Part shown: piece by piece, positions 1-64,000 of the stretch
How the letters are laid out: the number at the start of each line of letters is the position of its first letter
Position numbering within the stretch: the stretch's first letter is position 1
Assembly (NCBI RefSeq): GCF_014138285.1
Contig: NZ_JACGXN010000001.1
Location: forward strand, 1,539,314-1,603,313
DNA: 64,000 nucleotides
Reading direction: 5' to 3'
Origin: Phyllobacterium myrsinacearum
GTDB taxonomy: Bacteria > Pseudomonadota > Alphaproteobacteria > Rhizobiales > Rhizobiaceae
The notes under the pieces: generated by a model
Told to the model about the DNA's origin: nothing
Databases searched by the model: none
Seen by the model: the letters and a program-made list of their open reading frames with translations, nothing else
Program-made: the position numbers and the translations under genes

Positions 1-943
1 TTTTCTGCAGCCGCTCAATGGCCCTTGCACAAGTCTGCGTTGTCCAGCGTTGCAAAGCCGTTTCCACCAGTCTTCGTCGGGAAAAGAATACTGGCGGGCG
101 AGCGGCTGCCACTGCAGAGCCGGCATTCTTGCCTTCGGTTTCCATGCCGTAACGCAAGGACTGCAGGGTCTGGAACTGCCGGATGGCCGAACTTAAAATA
201 AGAAAACTCGACGATCCCGAGCCGATGACCCGGTCGAATGCATGGGTGAAATCGTTGAGATTGCCGGTCATCAACGCATCAATGATCGCCTCATAGGATG
301 TCGCGCTGACATCCCCTATGACATCGCGCACATCCTCAATGGTTATGCGTTCGCGGCCATGCGCGTACAGGCAAATTTTCTCCAGTTCCGCGCGTGTTGC
401 CAGCCGGTCGCCGCCAAGGCTTTCCTTGAGGAGATTGCGCGCGTCCAGCGTTATCTGCAGCTGATTCCTGGCGAGCATATCGTCAATGGTTGCATCCACT
501 CCCTTGGCGTCGTCGCTGTAGCATGGGAGCGCCATGGCGACCGCGCTCTGCTCCACAATGCCACGCAGGCCGGCACCCTTTTTAAGATCGCCAGCTTCTA
601 TGAGAATGAAAGTATCGATAGGCGGTGTCTTTGTCAGATGCGTTACGGCATCGGCCAGCCCTTTTTGCCCGGCTGCGTTCCGAACCCAGATGAGGCGTTC
701 GCTACCGAACATGGAAATAGTATTTGCTTCATCGGATAGTCGGCCTGGTTCCGCCTGAATATCATCTGCATCGAGACGAATAACGGCAAAAGGGTCGTCT
801 TGAGTGAGGCCCGTCAGTTTTATGTAAACCCCTGCTCTTTCACTCACGAGCCCTTTGTCGGGGCCGTAGAGAAGCACAATCGGATAGGCCCGATCGAGCC
901 TCTTCAGGAAGGAATCAACCTCATGCGCTTTCTTCTGTGCCAT
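1..943 (-). CDS. holA: DNA polymerase III delta subunit, 5' part (cut by window edge)
   Basis: Translating the minus strand from the ATG at 943-941 gives an open frame of about 314 residues that leaves the window without a stop. It begins MAQKKAHEVDSFLKRL and reads on as a HolA protein: YPIVLLYGPDKGLVSERA near the N-terminus, then SMFGSERLIWVRNA and ESLGGDRLATRAELEKICLY in the middle domain. HolA binds the sliding clamp and forms part of the clamp loader. The E. coli protein has about 343 residues, so only the extreme C-terminus is missing. It reads away from the neighbouring tRNA-linked element and is chromosomal. Motifs are recognised by eye. Confidence 0.9.
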   Translation of the reverse strand, partial: MAQKKAHEVDSFLKRLDRAYPIVLLYGPDKGLVSERAGVYIKLTGLTQDDPFAVIRLDADDIQAEPGRLSDEANTISMFGSERLIWVRNAAGQKGLADAVTHLTKTPPIDTFILIEAGDLKKGAGLRGIVEQSAVAMALPCYSDDAKGVDATIDDMLARNQLQITLDARNLLKESLGGDRLATRAELEKICLYAHGRERITIEDVRDVIGDVSATSYEAIIDALMTGNLNDFTHAFDRVIGSGSSSFLILSSAIRQFQTLQSLRYGMETEGKNAGSAVAAARPPVFFSRRRLVETALQRWTTQTCARAIERLQK

Positions 944-1067
944 GGTTTAAGGGTTTAGCGCATTGAACGAGGATTGCAATTGTGCACCATAGAGTGAAGC
1001 GGTTTTCACATGTGCAGGCGGGTCTCTACCGATGCGGCGAATACCCATCGAGAAGAACTCCGACAGC

Positions 1068-1096
1068 AAAAAGACCCGGTAAAAACCGGGCCTTTT
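1068..1096 (-). terminator. Intrinsic terminator of the original tRNA-Gly transcript
   Basis: CCCGGT/ACCGGG arms around an A-rich loop, with a T-run on the minus strand (the A-run at 1068-1072). It lies just beyond the tRNA-Gly 3' fragment, so it probably terminated the tRNA transcript before the element inserted. This supports the left repeat being the original chromosomal tRNA end. Confidence 0.65.
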
Positions 1097-1107
1097 GAAC
1101 TTCGGAC

Positions 1108-1161
1108 AACTGGAGCGGGAGAAGGGATTCGAACCCTCGACCCCAACCTTGGCAAGGTTGT
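1108..1161. repeat. attL: 54-bp direct repeat (tRNA-Gly 3' fragment)
   Basis: Identical to 15444-15497. It contains the 3' part of tRNA-Gly on the minus strand, from the anticodon arm to the encoded CCA, plus three downstream bases. The 5' part of the tRNA is absent here, so this copy is the displaced chromosomal 3' end. Just inside, GATAACG occurs twice (1170-1176 and 1190-1196). Confidence 0.9.
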
Positions 1162-1296
1162 AATTTTGCGATAACGACTAATCACGACTGATAACGTTTG
1201 GCCACGTCTGGCAACTAAATTATTGTTTTTAAACGGCTTTACACGTTGCGCTTCATTTATGTAGATTGATGTCGATTACCGTCGTTTCAGCGATTT

Positions 1297-1318
1297 TGGT
1301 AGCTAAAAGGTAGCTCGC
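1297..1318 (+). repeat. Candidate integrase arm-type site, left
   Basis: TGGTAGCTA, three bases, then GGTAGCTCGC. It matches 15362-15383 at 18 of 22 positions by eye, in the same orientation, and sits between attL and the integrase start. A looser relative, TGGCAACTAA, is at 1209-1218. Repeats flanking the core at both ends are what arm-type sites of tyrosine integrases look like; binding is inferred. Confidence 0.5.
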
Positions 1319-1353
1319 CGAATGTCGGCCAGAAAGATAGAGGGCTCGGGTAC

Positions 1354-2655
1354 ATGCCAAAACTAACAAAAGCACTGATCGCCGCGATGGAATCGCCAGA
1401 GAGTGGGAGCGATATTTTCTGGGACTCAAGCATTGCTGGTTTTGGCGTGCGTGTCTGGGCCGGTGGCGCGCGGACATATATCCTAAAGTATAGAAATGCT
1501 GACAGACAGGTCCGATGGCTGACGATTGGTCGCGTAGGAGCGCTGACGCTAGATGAGGCCCGTGACGAAGCACAAAAGGCGCGTGGCGCGGTCGCGAAGG
1601 GACAAGACCCGGCCGCCGAAAAGCAAGCCGCTCGCAAGGCTGAAACGATGACGCAATTGATAGACTTCTATGAAACAGAAGGATTGTTCATCCAGCGTGG
1701 CATCAGGCAGGGGGAAGCGATGAAGCCAACTACGGCGGCTTACACGGTTGCGCGTCTTCGCCATCACGTAGTTCCTCTGCTAGGACCTATGAAGTGTAAG
1801 GCGGTTACGGCGGGCGATATCGAGCGATTTGCGCGCGACGTTACCAAAGGAAAAACTGCTCGCGACGAAAAGGTAAAAGACGAAAAAGGCAAAGAACGCC
1901 GGATTATCGTTCGCGGTGGTGATGGAGCCGCTCGAAAAGTCGTTCGCGATTTATCGGCCGTATTTAGCTTCGCTAAGAGAAATGGCATCGTCACGGCAAA
2001 CCCGGTGGAAACCGCGTCCGTACGAAAATCCGACAATAAGCGGGAGCGGTTCCTTGCCATTGAAGAAATTAAACGTCTTGGTGCGGCATTTGACGCATTG
2101 GAGGCCGAGGGTATAAATTCGAAGGCATTAGACATAGCGCGCTTATGGGCGCTAACAGGCGCGCGTCGCAACGAAATCGCCGGATTAAAATGGGCAGAAG
2201 TGGATCTACAGTCCGGTTTCCTGCGGCTCGAAGACTCGAAGACAGGGAAAAGCCTTCGGCCGCTCGGCACAGCAGCGCGCACTTTGCTGTCGGCCCGACA
2301 TAAGACGCGAAACAGGAAATCGCCATGGGTATTCCCGGCGGAACGCGGCGACTCCTTCTATTCTGGCACAAAGCGCATTTGGCCAATGGCCACTAAGAAG
2401 GCCAAGCTTATTGGCGTGACACCGCACACACTCCGGCATAGCCTTGGCAGTATCGCAGCTTCCTCCGGTGAGGCATTGCTGATCGTCGGCAGTTTGCTCG
2501 GCCACTCTAATGCCCGCTCAACGCAAATTTATGCGCACATTGATCGTGATCCTTCACAGGTGGCAGCAAATAAGGTTGGCGACACGATTGCAGCGGCACT
2601 GGCAGGACGGAAATCCGGTGAAGTGATTCCCTTTCCGCCAGCTGTGAACGAGTAG
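1354..2655 (+). CDS. Tyrosine recombinase/integrase (P4 type)
   Basis: 433 residues. An N-terminal arm-binding domain (about 1-90, with FGVRVWAGGARTYILKYR) precedes a SAM-like core-binding region (about 100-215) and a C-terminal catalytic domain. The active-site residues are visible: Arg in LTGARRNEIAGLKW, Lys in LEDSKTGKS, H-x-x-R in HTLRHSLG, His in LLGHSNARSTQ and the nucleophile Tyr in QIYAHID. It should catalyse site-specific recombination at the tRNA-Gly 3' region. It lies next to attL and reads inward, the usual arrangement. Length is normal for the family and no lesion is seen. Confidence 0.95.
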   Translation: MPKLTKALIAAMESPESGSDIFWDSSIAGFGVRVWAGGARTYILKYRNADRQVRWLTIGRVGALTLDEARDEAQKARGAVAKGQDPAAEKQAARKAETMTQLIDFYETEGLFIQRGIRQGEAMKPTTAAYTVARLRHHVVPLLGPMKCKAVTAGDIERFARDVTKGKTARDEKVKDEKGKERRIIVRGGDGAARKVVRDLSAVFSFAKRNGIVTANPVETASVRKSDNKRERFLAIEEIKRLGAAFDALEAEGINSKALDIARLWALTGARRNEIAGLKWAEVDLQSGFLRLEDSKTGKSLRPLGTAARTLLSARHKTRNRKSPWVFPAERGDSFYSGTKRIWPMATKKAKLIGVTPHTLRHSLGSIAASSGEALLIVGSLLGHSNARSTQIYAHIDRDPSQVAANKVGDTIAAALAGRKSGEVIPFPPAVNE

Positions 2656-2677
2656 TACTGAGGGCGGTAAAGGCGAT

Positions 2678-2713
2678 AGCCCGTGTTGATCTCGGATCGC
2701 GCGGGCTTTTTTT
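2678..2713 (+). terminator. Intrinsic terminator after integrase
   Basis: AGCCCG (2678-2683) pairs with CGGGCT (2702-2707) and is followed by a T-run to 2713. It begins 22 bp after the integrase stop on the same strand. The remaining space up to 2891 shows no gene and probably holds the promoter of the next operon. Confidence 0.7.
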
Positions 2714-2891
2714 GTGAACTAATTTTGGTCACCGCGCCCCCGTGGCGTTGCTAGCAGTTATCAAACATGACTGTAAGCATTCACTTCAGCGCAAACGCCA
2801 CCGTGCGTGAAATGAGTTTCTCTTTTCCGTGATAGCCGAACCGATAATCTAATTGAAAACTACGCTTCATTATCAAAATGGAGCGAAAAGA

Positions 2892-3176
2892 ATGCATACG
2901 CAGCAAAAGCCCGCCAAGGCATCCTCTCAGACCGCCGCACTGTCCTTCGAAGACATCGGAGCAAAACTTGAGCTACTGCAAACCCTCCCCAATACTGCAC
3001 GTCTCACAACGCCTCAAGCATCAGAATTCTTAATTGCGCACGGTGTCCCCATCGCACCGATGACGTTGGCAATCTGGCGTTGCGTCAAATCCGATGGCCC
3101 ACGCTATATAAAAATCGGTCGCCGTATTTTGTATCCGGTTGCCGATTTGCGTGCCTACGCAGGCATCGCAGCTTGA
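2892..3176 (+). CDS. AlpA/excisionase-like helix-turn-helix protein
   Basis: 94 residues from the ATG at 2892, chosen because GGAG at 2880-2883 is 8 bases upstream; a TTG at 2853 would add 13 residues without a Shine-Dalgarno sequence. The C-terminal half has LTTPQASEFLIAHGV, WRCVKSDGPRYIKIGRRILYP and VADLRAYAG, the pattern of MerR-like HTH_17 excisionases: a helix-turn-helix, then a basic turn carrying Arg, then a short strand. It likely acts as recombination directionality factor or early regulator. A second protein of this type is encoded at 13213. Function is inferred from fold and position. Confidence 0.65.
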   Translation: MHTQQKPAKASSQTAALSFEDIGAKLELLQTLPNTARLTTPQASEFLIAHGVPIAPMTLAIWRCVKSDGPRYIKIGRRILYPVADLRAYAGIAA

Positions 3177-3247
3177 ATCAGCCCCCTCAAAATTCGCATA
3201 AAAAAAGCCCCCGCGACGACCAATCACAAAGGGACTTTTCTTTAGGA

Positions 3248-3784
3248 ATGCATGAAATGACTACAAAAACACGCTTCAGATTGCAAGTAGGCGAATCGAC
3301 GTTCGGTCGCATGAACCATGCCCGGTTGAACTTGATTGGTGCTCTTGATCTGCTTAACGATGCTATGGAAAAACTTGCGAACGGCGAGTGCGTTGGCGGA
3401 AAACATGCCGTTGAAGCGGCCCATAACCAAATCGAAGACAGCGGGCGAGAAGAACTCGCCATGATTGCCAGTCTTGCCGACTTTGAACCTGTTTGGCGGA
3501 TTGACGGGGCTTTGCATCAGCGTCGTAAAGAGTTTCTCAATGCCCGCGCGAAAGAGTTGGTCGCGACTGCGACGTGGACGGAAGATGCGTTCGAGATGAC
3601 TTGGGACACAAACTTCATCCGCGTCGATGGAAAGGACAATTGGGTCGGAACTTCTGGCACTAGCGATTGCTGGATCTGCAACGTCGGCCTTACGTCGCTA
3701 TATGCGCACCTTCACTGCGAACAACTACCCGAGAGCGTATCTCGTCTATCCAAATGGCTGCAGGATGGGCGCTCATCCCGATGA
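3248..3784 (+). CDS. Uncharacterised element protein upstream of RepA-like ATPase
   Basis: 178 residues from the ATG at 3248 (a second ATG at 3257 is also possible). The open frame extends back to 3080 but would then overlap the preceding gene. No domain is recognised. The C-terminal half is rich in Trp and acidic residues (TWTEDAFEMTWDTNF, DCWICNVG). Its TGA overlaps the next ATG (ATGA at 3781-3784), so translation is probably coupled to the RepA-like ATPase. Confidence 0.6.
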   Translation: MHEMTTKTRFRLQVGESTFGRMNHARLNLIGALDLLNDAMEKLANGECVGGKHAVEAAHNQIEDSGREELAMIASLADFEPVWRIDGALHQRRKEFLNARAKELVATATWTEDAFEMTWDTNFIRVDGKDNWVGTSGTSDCWICNVGLTSLYAHLHCEQLPESVSRLSKWLQDGRSSR

Positions 3785-5133
3785 ACGAGATCAATTACAA
3801 AGCAATCGATGAGCGAAATCCACCGCCGATTGATGATTTGTCCTCATATCCCGGCGAGGATTGGGGCGACCGTCAATCAAATAGCTGGACGGATGCCGAT
3901 GGTGGTTTTCAATCGGCATTTTCGAACCGGGATGCAGGGCCTCGCCCGGATGCTACGCCGCTTCCGGCAGATGACGAGCAAAGGCAAGGATTCAAGCTCA
4001 AAGCAACCCCTTTCCTATGGCGTGACCCGCGCTCCATACCTCCGCGCCCTTGGTTGTACGGGCATCATCTAGCCCGACGATACGTCTCAGCTACAATCGC
4101 ACCGGGCGGCATGGGGAAATCCACAAAGACAATGACCGACGCGGTAGCACTAGCCTCGGGCCGCAAGCTCTTACACGACAAGCCACGGGGTCCGTTGAGG
4201 GTATGGATTTGGAATGGCGAAGACGATCAAGAGGAACTTGAGCGTCGAATGATCGCAATCTTTATGCACTTCGACATTGCCCCGGATGACGTTGGCGACC
4301 GCTTGTTCCTCGACAATGGTCGCGACACCGTTATTCGCGTTGCCGAGGTATCGAAGGGCTCAATTGAGATAGCCACGCCTGTTGTCGACGCGCTAGAGGC
4401 CGAAATAAAAGCCAGAAATATTGATGTCCTTATCATTGACCCATTTGTATCGGTCCACTCAACGCCGGAAAATGATAACGGCGCGATGGATCGGGTTGTG
4501 AAAACCTTTGCCGCCATCGCGAACCGCACAAATTGCGCTATCGAACTCGTCCACCATTCTAGAAAACTAAACGGTGCAGAGGCCGATATTGACAGCGCCC
4601 GTGGTGGCTCCGCAATAGCGGGGGCCGTTCGTGCAGCCCGGGTCCTCAACCCGATGACGATGGAAGTAGCAAAGGAACTCGGAATACCGTCAAATGAGAG
4701 GAAAAGTTACGTACGGGTCGACGGTGCAAAAGCTAACTTGGCACCTCTCGGCGCTGCGAAGTGGTTTAAACTGGTTTCGGTTTTTCTGGGTAATGGCACC
4801 GACGACGACCCGGAGGATTCCGTAGCCGTCTCCGAACCTTGGACTCCGCCCGACGTCATGGACGACGTGACCGGGGAAGACCTCCTGAAAGCACAGCGCG
4901 CGGTTGACGGCAGGGATCTCAAATCCAGTTCACAGGCCACGGAATGGGCTGGTTACGCCATTGGGGATGCCATCGGAATCGATGCCCGTAGCGAGCCCGG
5001 TAAGACCAAGATCAAGCGTTGTCTAAAAACTTGGATTTCCACTGAGATGCTCGTTGAGAGAGAGATATTTGACGACAGAAACAGGCGTCCTGTGAAGGTA
5101 ATTGTGGTCGGAAATTGGGCTTGCGCACAATGA
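3781..5133 (+). CDS. RepA-like AAA ATPase (candidate element replication helicase)
   Basis: 450 residues from the ATG at 3781, which overlaps the upstream stop; the frame is open from 3667 but those codons lie inside the upstream gene. Walker A is APGGMGKSTKT (about residue 115), Walker B is DVLIIDPFVS (about 220), and ELVHHSRKL follows, as in RepA/RegA-type ring ATPases (AAA_25). VWIWNGEDDQEELERR is also typical. The C-terminal part is variable. Such proteins act as hexameric helicases or loaders for plasmid, satellite and island replication. It is ATGA-coupled to genes on both sides, so it sits in an operon of at least three genes. Confidence 0.8.
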   Translation: MNEINYKAIDERNPPPIDDLSSYPGEDWGDRQSNSWTDADGGFQSAFSNRDAGPRPDATPLPADDEQRQGFKLKATPFLWRDPRSIPPRPWLYGHHLARRYVSATIAPGGMGKSTKTMTDAVALASGRKLLHDKPRGPLRVWIWNGEDDQEELERRMIAIFMHFDIAPDDVGDRLFLDNGRDTVIRVAEVSKGSIEIATPVVDALEAEIKARNIDVLIIDPFVSVHSTPENDNGAMDRVVKTFAAIANRTNCAIELVHHSRKLNGAEADIDSARGGSAIAGAVRAARVLNPMTMEVAKELGIPSNERKSYVRVDGAKANLAPLGAAKWFKLVSVFLGNGTDDDPEDSVAVSEPWTPPDVMDDVTGEDLLKAQRAVDGRDLKSSSQATEWAGYAIGDAIGIDARSEPGKTKIKRCLKTWISTEMLVEREIFDDRNRRPVKVIVVGNWACAQ

Positions 5134-5270
5134 AAAATGAAGTGTGCAAAGGTGCGCAAGGTGCGGAAAAACCGGCATACGAATCCTTCCGCGCACCACC
5201 CTCTGTAAGGGGGTGCGGAGAGGTGCGCGGCGGGTCCGTGGCGAGTGACGAGGTGAGGTGCGCAAAGGTG
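5121..5270. repeat. Cluster of GGTGCGC-type repeats (possible iterons)
   Basis: GGTGCGC-like words recur within 150 bp: GTGCGCAA in inverse orientation at 5121-5128, GGTGCGCAAG at 5151, GTGCGG at 5161, GCGCACC inverse at 5191-5197, GGTGCGG at 5212, AGGTGCGC at 5221 and AGGTGCGCAAAGGTG at 5256-5270. The cluster straddles the end of the RepA-like gene and the start of the next frame. An iteron-type origin is an inference; a coding repeat is the alternative. Confidence 0.45.
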
Positions 5271-5783
5271 TTGCAGACGTGCCCCACGAAACCAGTTTCG
5301 CCCATTATGTCGGTCATCGTCAAAAATAGGATTGTGGCGGGCCATGTCATCGGTACCGAGGAGTCGTCGGTACATCAGGAAGTAGAGCGGTTCCTACTCA
5401 AGCTTTTGGCGGCCGAGGCAAACGTCCGTGCTAAAGCCGATGCGAAGGCACGGGAAGCGCGTGAAAAGGCAGAGCATAAGCAGCGTGCCGCCGATATCGC
5501 CGCTGCAAGGGCTATCGCGAACCCGACAGGACGGAAAGCAGGTGCCGAACGTAAGCGTATCGTCCAGGCACTGGCACGAAGCGAACGCTACCGGTCACTA
5601 GGAAGTGTTCGTGCTGTTGCCGACGCAATGGTGCGTGATGCCAGCCGTATCAACGTGGAAACCGCGTACAAGCAGGAGCCGCAGATTTCCCTTGCTAGCA
5701 TTAAGCGACTGAATGGCGGTGTCTTCCCGTGTCACGATACCGTTCGTGGCTACATCCGCGAAGTGGTGAAAATCCCCGGATAA
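5130..5783 (+). CDS. Uncharacterised element protein, alanine-rich helical
   Basis: 217 residues if translation starts at the ATG at 5130, which overlaps the RepA-like stop (ATGA). The first 55-60 residues are encoded by the GGTGCGC repeat cluster and look unlike a folded domain, so the ATG at 5307 (158 residues, MSVIVKNRIVAG) is a serious alternative. Residues about 85-130 are Ala/Lys/Glu/Arg-rich and probably helical. The C-terminus (VRGYIREVVKIPG after a SIKRLNGG segment) could bind DNA. Not recognised. Confidence 0.55.
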   Translation: MKNEVCKGAQGAEKPAYESFRAPPSVRGCGEVRGGSVASDEVRCAKVLQTCPTKPVSPIMSVIVKNRIVAGHVIGTEESSVHQEVERFLLKLLAAEANVRAKADAKAREAREKAEHKQRAADIAAARAIANPTGRKAGAERKRIVQALARSERYRSLGSVRAVADAMVRDASRINVETAYKQEPQISLASIKRLNGGVFPCHDTVRGYIREVVKIPG

Positions 5784-5862
5784 TTCGATTTTGATGATTT
5801 GAAAAAGATCAACGCGAAATTCACCGGCGCATTGAGCCACATTGGTTTCCAACAGAGGAACC

Positions 5863-6237
5863 ATGATGAGAATCGACCAAGTCAGACTGAGAACAATCGT
5901 TGCCGAGGCAGACGCCGCCCGCGTCGCCACGTATCCGCTGAAAGATAAGCGGAACGCGCTTATGAAAGAGATCAGCGATGTAAAAAACGCGCTTGATCCC
6001 CATTATCGCGTCTTTGGCCAAGATGGGCCGAAGCCCCACCCACGATTTTCCGAGAACGAAAAGGAACGGTCCAAATTGCGTGCCGAACTTAACGTTCTGA
6101 TAAAGCGCGTCGATGATCTCGAAATCGAAATCGATGGATTGCAGGCCGAGGCTGCATCGCTGAACCAGCTTGCAGAAGCAGGCCGCGATCTCGCGCGCTC
6201 GCTTGGACAGCTTCCGGCGGAATTGGAGAGACAATAA
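5863..6237 (+). CDS. Uncharacterised coiled-coil protein
   Basis: 124 residues from the ATG at 5863; AGAGGAA lies about 3 bases upstream of it, so the adjacent ATG at 5866 is equally possible. Almost entirely helical, with heptad-like stretches such as LRAELNVLIKRVDDLEIEID near 70-90. No family recognised. Its TAA overlaps the next ATG (TAATG at 6235-6239), so it is co-translated with the following gene. Confidence 0.6.
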   Translation: MMRIDQVRLRTIVAEADAARVATYPLKDKRNALMKEISDVKNALDPHYRVFGQDGPKPHPRFSENEKERSKLRAELNVLIKRVDDLEIEIDGLQAEAASLNQLAEAGRDLARSLGQLPAELERQ

Positions 6238-6836
6238 TGTCCAAGATTATCGATAAGCTTGCAGCCACGCTACAGCGCAACAAAATTGCGGTGGGCAGCA
6301 TTCGCAGTGATCTTGATGCGATCCGGGAACAACGCGCTGCGCTGGTTCTAGAGCGAAGCGCTGTCGAGAATGCACGTATCGATCACGAAGAGGCTGTCGT
6401 GCGTATTGATGCGATGCTTGATGCCGCAGCACGCGGCGTTGATTGGTCAGATTCGTTGCTGGTTAGTGCAACGCCTGTCTCAAACTTGGGCGAAAGGTTT
6501 GCAGAACTGTTCTCTATCACTGTCATGGGCCTGCCTTCCGGGGCAACCGTGGTCCGTGGTGCCGACAAGACGCTTGGCGCGATTTGTGCATTTATTCCGG
6601 CCGCTAGGGCCTCAATGAGAGAAGCGTTAATCGCACGCGCATCGGCGGCTGGCACTCGGAATGGTATCAGCGCGGTTGATAGGGCAAAGAAGCTCGCCGA
6701 CCTTGACGCAGAAATCTTGACTCTGGAGCGTGCGGAAGAACGTTACATTCGCACAGCAGCCGAGGTCGGTATTCGATTGGCCCGCCGCGCGGATGCCGCC
6801 GCCGCTGCCTTCCTAGCGCACGATGAGGATTTGTAA
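6237..6836 (+). CDS. Uncharacterised coiled-coil protein
   Basis: 199 residues. Two long charged helices (about 1-65 and 145-195) flank a hydrophobic centre containing LFSITVMGLPSGATVV. No motif recognised. It overlaps the preceding gene by one base and is followed two bases later by the next ATG, so these three small genes form a tight operon. Partners and role are unknown. Confidence 0.6.
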   Translation: MSKIIDKLAATLQRNKIAVGSIRSDLDAIREQRAALVLERSAVENARIDHEEAVVRIDAMLDAAARGVDWSDSLLVSATPVSNLGERFAELFSITVMGLPSGATVVRGADKTLGAICAFIPAARASMREALIARASAAGTRNGISAVDRAKKLADLDAEILTLERAEERYIRTAAEVGIRLARRADAAAAAFLAHDEDL

Positions 6837-6838
6837 CC

Positions 6839-7288
6839 ATGTCGCGACGAATGGCAGAACTGATTTTGCGGCATGGCGATACCGCGCTCGCAGCAATGGA
6901 GCTTAACGCTACTTTCAACGCGCGGCGTCAACTTAAGCTGAAACCTCAGCCCAAGAATGCCGCCAACACCGGTAAGCCAGTCGTCGCGAAGAAAAAGCAC
7001 CCTGAGCCATCGCCTGCCCAAGCACGGCGCGACGAAGCGAAGTTAAATGAACTTCTTGGGAAAGTAGATGCCGGCAACCACTCGGCAACAAGTCCACACA
7101 AGGTCACGATTATGAAAACTCTCTCAAAAGAACAGACGCAATCCGCTTGGAAGAAAGCACTAAAGCGTGAAGGTCACAGCGATGTTGCTCCTAGCGGATC
7201 CGCACCGACTGCGTCAGCAACTGGCGGCCGGTCAAAACTAAGCGCTGACCAGATCAAGGCATGCTGGAAGAAAGCTGTAGCACAATGA
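6839..7288 (+). CDS. Uncharacterised basic protein
   Basis: 149 residues, Lys/Ala/Ser-rich. Two similar segments, TQSAWKKALKREGH (about 100) and IKACWKKAVAQ at the very C-terminus, look like an internal duplication of an A-C/S-W-K-K-A motif. The middle is low complexity. No family recognised. It starts two bases after the preceding stop, so it belongs to the same operon. Confidence 0.55.
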   Translation: MSRRMAELILRHGDTALAAMELNATFNARRQLKLKPQPKNAANTGKPVVAKKKHPEPSPAQARRDEAKLNELLGKVDAGNHSATSPHKVTIMKTLSKEQTQSAWKKALKREGHSDVAPSGSAPTASATGGRSKLSADQIKACWKKAVAQ

Positions 7289-7326
7289 ATTCCCTGCTTG
7301 GACACAGGGTCGGGAGTAATCCCGAG

Positions 7327-7361
7327 CGACCGCCGGTACGTTGGCACGCTACCGGCGGTCG
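7327..7361. terminator. Strong GC-rich hairpin after small-gene operon
   Basis: GACCGCCGGTA (7328-7338) and TACCGGCGGTC (7350-7360) are perfect inverted arms with an 11-base loop, extended by one more pair outward. There is no T-run, so it may be a Rho-associated or transcript-stabilising hairpin, or a protein site. It follows the stop at 7288. Confidence 0.45.
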
Positions 7362-7397
7362 TAATACCAATAAATCGAAATCAGGGCGGGTTTTCAG

Positions 7398-7580
7398 ATG
7401 AAAATACTCCGATCTTTGCTTGCCTCTTTAACACAGGCACAGACCGCAGCGCTGCCACCGGCAAAGCGCATGCGGAGACGTCGCCGCCTTAGTACCGTGC
7501 AATCCCCAATCATGCGGAGCGGGCCACCATCCTTTAAAGGCTTTCCCGAGAACCCTCAGGACAAAAAGGTCAATAAGTAA
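7398..7580 (+). CDS. Possible small Arg-rich protein
   Basis: 60 residues starting MKILRSLLASL with a central MRRRRRLS run. No convincing Shine-Dalgarno sequence and no family recognised. It fits between neighbours on the same strand, which is the main support. May be spurious. Confidence 0.25.
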   Translation: MKILRSLLASLTQAQTAALPPAKRMRRRRRLSTVQSPIMRSGPPSFKGFPENPQDKKVNK

Positions 7581-7588
7581 TAAATTCA

Positions 7589-7705
7589 ATGAGTTATGAA
7601 TTTAAAAGGTACTCCGACGACGGTGTGCCTATGCGGGGGACGCGGCCGCGCAAGCTTTATCTAGCGACAGATATCAATTATTGTTATGCGGAGTATGCAA
7701 CGTGA
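7589..7705 (+). CDS. Candidate 38-residue protein coupled to next gene
   Basis: ATG at 7589, stop TGA at 7703-7705, giving MSYEFKRYSDDGVP and ending NYCYAEYAT. The stop overlaps the GTG start of the next gene (GTGA at 7702-7705), a common translational coupling layout. The ribosome site is weak. It is aromatic-rich (six Tyr in 38 residues). Short, so chance is possible. Confidence 0.4.
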   Translation: MSYEFKRYSDDGVPMRGTRPRKLYLATDINYCYAEYAT

Positions 7706-8022
7706 ATACTGATGATCATCAAACTGCAATCAAACGTTCCGTGGTTGCTGACTTTTCGGTGATAAAGCCGAGTAGTCGCTTGTGCGCTAATCAACTGCGC
7801 ACCAATCAAATCGGAATGACACCTTTTCAGTTCGCCCGCTTCCTTGGTGTATCAAGAAAGTTTCTGACTACTCAGCTATTGCCACTCCCACTTGACCCAA
7901 CTGGTCGAATAGATATCACCAAGGCTATTCGGTTTCTAAAGATTGCGGGATATCCCGTTTATCGATGGATTGAGCTTAGGACTGAATACGAACGCCGCGC
8001 TGCCGGTCGCCGTCATGCGTGA
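7702..8022 (+). CDS. Small putative helix-turn-helix protein
   Basis: 106 residues from the GTG at 7702, chosen because GGAG at 7690-7693 is well placed and the codon overlaps the upstream stop. The segment MTPFQFARFLGVSRKFLT has the shape of a DNA-binding helix-turn-helix, followed by ITKAIRFLKIAGYPVYRW. No named family recognised. It overlaps the XRE gene that follows by eight bases, so the two probably act together in element regulation. Confidence 0.5.
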   Translation: MNTDDHQTAIKRSVVADFSVIKPSSRLCANQLRTNQIGMTPFQFARFLGVSRKFLTTQLLPLPLDPTGRIDITKAIRFLKIAGYPVYRWIELRTEYERRAAGRRHA

Positions 8023-8332
8023 GTTGCCCGGCAAGCCATTTGATCCATCTGAGATAGATACCGCCGAGTTTGATTTGAGCGATTATCCTGTGGCCATTGG
8101 CAAACTCAATGATGAACGCAAGCGCCGCGAAGTTAAGCTCATAGACCTAGAAGAGCATTCCGGCGTCAGCATGAACACTATGTACGCATGGCAATCAGGG
8201 TTCCGCTCCCCAACGCTTGTCCATCTTTGCGCGCTCGCAAAATCTATGGGCTTCGAAGTCGTCATGAAACGTTCAAAACAATCGCAAGATACCCAAAAAA
8301 GGAACGCTTCAAATGGCACTCGCAACCGATAA
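8015..8332 (+). CDS. XRE-family transcriptional regulator
   Basis: 105 residues from the ATG at 8015, which overlaps the previous stop. A Cro/CI-type helix-turn-helix is clear at about 45-90: VKLIDLEEHSGVSMNTMYAW, then FRSPTLVHLCALAKSMGFEV. Likely the element's repressor or operon regulator. A 42-residue N-terminal extension rich in Asp/Glu precedes the domain. It overlaps the tail fibre gene by 20 bp, so regulator and tail genes appear to be in one transcript, which is unusual for a repressor. Confidence 0.65.
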   Translation: MRELPGKPFDPSEIDTAEFDLSDYPVAIGKLNDERKRREVKLIDLEEHSGVSMNTMYAWQSGFRSPTLVHLCALAKSMGFEVVMKRSKQSQDTQKRNASNGTRNR

Positions 8333-9551
8333 TCGTCACTATCCGATAGTGGATGAAAATGCCAATCCGTCCGAAAGCGTAACTGAGGCTATCATGAAGT
8401 CGCGATATGCGACGCTTATGATTGATAGGGACATCGCCCAGGTATTGGAAGGGCTGAACGGGAAAGCTCCGGCCGAACATCATCACCAAATACCTGACAT
8501 CGAAGGTTTGTCCTTGGCGCTTGAAAACAAGATGCCGTCTGACCGGGTATTTAAGTTGGACGATCTTTCGGACGTCGACGGCGCGAATGACGCACAGACT
8601 GGATATGTTTTAGTCAAGACGCCTAGTGGATTATGGGTTGCGCAGGCGGCGTCATCGGCCCTTGGTTCTCATCAGCATGCCATAACCGATATCCAAGGCT
8701 TGAGTCAGGCGTTGACGGATCGTCAACTTATTTCGCAAAAAGGAGCGGCGGGCGGTTATCCGGGGTTGGATGCATCGGCTAAAGTACCTGTTGCACAGCT
8801 ACCAGCCTTGACTACGACAGCGACTGTTGGTGCAGCGCTAGCGGGAGCAAATGGTGTTGCGACTCCAGCCGACGGCGACCGGTTCGCGGGCGTCCTTGCG
8901 GGTGCATCCACCGCGTTTTGGACAACCTGGGGCAACATCAAGGCAGCGCTCAAAGCCTATCTCGATCCGCTTTTTGTCGCGCGTAATGGCGGTGATTTGT
9001 TCTCATTACACGCTAACTGGTCGCTGAATGGCCTGTTTGTTTACAATGCGGACAAATCGCAGGTTTACAACGTGTGGACGCAGTACCGTTATGGTGTACC
9101 CACAGTAGCTGCCACCGGTGGCACGGTTCCAGTGCGCGACAGTTCGGGCGACATCACCGCGCGATTGTTTCGAACGGAGTATCAAGATCAAGGTACGCCG
9201 ACCATTTATCTCGTCGGGTTGAATGCAATCGGTTCGGGGGCGGATAATTACCTACGACCCTTCAACGTCGCACATCTGGATTACAAATTTGCGCAAAGCG
9301 GTCACATCCGCAACGTGATTGAGGATCGCGCCATTGCCCGCCGCAATGAGGCTGTCACTGCATCACGCATGGCCGGTGCCGTTCAAGTCCTAATGAATAT
9401 GGGCCAAGACGGGCAGGGCTCAGCAATTGAAAACTCGGCGTATGTCATCACCGGTATGAATAAGACTGAGCCTTGGCGCGTCACAATAACGAGCAGGCAG
9501 CCACAGTTGTACATCGCGAATGTTGGCTGGTTCGCAGCGTTCCCATTCTAA
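8313..9551 (+). CDS. Phage tail fibre protein
   Basis: 412 residues. Two copies of a fibre repeat are visible, HHHQIPDIEGLSLALENKM (about 50-70) and HQHAITDIQGLSQALTDRQ (about 125-145), a signature of many phage tail fibres. The rest is rich in Gly/Ala/Thr, and a C-terminal domain ends WFAAFPF. Receptor binding is the expected role. AAGGAA precedes the ATG by about 10 bases. It lies upstream of the tape-measure gene, whereas tailed phages normally encode fibres after it. Confidence 0.7.
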   Translation: MALATDNRHYPIVDENANPSESVTEAIMKSRYATLMIDRDIAQVLEGLNGKAPAEHHHQIPDIEGLSLALENKMPSDRVFKLDDLSDVDGANDAQTGYVLVKTPSGLWVAQAASSALGSHQHAITDIQGLSQALTDRQLISQKGAAGGYPGLDASAKVPVAQLPALTTTATVGAALAGANGVATPADGDRFAGVLAGASTAFWTTWGNIKAALKAYLDPLFVARNGGDLFSLHANWSLNGLFVYNADKSQVYNVWTQYRYGVPTVAATGGTVPVRDSSGDITARLFRTEYQDQGTPTIYLVGLNAIGSGADNYLRPFNVAHLDYKFAQSGHIRNVIEDRAIARRNEAVTASRMAGAVQVLMNMGQDGQGSAIENSAYVITGMNKTEPWRVTITSRQPQLYIANVGWFAAFPF

Positions 9552-9561
9552 GGAAACTCCT

Positions 9562-10185
9562 ATGCATAATTTCGGGAAGTTAGAAGCAAGGCCAAAGACC
9601 TTTGACACACTGGATGGTGACGGAAACGTCATCTCCAGCACAACCGTTATCGCGATGTACGATGCGAACGGTGTTTTATGGCAAGAACTCGTTGCACAAT
9701 ATTCCTGTGCTTTCTATATCGCTCTGGATGGGGCGGGCACGATTGTCTCTATGGAGCAAGACCCATCGCAATCACAGGTTCCCGGCTATCTAATCCTCGG
9801 CATTGATGAGAGTTTTGGTTATCTTCCTGGCTCAGTCGCCATTGCAAATGGTGTTCCTGCAAAAAGTGCACTAGGCAAGCTTTGGAGCGGGTCGGCGATA
9901 GTTGCCCGTCCGCTGACGCGGGAAGAGTTATTCCCCCCTTTAGCCAAGTGGCGTGTTGAGGCGATTATTGACCTTCACGGGCAGCAGCAACAAATTGATT
10001 TGCGTAGCCAGATCGATGCAGCAATTGAAGCGCTACCAGAGCCGGACCGCACAATCGCAAAGAGCAAACGGGTCAACGTGATGGAATACTCGCGTACCGA
10101 TCAGCTGTTTGATTTGATTGGTTCGGCGATCAATATATCGGCGGATGAAATCGACGGCCTCTGGTCGCAAGCGGCGGCTCTCTAG
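9562..10185 (+). CDS. Tail fibre partner or assembly protein (putative)
   Basis: 207 residues from the ATG at 9562; AGGA at 9551-9554 is seven bases upstream. The C-terminal region (LTREELFPPLAKWRVEAIID) resembles sequence seen in fibre-assembly or fibre-accessory proteins of tailed phages, and the position right behind the fibre fits that. No firm family assignment. The N-terminal half has DGDGNVISSTTVIAMYD, beta-rich in appearance. Confidence 0.45.
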   Translation: MHNFGKLEARPKTFDTLDGDGNVISSTTVIAMYDANGVLWQELVAQYSCAFYIALDGAGTIVSMEQDPSQSQVPGYLILGIDESFGYLPGSVAIANGVPAKSALGKLWSGSAIVARPLTREELFPPLAKWRVEAIIDLHGQQQQIDLRSQIDAAIEALPEPDRTIAKSKRVNVMEYSRTDQLFDLIGSAINISADEIDGLWSQAAAL

Positions 10186-10210
10186 CGAATAAACATGGAG
10201 GGCACATAAT

Positions 10211-12253
10211 ATGGCGACTCAAGTGGCAACTGCAGAAATCAAGCTTACGCTTGTTGACCGCGTCACCGCCGGTATCCGCCGCATCGCCGCCCGCATGGCT
10301 GCACTTTCAAACCGACTTGGTATCGACCGTATCAGTAAGGCGGTCGGCAATTTGGGCAATCGGATCACCAGTCTCGGATCTGCATTGGGGCGGACAACAG
10401 GTCGACTCGGCTTGTTCGCTGGCATGATTGGTGTCGGCGGCGGCGCTATCAGCGTCGCGCTGTTTGGCATGGTGAAAGGCGTCGCTGACACTGGTGCGGC
10501 GATATCGGAACTTGGTTTCAAATTAGGCATCGGCGCGGAACAACTGCAGGCATATCAATATGCTGCCAAGATATCTGGCGTCGAAAGTGAAAGCCTCGCC
10601 AAGGGTATACAAAAGCTCGGCATTAATGCCGCTGAAGCTAGCCGGGGCAACAAGGGACTAGCCATCGGCTTCAAGAGCCTGGGCGTTTCCTTGAAGGATG
10701 CACACGGGAAAATGCGCCCCATGGAATCGGTCTTGGACCAGACAATGAAGAAGCTTGCCAAGATCGAAGACCCGTTGCGACGTAACCAGTTGGCTTTCAA
10801 GCTTTTCGGTAAGTCCGGCGTTGATATGGTCAAGATGCTGTCCAGCGGTAGCAGAGGGTTGGACGACCTTTTGAACGAAGCGCGAGACTCCGGTAGCATC
10901 ATGAGCCAACGTGCCGCCGATCTAAGTGGTGATTTCGGCGACAACATCGACCGGCTTTTAATTAAGCTCAATGGTCTGAAAACGTTCATTGCCGTACAAC
11001 TGTTACCGGTATTCAACGATGCGGTTCTCGGCGTTACCGAATGGTACGACGCGAACAAAATGCTTATTCGTTCCACTATCGGCGAATGGGTGAAGCGGCT
11101 CACGAAATTTATGCGTGACCTTGCGGACCCCGCATCTGAAATTCGCGTTCAATTGGCGGGTGTCTCAGAAGGCTTCTCGTCGTTTCTTGCTGCGATACGT
11201 CCGGTGGTCGACTTCGTCGGCGGCCCATTCAAGGCGACGATGCTTGGAATAGCATTGTGGATCGGCGGGCCGTTGATTTCCGCCCTTGCCACGATTGGCC
11301 TCGCATTCGTAAACCTTGGAATTGTAATCCTATCTACTCCCATCGGCTGGATGCTCGCCGGTATCGCCGCGTTAGTCGCCGCTGGCTACATGCTTTATCA
11401 GAATTGGGATTCTGTCGTCGCCGGGATTTCAGCCGCGTGGGAAGGGCTCAAATCCTATCTGACTGGTGTTTGGGCTTCGATCACATCGGCATTTGATGGT
11501 GGGTTTATCCAAGGTATAACAAAGCTACTGGTTGAGTTTGCGCCTGCTACACATATCGCCCGTGCCATTGACGCAATCTTTGAGTATTTCACTGGCATCA
11601 GCTTGATTGATGAGGGTACGAAGCTTGTCACGTCCTTTGTCGATGGAATGAATTCGGGCCTTGTCGCCGTACAGGGCTGGATTCAAAGCCTTATGGATGA
11701 ATACCAAAGGTTCAGTACCGAGCTAGGCTTGAAGCTGTTCGAAGTCGGCGCGAATGCCATCGGCTCATTCCTCGGCGGTCTTAAATCGATGTGGGGAAGC
11801 GTAGTTTCTTGGTTCAAGGACAGCGTAAACGACCTGATAGGATGGTTGCCGGATAGTTTGAAGACAAGCCTCGGTTTCAATGTCACGACTACCGGCGCAT
11901 CGGGCGCAACACTATCGCCCGAGATAGATTCGCTTGCGCGAACCGTCGGCGCAAGCGCTGCAACGATTGGCTCCAGCATATCGATGCCGTCGCCAATCCC
12001 AACAGCTGGGCCTACTGGCACTGTTGAAACCGGTGTCGTGCAGGCTGGCACTGTCCAAGCGACGAATTTCGTTGCCCCGTCGCCCCTCCTTGTACATCAG
12101 CCACAATCTATCGACGCAAGCACGCATGTCGGTTCAATCGTTGTGCAGAGCGCACAGGGAACGCCTGCGGATACGCAAGCGGCCGTTGAAGCCGCATTAC
12201 GCAATCACACAGAAGCAGCGCGACAACAGTCGCTGTCAGTTCTGTCGGATTAG
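10211..12253 (+). CDS. Phage tail tape measure protein
   Basis: 680 residues; GGAGG at 10197-10201 gives a good ribosome site. An N-terminal basic helical part is followed by membrane-like stretches (about 75-95 and 355-395, including STPIGWMLAGIAALVAAGYM), as in P2/Mu-like tape measures. The family signature of alternating helix and ISELGFKLGIGAEQLQAYQYA is present. The protein sets tail length and takes part in DNA entry. At about 1.5 angstrom per residue it implies a tail near 100 nm. The frame is intact, which argues against simple decay. Confidence 0.85.
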   Translation: MATQVATAEIKLTLVDRVTAGIRRIAARMAALSNRLGIDRISKAVGNLGNRITSLGSALGRTTGRLGLFAGMIGVGGGAISVALFGMVKGVADTGAAISELGFKLGIGAEQLQAYQYAAKISGVESESLAKGIQKLGINAAEASRGNKGLAIGFKSLGVSLKDAHGKMRPMESVLDQTMKKLAKIEDPLRRNQLAFKLFGKSGVDMVKMLSSGSRGLDDLLNEARDSGSIMSQRAADLSGDFGDNIDRLLIKLNGLKTFIAVQLLPVFNDAVLGVTEWYDANKMLIRSTIGEWVKRLTKFMRDLADPASEIRVQLAGVSEGFSSFLAAIRPVVDFVGGPFKATMLGIALWIGGPLISALATIGLAFVNLGIVILSTPIGWMLAGIAALVAAGYMLYQNWDSVVAGISAAWEGLKSYLTGVWASITSAFDGGFIQGITKLLVEFAPATHIARAIDAIFEYFTGISLIDEGTKLVTSFVDGMNSGLVAVQGWIQSLMDEYQRFSTELGLKLFEVGANAIGSFLGGLKSMWGSVVSWFKDSVNDLIGWLPDSLKTSLGFNVTTTGASGATLSPEIDSLARTVGASAATIGSSISMPSPIPTAGPTGTVETGVVQAGTVQATNFVAPSPLLVHQPQSIDASTHVGSIVVQSAQGTPADTQAAVEAALRNHTEAARQQSLSVLSD

Positions 12254-12261
12254 GTGCGATT

Positions 12262-12606
12262 ATGCGAGACGTCGCTGACGTATTCAACATTGGTCAGGGT
12301 GCCGTGCGTGTCGTAGTCGATGACGTGTTCATGCCACTTGTACCGACATCGCCGAGCGACGGCGCGCACCCTACCGGGACTCTAGTAAATTTCGAGGTCA
12401 ACCATCCTTACGGTATCTGCACCGGCGCGCTCTATGTCCGGAAGCTGCCCCACGAGGTTCTAGCGATCATTAATGATGCGCTTAACGTGGAAGCTGAATT
12501 ACTTATCACTGGCTTTGTAGTTCCGGCCCGCGCACCGTCGGGTTGTCAGATGATTCGCGGTGATATTGCAGCGGCAGTCACGCCAAAAGTAAAATTTCGG
12601 AATTAG
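12262..12606 (+). CDS. Uncharacterised protein of the tail operon
   Basis: 114 residues, eight bases after the tape-measure stop. Mixed hydrophobic, beta-rich in appearance (GAVRVVVDDVFMPLVPT, LINVE-like stretches). No motif recognised. Position suggests a small structural or accessory tail protein, but this is context only. Confidence 0.5.
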   Translation: MRDVADVFNIGQGAVRVVVDDVFMPLVPTSPSDGAHPTGTLVNFEVNHPYGICTGALYVRKLPHEVLAIINDALNVEAELLITGFVVPARAPSGCQMIRGDIAAAVTPKVKFRN

Positions 12607-12826
12607 TGAATGTTTTCAAGTTGTAAACATGTTGACTATTTTCATCAAAATAACTGTCAATAATAACTCAAGTTTACATAGTGCAAACGTGTCTACAAAT
12701 AAAGTAATATGAACTGGTGTTTAGTTTTGACTTTCCACCAATATTGATCTTAATTCAAAACGACCGCACAAGCTGTTTGCAGCAACTTGCACGGTCTTAC
12801 CGAAACCGAACATATGAGGTTCGATT
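12607..12826 (+). promoter_or_regulatory. AT-rich intergenic region with inverted repeats
   Basis: No gene seen. AT-rich, with GTAAAC/GTTTAC-type words (about 12622-12627 and 12672-12677) and the inverted repeat GACCGCACAAG (12762-12772)/CTTGCACGGTC (12786-12796), one mismatch pair. Likely the promoter and operator of the exported-protein gene that follows. The binding protein is unknown; the element's XRE or AlpA-like proteins are candidates. Confidence 0.4.
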
Positions 12827-13216
12827 ATGGCTACGTCCATTAATACCACACGCCGCACGTTTTTCAATTTGATCCCTGCAGTAGCGCTGTTAGCCGTTGG
12901 CACCGCTAGCGCGTCGCAAGCGAAAGCTTCGCCGCTCACCCTTCTGATAGCAGAACATTGGTCCATATACTCGCAACTGGAAAATCTTTGCCCTCAGGCT
13001 GACCCGAATGACCCGGCCTATGATCCTATTGCGGCGGAATACTTCGACGGACTTTGCGTGCGCGAGTACCGTGCCCGTGAGGCCCTGCTTTCATACAGTG
13101 TGGATTCGCTTGAAGGTATCCGCGAAAAATTGGGATACATGATGCGGACGGACGTTGGGTTGCACCTGATGTTGGCCGAAGACGACGTGCATCTGCTCCT
13201 GAGTTCCTTCGCATGA
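12827..13216 (+). CDS. Small exported protein of unknown function
   Basis: 129 residues. The N-terminus TTRRTFFNLIPAVALLAVG followed by TASASQAKA looks like a Tat-type or Sec signal peptide with cleavage near residue 35. The mature part is about 95 residues with two Cys, acidic, with PQADPNDPAYDPIAAEYF. No domain recognised. Its stop overlaps the next ATG (ATGA at 13213-13216), coupling it to an AlpA-like regulator. Why an element would export this protein is open. Confidence 0.6.
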   Translation: MATSINTTRRTFFNLIPAVALLAVGTASASQAKASPLTLLIAEHWSIYSQLENLCPQADPNDPAYDPIAAEYFDGLCVREYRAREALLSYSVDSLEGIREKLGYMMRTDVGLHLMLAEDDVHLLLSSFA

Positions 13217-13422
13217 GCGGAGAACCGACAGACGCCGGGAGGGAACTTATGACACCGGCTGAGGGGGCAATTTATCTACATTTGTCGGCCAGCACACTAG
13301 CCCGGTGGCGGACATATGGCGGTGGTCCACTTTACCTGAAGCTCGGAAAGAAGATTTTTTACCGGAAGTCTGACTTGGACCAATTCATTGTCGAAGCAAC
13401 TCGTTCAAAAACTAGAGGCTGA
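13213..13422 (+). CDS. AlpA-like helix-turn-helix protein (second copy type)
   Basis: 69 residues with a complete HTH_17 domain: LMTPAEGAIYLHLSASTLAR, then WRTYGGGPLYLKLGKKIFYR and KSDLDQFI. Proteins of this type act as excisionases or early-gene activators. It differs from the paralogous protein at 2892, so the element has two. Coupled by ATGA to the exported-protein gene. Confidence 0.75.
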   Translation: MSGEPTDAGRELMTPAEGAIYLHLSASTLARWRTYGGGPLYLKLGKKIFYRKSDLDQFIVEATRSKTRG

Positions 13423-13453
13423 TGCGCGCCGCGCTACCGTCCGTTGCATTCAC

Positions 13454-13651
13454 TCACAAAGGCTCGCAGCCGCCAAAGTCCGTTTCATCGAATACAATCT
13501 CAGCTTTTGCGTATGGCGGCCCTTCGTTCCATGTTGGGTCGCCATTATCCAACTTGATCGCCACAATAACGCGCGTGCCAACATCAGTTACTCGCCAGCG
13601 GCCAGTTGCGGTCAGGAATTCGGTGCCAATGGAAAAATCCTGTAACTTCAT
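13454..13651 (-). CDS. Small conserved hypothetical protein
   Basis: 65 residues beginning MKLQDFSIGTEFLTATGRW, then RVTDVGTRVIVAIKLD and KAEIVFDETDFGGCE. This composition (beta-rich, acidic C-terminus with conserved-looking DETDFGGC) resembles small hypothetical proteins I have seen repeatedly in rhizobial islands. It is preferred over the overlapping + strand frame because its sequence looks folded. Function unknown. The only minus-strand gene in the element. Confidence 0.55.
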   Translation of the reverse strand: MKLQDFSIGTEFLTATGRWRVTDVGTRVIVAIKLDNGDPTWNEGPPYAKAEIVFDETDFGGCEPL

Positions 13652-13789
13652 TATGGGTGCGTCCTACGAGGGTTTGCAGAAAATAGCTTGTGCACTGCTG
13701 GGAGTTTAGATTCAAGAAACGCCGCTATCTTATTGATAAATGACTCCGTTTTGCGTGACTAAGCCATTGACTCATAAAGCATTTTTCTC

Positions 13790-13818
13790 TTGACGCTGGA
13801 GGATTAAAAGGGCACAAT
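13790..13818 (+). promoter_or_regulatory. Sigma-70-type promoter for the DprA/PRTase pair
   Basis: TTGACG (13790-13795), a 17-base spacer and CACAAT (13813-13818), about 38 bases before the DprA-like start. It suggests that the pair is transcribed on its own, apart from the tail and regulator genes. Confidence 0.55.
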
Positions 13819-13856
13819 CGAAAGGCAACCATTCCGACTCGTCAAAGGATGACGAT

Positions 13857-14645
13857 ATGCATGCATCTCAATTGAAAGCATCACGCGGGTGGAACGATTT
13901 GGACGACCAAAAATCAAAAGTTCCAGCCAGCAAATGTTATAGCCCTCCTGATAATATTTCTACAGTGATGTTGTCGGATGCGCTGGAGGATACGGGCAGA
14001 TTTCCCGAAAAGCGACAGATGAGCTTCCTCGAAAAACAGGCGGCAGATCGCGCTATCGCGGATATGAAGCTTTATTTTACGGGCGACCTGTCGCTGTTGA
14101 AGAGGCCGTGTGTTGCAATTGTTGGAACGCGTCAGGTCTCAGACGCGGGCCGATTGAGAACACAACGATTAGCCCGGGAGCTAGTTAAGGCTGGCGTGGT
14201 AGTTGTCTCTGGGCTCGCCTATGGCGTTGACGCTGTTGCGCATCAGACTGCGATAGATTCTGGCGGAAGCACTATCGCGGTTCTCGGTACGCCGCTAGAT
14301 CGCGCGTCACCCTCGGAGAACGCGCCGCTTCAAGAGGAAATTTACAGACGACACCTCCTATTATCTCAGTTTGAAGTAGGGGAACCGACGTTCCGCACAA
14401 ACTTCCCTCTAAGAAATAAACTGATGGCGACTATCGCTGATGCGACTGTTGTAATGGAAGCATCGGACACTTCAGGGACACTCCATCAGGCCGCTGCTTG
14501 CACTAAGTTAGGCAGATGGTTGTTTATCGCGCGTTCTGTTGTTGATGACTCTAAGTTAACTTGGCCGACAAACTTCCTTAAGTACGAAACCTGTGTTCCT
14601 CTCGATAAGGTGTCCGACATAACAAGCCGGATCGCAAATCGTTAG
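13857..14645 (+). CDS. DprA/Smf-like Rossmann protein
   Basis: 262 residues; AGGA at 13846-13849 is seven bases before the ATG. Residues about 80-230 show the DprA core: PCVAIVGTRQVSDAGR, VVVSGLAYGVDAVAHQTA, TIAVLGTPLDR and NFPLRNKLMATIADATVV, followed by EASDTSGTLHQAA. DprA binds single-stranded DNA and loads RecA during transformation. The N-terminal SAM and C-terminal winged-helix domains of chromosomal DprA are absent; a divergent N-terminus of about 70 residues is present instead. Paired with a phosphoribosyltransferase at the element's right end. DprA-like domains also occur as cargo proteins in mobile elements, so a host-defence or anti-defence role is as likely as competence. Confidence 0.85.
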   Translation: MHASQLKASRGWNDLDDQKSKVPASKCYSPPDNISTVMLSDALEDTGRFPEKRQMSFLEKQAADRAIADMKLYFTGDLSLLKRPCVAIVGTRQVSDAGRLRTQRLARELVKAGVVVVSGLAYGVDAVAHQTAIDSGGSTIAVLGTPLDRASPSENAPLQEEIYRRHLLLSQFEVGEPTFRTNFPLRNKLMATIADATVVMEASDTSGTLHQAAACTKLGRWLFIARSVVDDSKLTWPTNFLKYETCVPLDKVSDITSRIANR

Positions 14646-14658
14646 AGTAACGCATAAC

Positions 14659-15309
14659 ATGCAAATCCATTGCAAGGCTCAATACCTGACTGAAGGCGTC
14701 GGACACATGCGTGGTTCCGACTATAATGCAATTCTTTTGGTCAAGGCCGTGAAAGGTCATCCCGTTGGAAACGGTTACACGAACGTCTCTATCTCCGGGA
14801 AAACAGTTCGCATTCAAGAAGCAAACAAAGACGACGCGCTTAAATGGTTCGGCGCTTGGGCTGCGACCATAATTGATGGTTCATCCAATTGCGACAGTAA
14901 CACAGTCTTAGTGCCAATTCCTAACAGTTCAACTGTTGTAGGCGGCCCTAATACATTTCGAACAGCGGTCATTGCCCAGGCAATCAAGGTAGCATGCAGC
15001 ACGCCTACCGTCGTGGCACCGTATTTGAAGTGGGATACAGCGCGCCCTAGGAGCACTGATGGCGATTCGCGAAGGCCCGAACTGTTGTTTCCGCATCTGG
15101 TTCAGGAGTACCAGTTTCCAGCTGGACGAATTGTCTTGATAGACGACGTGTATACTACGGGTGGTCATTTCATTGCGAGTACATGGCGAATTGAACACTG
15201 GGGTCGATCCGTAGACATGGGAATTTGCTGCGGTCGGACCGAACACGTACAACTAGATCATCCCTTTAAACTTGAGGCGACAGACCTTGCCGTGCCCGCG
15301 CGGGTCTAA
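14659..15309 (+). CDS. ComF-like phosphoribosyltransferase
   Basis: 216 residues, 13 bases after the DprA-like gene. The PRPP-binding motif of type I phosphoribosyltransferases is clear: GRIVLIDDVYTTGGH (about 155-169). Upstream, VLVPIPNSSTV with FRTAVIAQAIKVA matches the layout of ComF proteins. The ComF zinc finger is not seen. No ribosome site stands out; an ATG at 14707 (MRGSDYNAILLVKAVKG) is an alternative start. The substrate is unknown. Its pairing with DprA mirrors two competence families without any competence machinery nearby. Confidence 0.8.
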   Translation: MQIHCKAQYLTEGVGHMRGSDYNAILLVKAVKGHPVGNGYTNVSISGKTVRIQEANKDDALKWFGAWAATIIDGSSNCDSNTVLVPIPNSSTVVGGPNTFRTAVIAQAIKVACSTPTVVAPYLKWDTARPRSTDGDSRRPELLFPHLVQEYQFPAGRIVLIDDVYTTGGHFIASTWRIEHWGRSVDMGICCGRTEHVQLDHPFKLEATDLAVPARV

Positions 15310-15361
15310 AGAAATTGGCGGATCCCGCGTCTGGGGCAAGCTCATGGCCACCTAATCGGGC

Positions 15362-15383
15362 TGGTAGCTATTTGGTCGCTCGC
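15362..15383 (+). repeat. Candidate integrase arm-type site, right
   Basis: TGGTAGCTA, TTT, GGTCGCTCGC; 18 of 22 bases match 1297-1318 in the same orientation. It lies 60 bp inside attR. See the left copy. Confidence 0.5.
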
Positions 15384-15393
15384 TTCACAAATT

Positions 15394-15421
15394 AAAAGGG
15401 CGTCCCGAAGGACGCCTTTTT
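15394..15421. terminator. Bidirectional terminator at element right end
   Basis: GGCGTCC/GGACGCC stem with a CGAA loop, flanked by A4 and T5. It can end the phosphoribosyltransferase transcript and, on the other strand, the reconstituted tRNA-Gly transcript. Confidence 0.75.
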
Positions 15422-15443
15422 AAATACTTCAAATCATTAAAAA

Positions 15444-15497
15444 AACTGGAGCGGGAGAAGGGATTCGAACCCTCGACCCCAACCTTGGCAAGGTTGT
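15444..15497. repeat. attR: 54-bp direct repeat inside intact tRNA-Gly
   Basis: Identical to 1108-1161. It covers tRNA-Gly from the anticodon arm through CCA plus three bases. Integration therefore rebuilt the tRNA 3' end from element DNA. Confidence 0.9.
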
Positions 15498-15521
15498 GCT
15501 CTACCCCTGAGCTACTCCCGC
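15447..15521 (-). tRNA. tRNA-Gly (GCC)
   Basis: Minus-strand reading starts GCGGGAGTAGCTCAGGGGTA and ends TCCCGCTCCA. The acceptor stem GCGGGAG/CTCCCGC closes, the T arm carries GGTTCGAATCC, and the anticodon loop TTGCCAA gives anticodon GCC. CCA is encoded. It serves as the integration target of the element. Confidence 0.95.
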
Positions 15522-15756
15522 ATGCGCCAGTTTGTCTTGCGAAGCGGGGCCTATATGACCCAAGCATGGGCCAATTGCAACAGTGAATTTTCGACTTTAT
15601 GACGATAATCAAAAAAATTCTCGAATGGTTGCGTTTGCCTTAAGGTTGAACACGCCTTTAATGGCGATATCATTGGGTTTTCGCTTGAGAGCGTGCGCCG
15701 AAGCTATTAGGACAAGAAAAGTACATTTCCTGATCACCGGTGTTGTGAGAACCAGA

Positions 15757-16266
15757 ATGCCCAAGACATACGACGAGCTGATGCAGAAACTCGACGATCT
15801 CGGGATCAATGTGTCAACGATTCGCCATGCACCGGTTTTCACCGTCGCCGAGGCACAGGATTTGCGCGGACAGGTTCCCGGTGCCCACACCAAGAATCTT
15901 TTCCTTAAAGACAAGAAAGACAATTTCTTCCTTGTTACCGTTGGAGAGGAGGCACAGGTCGATCTTAAGACCATTCATACGAAGATTGGTGCGGCAAGCC
16001 GCGTATCCTTTGGAAAGCCGGAAAAGCTGCTGGAGTATCTTGGCCTTGTTCCTGGTTCCGTGAGTGTTCTGGGTGTGATCAATGACGACGAGCACCAGGT
16101 GAAACTGGTGCTTGACGAAGATCTTATGCGCAATGACATCATCAATGCGCATCCGTTGAGCAATGATGCGACAACATCCATCGGACGGGACGACCTTCTA
16201 CGTTTTCTCAAGGCAACCGGGCATGAGCCTCTGATCTTGAAAATTGACGAAACGAACCCAACCTGA
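15757..16266 (+). CDS. Prolyl-tRNA deacylase (YbaK/ProX family)
   Basis: 169 residues from the ATG at 15757; the frame is open to 15583 but that part crosses the promoter zone. The INS-superfamily editing domain is visible: VFTVAEAQDLRGQVPGAHTK, NLFLKDKKDNFFLV, and VNLKT-like VDLKTIHTKIG, then LGLVPGSVSVLGVIND. ProX proteins hydrolyse Ala-tRNA(Pro) in trans and are free-standing versions of the prolyl-tRNA synthetase editing domain. Common at this site in Rhizobiales. Monocistronic or followed by the thioredoxin-TPR gene 60 bp on. Confidence 0.85.
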   Translation: MPKTYDELMQKLDDLGINVSTIRHAPVFTVAEAQDLRGQVPGAHTKNLFLKDKKDNFFLVTVGEEAQVDLKTIHTKIGAASRVSFGKPEKLLEYLGLVPGSVSVLGVINDDEHQVKLVLDEDLMRNDIINAHPLSNDATTSIGRDDLLRFLKATGHEPLILKIDETNPT

Positions 16267-16325
16267 GTGCAGGCTAAGAGTCAGCCGAGGCGAACTTGCT
16301 GACCAGCGGATGCGGGAGAAATTTC

Positions 16326-17306
16326 ATGAGTAATACAGACAACCCGTTCAGTGGCGGCTATGGCAGCGCGCCTGGCACGACAACTGTGTCCTACGGGAGC
16401 GCAGCCACACCTACGCCCGCAAAGCCTGTTGGCGCCTTGATCAAGGATACGACTACCGCGGAATTCTCCGCTGATGTAATTGCTGAATCAAAAAATCAAC
16501 CGGTTCTGGTGGATTTCTGGGCCCCGTGGTGCGGTCCGTGCAAGCAATTGACACCCATCATCGAAAAGGTTGTCAACGCAGCGGGTGGGCGCGTGAAGCT
16601 GGTTAAAATGAACATTGATGAGCATCCGTCCATAGCGGGCCAATTGGGTATTCAATCGATACCGGCTGTGATCGCCTTTTCTGGCGGTAAGCCTGTCGAC
16701 GGTTTCATGGGCGCCTTGCCGGAATCCAAGGTACAGGAGTTCATCGATCGCATTGCCTCACCGGAGGGTGGCAAGGATGAGGCTATTCAATCGGCGTTGG
16801 ATGCGGCTGGCCAGGCGGTGACCGCAGGCGACACGGAACAGGCAATACAGATATATTCGGCCGTTCTTGGTGAGGTGCCTGATCATGTCGTGGCACTTGC
16901 CGGATTGGCAAATTGCCTGATTGAACTGGGTGATCTGGATCAGGCCAAGGCTGTTTTGGAGCAGGTTCCTGCGGACAAGAAGGAAGATGCGGGCGTGCGT
17001 GCGGCAGAAGCAAAGATTGCCCTGGCCGATCAAGTGACCAAGCTCGGGGATCCTGTCGCACTTGAGGCACAGCTCAAGGAAAACCCGAAAGATCATCAGG
17101 CGCGTTACGATCTCGCCATGATCCTGAACGCCACCGGACAGCGGGACGAGGCGGCAGATCATCTTCTCGCCATCATGAAAGCCGATCGTGCATGGAATGA
17201 TGATGGCGCCCGCAAGCAGTTGTTACAGTTTTTCGAAGCGTGGGGCCCGGCTGACCCAGCTTCACTCTCCGCGCGCCGAAAACTGTCTTCACTGCTGTTT
17301 TCCTGA
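16326..17306 (+). CDS. Thioredoxin-TPR protein (CnoX/YbbN-like)
   Basis: 326 residues from the ATG at 16326. After a Gly/Ser/Thr-rich N-terminus, a thioredoxin domain (about 45-150) has WAPWCGPCKQL and the cis-Pro segment IQSIPAVIAF. The C-terminal half (about 160-320) is a run of TPR-like helices, including VALAGLANCLIELGDLDQAK. E. coli CnoX is a chaperone-redox holdase; this protein keeps a full CXXC pair, so it can act as an oxidoreductase. Followed by the Lon-domain gene. Confidence 0.85.
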   Translation: MSNTDNPFSGGYGSAPGTTTVSYGSAATPTPAKPVGALIKDTTTAEFSADVIAESKNQPVLVDFWAPWCGPCKQLTPIIEKVVNAAGGRVKLVKMNIDEHPSIAGQLGIQSIPAVIAFSGGKPVDGFMGALPESKVQEFIDRIASPEGGKDEAIQSALDAAGQAVTAGDTEQAIQIYSAVLGEVPDHVVALAGLANCLIELGDLDQAKAVLEQVPADKKEDAGVRAAEAKIALADQVTKLGDPVALEAQLKENPKDHQARYDLAMILNATGQRDEAADHLLAIMKADRAWNDDGARKQLLQFFEAWGPADPASLSARRKLSSLLFS

Positions 17307-17373
17307 GTGAAATAGGGCACAATAGCGATTGACCCCCCCCCTCAACGGGCTGGATCAATCACCGGAGCTGGCA

Positions 17374-18036
17374 ATGCAAGCAGGAAATGTTCGTTATCGG
17401 ACGCTGGACAATATTCCGGAAAGTGTGCCGATTTTTCCGCTATCAGGAGCACTGTTGCTTCCAGGCGGTCAGTTGCCGTTGAACATCTTCGAACTGCGTT
17501 ATCTGGCCATGGTGGACGCGGCTTTGAGTGGCAAGCGGGTGATTGGCATGATCCAGCCACGCCTTGATCAGAGCGACGAAGACGCGGATGAATTATGCGA
17601 GGTCGGATGCCTTGGGCGTATTACGTCGTTCGCCGAGACAGGCGATGGGCGATTGCTGATCACATTGCAAGGCATTTGCCGCTTCCGGATTGTCAAGGAA
17701 CTCTCCACCCGGATGCCGTTCCGTCAATGCAAGATTGCGCCGCTTCTGGCCGACCTAGACGAAGCCGATGATTCAGAAGTGGACCGAATTGCGCTTCTGC
17801 GCGTTTTCCGGGCTTATCTTGATGCCAATAGTCTTGAAGCGGATTGGGACGGAATTTCCCGGGCGGGCAATGAAACCTTGGTGAATGCATTGGCCATGAT
17901 GTCGCCCTTTGGCGCTGCGGAAAAGCAGGCCCTACTGGAAGCAGCTGATTTGAAAACCAGAGCCGAGACTTTGATTGCGATCACCGAAATCATGCTGGCC
18001 AAAGATCAGGACGACTTTCAGTCGAACCTGCAGTAA
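17374..18036 (+). CDS. Lon N-terminal substrate-binding domain protein
   Basis: 220 residues from the ATG at 17374; GGAG lies 8 bases upstream. It matches the Lon LAN domain without ATPase or protease parts: [30 protein letters not shown], then [20 protein letters not shown] and FRIVKELS. Such stand-alone proteins are common in alphaproteobacteria; function unclear, perhaps in proteostasis, in keeping with the neighbouring thioredoxin-TPR gene. Confidence 0.85.
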
Positions 18037-18053
18037 CTCTGAAGGAACGACCT

Positions 18054-18248
18054 GTGATCGAACCAAAACACGAACCCGCTATTGATCGGAAGTTGCTTGA
18101 ACTTCTGGTTTGCCCGCTGACCAAGGGACCGCTTGTTTACGATCAGGAGAGGTCGGAGCTGATTTCAAAATCGGCTCATCTTGCCTACCCCATCCGGGAT
18201 GGGATCCCGATCATGCTGCCATCCGAAGCGCGGACAATCGAAGAGTAG
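18054..18248 (+). CDS. Trm112-family protein
   Basis: 64 residues with a GTG start at 18054, chosen because AAGGA at 18041-18045 is nine bases upstream. The sequence [18 protein letters not shown] then [18 protein letters not shown] is typical of the UPF0434/Trm112 zinc-ribbon-like family. Eukaryotic Trm112 activates methyltransferases; the bacterial role is not settled. Only one Cys remains, so zinc binding is unlikely. Confidence 0.85.
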
Positions 18249-18323
18249 TTATTTTTCTGCAAATTTTCCAGGAAACTGCCAGAATGCGAGTCAGTTAAAC
18301 AACTGATACTTCGGAGTGGTTGC

Positions 18324-18896
18324 ATGGCCAAACGAAACGACAAGCGCGATATTCTCGTTGCTACGGCAGCCGGGTTGTTCTGGCGTCAGGGTTTCACGGT
18401 GACAAGTCTTGCTCATATAGCAACAGAATCCGGCATCCCGCTCGGCAATATCTACTACTACTTCAAGACCAAGGCCGAGCTAGCGCGCGGGGTTGCCGAT
18501 ATTTTTGTGGCTGAAACCGAAGACATGCTGACGGAAATTGTCGAAGCGGATCAGGATCCGCGCAAACGGCTGCTATTGCTCATTGAAAAGCTGGTACATT
18601 CCCTGAAAAGCCGTGTCGAAAATGGATGTCCAATTGCATTGGGAATACGGGATTTCCGCCACGAATCGCCGGAAGCGGCCGAACGAGCGGCAGAAGTCTT
18701 CAGTCTCCTCATCGGATTCATTGGTCGGGAACTCGGGCGAACAGGGCTGCGTCCTTCAGCTGCACTGGGAACCGCCCGTAATGCGCTCGCCGAATGGCAG
18801 GGCGGCATCATGCTCGCTCATGGCCTGAAGGATCCGACAGTTCTGGCCGAGAGCTTTCGGCGGATGGAGCGGTTGTTGGTGCCAACTCGCGGCTGA
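18324..18896 (+). CDS. TetR-family transcriptional regulator
   Basis: 190 residues; GGAG precedes the ATG by 8 bases. The N-terminal TetR helix-turn-helix is clear: ILVATAAGLFWRQGFTVTSL, AHIATESGIPLGNIYYYFKT and KAELARGVADIF. The C-terminal ligand-binding part is of the YcdC/TetR_C type in size. The target is unknown; no divergent gene is adjacent. Confidence 0.9.
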   Translation: MAKRNDKRDILVATAAGLFWRQGFTVTSLAHIATESGIPLGNIYYYFKTKAELARGVADIFVAETEDMLTEIVEADQDPRKRLLLLIEKLVHSLKSRVENGCPIALGIRDFRHESPEAAERAAEVFSLLIGFIGRELGRTGLRPSAALGTARNALAEWQGGIMLAHGLKDPTVLAESFRRMERLLVPTRG

Positions 18897-18963
18897 TGTA
18901 TCGGCGCTCGCATCATGGACACAAAAGCACTATATGAGGCCGTGACGTGCTCCAGGAGTTTGA

Positions 18964-19386
18964 ATGGCCAGAAGTAACCAAACCGCAGATTGGGCGAACC
19001 GCCTGTCGCCTGCCCTAAGCGAGATTGAATCACTCGCAATTGAGGCCTATGCGCACTTGCCAGAAGATTTTCGCGCCTTGTGTATGGATATCACCATTCA
19101 GGTGTCCGAATTTCCCGATGACCAGATTGTCGAGGACATGGGACTCGAATCGCCCTTTGACTTACTGGGCTTGTTTGAGGGCAGGGGTATAGGCGAACGG
19201 TTCTCACTTCAAACTGGCGAGAAGCCGAATACCATCACAATCTACCGTCGTGCTGTCCTCGATTATTGGGCGGAGTATGAGGAAGCATTGGGGGATATCG
19301 TGACTCACATTCTTATCCACGAGATCGGTCACCATTTCGGCCTGTCGGATGAGGATATGGATCGGATCGAGGCGAGTGTGGAATAA
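18964..19386 (+). CDS. Zincin-family metallopeptidase
   Basis: 140 residues. The zinc-binding motif HEIGHHFGLSDEDMDRIE near the C-terminus is the signature of the small zincin_1 family (PF06262 by recollection). Residues 25-100 hold LPEDFRALCMDITIQVSEFP and RGIGERFS. Cytoplasmic. The substrate is unknown. Confidence 0.85.
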   Translation: MARSNQTADWANRLSPALSEIESLAIEAYAHLPEDFRALCMDITIQVSEFPDDQIVEDMGLESPFDLLGLFEGRGIGERFSLQTGEKPNTITIYRRAVLDYWAEYEEALGDIVTHILIHEIGHHFGLSDEDMDRIEASVE

Positions 19387-19474
19387 AAGATGCGTTGAAA
19401 ACGGTGTATGGTTTTCAGCACACCCCTGTTATGCGTTCTCCATCAACTCTTTCTGATTCGTGAGGAGGCGTGAC

Positions 19475-19831
19475 TTGACGGATTATCCAACCCCTGTTGA
19501 GCTCTATCAGGTATTGAAAACGGCGTGGAGTCTTGAAAGCTCAAGCTCATGGACGCATGAAAACCCCGCCAAGGGACAGTGCAGTGTCACATCTCTTGTG
19601 GTTCAGGATTACTTTGGTGGCTTGATTCTGAAAACCAAGACGCACGGCGGGACGCATTTCTACAATCTGATCGATGGTGTGCGATGGGACCTTACCATCA
19701 GCCAGTTTGACCGGCCCATTCCTTTCCAGGACCAGCCAGCCTCGCGCGAAGATGCCATGGTGGATACCTCGGAACAGCAATATCAAAAACTCAAAGAGCG
19801 CCTGATCCTGAATGGTGTTGCGGATCAATAA
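19475..19831 (+). CDS. YunG-like hypothetical protein
   Basis: 118 residues. The TTG at 19475 is preferred because AGGAGG (19463-19468) is six bases before it; a GTG at 19460 overlaps that site. Contains QCSVTSLVVQDYFGG and THFYNLIDGVRWDLTISQF, as in YunG-like proteins of unknown function, which look like small Cys-containing enzymes. Its end overlaps the convergent DUF1737 gene by seven bases. Confidence 0.75.
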   Translation: MTDYPTPVELYQVLKTAWSLESSSSWTHENPAKGQCSVTSLVVQDYFGGLILKTKTHGGTHFYNLIDGVRWDLTISQFDRPIPFQDQPASREDAMVDTSEQQYQKLKERLILNGVADQ

Positions 19832-20031
19832 TCGCTGAGCTTAATCCCCGGTTCGTAATCAACGCCGTCGACGTCTTTCACGACCGCCTGACCGCACTGC
19901 ATGACGCCCGTCACGGTATTGAATGCATAGGTGGGTGAACCATAGATATGCCAGCCTTTGTTCACGGCTGCCGTCACCTTATGACAGAAGCTGGCATCGT
20001 CGGGACCGGTCAAGAAGCGGTACAGTTTCAT
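19825..20031 (-). CDS. DUF1737-domain protein
   Basis: 68 residues: MKLYRFLTGPDDASFCHKVT, AAVNKGWHIYGSPTYAFN, then MQCGQAVVKDV. This matches the DUF1737 family, often found as a small stand-alone protein in Rhizobiales. It begins four bases inside the end of the lyase gene (ATGA-like overlap at 20028-20031), so the two are co-transcribed. Confidence 0.8.
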   Translation of the reverse strand: MKLYRFLTGPDDASFCHKVTAAVNKGWHIYGSPTYAFNTVTGVMQCGQAVVKDVDGVDYEPGIKLSDY

Positions 20032-20912
20032 AGTCTGTCTCCTGTCATTTGTACTTTGGCCATGATCTTCTCTGCGTTGGCAAGATGCAGGCGCTCAATC
20101 ATTTTCCCATGCAGGGCGATCACGCCCCTGTTTGCATTTTCCGGAAGGGCGAATGCAGCGATGATCGACTTTGCATCGGCAATGGCAACGTCATCAGGCT
20201 GAAAGGCGCCGTTCGCAGCACCGATCTGCGCAGGATGGATCAGCGTTTTACCGTCAAAACCCATTTTCGCACCTTGGGTACATTCTGCCGTGAAACCGTC
20301 GATATCGGCAAAGTCATTATAGACGCCATCGATCACATCCAGCCTTCCGGCTTTGGCACAAAGAACGATCTGCATCAGCCATGGAACAAGATAGGCACGG
20401 TTATCACCGGCGCTTGTGCCCGTTTCCTTGGCGATATCGTTTGTACCAACAACGAAACAGTCCAGGCGGCCGGTGGAGCGCAAGCCCAATTCAGCAATCT
20501 CGTCCGCGTTAAGAATGCCGCGCGGCGTCTCGATCATTGCCCACAGCCGAACGTTCTCGGATGCGTCGGTTTCTTCGAGTATTTCGGTGACACCGGTTAT
20601 ATCCTGTGGTGTCTCCACCTTGGGTAACAGGATCGCATCGGGCTTGCAGGCGCGGGCGGCCAGAAGATCTTCAGCACCCCATTCGCTCGCAAGCGCATTG
20701 ATGCGGATGATCCGTTCCGCCTTGCTTGAGAGATTGGCGCGGAAGTAGTGGCGCAGAGCTTCGCGTGCGTCGTCCTTGGCATCTGGGGCGACGGCATCTT
20801 CGAGATCGAAAATAACCGCATCAGCATCAAGACTTGCAACCTTGGCGAGAGCCTTGGCATTCGAGGCGGGAACGTAGAGCACAGAGCGGCGAGGGCGAAA
20901 GGTTTTACGCAT
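20028..20912 (-). CDS. CitE-like HpcH/HpaI aldolase family protein
   Basis: 294 residues from the ATG at 20912 (MRKTFRPRRSVLYVPASN, the common N-terminus of this family); the frame is open upstream to 20984. The TIM-barrel motifs FDLEDAVAPDAK, IRINALAS, ILLPKVETPQD, WAMIETPRGILN and MGFDGKTLIHPAQI are all present. Members cleave or hydrolyse malyl-CoA, citramalyl-CoA or citryl-CoA type thioesters. The exact substrate cannot be told. In an operon with the DUF1737 gene. Confidence 0.85.
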   Translation of the reverse strand: MRKTFRPRRSVLYVPASNAKALAKVASLDADAVIFDLEDAVAPDAKDDAREALRHYFRANLSSKAERIIRINALASEWGAEDLLAARACKPDAILLPKVETPQDITGVTEILEETDASENVRLWAMIETPRGILNADEIAELGLRSTGRLDCFVVGTNDIAKETGTSAGDNRAYLVPWLMQIVLCAKAGRLDVIDGVYNDFADIDGFTAECTQGAKMGFDGKTLIHPAQIGAANGAFQPDDVAIADAKSIIAAFALPENANRGVIALHGKMIERLHLANAEKIMAKVQMTGDRL

Positions 20913-21063
20913 GTCACTTTTTTGCATTGAACGGCAAGCCAAGACAAGTGCTATAGCATGCTTTGGCCTGCCCCAATCTGCCACAGGGGGAAAGTCTTTG
21001 ATTCACCGTCAAGCTGGTGTAAAGCCAACATACCGACTTTACCGAACACCATAGGCAGAGATT

Positions 21064-21669
21064 ATGGACAAGTTTACCAAGCTGACCGGCGTTGCCGCCC
21101 CGTTGCCGATTATCAATATCGATACGGATATGATCATTCCGAAGGATTACCTGAAGACGATCAAGCGCACGGGACTTGGTACTGGGCTCTTTGCCGAAAT
21201 GCGCTACAATGACGATGGTTCGGAGAATCCCGATTTCGTCCTCAACAGACCAGCCTATCGCAAGGCGCAAATTCTGGTGGCCGGCGATAATTTCGGCTGC
21301 GGTTCCAGTCGTGAGCACGCACCTTGGGCGCTGCTTGATTTCGGCATCCGCTGTGTCATCTCGACCAGTTTTGCCGACATTTTCTACAATAATTGCTTCA
21401 AGAACGGTATCCTACCAATCCGCGTCAGCCACGAGGATTTGGACAAGTTGATGGATGATGCGCAGCGCGGTGCCAACGCGACGCTGTCGATCGATCTGGA
21501 AGAGAAAACAATCAGGGGTCCGGATGGCGGTCAAATCAGCTTTGATCTTGATGAGTTCCGCCGCTATTGCATGCTGAATGGCCTTGATGATATCGGCCTA
21601 ACCATGGAAAAGGCGTCGAAGATTGACAGTTTCGAGGCAGCCAATGCCGAAAGGCATCCCTGGGCCTGA
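21064..21669 (+). CDS. leuD: 3-isopropylmalate dehydratase small subunit
   Basis: 201 residues. [20 protein letters not shown] at the start and [17 protein letters not shown] in the middle are diagnostic of LeuD. With LeuC it isomerises 2- and 3-isopropylmalate in leucine synthesis. leuB is about 4.6 kb downstream on the opposite strand, separated by asd and a transporter. The gene is monocistronic, ending at a hairpin terminator. Confidence 0.97.
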
Positions 21670-21722
21670 TTTGTGGTCAATTATGGAATAGAGCGCATCG
21701 ATACTGTCGATTGGCTCAATGA

Positions 21723-21749
21723 AAAAGGGCGCAGAAACTGCGCCCTTTT
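21723..21749. terminator. Bidirectional terminator between leuD and asd
   Basis: GGGCGCAG/CTGCGCCC stem with an AAA loop, flanked by A4 and T4. It serves the convergent leuD (+) and asd (-). Confidence 0.9.
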
Positions 21750-21772
21750 CAATTTTAAGGATGTGGCGTGTT

Positions 21773-22807
21773 TCAGGCCGCAAGCTGCTTTGGCTGGATC
21801 AGCCCGCGTGCGACGAGAAGTTCAGCGATCTGAATGGTGTTGAGGGCCGCACCCTTGCGCAGGTTGTCCGAAACAATCCAAAGCGACAGACCGTTCTCGA
21901 CTGTGATGTCTTCGCGGATACGCGAGATATAGGTGGCATCTTCACCAGCAGCTTCGTAGGGCGTGATGTACCCGCCATCTTCATGCCGATCAATAACCAG
22001 ACAGCCAGGTGCATTGGAGAGAATCTCGCGGGCCTCTTCTGCGCTCATGGGGCTTTCAAACTCGATGTTGACAGCTTCCGAATGGCCAATGAAGACGGGT
22101 ACACGGACACATGTCGCTGTCAGCTTTATCTTGGGGTCGAGCATCTTCTTGGTCTCGGCGACCATCTTCCACTCTTCCTTGGTGTAGCCGTCTTCCATGA
22201 ACACGTCGATATGCGGGATGACGTTGAAGGCAATCCGCTTGGTGAACTTCTTGGCTTCCACCGGATCGGCAACGAACACCGCCCGTGACTGCTGGAACAA
22301 CTCATCCATGCCGTCCTTGCCAGCGCCGGAAACCGACTGGTAGGTAGCGATAACGAGACGCTTGATCTTCGCCTTGTCGTGCAGCGGCTTTAGGGCGACG
22401 ACGAGCTGCGCTGTGGAACAGTTCGGGTTGGCAATGATGTTCTTCTTGGTAAAACCGACAATTGCGTCCGGATTTACTTCCGGCACGATCAGAGGCACGT
22501 TTGAATCGTAGCGCCATGCAGAGGAATTATCGATGACGACGCAACCCTGCGCGCCGATCTTTGGCGACCATTCCTTCGAGACGTTGCCGCCCGCCGACAT
22601 CAGGCAGATATCGGTGTCGGAAAAGTCATAGGTCTCGAGGTTTTTGACCTTCAGCGTGCGGTCGCCAAACGACACTTCGGTTCCCTGTGACCGGCGCGAG
22701 GCAAGCGCCACAACTTCACTGACCGGAAAGCCGCGCTCTTCCAGTATTGTCAACATTTCGCGGCCCACATTGCCCGTGGCGCCTACAACCGCAACCTTGA
22801 AACTCAT
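21773..22807 (-). CDS. asd: Aspartate-semialdehyde dehydrogenase
   Basis: 344 residues from the ATG at 22807 (MSFKVAVVGATGNVGREM); AGGAG lies nine bases upstream. The frame is open upstream to 22984, but that part crosses the leader region. The N-terminal NADP site and the active-site Cys in NPNCSTAQLVVALKPL are visible, as is QSVSGAGKDGMDEL. It makes aspartate-4-semialdehyde, the branch point to lysine, threonine, methionine and isoleucine. dapF, further along in lysine synthesis, is at 61.9 kb. Probably controlled by the attenuator upstream. Confidence 0.97.
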   Translation of the reverse strand: MSFKVAVVGATGNVGREMLTILEERGFPVSEVVALASRRSQGTEVSFGDRTLKVKNLETYDFSDTDICLMSAGGNVSKEWSPKIGAQGCVVIDNSSAWRYDSNVPLIVPEVNPDAIVGFTKKNIIANPNCSTAQLVVALKPLHDKAKIKRLVIATYQSVSGAGKDGMDELFQQSRAVFVADPVEAKKFTKRIAFNVIPHIDVFMEDGYTKEEWKMVAETKKMLDPKIKLTATCVRVPVFIGHSEAVNIEFESPMSAEEAREILSNAPGCLVIDRHEDGGYITPYEAAGEDATYISRIREDITVENGLSLWIVSDNLRKGAALNTIQIAELLVARGLIQPKQLAA

Positions 22808-22840
22808 CTGTGCTATCTCCTGTCCCTCACCGCTCTTTGC

Positions 22841-22890
22841 AAAAAACCCGCTGGCCACTGCGGGTCTTTTCCCCCGGGCCGGACCCGGGA
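22841..22890 (-). promoter_or_regulatory. Transcription attenuator of asd: terminator and competing antiterminator
   Basis: On the minus strand, ACCCGC and GCGGGT (22860-22865 and 22846-22851) form a stem followed by six T (22846-22841): an intrinsic terminator 34 bases before asd. The segment read as CGGGTC (22887-22882) can instead pair with GACCCG (22866-22861), which overlaps the first terminator arm, so the two structures exclude each other. CGGGTC is also part of a CCCGGG hairpin. This is the usual layout of an attenuator. Confidence 0.65.
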
Positions 22891-22913
22891 GGGGGCGAGC
22901 AGGCCAAGGGAAA

Positions 22914-23033
22914 TCAGACCGTTTTGGTGGTCGTTTTGGCCGGCATTTTGGTGGAAAGAACAGACGCGCCTGCGCATCCGGCATGAATGCCGGAACCGCT
23001 CGTCAAAAAGTGTGCAGTTGATTCGCTGCTCAC
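22914..23033 (-). CDS. Putative leader peptide of asd attenuator
   Basis: 39 codons from a GTG at 23033. AAGGAG (minus strand, 23047-23042) gives an eight-base spacing. The peptide ends STKMPAKTTTKTV: within its last 13 codons are five Thr, three Lys and one Met, end products of the aspartate pathway. The stop is just before the paired segments. A shorter form from the ATG at 22946 lacks a ribosome site. Stalling at Lys or Thr codons would favour the antiterminator; inferred. Confidence 0.55.
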   Translation of the reverse strand: MSSESTAHFLTSGSGIHAGCAGASVLSTKMPAKTTTKTV

Positions 23034-23058
23034 GGGGGCGTCTCCTTAACCTGCCACG

Positions 23059-23086
23059 CTTGTAGCGGCTTTCCAAAAAGAGTCAA
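23059..23086 (-). promoter_or_regulatory. Promoter of asd leader transcript
   Basis: On the minus strand TTGACT (23086-23081), a 16-base spacer and TACAAG (23064-23059). The start would be near 23052, right before the leader ribosome site. The rest of the spacer up to 23366 has no gene and probably holds the transporter promoter. Confidence 0.5.
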
Positions 23087-23366
23087 TTGTCCATTCAAAA
23101 GAGAAGAATATGTCGCGTTACGCACAATTTTAAACTTTCGTCGTAAAAACCGGTCTTTGCTTTCTGAAATATTTGTTCAACACTTGGATGGTGCATGGGG
23201 TGCATGACCTTTGGGGGGAGTTCCGGAGGACATTCACCGGCGTATGGTCGGTTTGATTGCCTGGGCTTGGCGGACAGATCATACGCAGTGACAAAACTAA
23301 AGAGCGTGACCGGACCTTGGGGCGCGGACGCTCTGGCGTAGATGCTGTTTTCTGGGAGGAAATGAA

Positions 23367-25250
23367 ATGGCGACCACTTCTGTGGCTGGTGATGCCAGCC
23401 GGGGTATGACGCGGGAAGAGAAGAAAGTTATCTTCGCTTCTTCGCTCGGGACTGTTTTCGAATGGTACGACTTTTACTTGTACGGTGCATTGGCTGGTTT
23501 TATCGGCATAGCCTTCTTCGGTGAATATCCCGAGGCAACCCGCAATATCTTTGCGCTGCTGGCCTTCGCGGCAGGCTTTCTCGTCCGTCCGTTCGGAGCG
23601 CTGGTGTTTGGTCGTGTCGGCGATCTCGTCGGGCGCAAATATACGTTCCTTGTCACCATCCTGATCATGGGTCTGTCGACCTTCCTGGTCGGTATTCTTC
23701 CTGGCTCCGGTACTTGGGGCATCGCGGCACCGATCATCCTGATCGCCCTGCGCATGCTACAGGGACTGGCACTCGGCGGTGAATATGGCGGTGCGGCCAC
23801 TTATGTGGCGGAGCACGCACCAAAGAACCGGCGTGGTTATTACACGTCATGGATCCAGACAACGGCGACGCTCGGTCTGTTCCTATCACTGGTCGTGGTT
23901 CTTATTGTGCAAAACTGGCTCGGCAAGGAAGCTTTTGCTGCCTGGGGCTGGCGCATTCCCTTTATTCTATCATTCGTATTGCTCGGCATCTCCGTGTGGA
24001 TTCGTCTCTCCTTGAGTGAATCACCTGCCTTCAAGAAGATGAAGGAGGAGGGCAAGGGCTCCAAGGCGCCGCTGACGGAAGCATTTGGTCAGTGGAAGAA
24101 TGCCCGGGTTGCCCTGCTCGCCCTGTTCGGCCTCACCGCCGGTCAAGCCGTTGTCTGGTATTCCGGCCAGTTCTATGCGCTGTTCTTCCTGCAGAACGTG
24201 CTGAAAGTGGACGGCCAGACGGTCAATATCATGATCGCCATTGCGCTGCTGCTCGGTACCGGCTTCTTCGTCTTCTTCGGCTGGCTGTCAGACAAGATCG
24301 GCCGCAAGCCGATCATCATGGCCGGTCTTGCCTTGGCAATCCTTACCTACTTCCCGCTGTTCAAGGGTCTGACGCAGGCTGCCAATCCGGCACTGGCACA
24401 GGCTGAAGCAACGGTACGTGCAACGGTAACCGCAGCACCCGGCGATTGTACATTCCAGTTCAATCCGGTCGGTACAGCCAAGTTCACCAGCTCGTGCGAT
24501 ATTGCCACATCGTTCCTGTCGAAGAGCTCGGTACCATACGAAGTGGTCAGCGGTCCTGCCGGACAGCCAGCCACGATCAAGCTCGGTGATACGCTCATCC
24601 CATCCTACGACGCTGTTGCTGCCGGTCCGGATGCTGCAGCCAAGAATGCCGTGCTGACGCACGATCTCAACCTTGCCTTGCAGAAGGCCGGTTTCCCGCT
24701 GGTGCGGGCTGCTGCGAAGGTGCCGGATGTGAAACTGGATGGCTTCATCAAAGCCAATCCTGAGCTCAACCTTGATGCAACAGCTGTTCGTGCCGGTGAA
24801 AAGGCTGTCACGCCGGTTGCGGATCTCGTCAAGGCGAAGCTGATCACGGCAGAACAGGCAGCCGGTGCCACTGATATGGCGGTTTACACTGTGCCCAATG
24901 GCGGCTTGTTCAGCGTGGTTGCTGACCCTAAAGCCGTGAACTGGCCGATGACGATCGCGATCCTGTTCGTGCTCGTGATCTACGTGACGATGGTTTACGG
25001 TCCGATTGCTGCGATCTTGGTCGAGATGTTCCCGACCCGTATCCGCTATACCGGCATGTCGCTGCCCTATCATATCGGCAACGGCTGGTTCGGTGGCCTG
25101 GTTCCGGCTATCGTTTTCGCAATGAGTGCGGCCAAGGGCGATATTTACTATGGCCTGTGGTACCCCATCGTCATTGCAGCCATGACGCTGGTGATCGGCC
25201 TGATCTTCGTCCGCGAAACCAAGGGTGAAGATCTGAACGACATCAAGTAA
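23367..25250 (+). CDS. MHS-family MFS transporter with large insert
   Basis: 627 residues; GGAGGA precedes the ATG. The metabolite:H+ symporter signatures are present: FEWYDFYLYGALAG, GRVGDLVGRKYTFLV, RMLQGLALGGEYGGAATYVA and GWLSDKIGRKPIIM. Related ProP/KgtP/ShiA-type carriers have 430-550 residues; here about 190 extra residues (about 334-523) with two Cys, rich in Ala/Val, sit between membrane segments 8 and 9, before NWPMTIAILFVLV. The substrate may be an organic acid or osmolyte; not decidable. Confidence 0.9.
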   Translation: MATTSVAGDASRGMTREEKKVIFASSLGTVFEWYDFYLYGALAGFIGIAFFGEYPEATRNIFALLAFAAGFLVRPFGALVFGRVGDLVGRKYTFLVTILIMGLSTFLVGILPGSGTWGIAAPIILIALRMLQGLALGGEYGGAATYVAEHAPKNRRGYYTSWIQTTATLGLFLSLVVVLIVQNWLGKEAFAAWGWRIPFILSFVLLGISVWIRLSLSESPAFKKMKEEGKGSKAPLTEAFGQWKNARVALLALFGLTAGQAVVWYSGQFYALFFLQNVLKVDGQTVNIMIAIALLLGTGFFVFFGWLSDKIGRKPIIMAGLALAILTYFPLFKGLTQAANPALAQAEATVRATVTAAPGDCTFQFNPVGTAKFTSSCDIATSFLSKSSVPYEVVSGPAGQPATIKLGDTLIPSYDAVAAGPDAAAKNAVLTHDLNLALQKAGFPLVRAAAKVPDVKLDGFIKANPELNLDATAVRAGEKAVTPVADLVKAKLITAEQAAGATDMAVYTVPNGGLFSVVADPKAVNWPMTIAILFVLVIYVTMVYGPIAAILVEMFPTRIRYTGMSLPYHIGNGWFGGLVPAIVFAMSAAKGDIYYGLWYPIVIAAMTLVIGLIFVRETKGEDLNDIK

Positions 25251-25264
25251 TCAGCCGCTCAACA

Positions 25265-25298
25265 AAAAGCCCGGCGCGAGCAATCGCGCCGGGCTTTT
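25265..25298. terminator. Bidirectional terminator between transporter and leuB
   Basis: Fifteen-base perfect arms AAAAGCCCGGCGCGA/TCGCGCCGGGCTTTT with a four-base loop. It serves both convergent genes. Confidence 0.95.
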
Positions 25299-25318
25299 CT
25301 TTGTCCAAATTCTCGCGG

Positions 25319-26431
25319 TCAGGCAGCAAGTGCCTTGAACTTGGCCAGGATTGCATCGCCCATCTGGGTTGTGCCGACCTTGGTGCTGCCTTCCGACATG
25401 ATATCGCCTGTGCGTATGCCATCGCCAAGTACACCGGCAATCGCGGCTTCCAGACGGTCGGCTTCTTCCACCATGTTGAAAGAATAGCGCAGGCACATGG
25501 CAAAGGATGCGATCATGGCGATCGGGTTGGCAGCGCCTGTCCCGGCAATATCCGGAGCGGAACCGTGTACCGGCTCGTAAAGTGCCTTGCGGCTGCCGGT
25601 TTTGCCATCCGGAGCGCCGAGGGAGGCGGATGGCAGCATGCCGAGTGAACCCGTGAGCATGGCGGCGATATCTGACAGCATGTCGCCGAAGAGATTGTCA
25701 GTGACAATCACGTCGAACTGCTTGGGCCAGCGCACCAGCTGCATACCACCGGCATCCGCCAGCATGTGTTCGAGCTGGACGTCGGAATAGCGCGCCTTGT
25801 GATTGGCGGTAACGACTTCGTTCCACAGAACACCTGATTTCATGACGTTGCGCTTTTCCATCGATGTAACCTTGTTGCGGCGCGTGCGCGCCAGCTCGAA
25901 GGCAACACCCGAAATACGTTCGATCTCGTACGTATCGTAGACCTGCGTATCGATACCACGCTTCTGGCCATTGCCGAGATCAACGATCTCCTTTGGCTCG
26001 CCGAAATAGACGCCGCCGGTCAATTCGCGCACGATCAGAATATCGAGGCCCTCGACAACGTCCTTCTTGAGCGAAGAGGAGTCGGCAAGTGCAGGATAGC
26101 AGATGGCAGGACGCAGGTTTGCGAAGAGCTCCATGTCCTTGCGCAGGCGCAGGAGACCAGCTTCCGGACGCACGTCGTAAGGAACGCTGTCCCACTTTGG
26201 ACCACCTACGGCGCCGAAGAGAACGGCATCGGCAGCCATAGCCTTGGCCATATCAGCATCGGAAATCGCTTTGCCGTGGGCATCATAGGCGCAACCGCCG
26301 ACAAGACCTTCCTCCAGTTCGAATCCGCTTTTGAGTTCCGCATTCATATAGGCGATAATCTTGCGGACTTCGGCCATTGCCTCTGGTCCGATACCATCGC
26401 CGGGAAGAAGAAGGAGCTTTTTCGATGCCAT
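25319..26431 (-). CDS. leuB: 3-isopropylmalate dehydrogenase
   Basis: 370 residues, starting [20 protein letters not shown]. The NAD/metal site is visible in [11 protein letters not shown]-like [19 protein letters not shown], then [10 protein letters not shown] and [13 protein letters not shown]. It catalyses oxidative decarboxylation of 3-isopropylmalate in leucine synthesis. AGAGG on the minus strand is nine bases before the ATG. Shares a terminator with the MHS gene. No leader peptide with Leu codons was found upstream. Confidence 0.97.
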
Positions 26432-26645
26432 TTCGGGAATACCTCTAGGAGCGTTTGAAAGGGATGGCGGTTCCTTAGCGCAAGTTCAGCAAAGAAGGAA
26501 AGCTTTCTGCGAAATTTTCTGCCAGCCAATACGGCCTGCAATGATTTGTGAAGCCGAGGTCATATCGCTGTAACCCTCCGGTAATGTCGGTGCAATCTTC
26601 GCAGCCTAGTTCCGAGCATGAATTTTATTGATGGGGGTTTTCCAC

Positions 26646-27032
26646 ATGTTCATGCGCAATGCCCACAAGCGGGCGGTCGCAGCCGTGTTTCTGATCGCAG
26701 CAGTGGCTCTGGCCGGATGTGCATCCGATATCATGAAAAACTATATCGGTCAGCCGCTTGAATCGGTTGTTATCGATTACGGCCCGCCAACAGAAGTTCT
26801 GGAGCTTGGAAACGGGGAGCGCGCGTATCAGTGGCGCAAGATTTCGACCAATGCGGTGTCCGGGACATCCACTGGTGAGGTCCGCGATACAAGGCATGGC
26901 AGGCGGTTTATCGAAACTGAAACACCCGGTTATGTCGAGCAGAAGGAATGTTTCTACACGTTCTATGCGCGGTCATCCGGTGGTCGCTGGTACATAACCA
27001 ATTTCCGCAAACCAAAACTGGAATGTGAGTGA
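26646..27032 (+). CDS. Small lipoprotein
   Basis: 128 residues from the ATG at 26646 (GGGGG upstream). A signal peptide AVAAVFLIAAVALAGC ends in a lipobox (LAGC), so Cys near residue 22 is lipid-modified. The mature part has DYGPPTEVLELGNGERAYQW, as in SmpA/OmlA-like small lipoproteins, and two further Cys at the C-terminus. Outer or inner membrane location. Role unknown. Upstream neighbour leuB is divergent. Confidence 0.8.
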   Translation: MFMRNAHKRAVAAVFLIAAVALAGCASDIMKNYIGQPLESVVIDYGPPTEVLELGNGERAYQWRKISTNAVSGTSTGEVRDTRHGRRFIETETPGYVEQKECFYTFYARSSGGRWYITNFRKPKLECE

Positions 27033-27147
27033 TCCTGTTCTGGCGGCTGCGCCGAATGAGCGACGCTGTTTTTAGCTGCAAGGCATGATAGAGATTTTAC
27101 CGCCACAATCGGCCAATGCGCCGACTTTCTACGAACGGAGAATTTGA

Positions 27148-27822
27148 ATGCGCATCTTGCTGCTTGAGGACGAGCCAGAAATGGCTTCGGTCCTGAAGGC
27201 CGCGCTGGAGCGTCGCGATGTGGTCGTCGATCATGTGTCGACATTGGCCGATGCCGAGGCCATGGCAAATTTCGGCCCCTACGACGCCGTAGTACTGGAC
27301 CGGCGATTGCCGGATGGCGAAGGCTTAAGCCTCATTCCGCGGTTGCGGGCGCTGCACGTCGATGCTCCGGTAATTATACTGACTGCCATGAGCAGTCTGA
27401 GCGACCGTGTCGCCGGACTTGACGCGGGAGCCGACGACTACATGGTCAAACCCTTCGCAACGGAAGAGTTGATGGCCCGACTGCGCGCATTGCACCGGCG
27501 GCCGGTCACGTTGCGTGCGGAGCAGACTGTCGTTGGCCGACTGACGTATGACTTCCGCCATCGTGAGGCGTTGATTGATGATCAACCGCTTGAATTGCCG
27601 CGGCGGGAGAGGCTGGTGCTTGAGACATTGATCCGCCGGCCCGGTCGAACGGTATTGCGCGGGACGCTCGAAGAATCCGTATATGCCATGGATGATGAAA
27701 TTGGCTCCAACGCCCTTGATGCCCATGTATCGCGTCTGCGGCGTAAATTGGAAGACGTGGCCGCGGGTGTCGAGATCCGGGCTATACGCAATCTTGGCTA
27801 TCTGTTGCGGGCAACCGGATGA
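27148..27822 (+). CDS. OmpR/PhoB-family response regulator
   Basis: 224 residues. Receiver domain with acidic pocket LLLEDEPEM (N-terminus), phosphoacceptor Asp in AVVLDRRLPDGEG (about 51), Lys in DDYMVKPFATEE (about 101), and a C-terminal winged helix ending LEDVAAGVEIRAIRNLGYLL. Coupled to the kinase gene by ATGA overlap (27819-27822). The regulated genes are unknown. Confidence 0.95.
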   Translation: MRILLLEDEPEMASVLKAALERRDVVVDHVSTLADAEAMANFGPYDAVVLDRRLPDGEGLSLIPRLRALHVDAPVIILTAMSSLSDRVAGLDAGADDYMVKPFATEELMARLRALHRRPVTLRAEQTVVGRLTYDFRHREALIDDQPLELPRRERLVLETLIRRPGRTVLRGTLEESVYAMDDEIGSNALDAHVSRLRRKLEDVAAGVEIRAIRNLGYLLRATG

Positions 27823-29255
27823 AGAAAACTCGCCCGCGTTCACTGCAATGGGTTCTGGTGCGCAGGCTCATTTTGCTGCAGGCGGCGACACTGCTCATCT
27901 TTATTGGCTTATTCTCATTGGTGTTGTGGGTTGCCAATCCCAAGCTGCTCGTCGACAACGAGGCCGCAGTGGATATTCTCAAGAGCGCAATTGATCGAGA
28001 TGCCAATGGCAAGCTGATCGTGCATGAAACAGAAGAATTGAAGGCGTTTCGTGAAGAGTTCCCCAAGCTTTGGTACATTGCCCGCGATTCAAACGGTGAA
28101 GCCGTGCAACAGGGCGATATTCCTGTCGGCTATGCCAACGACACCAGCGATCTGTTGAAAGCTGTAGACCATGCCACGCTCGGCTTTCGCGAAGGGGATC
28201 TGCGTCCAGAGGCCGTCGTCTCAAAGATTGACACCAGGGCTGGTCCCATACAGGTCATCACTTCGACACGGGCATCTCGTGATGAAAACGAGGGTCTGGA
28301 AATCAATATCGACATGCAAGTCGATATGGCTCGAAATCCGGACGGCACGACCGCCTGGATAAGGGTTGTTCCCGTCCTTATCATTGTTGTTGTAGCGCTG
28401 CTTCTGCCGATCATCATTGTGATGGGCGTGACAACACTGGTGACAACACCGGCCGTCGTTCGCCGGTCTTTGGCGGGATTGGTTGCTACAGCCACTCAGG
28501 CGGGGCGTATCGACATCAATAACCGCGCCATGCAATTACCGATCGAACAGGTGCCGCTGGAAATCACACCACTGGTCCAGGCATTCAACCACGCACTTGC
28601 CCGGCTTGGCCAAGGGTATGACCAGCACAACCGCTTTCTGACTGATGCTGCCCACGAGCTGCGCACGCCCATTGCGATCCTGCGTACCCGCGCGGAACTT
28701 CTGACCGAGGATCCGCAAAGCGCGCGTCTGCTGCAGGATATTGAGCGCCTTTCGCATCTGGCGCAGCAGTTGCTCGACCGGCAGTTGCTGGATCAGCCCG
28801 TGGGGCCGGGCGAGGTGGTCAATCTGGTCGAACTGACGGGTCGGCTCGTTGCGGATTTTGCACCATTGGCCATTGCTGCTGGGTACGATCTTTCGTTTGA
28901 ACCGGCATTGAAACCCGTCTACGCACGGGTCAACAACTTGCAGATCGAGCAAGCTGTCGCCAATTTGATCCGTAACGCAATTGAACATTGTGACGGCACG
29001 GGGAACATCACCGTTCTGGTTGACGACTCCGGTGGTATCGAAGTGCGCGATGAAGGGCCCGGCATCCCCGAAGAGGAGCATGAACATGTGTTCGAGCCCT
29101 TCTACCGTTTGCGCCCGCGTTCCAGCGGCGCCGGACTTGGGCTTAACCTCACCCGACAGATTGCCCGGCTGCACGAGGGACGCGTCGATATCCTGATCGG
29201 GCAGTGGTCCGGTGCCCGGATCCGCATGCAATTACCATTGGAGAAGGCGGCCTGA
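27819..29255 (+). CDS. Sensor histidine kinase
   Basis: 478 residues. Membrane segments at about 17-40 (LILLQAATLLIFIGLFSLVL) and 185-210 flank a periplasmic sensor domain of about 140 residues. HisKA motif FLTDAAHELRTPIAIL holds the phosphorylated His (about 281); the ATPase part shows N box NLIRNAIEHCD, DEGPGIPEEEHEHVFEPFYR and SGAGLGLNLTRQIA. Partner of the regulator before it, in one operon. The signal is unknown. Confidence 0.95.
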   Translation: MKKTRPRSLQWVLVRRLILLQAATLLIFIGLFSLVLWVANPKLLVDNEAAVDILKSAIDRDANGKLIVHETEELKAFREEFPKLWYIARDSNGEAVQQGDIPVGYANDTSDLLKAVDHATLGFREGDLRPEAVVSKIDTRAGPIQVITSTRASRDENEGLEINIDMQVDMARNPDGTTAWIRVVPVLIIVVVALLLPIIIVMGVTTLVTTPAVVRRSLAGLVATATQAGRIDINNRAMQLPIEQVPLEITPLVQAFNHALARLGQGYDQHNRFLTDAAHELRTPIAILRTRAELLTEDPQSARLLQDIERLSHLAQQLLDRQLLDQPVGPGEVVNLVELTGRLVADFAPLAIAAGYDLSFEPALKPVYARVNNLQIEQAVANLIRNAIEHCDGTGNITVLVDDSGGIEVRDEGPGIPEEEHEHVFEPFYRLRPRSSGAGLGLNLTRQIARLHEGRVDILIGQWSGARIRMQLPLEKAA

Positions 29256-29264
29256 CCTATCCGG

Positions 29265-29735
29265 TCATTTCGCCTCTTCGATGCTCTCCAGCAGATTGTC
29301 CCGCATGGTCATCAGTTCCGCTCTCAGCCCCGTCGCCTCATCCATAGTGCAGCCGAAAGCCTTCCCCATGGCGACGGGTACCGCCTCGGCCTTCGCCCGC
29401 ATTGCCTGTCCTTCGGCAGTCAGGGCGATTAAAACCTGACGCTCGTCCACCGTATCACGGCGGCGGGTGATCAATCCTGCGGTCTCGAGCCGTTTCAGCA
29501 AAGGGGTCAGCGTGCCTGAATCCAGGCTGAGTTTTTCCCCAATTGCCTTGACGGTCTGGTTTTCCCGTTCCCAGAGGACCACCATTACAAGGTACTGCGG
29601 ATAGGTCAGACCAAGCGCGGCGAGCCGAGGCTGATAGGCCCGCGTCACTGCATTGGCGGTGGAATAGATGGCAAAGCACAGGAAGTTCTCCAGATTGAGC
29701 AGCGATTCCTGATTGTTTGCGGCTGTCTTTTCCAT
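29265..29735 (-). CDS. ohrR: OhrR, MarR-family organic peroxide sensor
   Basis: 156 residues from the ATG at 29735; GGAG is eight bases upstream, which decides against the longer frame from 29795. The N-terminal peroxide-sensing Cys is in [19 protein letters not shown]; the winged helix has [19 protein letters not shown] and [16 protein letters not shown]. OhrR represses ohr until the Cys is oxidised. Divergent from ohr with palindromic sites between them. Confidence 0.95.
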
Positions 29736-29773
29736 TGTCATCACTCCGTCTGTGTTCCCCCATATAACATACA

Positions 29774-29852
29774 ATGCAATTAAATTGCGCATCATTTAAT
29801 TTTTCATAACTCATACGTAATTTCCTATTGCGCACAATTTAATTGTGTGCAA
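29774..29852. promoter_or_regulatory. OhrR operators between ohrR and ohr
   Basis: Two related palindromes: ATGCAATTAAATTGCGCAT (29774-29792), near the ohrR start, and a longer 25-base one (29828-29852) with arms TTGCGCACAAT and ATTGTGTGCAA. OhrR sites in other species have a TACAATT/AATTGTA-like core; these share the CAATT/AATTG arms. One controls ohrR, the other ohr. Confidence 0.75.
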
Positions 29853-29896
29853 TTTAATGTGCATCGAACAACCTAACTCAACCCAAGGAGCCTACC

Positions 29897-30319
29897 ATGA
29901 GCATTCTCTACACAACCAAAGCGACAGCAACTGGCGGACGTGACGGCACTGCATCGAGCGAAGATGGCCGCCTGAAAGTGACATTGTCGACGCCAAAGGA
30001 ATTGGGCGGCAACGGCGCAGATGGCACAAATCCCGAGCAGCTCTTTGCTGCTGGCTATTCCGCCTGCTTTATCGGCGCAATGAAGTTTGTTGCTTCGCAG
30101 AAAAAGATCAAGCTGTCTGATGATACGTCAGTCACAGCCACAGTTGGCATCGGCCCGCGCGACGATGGCAAGGGCTTTGGCCTTGACGTGGCTTTGGCCG
30201 TGTCACTTCCGGGTATCGATGCAGCCGTCGCCCGCGAGATCGTTGATGGCGCGCACATCGTTTGCCCTTATTCGGAAGCTACGCGCAGCAATCTGAACGT
30301 TCGCCTCTCGATCAACTAA
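29897..30319 (+). CDS. ohr: Organic hydroperoxide resistance protein
   Basis: 140 residues, starting [18 protein letters not shown]. The two redox Cys are in [11 protein letters not shown] and [13 protein letters not shown]. Ohr reduces organic and fatty-acid hydroperoxides to alcohols, using lipoylated partners. It is divergent from its regulator ohrR. AAGGAGC just before the ATG. Confidence 0.97.
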
Positions 30320-30351
30320 GACACCCGGGCGTTGCAACAGGAATGAAGACC

Positions 30352-31323
30352 ATGAGCAAGACCGGACTGACAACACGCCGTTCCTTCCTGACAGCCACCG
30401 CCGCGTTCGCCGCAGCTGTCAGCCTCAAGGTCGGCGACGCAGACGCAACAGACAAGAGCAGCAAAACCAAATCCAGGGAAACCGCGAAAGGACACAAGGC
30501 CATGAGCACGTTTATCACCAAGGATGGAACCGAGATTTATTTCAAGGACTGGGGCAAGGGACAGCCAGTCGTATTCAGCCATGGTTGGCCGCTGAATGCC
30601 GATGCATGGGAAGACCAGATGGTATTCCTCGCCTCGAATGGCTACCGTGCTATTGCCCATGACCGTCGCGGCCATGGCCGTTCCAGCCAACCATGGAATG
30701 GCAATGACATGGATACCTATGCAGACGATCTGGCCGAACTCTTCGAGAAGCTTGATTTGAAAGAGGCCATCATGGTCGGTCATTCGACTGGCGGCGGCGA
30801 AGTTGCCCGCTACATCGGCCGCCACGGCACCAAGCGTGTGGCCAAGGCTGTGCTGGTTGGTGCGGTTCCACCGCTGATGCTGAAAACCGCTGCCAATCCT
30901 GGTGGTCTGCCAATCGAGGTGTTCAACGGTATCCGCGACGGTGTCACGGCCGATCGCTCGCAGTTCTTCAAGGACCTGACGGCACCATTCTACGGTGCGA
31001 ACCGGCCGGGTGCCAAGGTTTCACAAGGTGTGCGTGATGCATTCTGGGCTCAGGGCATGCAGGGCGGGCTGAAGAACGAACTCGATTGCATCAAGGCCTT
31101 CTCGGAAACCGACTTCACTGAAGACCTCAAGAAGTTTGATATCCCGACCCTGTTCATCCATGGCGATGACGACCAGATCGTCCCCATTGACGACTCCGCC
31201 AAGATTGCCACGACTTTGGTCAAGGGTTCGAAGCTTACGATCTATCCGGGGGCGCCGCACGGTCTGGCAACAACCCACAAGGATCAGCTCAACAAGGATC
31301 TGCTGGCCTTCGCCAAGGCCTGA
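30352..31323 (+). CDS. Alpha/beta hydrolase (chloroperoxidase-like) with Tat leader
   Basis: 323 residues from the ATG at 30352 (AGGA about nine bases upstream). A Tat signal [20 protein letters not shown] precedes the hydrolase fold. Catalytic triad: Ser in GHSTGGG, Asp in FIHGDDDQ, His in [10 protein letters not shown]. The family is usually called non-haem chloroperoxidase or arylesterase; true activity is probably ester or perester hydrolysis. A second start (ATG at 30502, [14 protein letters not shown], with AAAGGA nine bases upstream) matches the usual N-terminus of cytoplasmic homologues. In an operon with ohr. Confidence 0.85.
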
Positions 31324-31338
31324 TTTACTGACATGGAA

Positions 31339-31368
31339 AACCCGCCGTGCTTTTCAGCGCGGCGGGTT
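31339..31368. terminator. Hairpin between hydrolase and M3 peptidase
   Basis: Twelve-base arms starting AACCCGCCG and ending CGGCGGGTT around a short T-rich loop, one mismatch. It lies between two convergent genes; the T-run is short. Confidence 0.6.
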
Positions 31369-31376
31369 CTGTGGCG

Positions 31377-33428
31377 TCAGGCAAGACCGCGCTTTTCAAT
31401 CATCGCATCGGGCGTTGGCATCTTGCCGCGGAAAGCCTTGTACAGCTCTTCCGGATCTCGGCTGCCGCCAGCCGAATAAATGTACTGCTTAAGCTTCCTG
31501 GCGAGATCGGCATTGAATACATCACCAGTCTCTTTAAACGCCTTGAATGCATCTGCATCCAGTACTTCCGACCATAGGTAGGAATAGTACCCGGCGGAAT
31601 AGCCATCGCCGGAGAAGACGTGGGTGAAGTGCGGTGTGCGGTGGCGCATAATGATGGCATCAGGCATGGACAGGCTTTTCAACGTGTCTGCCTCGAACTG
31701 AATCGGATCGGTTGGCGGTGTGCCGTCCGCATGGAAAGCCATGTCGACGAGTGCCGATGAGGCAAATTCCACCATGCTGAATCCAGCATTGAACTTGTCG
31801 GCCGCCAGCACCTTATCGAGCAATGCCTTGGGCATCGCCTCGCCAGTGCGGCAGTGAACGGCATACTTTTCCAGCACTTCCGGTACTGTCAGCCAATGTT
31901 CGTAAAGCTGCGATGGCAGTTCGACGAAATCGCGCGACACCGAGGTGCCGGATACAGCTGGCCATGTCACATCGGACAAAAGACCATGCAAGGCATGGCC
32001 AAACTCGTGGAAGAGGGTGCGAGCACCATCCAATGAGAGCAACGCCGGCTCACCCTTGGGCGGTTTGGCAAAATTCATGACGTTGTAAATGATCGGCTTC
32101 TGGCCGCCGTCGAGCTTATGCTGTGACTGCAACGCGCTCATCCATGCACCTGAGCGCTTGGATTGCCGGTTGAAATAGTCACCAAGGAAAAGGCCACGGC
32201 GGCTGCCGTCCGGATTCTGCACTTCCCAGACCCGTACATCCGGATGCCATGTGGGAATGCCGGTCTTTTCCTCGAATCGGATACCGAACAGGCGGGTAGC
32301 GACGTCGAAACAGGCCTCGATGATCTTTTCCAACTGCAGGTAAGGCTTCAGTTCGGCCTCATCGAAAGCAAAGCGTTCATTGCGCAGCTTCTCCGCATAA
32401 AAACGCCAGTCCCATGGTGCAACCTTGTGGTTGCGGCCTTCCGCTGCGATCAGCCGCTCCAGATCGGCCTCCTCTTCGGCCGCGCGATTGCGGGCCTTGT
32501 CCCAGACCGGCTCAAGCAGGTCCATGACGGCCTTGGGTGTCTTGGCCATGGTGTCGTCAAGCTTGTAGGCGGCAAAGCTGTTATAGCCTAGCAGCTTGGC
32601 CTTTTCCGCGCGCAACGAGACCATATCAGCAACGATAGCGCGGTTGTCGGTTGTGCCGCCATTTTCGCCGCGCGCCGCCCAGGCGCGGAACGCCTTTTCA
32701 CGCAGTGAGCGGTCTTCGGAGAAGGAGAGAAATGGTTCTATGATCGAGCGAGACAGTGTGACAGCCCACGCGTCGGGATGATCACGTTCCTCGGCCGCGC
32801 CCCGCATGGCCGTGCGGACAAAATCCGGCAAGCCCTGCAGCTGTACTTCGTCGGTTATGAATAATGCCCAATCGGATTCGTCCTTGAGAACATTCTGGCC
32901 GAACTGCGCGCCAAGTCCGGCGAGCTTCTCGTTGATATCGGCAAGGCGGATCTTGCCCTGCTCATCGAGCCGGGCACCGCTGCGCACGAAACCTTTCCAG
33001 GTTTTCTCAAGAACGCGGTCTGTTTCCGCATCAAGGCCAAGGAAGTCCCGTTGCTCGTATAGAGAATCGATACGGGCAAAAAGTTGCGGGTTCATCATGA
33101 TCGACGAATAGTGGCGCGACATCTTGGGAGCGATGACACGTTCGAGGGCCTGAATCGTGTCATTGGTGTGCGCGCCGGCACGCAGCCAGAAAATGGAAGA
33201 GACGCGATCCAGATCTTCGCCGGATAGTTGCAAAGCCTTCAGTGTGTTCTCTATGGTCGGCGCCTCGTGGTGGTTGATGATAGCATCAACATCGGCAAGA
33301 TCAGCTGCGAGTGCCGCATCGAAGGCTGGAGCAAAGTCATCATCGGTAAAGGCAGTGAAATCAGGAAGCCCAAGTGGTCCGGTCCAGTCCGTCAGTGCGG
33401 GGTTGATGGCCGTTTTCTGTGAGGACAT
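31377..33428 (-). CDS. M3-family oligopeptidase (Dcp/PrlC-like)
   Basis: 683 residues from the ATG at 33428 (GGAG nine bases upstream); the frame is open to 33470. The zinc-binding signature LFHEFGHALHGLL (about 455) is the HExxH motif of thimet oligopeptidase-like enzymes, with a downstream ELPSQLYEHWL helix giving the third ligand. Length fits peptidyl-dipeptidase Dcp. Acts on short peptides in the cytoplasm. Monocistronic. Confidence 0.92.
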   Translation of the reverse strand: MSSQKTAINPALTDWTGPLGLPDFTAFTDDDFAPAFDAALAADLADVDAIINHHEAPTIENTLKALQLSGEDLDRVSSIFWLRAGAHTNDTIQALERVIAPKMSRHYSSIMMNPQLFARIDSLYEQRDFLGLDAETDRVLEKTWKGFVRSGARLDEQGKIRLADINEKLAGLGAQFGQNVLKDESDWALFITDEVQLQGLPDFVRTAMRGAAEERDHPDAWAVTLSRSIIEPFLSFSEDRSLREKAFRAWAARGENGGTTDNRAIVADMVSLRAEKAKLLGYNSFAAYKLDDTMAKTPKAVMDLLEPVWDKARNRAAEEEADLERLIAAEGRNHKVAPWDWRFYAEKLRNERFAFDEAELKPYLQLEKIIEACFDVATRLFGIRFEEKTGIPTWHPDVRVWEVQNPDGSRRGLFLGDYFNRQSKRSGAWMSALQSQHKLDGGQKPIIYNVMNFAKPPKGEPALLSLDGARTLFHEFGHALHGLLSDVTWPAVSGTSVSRDFVELPSQLYEHWLTVPEVLEKYAVHCRTGEAMPKALLDKVLAADKFNAGFSMVEFASSALVDMAFHADGTPPTDPIQFEADTLKSLSMPDAIIMRHRTPHFTHVFSGDGYSAGYYSYLWSEVLDADAFKAFKETGDVFNADLARKLKQYIYSAGGSRDPEELYKAFRGKMPTPDAMIEKRGLA

Positions 33429-33543
33429 GGGGGAAGACTCCGTCATGAGGGATGAACTCTGACCTAACATCTAAGGCGGCAACAGGACGACCACAAGTCA
33501 ATTGCCAGCCGAAAGCGTTGTCGGAAAGCAAACGCCCAAACAA

Positions 33544-33565
33544 AAACGGGGCTTGCGCCCCGTTT
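33544..33565. terminator. Terminator after argG
   Basis: AAACGGGGC/GCCCCGTTT arms with a TTGC loop. It lies just after the argG stop on the minus strand. Confidence 0.8.
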
Positions 33566-33583
33566 CGTGTCCGTATTGCTGGA

Positions 33584-34807
33584 TCAGCTGTTGCGCCTGC
33601 GTGCTGCCAGCGTGCGTAAACGCAAAGCGTTCAGACGAATAAAGCCTGCCGCATCCTTCTGGTCGTAGGCGCCGCGATCATCCTCGAAGGTGACCAGCGC
33701 GTCGGAATAGAGCGACTTCTTCGACTTGCGGCCGGAGACCATGACATTGCCCTTGTAGAGCTTGAGGCGGATCGTGCCTTCCACATCGTCCTGGCTCTTG
33801 TCGATCATCGCCTGCAGCATTTCGCGCTCAGGCGAGAACCAAAAGCCGTTGTAGATGAGTTCCGCATAGCGCGGCATGAATTCATCCTTGAGGTGGGCTG
33901 CACCGCGATCAAGCGTCAGCGATTCCATGGCGCGGTGCGCAGCCAGAAGGATCGTACCACCCGGAGTTTCGTAAACGCCGCGCGACTTCATGCCGACGAA
34001 ACGATTCTCGACCAGATCAAGACGGCCGATACCATTGTCGCGACCGAGATCATTGAGGGTTTTCAGCAGCGTTGCCGGTGACAGTGGTTTGCCATCGATG
34101 GCGACAGCGTCACCCTTTTCGAAGGCGATCTCGATTTCCGTGACCTTGTCAGGTGCATCCATTGGCGAAATGGTGCGCTGGTGCACATATTCCGGGGCTT
34201 CCTGCCATGGGTCTTCCAGAACCTTGCCTTCCGAAGAGGAATGCAGAAGATTGGCATCGACTGAAAAAGGTGCTTCGCCGAGTTTATCCTTGGCGATAGG
34301 GATCTGGTGTTCGCGGGCGAACTCGATGAGATCCGTGCGTGACTTGAAGGTCCAGTCACGCCATGGCGCGATCACCTTGATATCCGGGTTCAGCGCATAA
34401 GCGGAAAGCTCGAAACGCACCTGATCGTTGCCCTTGCCGGTCGCGCCGTGGGCGATGGCATCAGCGCCGGTGCGCGCGGCGATTTCAACGAGGTGCTTGG
34501 AGATCAGTGGGCGGGCGATGGACGTGCCGAGCAGGTAGACGCCTTCATAGACGGCATTGGCGCGGAACATCGGAAACACAAAATCTCGGACGAATTCTTC
34601 GCGCACGTCCTCGATATAGATCTCCTTGATGCCCAGCATTTCGGCCTTTTTGCGCGCCGGTTCCAGCTCTTCGCCCTGACCCAGATCAGCGGTGAAGGTG
34701 ACAACTTCTGCGCCGAGTTCTGTTTGTAGCCATTTGAGGATGATCGATGTATCGAGACCGCCCGAATAGGCCAGCACGACTTTCTTGACGTCTTTCCACT
34801 TGTTCAT
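33584..34807 (-). CDS. argG: Argininosuccinate synthase
   Basis: 407 residues. The N-terminal ATP pyrophosphatase loop [18 protein letters not shown] is diagnostic, followed by [16 protein letters not shown] and [14 protein letters not shown]. It joins citrulline and aspartate in arginine synthesis. Monocistronic with its own terminator. Length is normal. Confidence 0.97.
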
Positions 34808-34947
34808 TCTGTTTCCCTGACCGCTGTGCAGTCCCGCTATCGTTTGCTGAAGATGGGGGTTCTTTTATCAGTTGAGGGAATGTTGGCAAGATCAGCTTTT
34901 GCAGGGGGTGATGCTCCATCAGCTCCCATTATAATCAGCGCGTCCGG

Positions 34948-35970
34948 TCACCTCCATCCGAGAGCAGGGGCAACGTGCTTCAGGATCGCCTCAAGGACAT
35001 GTGTGTTGTAATCGACGCCTAGCTGGTTTGGCACCGTCAACAGCAACGTATCCGCTTCCTTGATGGCTTCATCCTGAGCAAGTTCTTTTACGAGCGCTTC
35101 GGGCTCTGCTGCATAGCTGCGGCCAAAAATGGCTCTTGTATTTTCATCAATATGGCCAATTGAATCTCCGTCCCTGCCAGCATTTCCAAAATAGGCGCGG
35201 TCGCGGTCATTCATCAGTGCGAAAATGCTGCGGCTGACTGAAACGCGCGGTGTCCAATTATGGCCCGCTTCCTTCCATGCCTGTCGATAAGCGCGTATTT
35301 GCGCAGCTTGCTGGATATGGAATGGTTCGCCTGACTCATCATTCTTCAATGTGGAGCTTTGGAGGTTCATGCCCAACTTGGCCGCCCAGATGGCTGTGGA
35401 GTTGGAGCCTGCGCCCCACCAGATACGCTTTCGCAGGCCCTCAGAATGTGGTTCGAGGCGCAGCAAACCGGGCGGGTTGGGAAACATCGGCCTCGGATTG
35501 GGTTCAGCAAAGCCTTCGCCTTTGAGCAGGCCGAGGAAAGCTTCTGCGTGTTGACGACCCATGTCAGCATCTGTGGTGCCTTCCTCCGGCTGATAGCCGA
35601 AATAGCGCCAGCCATCGATGACCTGTTCCGGTGAGCCCCGGCTGAGTCCAAGCTGCAACCTGCCGTTCGAGATCAAATCTGCCGCACCTGCATCTTCGGC
35701 CATATAGAATGCATTCTCGTAACGCATATCGATGACAGCTGTGCCGATTTCGATGTTTTGGGTTTTCGCTCCAATTGCTGCCAATAGTGGGAACGGTGAG
35801 GCGAGTTGCCGGGCGAAGTGATGGACCCGAAAATAAGCGCCGTCCACACCAAGTTCCTCGGCGGCAACGGATAAGTCAATCGATTGAAGAAGGGCATCTC
35901 CTGCTGAACGTGTTTGCGATTGCAGTGAAGGCGCCCAATGACCAAACGAAAGGAAACCGATTTTCTTCAT
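34948..35970 (-). CDS. LLM-class flavin-dependent oxidoreductase
   Basis: 340 residues from the ATG at 35970 (MKKIGFLSFGHWAPSL). The luciferase-like barrel shows LSVAAEELGVDGAYFRVHHF, IEIGTAVIDMRYENAFYMAE and GRLQLGLSRGSPEQVIDGW. Members use FMNH2 and oxygen on diverse substrates; the substrate here is unknown. The 140-bp gap to argG shows no feature. Confidence 0.9.
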   Translation of the reverse strand: MKKIGFLSFGHWAPSLQSQTRSAGDALLQSIDLSVAAEELGVDGAYFRVHHFARQLASPFPLLAAIGAKTQNIEIGTAVIDMRYENAFYMAEDAGAADLISNGRLQLGLSRGSPEQVIDGWRYFGYQPEEGTTDADMGRQHAEAFLGLLKGEGFAEPNPRPMFPNPPGLLRLEPHSEGLRKRIWWGAGSNSTAIWAAKLGMNLQSSTLKNDESGEPFHIQQAAQIRAYRQAWKEAGHNWTPRVSVSRSIFALMNDRDRAYFGNAGRDGDSIGHIDENTRAIFGRSYAAEPEALVKELAQDEAIKEADTLLLTVPNQLGVDYNTHVLEAILKHVAPALGWR

Positions 35971-36133
35971 GACTATCCACACCTGAAAGGAGCAAAACAG
36001 CTGCTCGGGAGCGCTGAATATAGGGGCGGTTACCTCTGGTTATAAGCCCGTTGAACACTGTGTTCGACGCATGGTGTCAGAAGGGTTTCATCGTAGCGAT
36101 CCAAGGCTTTGCATGGCATGGTGAATCTGATCA

Positions 36134-36982
36134 TTAAGCGCCGGACGAACCGGCCGGGCCGTACTTACGCGTTGACCATGCTTCACACAACGCAGTCAGG
36201 ATACAGAAAACAACTACGGTGGAGAGTGAACCGAGCACGACATCGGAAAGATAGTGGCGGCCGAATGCAACCCGCAGGATATCGGTCACGATGATGATGC
36301 CGGCGATCGGCCACGCCATTTTTTTTCGCAATTCATGCGGCCAGAGCGGCAGCAGGCAGACCAGCCAGGCGATGCCCGCAGCCTCTCCGGAAACAAAGGA
36401 GCAATTATGCTGACAGGCATGCGACCACTCAGCCGCGGCCACGAAAGGGTGCTCACCGCCAAAAAGCCAAGTGTTGGCTGGCCGGGGCCTTCCGATAAAC
36501 TCCTTCATGAACGCATTGACCAATAGCCCTGGCCCTACAGCCAGCGTGACGAGGGCTACCGTTGAAATACGGATTCTCTGATGGTTCCAGCGCAAACCGG
36601 AAGCAAGATCGCGCAGGGCAATCGTAACGACCACTGACGCCGCCACGATGGGAAGCGCATAAAAGGCTCTCCGTAAAGTCTTGAAGAAGGCAACTGATGT
36701 TGCAGGAAAATCACCGCAAATACCGTTACCAACGGTCGTCACACAATCGGAAGTGAGAAAAAACAAAGAGGTAACGGCCTTGTCTATCTCCGACGCGCGG
36801 TTGAACATAATGGCCAAAGCTGCCCAAAATGCTGCCAGACTAAGGGCAAGAGCCGGCTGGCTCCAAGCGCCAAAACCGTATGGTGCCTTACCGCATGCAG
36901 CAGATGTTGTTCGATAATAGACCATACGGTTCTCTGGGCTGAAACACTGGTCTCTTCTGGCGTGCAATGATTGCAGCGTCAT
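36134..36982 (-). CDS. PAP2-family membrane phosphatase
   Basis: Up to 282 residues; an ATG at 36925 (263 residues) is also possible, as neither has a strong ribosome site. The phosphatase motifs are visible: KEFIGRPRPANTW, CSFVSGEAAGIAW and FGRHYLSDVVLGS, with catalytic His residues in the second and third blocks region. Several hydrophobic segments. LpxE/PgpB-like lipid phosphatases are the closest type by eye; the actual lipid is unknown. Confidence 0.85.
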   Translation of the reverse strand: MTLQSLHARRDQCFSPENRMVYYRTTSAACGKAPYGFGAWSQPALALSLAAFWAALAIMFNRASEIDKAVTSLFFLTSDCVTTVGNGICGDFPATSVAFFKTLRRAFYALPIVAASVVVTIALRDLASGLRWNHQRIRISTVALVTLAVGPGLLVNAFMKEFIGRPRPANTWLFGGEHPFVAAAEWSHACQHNCSFVSGEAAGIAWLVCLLPLWPHELRKKMAWPIAGIIIVTDILRVAFGRHYLSDVVLGSLSTVVVFCILTALCEAWSTRKYGPAGSSGA

Positions 36983-37063
36983 TACAGAGAGGGTTTTTCA
37001 ACTGACCGGTGAAAAGTATTTAATTAAGGCTGCTCAATGTCGGTATTTTGATGCTGCAAAATA

Positions 37064-37087
37064 AATGGCGGCCAATTGGCCGCCATT
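37064..37087. terminator. Perfect 24-bp palindrome after tam
   Basis: A perfect palindrome with half-site AATGGCGGCCAA, 32 bases beyond the tam stop on the minus strand and followed there by a T-rich tract. A terminator is likely, a protein site possible. Confidence 0.5.
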
Positions 37088-37119
37088 GATGTTTGCTTCC
37101 GCTGATTGGCCTCTTGATC

Positions 37120-37890
37120 TTACCGGGTTGCCACCATGAAAAGACGCGGAAAGGGCAGCAGGACTGTGCCATCGGGCAAAGCCGGATAGGCCTGTGCGAC
37201 CGCGGCGGTATATCTTTCTAGGAAGGCGATACGTTCCGCTTCATCCAGAGGATCGAGGAACGGCCGCAGACCGGTGCCCTTCAACCATTCGACCACACCA
37301 TTCGCGCCGTCTGCGAGCGGGTGATAATAGGTAGTCTGCCAGACATCTGCCTTGGCGGAAATCGACCGAAGCGTGCGATAATACCATTCCGCGCTTTGGC
37401 GTGGTGCACGTTTGGTTGCCGATCCGACCAGTTTGGTCGCCCACGGACCGTCAGCAGCGATCTCGCGCATCAACCGGTGTGTCGGCTCATCAAGGTTGTT
37501 GGGTAGCTGGATCGCGAGACTGCCACCGGTTGTCAGTTTGCCGACGAGATTCGGCAAGAGCGTGGCATGATCCGGAAGCCACTGAATGACCGCATTGGCA
37601 AGGATGACATCATATGGCCCGGTGCCGTTCCAGTTTGCGATGTCTGCCACTTCGAACGCGACTTCGGGGAGCCGCACGCGAGCCGCTTTGACCATGTCTT
37701 CCGAGCTGTCCATTCCCGTGACCGCTGCATTGGGAAAACGCGCGATCAAGACTTCGGTGGAATTACCGGGTCCGCAACCGATATCAATGACTGATCGGGC
37801 GTCATCGCGGGAGACCGCTGCAAGCAGGTCACGAACAGGGCGGGTGCGTTCGTCTTCGAACTTTACATATTGTTCGGCAGACCAGCTCAT
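37120..37890 (-). CDS. tam: Trans-aconitate 2-methyltransferase
   Basis: 256 residues, starting MSWSAEQYVKFEDERTRPVR as Tam proteins do. SAM-binding motif I is VIDIGCGPGNSTEVL; AIQLPNNLDEPTHRLMRE and LLPFPRLFMVA fit the family. It methylates trans-aconitate, a side product that inhibits aconitase; acnA lies at 51.8 kb. Divergent from a LysR gene. Confidence 0.92.
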   Translation of the reverse strand: MSWSAEQYVKFEDERTRPVRDLLAAVSRDDARSVIDIGCGPGNSTEVLIARFPNAAVTGMDSSEDMVKAARVRLPEVAFEVADIANWNGTGPYDVILANAVIQWLPDHATLLPNLVGKLTTGGSLAIQLPNNLDEPTHRLMREIAADGPWATKLVGSATKRAPRQSAEWYYRTLRSISAKADVWQTTYYHPLADGANGVVEWLKGTGLRPFLDPLDEAERIAFLERYTAAVAQAYPALPDGTVLLPFPRLFMVATR

Positions 37891-38044
37891 AACGCATCTC
37901 CATTACGGCAGCAGGAGGAGGGCAGATTTCCGGACATTGGGCGATACCTCGCAAGAAATATTGGAAAGGAGTGTATTGGCAGAATACGCCCGGAATACTA
38001 TGATTTCCAATGCATGGTTTTAGTAATTTTGATACTTTTAAGGT

Positions 38045-38968
38045 ATGACATTGATTGATCTGCGCCGTCTCCGCGCTTTTATCGTTCTGGCTGAAGAAGG
38101 CCATGTTACCCGTGCCGCCGAGCGGTTAGGTATACAACAACCACCGTTGACACGTTTGCTGCAAGGGCTTGAGGCGGAACTCGGTGTGTTGCTGATGCAC
38201 CGCTTGCCGCGCGGTGTGCAGCTGACAGAAGCGGGAAAAGTCTTGCTCGAGGAGGCGCGGATCATCCTTGCCCGCGCCGATGGTGTTACGGATCTGGTTC
38301 ACCGTGCTGCGCGTGGTGAGCTGGGAAGTCTGGCCGTCGGATTCACCAGTTCGGCGGCCCTTCATCCGTTTGTCCCGAAAGCATTGCGCGCCTTCCGCGA
38401 AAGCCTGCCGCACGTTTCTGTTACCCTGGAGGAAGCTGGGACGGCCGAACTGGTGGATGCGCTGATGCATGAGCGGCTTGATGCTGCCTTTATTCGGTCG
38501 CCGGTCGGGCGCACGCCGGGTTTGCGGATTGATGCCCTGCTGGAAGAACCGATGCTTGTGGCGCTACCAGTGGGACACCGGTTCGCAATCGATACCCGAT
38601 CACGGCTGCTGCTGACAGAATTGGCCACGGAGCCATTCATTCTTTATCGGCGCACTGCGGGACCGGGTCTGTACGATACAATCCTGACGGCATGCCGTGA
38701 GGCAGGGTTCAGTCCTGTCGTGGCACAGGAAGCGCCGCGTTTGACTGCAACACTCAGTCTGGTGGCAGCCGGGTATGGTATTTCGCTGGTGCCAGCCTCC
38801 ATGCAACGGCTTGGTGGCGAGGACATTGTCTACAGAGCTGTTGCCGGCAGTTCGAAACTTATAGCACCATTGCTCCTAGCCATGCGCCAGTCTCATCCCG
38901 CGCCTGCGCTTGCCCAGCTACGCGGGCTTGTGCAGCGTATGGTGGTTTCACAACGGGCCATAACTTAA
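38045..38968 (+). CDS. LysR-family transcriptional regulator
   Basis: 307 residues. N-terminal helix-turn-helix: LRRLRAFIVLAEEGHVTRAA, ERLGIQQPPLTRLLQGLEAE. The C-terminal co-inducer domain has LGSLAVGFTSSAALHPFVP, as in BenM/CatR-type members. Divergently placed against tam, 154 bp apart, so it may control tam or itself; a LysE exporter follows 107 bp on. Confidence 0.92.
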   Translation: MTLIDLRRLRAFIVLAEEGHVTRAAERLGIQQPPLTRLLQGLEAELGVLLMHRLPRGVQLTEAGKVLLEEARIILARADGVTDLVHRAARGELGSLAVGFTSSAALHPFVPKALRAFRESLPHVSVTLEEAGTAELVDALMHERLDAAFIRSPVGRTPGLRIDALLEEPMLVALPVGHRFAIDTRSRLLLTELATEPFILYRRTAGPGLYDTILTACREAGFSPVVAQEAPRLTATLSLVAAGYGISLVPASMQRLGGEDIVYRAVAGSSKLIAPLLLAMRQSHPAPALAQLRGLVQRMVVSQRAIT

Positions 38969-39075
38969 GGCGCTGCGCCTGACGCGCACGGAAATCTTTT
39001 CAGAGCCTTCAGAATGCGGTGGTCAAAACATTGCTTCCGCGTTAGTTTCCGCGCGTTTTCTAGACGGAGCACCCC

Positions 39076-39717
39076 ATGACCTTCATTCCGGATTGGCCAA
39101 TCATTGTGCAATTTGCGATTGCTACTTTCGTCCTGTCGATCACACCCGGACCTGATATGACGCTTTTCGTCGGCCGTGCCCTTTCCGAAGGCAAAGCTGC
39201 AGGCTTCGCCTGTCTGGCGGGCGCGAATTGCGGGATTGTGGTGCATACAACAATGGTCGCGCTTGGCCTTTCCGCATTGATTATTGCTTCGCCTACAGCG
39301 TTCCTCGTCCTCAAGATTGTCGGCGCCGGCTATCTCGTCTGGCTTGCCTTTCAGGCGATCCGCAAAGGATCGGCCTTCTCTCCGGAAAAGAAGAGTGGTC
39401 CGACCCATACATTGTTTCAGAACTGGCTTACTGGCATCGGTATCAATTTGCTCAACCCGAAGATCATCCTGTTCTTCATGACGTTTCTGCCGCAGTTCGT
39501 TTCGGCAAGTGATCCGCATGCACCGGGAAAGCTGTTCTTTCTCGGGCTGCTGTTCATCCCGCTGTCGTTGCCCGTGGTCACGCCGATGATTGTCGCGGCC
39601 GACCGGTTTGCTGGGCTGTTGCGAAAGAATCCGACTGTAACGCGGGTGACCGACTGGTTGTTCGCCGGCGTGTTCTCGGCCTTTGCCGCAAAAATCCTGA
39701 TGGCGCAGGCAAAATAG
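39076..39717 (+). CDS. LysE-family exporter (RhtB type)
   Basis: 213 residues; GGAG lies seven bases before the ATG. Five or six membrane segments and the family signature SITPGPDMTLFVGRALSEGK at the N-terminus, then LNPKIILFFMTFLPQFV. Such carriers export amino acids or their derivatives. The substrate is unknown. A long minus-strand frame opposite it is a shadow. Confidence 0.9.
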   Translation: MTFIPDWPIIVQFAIATFVLSITPGPDMTLFVGRALSEGKAAGFACLAGANCGIVVHTTMVALGLSALIIASPTAFLVLKIVGAGYLVWLAFQAIRKGSAFSPEKKSGPTHTLFQNWLTGIGINLLNPKIILFFMTFLPQFVSASDPHAPGKLFFLGLLFIPLSLPVVTPMIVAADRFAGLLRKNPTVTRVTDWLFAGVFSAFAAKILMAQAK

Positions 39718-39719
39718 CG

Positions 39720-40157
39720 CTACGTGCGCGGATCCGTAGGGCGGGCCGGTAGGGTCAGTCCGGCACTGCGGCCCGATACAAGCCAGTAGACAAAGCCACC
39801 CACCACACCGGTGGCGAGAATGGCTGCAAATGTATCGATATCTTCGGTCTGCGGCCGCCACTTCCAGACGATGATGACAACGGCAGTTGCTGCACCACCT
39901 AGGGCATAGAACAGCCAGTCCCGCCACGCCGTCAGCTCCGCAAACAGGATAAGAATGCAAGCGGGAATGAAGACACTATAGCCGATCATCACCGCAAAGA
40001 CCGGAACTGTGGAATACAGGAATGGGCCGTCGCTTCCGATCATTTCCGTGCTGCCCAGCCACAGAAGATTGAGAAACAGCGATGCGGCGAAAATAGCGCA
40101 GAGGAAACCGAAAACGATCAGCGTAAAGCGGAAGATATAGAAGGCGATCTGGCTCAA
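39720..40157 (-). CDS. Small membrane protein
   Basis: 145 residues with four hydrophobic segments (about 5-30, 45-70, 75-95, 110-130), e.g. [19 protein letters not shown]. No family named. Its ATG overlaps the rlmN stop (ATGA at 40154-40157), so it is co-translated with rlmN. Function unknown. Confidence 0.75.
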
Positions 40158-41389
40158 TCTTCGCCGTGCCCGGCGATCATGGCCGCCTCGAATGCCAAAC
40201 GCTCCGTTTTCTTCATCCGCTCGGATTCAGACTTCAACTGCCCGCAGGCTGCCAGAATATCGCGACCGCGCGGTGTGCGGATCGGCGAGGCATAACCGGC
40301 ATTGTTGACGTAGTCGGCAAATTTCTCGATCTGTTCCCATTCCGAGCACTGGTAGTTAACGCCGGGCCATGGGTTGAACGGTATGAGGTTGATCTTGGCC
40401 GGAATGCCCTTGAGCATGCGTACCAGTTCCTTGGCATCTTCCAGCGAGTCATTGACGCCCTTGAGCATCACATATTCAAAGGTGATCCGCTTGGAGTTTG
40501 ACAGGCTGGGATAGGCACGGCAGGCATCAAGCAGGTCCTTGAGCGGATACTTCTTGTTGATCGGCACGAGCATATCGCGCAGATCGTCATTCACCGCATG
40601 CAGCGAGATAGCCAGCATGACCCCGATTTCCTCGCCTGCCTTGTAAATCTCCGGCACAACGCCAGAGGTGGACAGGGTAATACGGCGCTTCGACAGGGAT
40701 AGCCCATCACCATCGGAGGCAATCAACAGCGCCTTCTTCACATTCTCAAAATTATACAGCGGCTCGCCCATGCCCATCATGACGATGTTTGAAACCTTGC
40801 GCCCTTCAGCGGGAACAATAGCACCGTCTGGGGTGCCGCGATCCGGAAAATCACCAAGCCGATCGCGTGCGATCAGAAGCTGCGAGAGGATTTCCTCGGC
40901 AGTCAGGTTGCGAACCAGCTTTTGTGTGCCCGTATGGCAGAAGGAGCATGTCAGCGTGCAGCCGACCTGACTGGATATGCAAAGGGTGCCGCGGCCCTCT
41001 TCGGGGATATAGACTGTTTCAATCTCAACGGGACGACCTGCACCACGCGGCGGAAACCGGAAAAGCCATTTGCGGGTACCGTCGGTGGAAATCTGTTCCT
41101 CAACGATCTCCGGACGGGCAATCGTGAAATGCCGGTCCAAAAGTTCCCGCATATCGCGGGAAATGTTGAGCATGTCAGAAAAATCCGAGACGCCACGCAC
41201 ATAGAGCCAGTGCCAAAGCTGGGCAACACGCATCTTGACCTGACGCTCGGCCACACCGATTTCTGCCAGCGCTTCGCCCATCTCGGCGCGCGACAGGCCA
41301 ATCAGTGTTGGCTTGCCATTCATGGCGGCAAGCATGGCATCACGGGATTTATCCCGGGCAAAGGACTGTGTCTCAGACAAAACGGACAT
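40154..41389 (-). CDS. rlmN: 23S rRNA/tRNA adenine-C2 methyltransferase
   Basis: 411 residues. Radical-SAM cluster motif [17 protein letters not shown], and other blocks [28 protein letters not shown] and [10 protein letters not shown]. RlmN methylates A2503 of 23S rRNA and A37 of some tRNAs. Overlaps the small membrane protein gene downstream. Confidence 0.96.
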
Positions 41390-41462
41390 TGTATTTTCTA
41401 ACGTTCTTTCGTGAAGCGCGGCTCATAACACGTTCTGGCCGTTCCGTCACCTCCACATGAAA

Positions 41463-41491
41463 AAAGGCCGGACAGGTTCTGTCCGGCCTTT
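41463..41491 (-). terminator. Terminator after IalB-family gene
   Basis: Thirteen-base perfect arms AAAGGCCGGACAG/CTGTCCGGCCTTT with a three-base loop. Placed just after the IalB-family stop on the minus strand. Confidence 0.9.
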
Positions 41492-41514
41492 CTATAGGGG
41501 AAGAGCCAATAGGC

Positions 41515-42018
41515 CTATTTGCAGGTCGCTATTGCCTTGAGTGCGGCCGATACACCCTTGAGTGAATAGGTATAGCTGGTTTTGGTTCCACGCTTGGAAA
41601 CAGCATTGATGGACATGGTATGGCCAGTGCGAAGAGCTGCAACGAGCTGCGGCTCCTCCGCGGCGTTTTCCATCCAGCCATGGCTGCCATTGGTGAACAT
41701 GGAGAAGCTGCGCGCATCAATGTTGACGGTGACTTTAGAATTGACCTGAAGATCATATCCCGCCTTGAACTGCGGCTCAAAACTTACGTTCTGTCCAGGC
41801 TTCTGGCTGACCATGAAGAAGTTATCTCCGTGATCGATCTTCGCAGGCTGCTTGTCCACAGGAACCGACAGGACATAGCAAACTTTGCCTTTCCCCTGCT
41901 GATAGCTATAGGCACCCCACGCGTTAAACTGGCTGATTTGACTTGGGGTCTGGGCAAGAGCCGTCCCTGCCAGCCCAAGCATGAGCACAGAGGTCGCTAC
42001 GATTGATTTTCCAAACAT
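41515..42018 (-). CDS. Invasion-associated locus B (IalB) family protein
   Basis: 167 residues with a signal peptide (MFGKSIVATSVLMLGLAG, cleavage near ALAQ). The mature part has the family pattern FNAWGAYSYQQGKGKVCYVL and ends IATCK, giving a likely Cys pair. First described in Bartonella; members are widespread in Rhizobiales and periplasmic. Exact function unknown. The 287 bp upstream to 42305 show no feature. Confidence 0.88.
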   Translation of the reverse strand: MFGKSIVATSVLMLGLAGTALAQTPSQISQFNAWGAYSYQQGKGKVCYVLSVPVDKQPAKIDHGDNFFMVSQKPGQNVSFEPQFKAGYDLQVNSKVTVNIDARSFSMFTNGSHGWMENAAEEPQLVAALRTGHTMSINAVSKRGTKTSYTYSLKGVSAALKAIATCK

Positions 42019-42305
42019 GTTACCTACCAGTTTTATCGTTCACTTCATAACTTATGAACCGGCAAGGGCCGTTAAGCCCTACTGTCCAGTTCGCTTTCTC
42101 TTAATTTGACTTAATCTGGGTTACCAAACGGTGAAGACAGGGTCAAAAAAGCGATTTTTGTAAGCGAGAAGATCACGTCATTTATGCAAAATCCCACGAC
42201 GCAACTCCAGCCCAACAAAAGCGGCGACACTTTGACAATTCCACCCATCACAGGGATGTGATGCAAAAACAGCCGCCAGTCAGCCCGATTCCAACGGATT
42301 CAGGC

Positions 42306-42686
42306 TCAATGACCTCTGTCGAGATCGTCGATTGCCTTCTTTGCTGCTTCACGGTGTGCGGGGGTGATATGGTTGCGGATGGCGTTCAACGCAGCCATCA
42401 GCACTGCCACGTCATCGGTGAATCCAAGGCCAAAAATGAAGTCGGGAATGACGTCGAACGGCATGACAAAATAGGCAAGTGCAGCAAGCAGGGTGCCGCG
42501 TACCCGGAAGGGCGTTGAAGGGTCAAGGGCGCAGTAATAGCCTGCAATGACTTCGTCAAGAAAAGGGACGGATTTGGCAGCTCTGCGCGCAGTCTTCCAG
42601 AACCGTGCACGCACAGTTTCCTCGCGGGAGCGCTGTTCATATTCACTGCCGGGCTGCAGAATTTCACCAATTTTGACGTCGTCCAT
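42306..42686 (-). CDS. YkvA/DUF1232 membrane protein
   Basis: 126 residues. The DUF1232 hallmark is clear: LLAALAYFVMPFDVIPDFIF, then GFTDDVAVLMAALNAI. A single hydrophobic region. Function unknown. It precedes phhB on the same strand but with a 96-bp gap. Confidence 0.88.
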   Translation of the reverse strand: MDDVKIGEILQPGSEYEQRSREETVRARFWKTARRAAKSVPFLDEVIAGYYCALDPSTPFRVRGTLLAALAYFVMPFDVIPDFIFGLGFTDDVAVLMAALNAIRNHITPAHREAAKKAIDDLDRGH

Positions 42687-42782
42687 TCCTCTTCCTTCAG
42701 GGTTGTTGAACCAGATTGATAAACTCCGGCTCGAAGAAAAACATGGTAAGAGTCGGTCGCTGGTACAAGAGTTGTGCCCAGA

Positions 42783-43085
42783 TTATCGTTCGAGGGCAGC
42801 AAAGTGGTCCATGGCCCGGGCCATTGCAATATCAAGTTCAGTTATGCCGTCGGCGTCATGGGTGGCAAGCGTAACCTCGACCCGGTTATAGACGTTGAAC
42901 CATTCCGGATGGTGGTCCATCTTCTCGGCAACGAGCGCCGTGCGGGTCATGAAACCAAAGGCGGCATTGAAATCCTTGAATTTGAAGGTCTTGCTCATGG
43001 CTTCGCGACCGTCCGTCTTCGACCAGCCCGTGAGTTCCTGCAGAGTCGTGTGGAGGTCTTCGGCTTTTAAGCGATTGCGTGCCAT
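42783..43085 (-). CDS. phhB: 4a-hydroxytetrahydrobiopterin dehydratase
   Basis: 100 residues from the ATG at 43085 (AGGA eight bases upstream). The active-site pattern [20 protein letters not shown] and then [13 protein letters not shown] is diagnostic of pterin-4a-carbinolamine dehydratase. It recycles the pterin cofactor. No phenylalanine hydroxylase is in the window. Confidence 0.93.
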
Positions 43086-43142
43086 GGTGTGTTTCCTCAT
43101 AAACGTTCGAGCTGTTCCTCACCAACCATAGTGTAACGATCC

Positions 43143-43613
43143 ATGAAAACCCATCCGCTTCGCTCCGTACTTTTCGTTTGTCTCGGCAATATCTGCCGCT
43201 CGCCGCTGGCGGAAGGTGTATTCAGGTCCGTACTTGCGGAACAGGGAAAGGCAGAGAGTGTTCGGATTGATTCCGCCGGAACCAATGGCTATCACACTGG
43301 CGAAGCGCCCGATGACCGTTCGGTTTCTGTAGCAGAGAAACACGGAATTGATATTTCAGGTCAGCGCTGCCGACAGCTGAAGCCTGAGGACTTCCTGAAT
43401 TTTGATCTGATCCTCGGGATGGATCGCGCCAATGTGACGGCGATCGAGCTGCGGCGTCCAGCCAATGCAACGGCAGAAACGGGGCTGTTAAGCACGATTG
43501 CATTGGGTGAGAACAACCAGATCCCCGATCCCTATTACGGCACCGGGGTCGATTTCGAGCGGGTTTACCTGATGGTCCTCAAGGCTTCCAGGGGCCTCTC
43601 GAAACGCTTCTGA
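43143..43613 (+). CDS. Low-molecular-weight protein-tyrosine phosphatase
   Basis: 156 residues. The P-loop CLGNICRSPLAEGVF (Cys and Arg of CX5R) is at the N-terminus and the general acid Asp is in IPDPYYGTGVDF. Substrates are unknown; roles in exopolysaccharide control occur in relatives. Its 3' end overlaps the convergent thpR gene by 49 bp. Confidence 0.93.
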   Translation: MKTHPLRSVLFVCLGNICRSPLAEGVFRSVLAEQGKAESVRIDSAGTNGYHTGEAPDDRSVSVAEKHGIDISGQRCRQLKPEDFLNFDLILGMDRANVTAIELRRPANATAETGLLSTIALGENNQIPDPYYGTGVDFERVYLMVLKASRGLSKRF

Positions 43614-44158
43614 TAGGTACGTGCTGATTCCAGTGGCCAGGCTTCTTCGACGATATAAGGGCCGCCGCCCACGGAATCGCGAGATGACATCAGGACGAAG
43701 CGCCCGATAGTGAAGGGCATGGTGGAAAAATTGCCGCGTGAGGCGAGATAATGCGCCACTTCTTCGTTGCGGGCATTGCGCAACCGCGCCAGGGTGACGT
43801 GCGGGGTGAATTTCCGAGGGTCCGCCGGGAGCATCAGCCGCTGGCAAATGCGCTCGATCTCTCCATGCAGTGCCTGAATATCAGGGGAGGGCGAAACGGC
43901 CGCAAAAACACTGTGGGGCTTCTTGGAGCCGAATGCGTTGACGCCCGAAAGCTGCAGCGTGAACTCCGGCCGCCTGACACGGTCAAGCGCGTTGGCGACC
44001 TCGTCAGCCACGTGGCCTTCAACATCACCAATAAAGCGCAGAGTGATGTGATAGTTTTCGACATCGATCCATCGGGCACCGGGCAAACCACCGCGCAAGA
44101 GCGACAGTGAGAGAGCAGCGTCCCTCGGGATCTCGAGGGCAGTAAAGAGACGCGGCAT
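43565..44158 (-). CDS. thpR: RNA 2',3'-cyclic phosphodiesterase
   Basis: 197 residues. Two H-x-T-x motifs of the 2H family are visible: YHITLRFIGDV and TPHVTLARLRNA. PRLFTALEIPRDAALSLSLL is the usual start. It hydrolyses 2',3'-cyclic phosphates on RNA. The last 49 bp overlap the phosphatase gene on the other strand. 234 bp upstream show only a GC-rich hairpin. Confidence 0.92.
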   Translation of the reverse strand: MPRLFTALEIPRDAALSLSLLRGGLPGARWIDVENYHITLRFIGDVEGHVADEVANALDRVRRPEFTLQLSGVNAFGSKKPHSVFAAVSPSPDIQALHGEIERICQRLMLPADPRKFTPHVTLARLRNARNEEVAHYLASRGNFSTMPFTIGRFVLMSSRDSVGGGPYIVEEAWPLESARTYQKRFERPLEALRTIR

Positions 44159-44392
44159 AAGGCATCCTCCCCGAATCGAGTTGTAACCTCAGGGAATCAT
44201 TGAATGAGTCCAAGAGCAAGGCACAATTTCACATTCTTTTGCGCCGCGACAAATAAGACACGCTAGATGTGGTGTGATGATGACAACAATATGAATGGTT
44301 TGCCCTTGAAGTTAAGGGCTTCTGGATGATCAGGTAGGCCCACGACCTGTGTTGCCCCGGGGGCAACCATTGTTTGCCCCGGGCTCTACGGT

Positions 44393-45076
44393 TTACTGAT
44401 CGGCGCTGTCGGATGTATCCGATGTGACCGTTGGTTGTTTAATCGTCTTCTGCATGATGGGAAGAAAACCCTTCACCATGACAGCGACGCCTTCCGTTGT
44501 CGGATGCATGCCGTCAGCCTGCAGCAGTGATGTCTCTGTCGCGATGCCGTCCATGAAGAATGGATAGAGCGGGACATCATATTTTTTGGCGAGATCCGGG
44601 AAGATTGCATTGAACTTTTGCTCATAATCGCCGCCCATGTTTGGCGGAGCAAGCATTCCGGCAAGAATGACCTGAATTTTACGCTTCTGCAGCTTCTCGA
44701 TCATATCGGCCAGATTCTTCTCACTGATCTCAGGCGAGATACCTCGCAAGGCGTCATTGGCGCCGAGCTCGAGAATGACCAGATCAGTGCCATCAGGTAC
44801 GGACCAGTCAAGGCGCGCAAGACCGCCTGTCGTGGTATCGCCGGCAACGCCAGCATTGGCGATCGAAATATCGACACCCTTGTCTTTCAAGGATTTTTCC
44901 AGCTGTGCGGTAAACGAATCCTGCACCGGAAGTTCGAAGCCTGACATCAGACTATCGCCAAATCCGACAACTGACAGCGCATGAGCGGACACGGCATTTT
45001 GATTGGCCAAAGCCAGGGATGGCAGGGCAACAAGGCCGAGCGACACAATGATCTTTATCAATGGTTTGAATATCAT
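44393..45076 (-). CDS. SGNH-type esterase (TesA-like)
   Basis: 227 residues with a signal peptide (LVALPSLALANQNA). Block I GFGDSLMSGFELP holds the catalytic Ser, block III has LGANDALRG, block V DGMHPTTEG the Asp/His pair. Resembles E. coli TesA, a periplasmic multifunctional thioesterase/lysophospholipase. In E. coli too tesA is divergent from ybbA-ybbP, as here. Confidence 0.92.
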   Translation of the reverse strand: MIFKPLIKIIVSLGLVALPSLALANQNAVSAHALSVVGFGDSLMSGFELPVQDSFTAQLEKSLKDKGVDISIANAGVAGDTTTGGLARLDWSVPDGTDLVILELGANDALRGISPEISEKNLADMIEKLQKRKIQVILAGMLAPPNMGGDYEQKFNAIFPDLAKKYDVPLYPFFMDGIATETSLLQADGMHPTTEGVAVMVKGFLPIMQKTIKQPTVTSDTSDSADQ

Positions 45077-45146
45077 CTTCGGGTACCCATATCTGACCGG
45101 ACACGACTAAAGTCAGTGTCGACCATATCGTAAAGGATCCGCTTTC

Positions 45147-45851
45147 GTGACTAAATCCGTCATCACGCTCGATCACATTGAGTTGACACTTGGCTCAGGT
45201 GCCTCCTCCGTGCACGTGCTCAAAGGCATTTCTCTTGCCATCAATGCCGGCCAATCGGTTGGAATTGTTGGCCCGTCAGGCTCTGGTAAGTCGACCTTGC
45301 TGATGGTGCTTGCCGGGCTTGAACGGATCGATTCCGGCTCGGTCGAGATTGCGGGGCAAAAGCTGGAGACGATGAGCGAAGATGCGACAGCAGCATTTCG
45401 CGGCAAGAATATCGGGATTGTTTTCCAGTCCTTTCATCTCATTCCCAACATGACGGCGCTCGAAAACGTTGCCGTTCCGCTGGAATTGGCGGGACATCCT
45501 GACGCGTTCGGAATTGCCGAGCGCGAGTTGGCGGCCGTTGGTCTGGCAGACCGGGTAACCCATTATCCTGGCGAATTATCGGGAGGTGAACAGCAGCGTG
45601 TTGCCATTGCCCGTGCGCTTGCACCGTCGCCGAAAATCCTGATCGCAGACGAGCCGACGGGAAATCTTGATACGACGACCGGCCGGCAGATCGCCGATCT
45701 CTTGTTCCAGAAACAGAAAGACCTGGGTCTTACTCTGGTTCTTGTTACCCATGACCCGGCGCTGTCGGCCCGCTGCGATCGCGAAATTCGCGTTCGTTCC
45801 GGACTGATCGAGGCGGATGAAGATGCCCCGCAACTGAAGAAAACCGCATGA
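45147..45851 (+). CDS. ABC transporter ATP-binding protein (YbbA-like)
   Basis: 234 residues. Walker A GPSGSGKSTLLM, signature LSGGEQQRVAIARAL, Walker B ILIADEPTGNLD. LolD/YbbA type. Its stop overlaps the permease start (ATGA at 45848-45851). The pair likely works at the inner membrane on lipids or lipoproteins; function of YbbAP is not settled. Confidence 0.93.
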   Translation: MTKSVITLDHIELTLGSGASSVHVLKGISLAINAGQSVGIVGPSGSGKSTLLMVLAGLERIDSGSVEIAGQKLETMSEDATAAFRGKNIGIVFQSFHLIPNMTALENVAVPLELAGHPDAFGIAERELAAVGLADRVTHYPGELSGGEQQRVAIARALAPSPKILIADEPTGNLDTTTGRQIADLLFQKQKDLGLTLVLVTHDPALSARCDREIRVRSGLIEADEDAPQLKKTA

Positions 45852-48412
45852 GTGCGGCCAGCTCTGCCAGATCGCCATCCTTGAGATTGGCGTTGCGTTT
45901 CGCCATTCGCGAGATGCGAAACGGATTATCGGGCTTCTACATTTTCCTTGCCTGCATCGCGCTTGGCGTGGCGGCAATTGGTGGGGTTAACTCTGTCGCC
46001 AATTCGGTCACATCGGGCATTTCCACGCAGGGACAAAGCATTCTGGGCGGCGATATCCGCTTTCAACTCAATCAGCGTGAAGTCAATCCGGATGAACGTG
46101 CCTTTGTCGAAAGCAAGGGCCGCGTTGCCACCAGTGCCAACATGCGCTCCATGGCACGTCTGGCGGACGGTTCAGATCAATCTCTGGTGGAGGTGAAGGC
46201 GGTAGACAACGCCTATCCACTCTACGGGTCCCTCGATACGGCGCCAATGCTGGAGAGGGGCGCACTCCTAGGCGAAAAAGACGGTGTATTTGGTGCAGCT
46301 GTTGCACAAATTTTTCTCGACCGGCTCAATCTCAAGCTCGGTGACAGGGTGCTGCTTGGATCAGCCACGTTCGAATTGCGGGCCGTGATCAACAACGAGC
46401 CGGATGTTTTGTCCGACGGTTTTGGGTTTGCGCCGCGTTTTCTGGTGTCACTTGAAGGATTGCGAGCGGCAGGGCTGGTTCAGCCGGGCAGTCTTGTCGA
46501 GCACAGCTATAAGGTGGCGCTTCCGGCTGGTGCCAGTGAGGCTGATATCACCGCCATTCGCAACGAAGCTCAAACAAAATTCCCGCAGGCAGGCTGGACT
46601 ATCCGCAGCCGTAACAATGCAGCACCATCGCTCAGTGCGAATGTTGAGCGGTTCTCACAGTTTCTGACCCTGGTTGGATTGACGTCGCTCATCGTGGGTG
46701 GCGTCGGTGTTGCCAACGCGGTGCGTGCTTACCTCGACAGCAAGCGCGGTGTTATCGCGACTTTCAAGTCATTAGGTGCTCCGGGCTGGTTTGTCATCGC
46801 GGTCTATCTCATTCAGATCGTGCTGATTGCCCTTATCGGCATTGCCGCAGGGTTGGTTCTGGCGGCCATCATTCCTTACATCGCGGGCTATGCGCTGCAG
46901 AGCGTGCTTCCCATCGCGGCCAAGGGCGGTTTCTATCCCGGCGCATTGGCATGGGCCGCATTGTTCGGCCTTTTGACCACGCTGGCTTTTGCCATTCTGC
47001 CTCTCGGCCGAGCGCGGGACATTCCGGCGACGGCTTTGTTCCGTGAACAGGGATTTGATCAACGGGGCTGGCCGAAGCCGGTTTATATCGCGGTTGCGGT
47101 CGGACTTGTTGCGATCCTCTGCGTGTTGGCGGTGTTCTTCGCATATGACAGGCGCATTGCCGTTACATTCATTGGCGCCGTCGCTTTCTCATTTCTCGTA
47201 CTGCGCGCCGTTTCTGCTCTCGTGCAGTGGCTGGCGCGCCGGGCACCTAGAGTTCGCTCAACAGCGCTGCGCCTTGCCATCGGCAATATCCACCGGCCCG
47301 GTGCCTTGACACCCTCGGTTGTCCTGTCTCTTGGGCTGGGATTGACACTGCTGGTGACGCTGGCACTGATAGATGGAAGCTTGCGTCAGCAGCTTGCCGG
47401 TAATTTGCCGGAGCGGGCGCCGAATTTCTTCTTTGTCGATATTCAGAGCACGCAAGTTGATCAGTTCACCACCCTCCTGCAACAGGCTGCGCCCCAGGGC
47501 AAAATTGTCAGCGCGCCGATGCTGCGTGGACGTATCGTTGCGTTCAACGGTACGGATATTGGCAAACTGACCATCCCGCCGGAAGGCGCCTGGGTGTTGC
47601 GTGGTGATCGCGGTATTACCTATGCTAGGAACATACCGGAAAACTCTGTCCTCACGGCGGGCAACTGGTGGCCTGCGGATTATACGGGCGAGCCGCTGGT
47701 ATCATTCTCAGCCGAGGAAGCCCGTAATCTTGGCCTCAAGCTTGGTGATACCGTTACAGTCAACGCACTGGGCCGCAATATTACGGCTCGGATCGCCAAT
47801 TTTCGCCAAGTCGAATGGGAATCGCTGGCCATCAATTTTGTCATGGTTTTCTCACCCAATGCGTTTGCCGGAGCACCGCATGCCTGGCTTGCCACTTTAA
47901 CCGACCCGTCTGCGACGACGCAGCAGGAAGCCACTGTGATGCGGGATGTGACGCGTGCCTTCCCGGCGGTCACATCAGTGCGGGTCAAGGATGCAATCTC
48001 TATTGCCAATGAACTTGTGGGCCAATTGGCCGTGGCGATCCGTGCTGCAGCGTCTGTGGCGTTGATCGCCTCCATTCTGGTGCTTGGCGGAGCGCTTGCG
48101 GCAGGTAATCGCGCTCGCGTGCACGACGCCGTAGTGCTGAAAACCCTCGGCGCGACGCGGCGGACGCTTATCAAAGCTTTCAGCTACGAATATGTGATCC
48201 TTGGTCTGGCAACGGCGACATTCGCCCTTTTCGCAGGCGGCATGGCCTCATGGTATGTGATCGTGCGCGTTATGAAATTGCCCGCATCGTTTCAGCCGGA
48301 AGTGGCGGTTTCAACGCTGGTTCTGGCGCTGGTTCTGACGGTCGGGTTCGGCCTTGCAGGAACGTGGAGAATTCTTGGTCAAAAAGCTGCGCCGATACTG
48401 CGAACGCTCTGA
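45848..48412 (+). CDS. FtsX-like permease (YbbP-like)
   Basis: 854 residues. Two FtsX-type blocks of three membrane segments each, at about 260-400 and 715-840, and a single segment near the N-terminus (GFYIFLACIALGVAAIGGV). Large periplasmic domains lie in between. Length and layout match YbbP. Coupled to the ATP-binding gene; partner of the SGNH esterase region by conserved context. Confidence 0.9.
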   Translation: MSAASSARSPSLRLALRFAIREMRNGLSGFYIFLACIALGVAAIGGVNSVANSVTSGISTQGQSILGGDIRFQLNQREVNPDERAFVESKGRVATSANMRSMARLADGSDQSLVEVKAVDNAYPLYGSLDTAPMLERGALLGEKDGVFGAAVAQIFLDRLNLKLGDRVLLGSATFELRAVINNEPDVLSDGFGFAPRFLVSLEGLRAAGLVQPGSLVEHSYKVALPAGASEADITAIRNEAQTKFPQAGWTIRSRNNAAPSLSANVERFSQFLTLVGLTSLIVGGVGVANAVRAYLDSKRGVIATFKSLGAPGWFVIAVYLIQIVLIALIGIAAGLVLAAIIPYIAGYALQSVLPIAAKGGFYPGALAWAALFGLLTTLAFAILPLGRARDIPATALFREQGFDQRGWPKPVYIAVAVGLVAILCVLAVFFAYDRRIAVTFIGAVAFSFLVLRAVSALVQWLARRAPRVRSTALRLAIGNIHRPGALTPSVVLSLGLGLTLLVTLALIDGSLRQQLAGNLPERAPNFFFVDIQSTQVDQFTTLLQQAAPQGKIVSAPMLRGRIVAFNGTDIGKLTIPPEGAWVLRGDRGITYARNIPENSVLTAGNWWPADYTGEPLVSFSAEEARNLGLKLGDTVTVNALGRNITARIANFRQVEWESLAINFVMVFSPNAFAGAPHAWLATLTDPSATTQQEATVMRDVTRAFPAVTSVRVKDAISIANELVGQLAVAIRAAASVALIASILVLGGALAAGNRARVHDAVVLKTLGATRRTLIKAFSYEYVILGLATATFALFAGGMASWYVIVRVMKLPASFQPEVAVSTLVLALVLTVGFGLAGTWRILGQKAAPILRTL

Positions 48413-48603
48413 AATCGTTAAAAAAGCGTAATATGAGGGTATTTTACTGCTGTTTGGGGATGAAACACGCAATCTTGAGTTGATATGCTCTTGTTATCGC
48501 CAGCATGAATCCCCATAATTCGCAGCAAGGCATGCTGGGGTCCCGCCAGCGGCGCCTGGGAATCACCCCCGACACCCGACGGGACGAAGCAATGAGGAAA
48601 ACC

Positions 48604-49380
48604 ATGGCTGACTATCGCAACATCCAGGCCCGTACATCGGCCGGAGTGCGTGTGGACGCGGGGATCGATCAAGGTCTACGCAGCTACATGCTGAAGGTCT
48701 ACAATCTGATGGGGATCGGTCTCGCAGTGACCGGTCTTGCCGCGCTTGCAATCGTTTATCTCGCAACCACCAATGACGCATCGCTTGCCGCCGCTCAGTT
48801 GCCGAATGGCAAGATGCTGACAAGTCTTGGCGTGGCGCTTTACGGCTCGCCACTGCGTTGGGTTGTTATGCTGGCACCGCTCGCCGCCGTGTTCTTTTTG
48901 AGCTTCCGCATTGAGAAAATGAGTGTTTCGGCTGCCCAGACAACATTCTGGGTTTATGCGGCGCTTGTTGGCGTTTCACTGTCATCGATCTTCCTTGTCT
49001 ACACATCCGGAAGCATCGTTCAGACGTTCTTCATCACGGCTGCATCATTTGGTGCGCTGTCGCTCTATGGTTACACAACGAAGCGTGATCTCTCCGGAAT
49101 GGGTTCATTCCTGTTCATGGGCTTGATCGGCATTCTACTGGCAGGTTTGGTCAACATCTTCCTGCAGTCGAGTGCTTTGCAGTTTGCAATCTCTGCTATC
49201 GGCGTTCTGGTCTTCGCTGGCCTGACTGCCTATGACACGCAGAGCATCAAAGAAATGTACTACGAAGGCGACAACTCAGACACCTACGGCCGCAAGGCAA
49301 TCATGGGTGCGCTGCGTCTCTATCTCGACTTCATCAACATGTTCATGTTCCTGTTGCAGTTCCTGGGCAACCGCAACTGA
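48604..49380 (+). CDS. Bax inhibitor-1/YccA family membrane protein
   Basis: 258 residues from the ATG at 48604 (MADYRNIQARTSAGVRVDAG; GAGGAA upstream); the frame is open to 48505. Seven hydrophobic segments and a C-terminal LTAYDTQSIKEMY, RLYLDFINMFMFLLQFLG, the BI-1 signature. A calcium-leak or FtsH-modulator role is known for relatives. Function here unknown. Confidence 0.93.
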   Translation: MADYRNIQARTSAGVRVDAGIDQGLRSYMLKVYNLMGIGLAVTGLAALAIVYLATTNDASLAAAQLPNGKMLTSLGVALYGSPLRWVVMLAPLAAVFFLSFRIEKMSVSAAQTTFWVYAALVGVSLSSIFLVYTSGSIVQTFFITAASFGALSLYGYTTKRDLSGMGSFLFMGLIGILLAGLVNIFLQSSALQFAISAIGVLVFAGLTAYDTQSIKEMYYEGDNSDTYGRKAIMGALRLYLDFINMFMFLLQFLGNRN

Positions 49381-49401
49381 TCCTGGATGACGTGAATCAA
49401 T

Positions 49402-49433
49402 AAAAAAGGGCAGCGGAAACGCTGCCCTTTTTC
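49402..49433. terminator. Terminator after Bax-inhibitor gene
   Basis: GGGCAGCG/CGCTGCCC stem with a GAAA loop, preceded by A-run and followed by T5. Confidence 0.9.
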
Positions 49434-49489
49434 TTGCCGGCGTTGTATTCAGACGTACAATCCCATGTTTGCAGATCGATCGCACCCCC

Positions 49490-50038
49490 ATGACCAGTAT
49501 CCATATTCGCCCGGCCCAGCCCGCCGACCTGCCGGCCATTACCGCAATCTATCGCGATGCCGTTCTGCATGGCACCGCCACCTATGAAATCGAACCGCCT
49601 GACTTGGCCGAGATGACGCGCCGGTTTCATGCGATCACCAGTGATGGCTTCCCTTATACAGTGGCGGAGATCAATGGCGTGGTTTGTGGCTATGCCTATG
49701 CCAGCTATTTCCGCACGCGTCCGGCCTATTGGTGGAGCGTCGAGGATTCGATCTACATTTCGCCGGAGGCCAAGGGAAAAGGCGTCGGCAAGGCGCTGCT
49801 GCGGCGATTGATCACTGATTGCACTGCACTTGGCTTTCGCCAGTTCATTGCAGTCATCGGAGATGGTCATGATGGCTCGGCATCGGTGCGTCTGCACACG
49901 AGTTGCGGTTTCAAACCTTCCGGTACGATCAAAGGATCTGGCTTCAAGCACGGCTGCTGGCTCGACACGGTTCTTATGCAGCTGGAGATGAACGGCGGAA
50001 CGGCTACCCTACCAGGACCAGCTCCTCTGAGAAGCTGA
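49490..50038 (+). CDS. GNAT acetyltransferase (phosphinothricin type)
   Basis: 182 residues from the ATG at 49490 (a TTG at 49469 adds seven). IRPAQPADLPAITAIYRDAV at the start, acetyl-CoA loop ISPEAKGKGVGKALL, and GCWLDTVLMQ at the end match Pat/Bar-like enzymes. These acetylate phosphinothricin or methionine sulfone-type amines. Substrate unproven. Confidence 0.9.
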   Translation: MTSIHIRPAQPADLPAITAIYRDAVLHGTATYEIEPPDLAEMTRRFHAITSDGFPYTVAEINGVVCGYAYASYFRTRPAYWWSVEDSIYISPEAKGKGVGKALLRRLITDCTALGFRQFIAVIGDGHDGSASVRLHTSCGFKPSGTIKGSGFKHGCWLDTVLMQLEMNGGTATLPGPAPLRS

Positions 50039-50064
50039 CCGGTACTCTCGGTTGTGACGGTTCC

Positions 50065-50439
50065 TCAGCTCTTCACGATACGCAAGGATTTATCGAAAAC
50101 CTTGAGAACCCGGTCAAGTTCCGTACCCCGCTTGAGGATCAGGCCACTGGCGGCAATGACACTGTAGGCACCCTGCTTGCGGGCCAGTCGCGGATTTTTC
50201 TCGATGCGATACATGGGCACTTCGCTGGTGCGGCGAAACACCGAGAAAACAGCGCGATCGTTTAAATGGTCAATAGCATAATCACGCCATTCGCCTGACG
50301 AGACCATGAAGCCATATATTCTGAGGATTTGATCAAGTTCCCGCCGGTTGAAAGTAACCGGGAGATCACGTGCGCTGGAGAGTGAAATGAGTTTTGCCTG
50401 CTGTTGCGATTCGTCGCCACCTGCATTGCTGTCCATCAA
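50065..50439 (-). CDS. DUF2794-domain protein
   Basis: 124 residues: VTFNRRELDQILRIYGFMVS, SGEWRDYAIDHLND, then FRRTSEVPMYRIEKNPRL. Matches the alphaproteobacterial DUF2794 family by recollection. Function unknown. Convergent with the acetyltransferase gene. Confidence 0.85.
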   Translation of the reverse strand: MMDSNAGGDESQQQAKLISLSSARDLPVTFNRRELDQILRIYGFMVSSGEWRDYAIDHLNDRAVFSVFRRTSEVPMYRIEKNPRLARKQGAYSVIAASGLILKRGTELDRVLKVFDKSLRIVKS

Positions 50440-50675
50440 TCAATCCGCCTTCAAGATTCGCTGCATGACAATTGGATGACAGAAGGGTGACCTGTTCCGC
50501 TGTTATTTACAAGACTGTATGTGAGAAGCTCCCTGCAAATGAACATAAAATCGTTATCCAAGCACCGTTTTCACGAAGCAATACGCGGTGTTTCGATTGG
50601 TGATAGGGGATCACATTTTCGCCACTTTGCCTACGCATTGCCGCCGGATTCCAGACCCACCTTCTGCCCGTTGTC

Positions 50676-50811
50676 TGAGACGGTTCGGTCTTGAGCAGTC
50701 CGATACCCCAAGCCCCCCGCCCAAACGGGTTGTTCTGGCCGAACCATTCAGTCTCCCAATGACAACAAGCCCCAAGACTTCAGGCTGGTTCTACCAGCCT
50801 TTTTTCTTTTT
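50676..50811 (+). ncRNA. Candidate trans-acting small RNA (AbcR/alpha-r15-like)
   Basis: A + strand intrinsic terminator (AGGCTGG 50782-50788 / CCAGCCT 50794-50800, then a long T-run) has no + strand gene before it. Upstream, GGTTCGG (50682-50688) pairs with CCGAACC (50739-50745), enclosing a small CCCG/CGGG stem. Between the two hairpins lies a single-stranded stretch with CTCCC (50753-50757), an anti-Shine-Dalgarno word. Long 5' stem, open CTCCC region and terminator is the layout of the AbcR family. No promoter is clear, so the 5' end is approximate. Confidence 0.55.
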
Positions 50812-50830
50812 TACGGAATACTCTTTCGAA

Positions 50831-51661
50831 TCAAGGCTTTGTCATGATTGAGGCGCCGATGATCGGGCCCGGTTTGCCTTCACCCAGCATTTCCTGCAAA
50901 AGAACGGCGCAGCCTGAAGCTTTCTTGCTGGCGATCTCGGTGAGCGGAATTTCGATCTTCTGTGACTTGCCATCCCACATACCGACCGTCTCCATGGCGC
51001 GTACGCTGTTGGCGTAACTGACGTTGCGTCCGCCGTTCTCGCCGTCCGGTATGGATACAATCGTTTCCTTATTGAAATATGCAAGCAGAACGCGCACCGG
51101 ATTTTTTGCTCCTGGACCCTCGCCGATATTGATGATCAGCCGATCTGGCGCCGTTTTTTCGATGGAGACGGGTACTGTCAGACCAGAATCGCCATTGCGC
51201 ATCTCGTCGATTCGGCGACGGATCTTCGTGCCGTCCTGACCATTCACATGTTCGCGGCCATTGAGTATCGCCTGTGGCGTGTAAACTCCGGTCAGGCCGA
51301 GAGCCTTGCGATAAGCGTTCTGGCGGGCGGTATTTTCGGGTAACGCAAGATTGTCAATCCAGCCACGATAATCCCAGTAATCAACATGAAAGGCGAGAGC
51401 TACGATCTTGCCTTCCGCAACCAGCTGCTTGAGCACGGCGTCGGCAGGAGGGCACGAGCCGCAGCCCTGCGAGGTGTAGAGCTCGACAACACCATCCGGT
51501 TTCTGGCCGACATTCTGAGCATAAACCGGGCAAGCGAACGCTGCAGCCGCTACAAGCGGACCGGCGATCAGAACGGCTTTGAACAGAGTGGGCAGGGTCA
51601 AGGGTGCGAGCTTTCTTCCCGAATTCTTCTTCGATCTTGTATGAGAGTAATTGCCAGACAA
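50831..51661 (-). CDS. DUF1223 secreted thioredoxin-like protein
   Basis: 276 residues with a basic N-terminus and a hydrophobic stretch (FKAVLIAGPLVAAAAFACPV), a signal peptide or anchor. The redox-like motif YTSQGCGSCPPADAVLKQL and VDYWDYRGWIDNLA are typical of DUF1223, a thioredoxin-fold family. Role unknown. Terminates close to the small RNA's terminator on the opposite strand. Confidence 0.87.
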   Translation of the reverse strand: MSGNYSHTRSKKNSGRKLAPLTLPTLFKAVLIAGPLVAAAAFACPVYAQNVGQKPDGVVELYTSQGCGSCPPADAVLKQLVAEGKIVALAFHVDYWDYRGWIDNLALPENTARQNAYRKALGLTGVYTPQAILNGREHVNGQDGTKIRRRIDEMRNGDSGLTVPVSIEKTAPDRLIINIGEGPGAKNPVRVLLAYFNKETIVSIPDGENGGRNVSYANSVRAMETVGMWDGKSQKIEIPLTEIASKKASGCAVLLQEMLGEGKPGPIIGASIMTKP

Positions 51662-51755
51662 TTGATAGGGATGCGTTATATCAAGAGGAAGTCACTTTGA
51701 GGTGAATTCGATCACGTTTACAGGTAAAACTGTATAAACATCGGCAAAACCGCAC

Positions 51756-51784
51756 AAAAAAGACCGCCGGTTGCCCGGCGGCCT
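51756..51784 (-). terminator. Terminator after acnA
   Basis: CCGCCGG/CCGGCGG stem with a TTGC loop; on the minus strand it is followed by a T6 run. Located 26 bases beyond the acnA stop. Confidence 0.9.
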
Positions 51785-51809
51785 TCAGTTTTCTCAAGGT
51801 TTCGCTGAT

Positions 51810-54497
51810 TTATGCAGCGAGATCGCGAAGAACGTACTGCAGAATGCCGCCGTTCTTCAGATACTCAAGTTCGTCGATTGTATCGATGCGGCAGATCAAC
51901 GGAACCTGCTTGACGCTGCCATCGGCGAAAGTCACCGTGGCATGGGTCTTCTGGCGCGGCTGGATCGTGGCAAGACCTTCGATCGAAACCGTCTCATCAC
52001 CCTTAAGACCAAGCGACTGCCAGCTTGTGCCGTCTTCCAGAACGAACGGCACGATGCCCATACCGACCAGATTCGAGCGATGGATGCGCTCGAAGGACTG
52101 GGAAATCACCGCGCGAACACCGAGAAGGTTGGTGCCTTTGGCTGCCCAGTCGCGTGACGAACCATTGCCGTATTCAATACCGGCAAAGATGACCAGCGGG
52201 ACACTCTCGGAACGGTACTGCATGGCCGCATCGTAGATCGGCATTTCCTCTTTCGAGGGGTAATGAATCGTGTAACCGCCTTCACGGCCGTTTTCGCCGA
52301 GCATGTGGTTGCGGATGCGGATGTTGGCGAAGGTCCCGCGCATCATCACTTCATGATTGCCGCGGCGCGTGCCGTACTGGTTGAAGTCCAGCGGTGCCAC
52401 ACCGTGATCGGTGAGGTATTTGCCAGCTGGCGAGGCCGCCTTGATCGAACCGGCCGGCGAAATGTGGTCGGTGGTAATCTTGTCGCCGAAGAGACCAAGG
52501 ATGCGGGCGCCCTTAATATCGTTGACCGTGCCGGGTGTCTTGCCCATGCCGACAAAGTACGGCGGGTTCTGCACATAGGTCGAATTGTCGTCCCATGCGT
52601 AGGTCTGTCCAGCCGGTACCTTAACGTCCTGCCAGTTCTGATCGCCCTTGAATACATCCGCATACTTTTCCGAAAAGAGCTTGCGGGTGACGTTCTTGGT
52701 GATGAATTCCTGGATCTCGTGCGAGGACGGCCAGATGTCTTTGAGGAACACCGGATTGCCGTTCTGGTCTTCGCCCAGCGGCTCAGTGGTCAGATCTTTG
52801 GTAACCGAACCAGCCAAAGCGTAGGCAACAACCAGTGGTGGTGATGCCAGGTAGTTCGCCTGAACGTCCGGCGAGACGCGGCCTTCAAAGTTGCGGTTGC
52901 CGGAAAGAACAGCCGCAGCGATCAGTCCCTTATCATTGATGGTCTTGGAAATCGGCGCAGGAAGCGGACCCGAGTTGCCGATGCAGGTGGTGCAGCCAAA
53001 GCCGACGAGATTGAAACCGAGCTTATCGAGTTCAACCTGCAGGCCAGCATTTTCAAGATAGGCAGCAACAACCTGCGAGCCGGGAGCCAGTGAAGTCTTG
53101 ACCCAAGGCTTGGACTTCAAACCCTTGGCAGCCGCGTTGCGGGCAAGAAGACCGGCAGCAATCAGCACGCTTGGGTTCGAGGTGTTGGTGCAAGAGGTGA
53201 TCGCCGCAATGGCAACGTCGCCATGACCGAGATCGTAGTCTTCGCCCTCAACCGGATAGCGGACATCAAGATGTGAGGTCTTCTTGTATTCTTTCTGCAG
53301 CGATTCGTGGAAACCGGTAGCAATGCCTTCCAGCGGGATGCGGCCTTCCGGACGCTTTGGTCCGGCCATCGACGGGACTACAGTACTGAGTTCGAGTTCC
53401 AGCGTATCGGTGAAAACCGGATCGGCCGAACCGGGTTCACGCCACATGCCTTGAGCTTTGGAATAGGCTTCGACCAGTGCCAGACGGTCTTCGTCGCGGC
53501 CCGACATATGCATGTAGTTGATGGTTTCACGGTCGATGGGGAAGAAGCCGCAGGTTGCGCCGTATTCCGGACCCATATTGCCGATGGTGGCACGATCAGC
53601 CAGGGTCATGCTTTCGAGGCCGGGTCCGAAGAACTCAACGAACTTGCCGACGACACCCTTCTTGCGCAGCATCTGAACGACAGTGAGCACAAGGTCGGTA
53701 GCCGTTACGCCTTCCTTGACCTTACCGGTCAGGCGGAAGCCAATGACTTCAGGCAAAAGCATGGAGACCGGCTGGCCAAGCATGGAAGCTTCCGCCTCAA
53801 TGCCGCCAACACCCCAACCCAAAACACCAAGGCCATTGACCATAGTCGTGTGCGAATCAGTGCCAACACAGGTATCAGGATAGGCAACGGTAACGCCGTC
53901 TTCTTCGTTGGTCCACACAGCCTGGGCCAGATATTCCAGATTGACCTGATGGCAAATACCGGTGCCGGGCGGAACAACGCGGAAGTTCTTGAATGCCTGT
54001 TGGCCCCACTTCAGGAAGCGGTAACGCTCGCCATTGCGCTCATATTCCAAATCCACGTTGCGTTTGAAAGCTTGCGGATTGCCGAATTCATCGACGATCA
54101 CGGAGTGATCGATGACCAAATCAACCGGGACGAGCGGATTGATCTTTTCCGGGTCGCCGCCAAGATTGACCATGGCGTCACGCATGGCAGCAAGATCCAC
54201 GACTGCCGGAACGCCGGTAAAGTCCTGCATGAGAACGCGGGCCGGACGATAGGCGATTTCCGCGCCGGCGCTGCCGCGATCGACAAGCCATTTAGCTACG
54301 TTTTCAATGTCTTTCTTGAAAACCGAGCGGTTGTCTTCAAAGCGAAGCAGGTTTTCGAGAAGGACTTTCATGGAGAAAGGAAGTTTGGAAATGCCTTCGA
54401 GGCCGTTTTTCTCAGCTTCGGTCAAGCTGTAATAGACATATTCCTTGTCCCCTACGGATAGGGTTTTACGGCATTTGAAACTGTCAATTTGAGACAT
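51810..54497 (-). CDS. acnA: Aconitate hydratase A
   Basis: 895 residues. Iron-sulfur Cys ligands in AITSCTNTSNPSVLI and GFGCTTCIGNSGPL; active-site Arg/Ser motif EYGNGSSRDWAAKG. Size and start match AcnA. Interconverts citrate and isocitrate in the TCA cycle. Divergent from ccmA, as in many Rhizobiales. Confidence 0.97.
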   Translation of the reverse strand: MSQIDSFKCRKTLSVGDKEYVYYSLTEAEKNGLEGISKLPFSMKVLLENLLRFEDNRSVFKKDIENVAKWLVDRGSAGAEIAYRPARVLMQDFTGVPAVVDLAAMRDAMVNLGGDPEKINPLVPVDLVIDHSVIVDEFGNPQAFKRNVDLEYERNGERYRFLKWGQQAFKNFRVVPPGTGICHQVNLEYLAQAVWTNEEDGVTVAYPDTCVGTDSHTTMVNGLGVLGWGVGGIEAEASMLGQPVSMLLPEVIGFRLTGKVKEGVTATDLVLTVVQMLRKKGVVGKFVEFFGPGLESMTLADRATIGNMGPEYGATCGFFPIDRETINYMHMSGRDEDRLALVEAYSKAQGMWREPGSADPVFTDTLELELSTVVPSMAGPKRPEGRIPLEGIATGFHESLQKEYKKTSHLDVRYPVEGEDYDLGHGDVAIAAITSCTNTSNPSVLIAAGLLARNAAAKGLKSKPWVKTSLAPGSQVVAAYLENAGLQVELDKLGFNLVGFGCTTCIGNSGPLPAPISKTINDKGLIAAAVLSGNRNFEGRVSPDVQANYLASPPLVVAYALAGSVTKDLTTEPLGEDQNGNPVFLKDIWPSSHEIQEFITKNVTRKLFSEKYADVFKGDQNWQDVKVPAGQTYAWDDNSTYVQNPPYFVGMGKTPGTVNDIKGARILGLFGDKITTDHISPAGSIKAASPAGKYLTDHGVAPLDFNQYGTRRGNHEVMMRGTFANIRIRNHMLGENGREGGYTIHYPSKEEMPIYDAAMQYRSESVPLVIFAGIEYGNGSSRDWAAKGTNLLGVRAVISQSFERIHRSNLVGMGIVPFVLEDGTSWQSLGLKGDETVSIEGLATIQPRQKTHATVTFADGSVKQVPLICRIDTIDELEYLKNGGILQYVLRDLAA

Positions 54498-54798
54498 GTT
54501 GCGTCGTCCTTATGCTACAGGCCTACACCCGGGACGAACGCCTTTGCCGCGTTTCAAGGACGCGCTAAGGTGCGGGTGCAGTCATTTCCGCTGTCCGTCC
54601 CGCTACAGGTCCTAGAAGGCGCCCGTATTGGAGATCGGCCAAAAATGGTTTCCACACCGACCGCTGGCATGGTTGATTGGTATATAGAGATTTTCATCGA
54701 TCTGTGCCAGACCGACATTCGTCAAAATTACGGGCTGCGTCGAAATGCACATACGTCATTCCGGGCGCCAGTCCGGAATCAATAAGAGCGGGAACTTC
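54498..54798. other. Divergent intergenic region acnA/ccmA
   Basis: About 300 bp without a supported gene. It must hold the promoters of acnA (minus) and of the ccm operon (plus). No operator or RNA structure stood out to me. Confidence 0.5.
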
Positions 54799-55440
54799 AT
54801 GCGGTTAGTCGCCGAAAATCTGGCAGGGGGGCGGGGCGGGGAGATTTTATTTTCCGGGCTCAACTTCGCCCTTTCTGGCACAGAGGCGTTGATGATTACG
54901 GGACCGAACGGTGCCGGTAAATCGACTCTGCTGCGAATCATTGCAGGACTTCTGGAAAAGACGGAAGGCCATATCAGGCTTGACGGTGCACCAGCCGGTT
55001 TCGAGAACGTTGATGCTGCCTGTCACTACCTTGGTCACCTCAATGCCATGAAACCGGTTCTGACCGTAGAAGAGAATTTACGCTTCTGGCAATTGTTCCA
55101 TGGGATTGCCCATATCACGGTTGCCGAAGCATTGGAGCGTGTCCAGCTGGGCGATATCGGTCATTTGCCCTTTGCGTATCTCTCCACTGGACAAAAACGG
55201 CGTGCGAGCATTGCGCGGCTTCTCATCAGCTACCGTCCGGTTTGGCTGCTGGATGAGCCGACGGCGGGTCTCGACAAGACATCCGAAGAACAATTCGCCG
55301 GTTTGATGCGTGACCACCTTAAAGGCGGAGGTATCGTGATTGCTGCGACCCATCTGCCGTTGGGGCTGGACAACCCACAGGAGCTCGTGATGGGAGGAAA
55401 CGGGCACGTCCGTACGAGACGCTGGGAGGCCCGATCCTGA
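54799..55440 (+). CDS. ccmA: Haem exporter ATP-binding subunit CcmA
   Basis: 213 residues from the ATG at 54799 (MRLVAENLAGG; GGGA upstream). Walker A GPNGAGKSTLLRIIAG, signature LSTGQKRRASIARLL, Walker B VWLLDEPTAGLD. With CcmB-CcmD it forms the complex that releases holo-CcmE in cytochrome c maturation. First gene of ccmABCDG; its stop overlaps ccmB. Confidence 0.95.
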   Translation: MRLVAENLAGGRGGEILFSGLNFALSGTEALMITGPNGAGKSTLLRIIAGLLEKTEGHIRLDGAPAGFENVDAACHYLGHLNAMKPVLTVEENLRFWQLFHGIAHITVAEALERVQLGDIGHLPFAYLSTGQKRRASIARLLISYRPVWLLDEPTAGLDKTSEEQFAGLMRDHLKGGGIVIAATHLPLGLDNPQELVMGGNGHVRTRRWEARS

Positions 55441-56105
55441 TGTTGTCTCTCTTTCTCCGTGATACGAGATTGGGCCTGCGCGCCGGTGGCGGCATGCTCG
55501 TCGGTATATTGTTTTTTCTGGCGATTATCGCGGTTGTGCCATTCGGTGTCGGGCCGGATCTCAAACTTCTGGGGCGAATCGGACCCGCGATGTTGTGGAT
55601 CGGCGCGCTGCTGGCAACTCTGCTGGGTCTTGATCGTCTTTTTCAGGCGGATCGCGATGATGGTTCTCTCGATCTGCTCGTCATGGCCTCGGAGCGGTAT
55701 ATGCTCGCTCTGACCGTTCTCGTCAAATGTCTTGCACACTGGACAACCAGTGTACTGCCGCTTGTTGTCGCCTCGCCGCTACTCGGGCTTTTCATGAACA
55801 TGCAACCTTCCGCCATCGGCGCCACAACCCTGACGCTGCTCGTCGGCACACCGGCAATTACGCTGATCGGAGCAGTCGGTGCGGCGGTCGCCGTGGCGTT
55901 GCCGCGTGGCGGTTTGCTTGTGTCCGTCATTATCCTGCCACTCACCATTCCGGTGCTGATTTTCGGGGTGTCGGCGGCCTATGGCGCGGTGGAAGACCCT
56001 GCGCCATTTGTCGCGCCCTTTCTTATACTCATTGCAATTACGCTGTTCTTTACGGTCATTGGACCACTGGCAGCAGCGGCAGCACTGAAATCGTCGGCCG
56101 ATTGA
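55440..56105 (+). CDS. ccmB: Haem exporter membrane subunit CcmB
   Basis: 221 residues, six hydrophobic segments. Starts on the TGATG overlap with ccmA. MLSLFLRDTRLGLRAGGG and FQADRDDGSLDLLV are typical CcmB stretches. Membrane partner of CcmA in the cytochrome c maturation system. Confidence 0.95.
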   Translation: MLSLFLRDTRLGLRAGGGMLVGILFFLAIIAVVPFGVGPDLKLLGRIGPAMLWIGALLATLLGLDRLFQADRDDGSLDLLVMASERYMLALTVLVKCLAHWTTSVLPLVVASPLLGLFMNMQPSAIGATTLTLLVGTPAITLIGAVGAAVAVALPRGGLLVSVIILPLTIPVLIFGVSAAYGAVEDPAPFVAPFLILIAITLFFTVIGPLAAAAALKSSAD

Positions 56106-56196
56106 CATAGATAGCGCGGCGCACGATCTTTTCGGGCTAGGGAGGATCATGCGATGGTGAATTGCGAAAAAGCGCCCGGGAAGCTAAGAAATCACT

Positions 56197-56964
56197 ATGA
56201 GTGAAGCAGTTTCAAAAGCTGGCCGCTGGATCGACCTGGCCAATCCAACCCGGTTCATTAATTTTGCGGGTATCGTCCTGCCGTGGCTTGCCGGTATCAC
56301 GTTACTGGTTCTGGCGGCCGGATTGTGGATGTCATTTCAGGCGCCAGATGATTATCAGCAGGGATCGACCGTCAAGATCATGTTCATCCATGTGCCTTTC
56401 GCATGGCTGTCGATGATGTGCTACACGATCATGAGCATCTCTGCGATCGGAACGCTGGTCTGGCGGCATCCGCTCGCGGACGTCTCGGCCAAGGCGGCGG
56501 CCCCAATTGGTGCCGCCTTTACCGCCCTGGCTCTGATCACAGGCTCTTTATGGGGCAAGCCCATGTGGGGCACGTGGTGGGTTTGGGATGCACGGCTGAC
56601 TTCGGTTTTCGTGCTGTTCCTGATGTATCTCGGTATCATTGCACTGACGCGTGCGATGGACGATCCGGCAAAATCCACCAAAGCGACGGCAATTCTGACG
56701 CTGGTCGGATTTATCAACATTCCTATTATCAAGTTCTCTGTCGACTGGTGGAATACATTGCATCAGCCGGCCTCAGTCATTCGCATGGGCGGGCCGACCA
56801 TTCATCCGTCACTGCTCTGGCCGCTACTGGTCATGGCGATCGGCTTCACGCTGCTTTTCTTCACACTTCATATGATGGCTATGCGCAATGAAATCTGGCG
56901 CCGGCGCGTGGTGGCCATGCGCCGTATCGCAGCCCGTAGTGCAGAGCGGAGGGGGACACAATGA
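56197..56964 (+). CDS. ccmC: Haem exporter protein CcmC
   Basis: 255 residues, six membrane segments. The tryptophan-rich haem-handling motif WGKPMWGTWWVWDARLTS is diagnostic, and conserved His lie in MFIHVPFAWLSM and TLHQPAS. Hands haem to CcmE. Overlaps ccmD (ATGA). Confidence 0.96.
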   Translation: MSEAVSKAGRWIDLANPTRFINFAGIVLPWLAGITLLVLAAGLWMSFQAPDDYQQGSTVKIMFIHVPFAWLSMMCYTIMSISAIGTLVWRHPLADVSAKAAAPIGAAFTALALITGSLWGKPMWGTWWVWDARLTSVFVLFLMYLGIIALTRAMDDPAKSTKATAILTLVGFINIPIIKFSVDWWNTLHQPASVIRMGGPTIHPSLLWPLLVMAIGFTLLFFTLHMMAMRNEIWRRRVVAMRRIAARSAERRGTQ

Positions 56965-57134
56965 TGACCCATACCGGTTTTGTTCTTGCGTCCTATGGTG
57001 CATCCATCATTGTCCTTGTGGCCCTTGTCGCCTGGATACTGATTGATCAGCGAACCCAGCGCCGTGCTTTGCAGGAACTGGAAACGCGCGGTGTTCGTCG
57101 CCGCTCTGAAGCGCGAACGGAAAACGCATCATGA
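56961..57134 (+). CDS. ccmD: Haem exporter protein CcmD
   Basis: 57 residues from the ATG at 56961 (or 56964). One membrane segment (LASYGASIIVLVALVAWILI) and a basic cytoplasmic tail, as expected for CcmD, which helps release holo-CcmE. ATGA overlaps with ccmC before it and with ccmG after it (57131-57134) fix it in the operon. Confidence 0.9.
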   Translation: MMTHTGFVLASYGASIIVLVALVAWILIDQRTQRRALQELETRGVRRRSEARTENAS

Positions 57135-57727
57135 GTGAACGAGACACGATTGAACAGGCGCCGCGCCGACGTATCTCGCTGTCTGCCTTCCTGCCCCTGC
57201 TGCTGTTTGTAGTTCTGGCCGGCATCTTCGCCTTTCAGCTCGCGCTTGGTCGGGACGAAAGCGTCATTCCCTCGGCTCTGATCGGCAAGCCAGCGCCAAA
57301 CCTGATACTTCCGGCACTGTCCGGATTGACCAAGGATGGACAGGCGGTTCCTGGAATCGAGCCTGCTTCTTTTAAAGGACAGCTCACTCTCCTGAACATC
57401 TTCGGCTCCTGGTGCGTGCCGTGCCGTGCCGAGCATCCGCTATTGATGCAACTGGCAAAAGACAAGCGTTTCCGCCTTGCCGGTCTCAACTACAAGGACA
57501 AGGATGAAAATGCGCTGAAATTCCTTGGCGAACTTGGCAACCCGTTTGATCTGGTGGGCATCGATGCAAGCGGTCGTGCCGGCATCGAATGGGGCGTCTA
57601 CGGCGTGCCGGAGACATTTCTTGTCGGCCGTGACGGTACCATTCTGTACAAGCACGTAGGGCCATTCAGTGAAGCCTCGATCCGGGATGATTTGATGCCC
57701 GCCATTGAAAAAGCGCTAAAGCCTTAA
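57131..57727 (+). CDS. ccmG: Thiol:disulfide interchange protein CcmG/DsbE
   Basis: 198 residues. N-terminal membrane anchor (about 15-37), then a thioredoxin fold with FGSWCVPCRAEHPLLM and the cis-Pro stretch YGVPETFLV. It reduces apocytochrome c in the periplasm. Last gene of ccmABCDG; ccmE, ccmF and ccmH are not in the window. Confidence 0.95.
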   Translation: MSERDTIEQAPRRRISLSAFLPLLLFVVLAGIFAFQLALGRDESVIPSALIGKPAPNLILPALSGLTKDGQAVPGIEPASFKGQLTLLNIFGSWCVPCRAEHPLLMQLAKDKRFRLAGLNYKDKDENALKFLGELGNPFDLVGIDASGRAGIEWGVYGVPETFLVGRDGTILYKHVGPFSEASIRDDLMPAIEKALKP

Positions 57728-57731
57728 ACGC

Positions 57732-58160
57732 TTATTCGCTGTCCAGCATGGCATAGCGGCGAACCCACCCGGCGGCGCGCGAGGCGGCATCTGCCGTGCT
57801 GTCATAGGCATGGGTCAACGGTACAGCAATCATGCGGTAGCCGAACGAGGTTTTTTTGCCGACTGTGACGGGCACATCGACCGGAGTGCCAAGCGCGATC
57901 GTATCCATCGGTCGGTCGGGTGCAGGTTCGGGAATGGCAAAGGACCGGGCGACCAGCGTCGATGGGTGCTTAGCCTTGATGGTGCAGGTTGCCGTTATCA
58001 ACGGATAGTCCACACCAGCTGTTTTGCGGATCTGGTTTTCAAGATCGGCACGACAATTCTCCACGCTTGTCCAGCCGGCATCTGTTGTCTTGATGTATTC
58101 GCAGATTTTTGCATCGCAGTCGCAGCCCATCAGGGTCATGACAATGAGGGCCGTTTTCAT
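57732..58160 (-). CDS. Hypothetical protein near ccm operon
   Basis: 142 residues. The N-terminus MKTALIVMTLMGCDCDAKIC could be a short signal or lipoprotein-like leader with three Cys nearby. The rest contains TCTIKAKHPSTLVA and DAASRAAGWVRRYAML. Not recognised. Convergent with ccmG, four bases apart. Confidence 0.65.
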   Translation of the reverse strand: MKTALIVMTLMGCDCDAKICEYIKTTDAGWTSVENCRADLENQIRKTAGVDYPLITATCTIKAKHPSTLVARSFAIPEPAPDRPMDTIALGTPVDVPVTVGKKTSFGYRMIAVPLTHAYDSTADAASRAAGWVRRYAMLDSE

Positions 58161-58285
58161 GGCGCGCGCTCTTTCGGAATGGGATTGCCGTCAGCGCGAT
58201 ATTTGTTCCTGGATCGCGGCGGGATTTCGTCGCGATTTGTCTGGAATTGCGGTTCTTTTCAGCCCAATTGTGGCGGGGGAAACGC

Positions 58286-58957
58286 TTACTTTTTCTTGTT
58301 CGCCGTGCCTTTGTCGACCAGAGGTTCAAGCGAGTGTTTCATCACCAGCGGCATCTGTGCAAACGTGAAGAGCAGCGTGATGGGCATGGTGCCCCAGACT
58401 TTGAATGCCACCCAGAAATCCGTCGAAAAACTACGCCAGACCACTTCGTTCAATATGGCGAGAAACAGGAAGAATATGCCCCAGCGCATGGTGAGCTTGC
58501 GCCAGCCCTCGGCGTCGAGCTTGAAGGCGCTGTCGAAGACATAGCCGAGCAGAGATTTGCCGAAATAGAGGCCGCCAAGCAAAATGACGCCGAACAGCGC
58601 ATTAATAATGGTCGGCTTGATCTTGATAAAGTTTTCGTCATGAAGCCAAAGCGTCAGACCGCCAAACACCAGCACCACGATGCCAGAGATGAGCGGCATG
58701 ATCGGCAAACTGCGCAGCATGATCCATGACACGACAAGGGCCACCACTGTTGCTGCCATGAAAAGGGCGGTGGCAAGAAAGATCGGCTCGCCAATATGGG
58801 CCAGAACGGGAAAACGCTCGATCAGCCATTCACCGCGGGCATTGGCAAAGAAGAATACCATCAGGGGCCCCATCTCGATTGCCAATTTCAGCAAGGGATT
58901 GACGGTCTTGTGGGCCGGGTCCGATGGATCCCGTTCGAATACGGATTGGTCCATCAT
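58286..58957 (-). CDS. yciB: Septation protein A/IspZ family (YciB)
   Basis: 223 residues with five hydrophobic segments. [20 protein letters not shown] and the Trp/Arg-rich [20 protein letters not shown] are family hallmarks. An inner-membrane protein involved in septation and envelope synthesis. Starts inside the ftsY stop (ATGA overlap at 58954-58957). Confidence 0.93.
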
Positions 58958-60567
58958 GCAACTCCTGCGATGGCTTTGGCAAAATCTTTGGCGGCGAAGG
59001 GTTCGAGATCTTCGACCTGCTCGCCCACGCCGATGAAATAGACTGGCAATTTGTGTTTGGCTGAAATGGCAACGAGGATGCCGCCCCGTGCCGTGCCATC
59101 CAGCTTGGTCATGACCAGACCGTTGACACCAGCGATGTTCTTGAAAATCTCGACCTGATTGAGTGCATTCTGGCCGGTGGTGGCATCAAGTGTCTGCAGC
59201 ACCGTATGCGGTGCCTCCGGATCGATCTTGCCTAGAACGCGGACGATCTTGGCAAGCTCGTCCATCAATTCAGTCCGGTTCTGCAGACGTCCGGCCGTGT
59301 CGATGATCAGGACGTCGCTTCCGGCTTCCTTGGCCTGTTGCCATGCATCAAAAGCAAGACCCGCAGCATCGGCGCCGAGCTTGGAGGAAACAACCGGAGC
59401 GCCGGTGCGCTGCCCCCAGATATGCAGCTGTTCAATGGCGGCGGCGCGGAAGGTGTCACCTGCTGCCAGCATAACGCTGAGACCGCCAGCTGTGAGTTTG
59501 GCTGCAAGCTTGCCGATCGTGGTGGTTTTGCCCGTACCATTGACGCCGACAACCAAAATGACATGCGGCTTGTGCGAAAGGTCCAGCTCCAACGGTTTGG
59601 CAACCGGCCCAAGCACCTTTTCGATCTCCGTCGCCATGATGGCCCTGACTTCTTCCGAACTGATATCCTTGCCATAACGGGTGGCGCTCAAGGAACCGGT
59701 GATGCGGATGGCGGTCTCCATGCCAAGATCGGCTTGAATCAGCACATCTTCGAGATCCTGCAGCGTGTCTTCATCAAGCTTGCGGCGGGTAAAGATACCG
59801 CCGATGGAGTCGCCAAGCTGCTGGGAGGAGCGCGAGAGGCCTTTGCGCAAGCGCTCGAACCAGGAGAGTCGCTTCTCCGGTTCGACCTCAACGGCGTCTT
59901 CAACCTTCTTCTCTTCAACCGTTTTGGTGACGGTTACTTTTGATGAGGCAGGTTTTGTGGGCGCAATCGGCTCAACAGGCGCGGGTACATCGATGGCGGC
60001 AGGCTCGGGTTCCCGCACATGGACAGGCGGTGTCAGGACTTCAGCCAAAGTCTGTTCGAACGGCTCTTCCGCAACGTTCAACGGAATGGGGTACTCTTCC
60101 TCGACCGGCGGGATGACCGGTTCGAGTTCAGGCAATGCAGTTTCCGGTTCTGCAGGTACGACCGGTTCTGGTTTCGGCGCCTCCTGTTGCGGCAGTTCCG
60201 CGATGGGCTCCGGTTCTGGATCGATGACAACAGGTGGGGATTCTTCAACAGCGATAGGCTCAACAACAACCGGTTCAGCCTCAACGAGAATCTCTGTTTC
60301 TGCCGGCTGTTCAATGACCGTTTCAACTGCGGGCGCAGGCTCATCAATATGTTCAGCTTCGACTGGTTCCGGTTCAATGAGCTCAACCTGTGCTGGTACA
60401 GTCAGGGCTTCCTGTGCAGTTGTATCCTCATAGACCTGCTCAGTTGTCTGATGGACCGGTGCTTCCAGCGCTGGTGCTTCCAATGCAGGTATTGGCGTTT
60501 CCGCGGGCACCTCTTCGACAGTCTTCTTGCCGAAAGAAAATATCTTTTTGATAAAACCCAGAGCCAT
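58954..60567 (-). CDS. ftsY: Signal recognition particle receptor FtsY
   Basis: 537 residues. A long acidic, Pro/Glu/Val-rich N-terminal region (about 20-215) is followed by the NG domain with [30 protein letters not shown] and [13 protein letters not shown]. Receives SRP-ribosome complexes at the membrane. The acidic part mediates membrane contact in relatives. Followed by yciB; mtaB and dapF lie upstream on the same strand. Confidence 0.96.
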
Positions 60568-60590
60568 GAATGCTGCTTTGCTTGTTCTGT

Positions 60591-61874
60591 TTACGCTGCG
60601 CGCCGGTCGCTGTGGGCGGCCAGCAGCTTGTCGCCGTCATGCCCGCTGATCGGCCGTTCAATGATTTCGCCAGGCACACCGCCTTCGATGCCGACAAGAG
60701 TAAAGCCTTCGGATCGGCCAAGCCCCTCGCGTTCGACGAGTATCCGCTGGCTCGAACCGACAAGACGGTCGAGATGAGAGCGATACGCCGCATCGCCTGC
60801 GGCACGCAATCGGGCAGCGCGGGCTTTGACGATCTGACGGTTTAGCTGCGGCATGCGGGCAGCGGGTGTGCCTTCGCGCGGGCTGAACGGGAAGACATGC
60901 AGATGTGTCAGGCCGCATTCCTCGACAATACGGATGGAATTTTCGAACATCTCGTCGGTCTCTGTGGGGAAGCCGGCGATGATATCGGCGCCGAACACAA
61001 TGTCGGGCCTGAGCTTGCGGACATTTTCACAGAACTCGATGGAATTCTCGCGCAGATGGCGACGCTTCATGCGTTTCAGGATCATGTTGTCGCCCGACTG
61101 CAATGAAAGATGCAGATGCGGCATCAGGCGGCTCTCGTTGGCGAGTGCTTCCATCAGATCTTCATCGGCTTCGATGGAATCGATCGAGGAAAGGCGCAGG
61201 CGCTTCAGATCCGGCACCTGACCGAGTATGGTCTTGACGAGTTTGCCGAGACGCAAGGAGCCCGGCAGGTCGGGACCATAGCTGGTCATGTCGACGCCGG
61301 TCAGAACCACTTCATTGTAGCCATTCCCGACCAGACGCTTGACCTGCTCGACAACGCCGCCCATGGGCACCGAGCGGGAATTACCGCGGCCATATGGGAT
61401 AATGCAGAAGGTGCAGCGATGATCGCAGCCATTCTGCACCTGAACAAAGGCGCGTGCGCGGCCCTCGATGGCATCAACCATGTGGGAGGCGGTTTCGCGC
61501 ACTTCCATAATGTCGTTGACGCGGACTTTTTCGAACTGGTTGACGCCGAAATCCGGCAGCATGCGGTAGGAGTTGGATTTTAACTTTTCTTCATTGCCGA
61601 GAACGAGATCGACTTCATCCATGGCGGCAAATTCATCAGCACCGGTCTGGGCGGCACAGCCGGTGACGATAATGCGTGCCTGTGGATTGTCGCGGCGTGC
61701 CTTGCGGATAGCCTGCCGCGCCTGCCGTACAGCTTCGCTGGTGACAGCGCAGGTGTTGAAAATGATCGCGCCGTTTTCCAGCGTGCCAAGTCCGGCGGCG
61801 TCGGCTTCGCGCTTCATCACCTCGGATTCGTAGGTGTTGAGGCGGCAGCCAAAGGTGACAATATCAACCGCCAT
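60591..61874 (-). CDS. mtaB: tRNA t6A37 methylthiotransferase MtaB
   Basis: 427 residues. N-terminal UPF0004 Cys in FGCRLNTYESE, central radical-SAM motif NGCDHRCTFCIIPYGRG, and C-terminal TRAM-like part. Adds the methylthio group to t6A37 in tRNA reading ANN codons. Overlaps dapF by one base. Confidence 0.95.
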   Translation of the reverse strand: MAVDIVTFGCRLNTYESEVMKREADAAGLGTLENGAIIFNTCAVTSEAVRQARQAIRKARRDNPQARIIVTGCAAQTGADEFAAMDEVDLVLGNEEKLKSNSYRMLPDFGVNQFEKVRVNDIMEVRETASHMVDAIEGRARAFVQVQNGCDHRCTFCIIPYGRGNSRSVPMGGVVEQVKRLVGNGYNEVVLTGVDMTSYGPDLPGSLRLGKLVKTILGQVPDLKRLRLSSIDSIEADEDLMEALANESRLMPHLHLSLQSGDNMILKRMKRRHLRENSIEFCENVRKLRPDIVFGADIIAGFPTETDEMFENSIRIVEECGLTHLHVFPFSPREGTPAARMPQLNRQIVKARAARLRAAGDAAYRSHLDRLVGSSQRILVEREGLGRSEGFTLVGIEGGVPGEIIERPISGHDGDKLLAAHSDRRAA

Positions 61875-62797
61875 CAGGCAACTCCCTGTGAAGGCTGGCT
61901 CTCATCGCGCTGCCACGCGCCGGTGGCAGGGTCAAATGAGCCGGAAAACTCCCATTCAGCTGGACCAGTCATCAGGACGTGATCATTTTCGAGCCATTCG
62001 ATTACGAGCGGGCCACCGGGAACGGTCACCGTCACGGTTCGTTCCGTACGGCCAGTGCGGGCGGCTGAAACGGCCGAGGCACAGGCGGCCGAGCCGCACG
62101 CGCGGGTCAGGCCAGCGCCGCGCTCCCACGTGCGCAAAGTAATCGCGTTCCGGCTGGTCACATGGGCAATCGAGATATTGGCGCGTTCGGGGAAAATCGG
62201 GTGATTCTCCAGAAGCGGGCCAAAACGTTCCAGGTCATAGGTCCAGACATCCTGATCGACCCAGAAGATCGCGTGCGGATTGCCCATGCTTGCAACCGAT
62301 GGAGAATGCAGCACCGGCGCATCGATCGGGCCGATCTGCAGCTCGATCTGCCGCGTGTCATGGAAAGGTTCGGCCAGCGGGATTTCCTGCCAGTCGAAAC
62401 GTGGTTTACCCATATCGACAGATATAAGGCCATCCGGATGTTCGTGGGCCGTCAGAATTCCGGCAATGGTTTCGAAGGTGAATTCGCGCTTGCCCGTCTC
62501 GGAGGCTAGAGCCTGAACAACGCAACGCATGCCATTGCCGCAAGTCTGGGCCTGCGTGCCGTCGGAATTGATGATTTCGATGAATGCCTCTGTGTCGGGC
62601 CGGCGCGGGGCGTGGATGGCCATGATCTGATCGAATTTGGTGGCGGAATCGTGATCCAGCGCAATGGCAGCGGCTGGAAGAATATGATCCACACGGCCAC
62701 GCATGTCGGCAACGATGATTTCGTTGCCAAGCCCGTTCATCTTCGCAAATTGTGCGCGCTCTGCCATGCTTCCGTCAGCCTGTATTGCCGTTTTCAT
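61874..62797 (-). CDS. dapF: Diaminopimelate epimerase
   Basis: 307 residues from the ATG at 62797; ATGs at 62851 and 62767 are alternatives and none has a strong ribosome site. The two catalytic Cys are in [15 protein letters not shown] and [13 protein letters not shown]. Epimerises LL- to meso-diaminopimelate for lysine and peptidoglycan. Head of the dapF-mtaB-ftsY-yciB cluster. Confidence 0.95.
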
Positions 62798-62898
62798 GTC
62801 GATAGAGGGCTTATATGGCGGAAAAGGTGAAGAATTGCCAGTGCCAGCCACTGCAAAGCCTTGTCAAAGCTGCGTCATTCACGCGCGCTGGCCACCGA

Positions 62899-63915
62899 TT
62901 AGGCTACCTTGATCACCAGCTTGCCGAAATTATGCCCGTCGAGCAGGCCAATGAAAGCTTTGGGCGCATTGGTAAGTCCATCGACAATGTCCTCACGGTA
63001 TTTCACGTCACCGCTGTGCAGCCAGGCATTCATGGCTTCGAAGAAAGCGGGGCGCTGATCGACGAATTCTCTGTTTATAAAGCCGCGCACAGTCAGACTC
63101 TTTTTCAAAATATCGCGCATGAGGGCTGGCAGACGATCATTGCCGGATAGATCGAGGCTATTATACTGCGCGATTAGACCGCAGACCGGTATGCGTGCAA
63201 AGGTATTGAGAAGCGGAAAAACAGCATCCCAGACCGGGCCGCCGACATTTTCGAAATAGACATCGATTCCGTTGGGGCAAGCGTCTTTCAGCTGGTTGGC
63301 AAAGTCGGGTGCGCGGTGATCGATAGCTACGTCGAAGCCAAGTTCATTTTTGATGAAGGCGCATTTGTCCGGTCCTCCGGCAATACCCACGGCTCTCGCT
63401 CCCTTGATTCGAGCGATCTGGCCGACGGTTGCGCCAACCGGGCCGCTGGCTGCAGCCACGACAACCGTTTCACCGGGTTTTGGCTGGCCGATGGTCAAAA
63501 GTCCGGTATAGGCGGTGAAGCCTGGCATGCCAAGAATGCCAACGGCGGTGGAAAGCGGCGCCGCCTCCGAGTTGAGTTTGCGCAGGCCAACGCCATTGGA
63601 AATGGCATAGCTCTGCCAGCCGGAATGGGAGAGGACGATATCACCGGCGACATAATCAGGGTGATTGCTCTTCACGACTTCGGCAACCGTGCCACCTTCC
63701 ATGACGTCGTTTACGGCGACGGGCGCGGCATAGGATTTCGCGTCGTCCATGCGGCCGCGCATATAGGGATCAAGTGACAGAAGCAGGATTTTCAGGAGCA
63801 GTTCGCCGCTACCGGGAACGGGGATGGGCTGTTCCTCTATGCGGAAGTTTTCCGGTTTCACACGGCCTTGTGGACGTGAGGCCAGAACGATGCGGGTGTT
63901 ATGCGACTGGGACAT
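62899..63915 (-). CDS. NADP-dependent medium-chain reductase
   Basis: 338 residues from the ATG at 63915; AGGAG six bases upstream decides the start over the longer frame. LSLDPYMRGRMDDAKSYA and the nucleotide-binding turn AAASGPVGATVGQIARIKGA identify the leukotriene-B4-dehydrogenase/CurA-like group. Reduces alkenal or enone compounds; substrate unknown. The rest of the window to 64000 shows nothing further. Confidence 0.92.
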   Translation of the reverse strand: MSQSHNTRIVLASRPQGRVKPENFRIEEQPIPVPGSGELLLKILLLSLDPYMRGRMDDAKSYAAPVAVNDVMEGGTVAEVVKSNHPDYVAGDIVLSHSGWQSYAISNGVGLRKLNSEAAPLSTAVGILGMPGFTAYTGLLTIGQPKPGETVVVAAASGPVGATVGQIARIKGARAVGIAGGPDKCAFIKNELGFDVAIDHRAPDFANQLKDACPNGIDVYFENVGGPVWDAVFPLLNTFARIPVCGLIAQYNSLDLSGNDRLPALMRDILKKSLTVRGFINREFVDQRPAFFEAMNAWLHSGDVKYREDIVDGLTNAPKAFIGLLDGHNFGKLVIKVA

Positions 63916-64000
63916 GATCTGCTCCTTCATACGGAAGATGGCGACCCTATCCCAGCCATTTCAAAGCAACAATGCCTTGTTGTCAGTGTGGTTCGTGAGC

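Follow-up and report, generated by a model that had tools for sequence, protein, structure and literature searches.

The window, a stretch of 64,000 nt from Phyllobacterium myrsinacearum (contig NZ_JACGXN010000001.1), carries on its minus strand a gene for a 344-aa protein which we take to be aspartate-semialdehyde dehydrogenase (Asd). This protein is 98% identical to its Phyllobacterium calauticae counterpart, and one full-length Asd match per genome was found in 20 of 20 Phyllobacterium genomes (source genome included). Next to it upstream lies a divergently oriented ORF (23367-25250) that resembles a transporter, presumably of the MFS family. The preliminary description, made from the sequence alone, had placed a complete attenuator before asd, and inspection of the sequence located each of its parts on the minus strand, from the promoter to the asd ribosome site. 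In the order of transcription, the features are:

23059-23086, minus strand: promoter TTGACT (23086-23081), 16 nt, TACAAG (23064-23059), from the sequence
23042-23047, minus strand: leader ribosome site (SD) AAGGAG, 8 nt 5' of the GTG, from the sequence
22914-23033, minus strand: leader ORF MSSESTAHFLTSGSGIHAGCAGASVLSTKMPAKTTTKTV, 39 codons, GTG start, C-terminus KMPAKTTTKTV
22917-22949, minus strand: putative regulatory Lys/Thr codons K M P A K T T T K T V, from codon comparison
22917-22932, minus strand: small hairpin within the Thr/Lys codons, GACC (22932-22929) with GGTC (22920-22917)
22902-22941, minus strand: possible A:B pairing without a ribosome, GGCCAA (22941-22936) with TTGGCC (22907-22902)
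22902-22920, minus strand: segment B GGTCTGATTTCCCTTGGCC, candidate antiterminator, partner of D and of the first terminator arm
22883-22893, minus strand: segment C, with CTCCCGGGT (22891-22883) as the 5' arm of the C:D hairpin
22893-22889, minus strand: CCCTC in segment C, complementary to the GAGGG before the asd ribosome site
22863-22880, minus strand: segment D GGCCCGGGGGAAAAGACC, common to B:D and C:D (C:D arm 22879-22871)
22841-22870, minus strand: intrinsic terminator AAAAGACCCGC-AGTGGCCA-GCGGGTTTTTT, then six T; lineage-limited
22824-22828, minus strand: segment E GAGGG, purine block directly 5' of the asd ribosome site, complementary to C
22817-22821, minus strand: asd ribosome site AGGAG, 9 nt, then ATG at 22807, from the sequence
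21773-22807, minus strand: asd, presumed aspartate-semialdehyde dehydrogenase, 344 aa

After the leader stop, the segments follow in the order B (TTTCCCTTGGCC here, GTCTCTGGCC in Rhizobium), C (pyrimidine-rich, ...CCCGGG here), D (GGCCCGGGG) and the purine block E near asd, and GGTCTGATTTCCC in the leader could pair with both the D arm and the first terminator arm. Read upstream, the asd frame also meets no stop codon across the attenuator as far as an ATG at 22984 (403 aa; 21773-22984, minus strand); this extension is probably due to chance, and the asd homology used here starts at 22807.

A Lys/Thr-rich ORF end precedes asd, at a distance of 84-168 nt, in all 100 close-relative loci compared, a set made up of 20 Phyllobacterium loci and the best 80 matches from a search of genome contigs (L021, a non-asd match, was left out, and L022-L024 come from genomes already represented by L004, L008 and L012). 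The best-scoring ORF end was taken at each locus and had 6-10 Lys and Thr residues among its last 12 codons, usually reading AKTTTKTV, with 0-4 for the runner-up. Among the 97 Rhizobiaceae leaders Lys occupies position -7 in 91 and -3 in 90, while Thr occupies -6 in 93, -5 in 95, -4 in 84 and -2 in 93; the Thr codons have their highest entropy in the third base, and the N-terminal part of the peptide is variable by eye. The leader ORF with Lys/Thr regulatory codons that had been proposed for this locus is thus present in 100 of 100 close loci, and Lys and Thr are kept while third codon positions vary.

Outside the family, a Lys/Thr leader was detected in 29 of 59 asd loci from other families of the order, using the rule of at least six Lys+Thr in the last 15 codons with at least one Lys and at least two Thr; six or more Lys+Thr in the last 15 codons arise by chance at a rate of 0.5% (dinucleotide shuffles), and the antisense strand gave 0 of 59. 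The leader peptides diverge between families (ITKTTTIKTTKTTTV, IAKTTTTTTL and TTKKTTTKTV are examples) and still keep Lys and Thr, which means that amino acid identity, and not sequence, has been kept. By the same rule 30 of the 59 sampled loci (L102-L161) are without such a leader, so the control has been lost, has moved or was never gained there. In the rest of the class a leader was seen in four of 60 asd loci (2/20 plus 2/40); these four cases outside the order (L166, L177, L211 and L216) hint at a deeper or repeated origin. Judged by these comparisons, the leader ORF before asd is real and conserved in many relatives, and its Lys/Thr codon run most likely senses how much of the two amino acids is available and sets asd accordingly.

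The choice of Lys codons in the leaders is strongly skewed. In the last 15 codons of the 97 Rhizobiaceae leaders AAA was counted 293 times and AAG 23 times (293 of 316 being AAA), as opposed to 82 AAA and 2188 AAG in asd of the same set, where AAG is about 27 times commoner; the 31 leaders outside Rhizobiaceae had 52 AAA and 20 AAG. The bias suggests selection either for one tRNA-Lys isoacceptor or for the RNA sequence, and RNA constraints could be its cause; that codon choice may matter through selective charging of isoacceptors is a theoretical argument (PMC1183508, in the part available).

In the source genome no ORF end with at least six Lys+Thr among its last 12 codons was found at eight loci of homoserine dehydrogenase, aspartokinase and the DHDPS family (seven places, two of the loci covering one gene, and four of six DHDPS matches included), and no second AARACNACNACNAARACN occurs in the assembly. 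An ORF end with four Met of 12 codons at L183 looks like chance.

The promoter TTGACT-N16-TACAAG is unchanged in 19 of 19 aligned Phyllobacterium leaders. TTGACT was also found in the written-out leaders of Brucella (L025), Mesorhizobium (L041), Rhizobium (L072) and Sinorhizobium (L100), and TTGACA in that of Agrobacterium (L065); a loose promoter rule was satisfied in 113 of 128 leaders, a raw count taken without a control. A script search recovered an SD-like sequence 5' of the leader ORF in many, though not all, relatives. The -35 region TTGACTCTTT (23077-23086) is longer than a plain -35 box and recurs in Brucella L025 and Mesorhizobium L041, and TTGACTC is common to the written-out Rhizobium and Sinorhizobium leaders. 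A generic consensus scan found no promoter, missing that of the leader because its rule requires a final T in the -10 box, and a generic terminator scan gave two matches, both elsewhere (1.3 expected), without listing the leader terminator; consensus scanning alone, therefore, lends the preliminary description no support.

The segments B, C and D following the stop are widely shared among relatives, and B:D and C:D are mutually exclusive because both use D. The fold of the whole leader was mildly better than that of its shuffles (z -2.0; 8 of 200 shuffles as good). With a ribosome placed 5 codons before the stop, on RNA ending before E, 40 nt 5' of asd, more than 40% of B paired beyond stop+26 in 115 of 128 leaders, and pairing of B exceeded that of shuffled B (0.67 vs 0.45, p 1e-8, 66 representatives, 28 of them individually at p<=0.05). 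On RNA ending soon after D, stalling gave B:D and a ribosome at the stop gave C:D in L001, L041, L072, L100 and L160, while a ribosome at codon -3 of L001 gave no B:D. In full-length folds C:D was part of the minimum-energy structure of L001, L041, L072 and L100 at every ribosome position. The dependence of the exclusive pairings on ribosome position is therefore an in silico result for truncated RNA, four of five full-length folds not switching, and an ON state could only arise kinetically. Forcing B:D cost 1.2 kcal/mol in L072 and 3.5 to 6.3 kcal/mol in L065, L100 and L041; it freed the asd site in L072 and L041, hardly did so in L065 and had the reverse effect in L100.

Strand permutation within 58 leaders of the Phyllobacterium/Mesorhizobium/Brucella type supported B:D (p 0.015) and C:E (p 0.027), with p 0.063 for the terminator stem, 0.57 for C:D and 0.81 for A:B; the Rhizobium-like group had too little variation for this within-clade procedure. 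The A:B pairing appeared in the consensus fold of the Rhizobium-like set; neither A:B (covariation p 1.0 and 0.81) nor C:D had a covariation excess in either set. The small hairpin within the Thr/Lys codons was paired in 224 of 232 cells, 14 of 58 sequences having C-G in place of G-C, evidence made weak by its strand-permutation p of 0.18. B fitted its own D better than exchanged partners (p 0.009), as opposed to p 0.59 for the control of B with E. The leader frame and the paired segments, on whose conservation the preliminary description had staked its reading, are both conserved. Automatic delimitation of the four segments B to E from the best hairpin mis-assigned many hairpins and was replaced by contiguous-helix tests; its run had given C:E in 15, B:D in 45 and B:E in 5 of 128 leaders at p<=0.05.

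The intrinsic terminator of this species has an 11-bp stem, AAAAGACCCGC with GCGGGTTTTTT, followed by six T. In Phyllobacterium the B:D helix extends into its first arm, GGTCT pairing with AGACC. With the A site at codon -7 this arm was paired with the leader (mean P>=0.45) in 17 of 19 Phyllobacterium leaders, the others being L016 (0.13) and L020 (0.22), while with the ribosome at the stop the pairing was 0 in 19 of 19. The segment that had been described as able to pair with the first terminator arm behaved accordingly in the folds for this genus, capturing the arm with the A site at codons -8 to -6 and leaving it free at the stop; an A site at codon -4 or -3 gave no capture (pairing about 0). 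RNAalifold of 62 leaders of the Phyllobacterium/Mesorhizobium/Brucella type placed B:D together with a terminator-type hairpin, and no C:E, from which it follows that B:D alone does not remove the hairpin and that capture of the arm needs the extra GGTCT/AGACC match.

Across relatives the terminator is patchy and thus falls outside the common core. By a rule asking for a perfect stem of 5 or more pairs, a loop of 3-10 and at least 5 T of 8, the leaders with a terminator-like site numbered 6 of 19 in Phyllobacterium, 21 of 43 in the other Rhizobiaceae, 1 of 35 in the Rhizobium-like group and 0 of 31 among the rest; relaxed to at least 4 T, the rule gave 16/19, 28/43, 6/35 and 3/31, respectively. 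The counts are raw, with no chance rate, and the Rhizobium-like group is defined by the bases after the stop. Of the terminator-based attenuator suggested earlier, the terminator itself holds for this genus, while its role as a conserved output does not.

What many relatives share instead is complementarity between C and the purine block 5' of the asd ribosome site. The C/E match spans 5 bp in this species and is longer in many relatives. RNAalifold of 34 Rhizobium-like leaders paired GCTCTCT of C with AGAGAGC just 5' of the asd start, in addition to C:D; there is no covariation in this C:E helix, as neither strand varies among the 33 of 33 leaders compared. Across families the match is kept despite changed letters: AUGCUCUCCCG/UGGGAGAGCAU in L142, CGCUCUUUCC/GGAAAGGGCG in L123 and UCUCUUCUGC/GCGGAAGAGA in L166. 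Each C fitted its own E better than exchanged partners (p 0.0004 for 40 representatives and 0.0008 for the 31 leaders outside Rhizobiaceae) and better than shuffled E (p 3e-6 for 66 representatives, 13 individually); the exchange and shuffle p values for C/E, like those for B/D, are optimistic because the representatives share ancestry.

Several folding tests go against control at the asd ribosome site. Partition-function pairing of E with C did not exceed that of shuffled E (0.26 vs 0.23, p 0.23, 7 of 66 individually), and in the full-length fold of L142 the C:E helix appeared both at the stop and at codon -3. The modelled energy for opening the asd site was higher with a stalled ribosome than at the stop, by a mean of 1.0 to 1.8 kcal/mol over 128 leaders, which in these models is the wrong sign for a simple translational switch; the comparison is biased toward that sign because the compared folds differ in length. 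A pseudoknot with B:D and C:E formed at the same time is also conceivable and would leave the asd site closed. Hiding of the asd site by alternative pairing is thus favored by co-variation and opposed by the sign of the opening energy, one consensus fold and the partition-function test; given this mixture, the translational branch is one that we infer.

Asd catalyses the shared step toward Lys, Thr and Met, and the Lys and Thr pathways branch after it. The leader has what marks the attenuator class, a short ORF with codons for end products of the pathway. We consider it likely that it is a ribosome-mediated attenuator of asd, with a terminator as the output here and the asd ribosome site as the output in relatives lacking a terminator. 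With ample Lys- and Thr-tRNA the ribosome would run to the leader stop and mask B, and D would pair with C; in this species the terminator would form and transcription stop, while in relatives that have no terminator the remainder of C would pair with E and hold down initiation at asd. When either Lys or Thr is scarce, the ribosome would stall on the Lys/Thr codons and leave B free, so that B:D would form once D is transcribed and C:D would be lost; in Phyllobacterium the terminator arm would be captured, in other relatives the C:E sequestor would be delayed, and in both cases asd would be expressed. That many relatives keep the leader and B, C and D without a terminator, with C fitting E, points to translation control, and in these relatives the output is probably at the ribosome site.

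A narrower explanation, possible if somewhat doubtful, is transcription attenuation by the intrinsic terminator alone, the C/E match being incidental. The strong stem with its run of T in this species, the stall-dependent capture in most Phyllobacterium leaders and the terminator-like sites of about half of the other Rhizobiaceae leaders agree with it; however, under the stricter rule only 6 of 19 Phyllobacterium leaders have such a site, the Rhizobium-like and more distant leaders keep the Lys/Thr run almost entirely without one, and C and E co-vary. Termination might otherwise depend on Rho, at a putative Rho site in the post-stop pyrimidine stretch masked or bared by ribosome position. Written-out leaders do have a pyrimidine-rich stretch after the stop, and many are without an intrinsic terminator, but the exclusive helices would be left unexplained and upstream stalling would bare the site rather than mask it, which is the wrong direction; we regard this as improbable.

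Action in trans of the peptide or of a short leader RNA, as for peTrpL/rnTrpL of Sinorhizobium meliloti (PMC10117765, as far as available), is also most unlikely in our estimate: a tagged fusion of the corresponding S. meliloti peptide, SEP5, is detectable (same source), but conservation is limited to the Lys/Thr end of the peptide, the position of the leader adjoining asd is fixed and the KTTTKT codon pattern occurs only once in the assembly. The leader could finally be a conserved but incidental upstream ORF; the Lys/Thr identity kept in diverged peptides, against the low chance expectation given above, makes this highly improbable.

The thrL leader of the enterobacterial thr operon senses Thr and Ile and controls thrABC. 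The asd leader resembles it in its Thr codons, its exclusive hairpins and its place in the aspartate family, and differs in that Lys and Thr codons precede asd and that many relatives have no terminator. The trpL/rnTrpL attenuator of S. meliloti is ribosome-mediated and belongs to the same order, but is a Trp leader whose RNA and peptide also act in trans (PMC10117765, available part). For uORFC-8-2 before cysS in Rhodobacterales, likewise an alphaproteobacterial leader with cognate codons, read-through on stalling has been proposed; it differs in having Cys codons, a tRNA-synthetase gene downstream and another order as host (PMC8632094, available part). The actinobacterial LEU element and translational T-boxes also act by pairing to the ribosome site without a terminator, in other genes, another phylum and with other structures, the Leu codons of the LEU element themselves pairing with the site (PMC1262725, available part). 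The asd RNA motif RF01732 of Lactobacillales is another RNA element named after asd, and the paper describing it lists among its references a work of 1987 whose title concerns attenuator-like sequences upstream of asd in Streptococcus mutans (PMC2864571, available part). No Rfam family matched positions 22000-24000 of the window at E<=1 or the asd loci of nine relatives at the gathering threshold, and on this ground a riboswitch or known RNA was set aside as the identity of the element.

According to the preliminary description, such control of asd is not known to have been described in Rhizobiales. This has to be amended for S. meliloti SEP5, whose translation was established by Ribo-seq and a tagged Western blot, which has six Thr and three Lys codons near its 3' end, lies in the 5'-UTR of an "aspartate dehydrogenase" gene and is presented as possibly a leader peptide, one "conserved only in Sinorhizobium" (PMC10117765, available part). 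In our reading the gene downstream of SEP5 is asd; the Sinorhizobium leaders L100 and L101 (KTTAKTTTKTV) fit its codon count. The available text of that paper differs from the present account in giving no RNA structure, terminator or order-wide conservation. It was the only publication on a Rhizobiales asd leader in the literature searched, with most subscription papers outside the scope; the available parts of PMC2965389, PMC1262725, PMC8632094, PMC2864571 and PMC1183508 have nothing on the subject, and the wider leader family, the switching RNA and the patchy terminator were not found in this literature. We class the asd leader as a variant of ribosome-mediated attenuation.

A further proposal, to which we give slightly less than even credence, is that in much of the order the element is a translational attenuator, mostly without a terminator, whose two-amino-acid, AAA-biased leader sets initiation at asd, and that the terminator of Phyllobacterium and some other Rhizobiaceae is a later addition. 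Within a single family, the output of the same sensor would then have shifted between translation and transcription; that the terminator was gained after the translational output is a guess.

The finding gives asd a control mechanism that is open to experiment, in a large group with root-nodule symbionts among its members, and widens one "Sinorhizobium-only" small protein to a set present in many families of the order. By this reading a single leader may sense two end products simultaneously, and the set of leaders offers a natural series on an attenuator moving between terminator and ribosome-site output.
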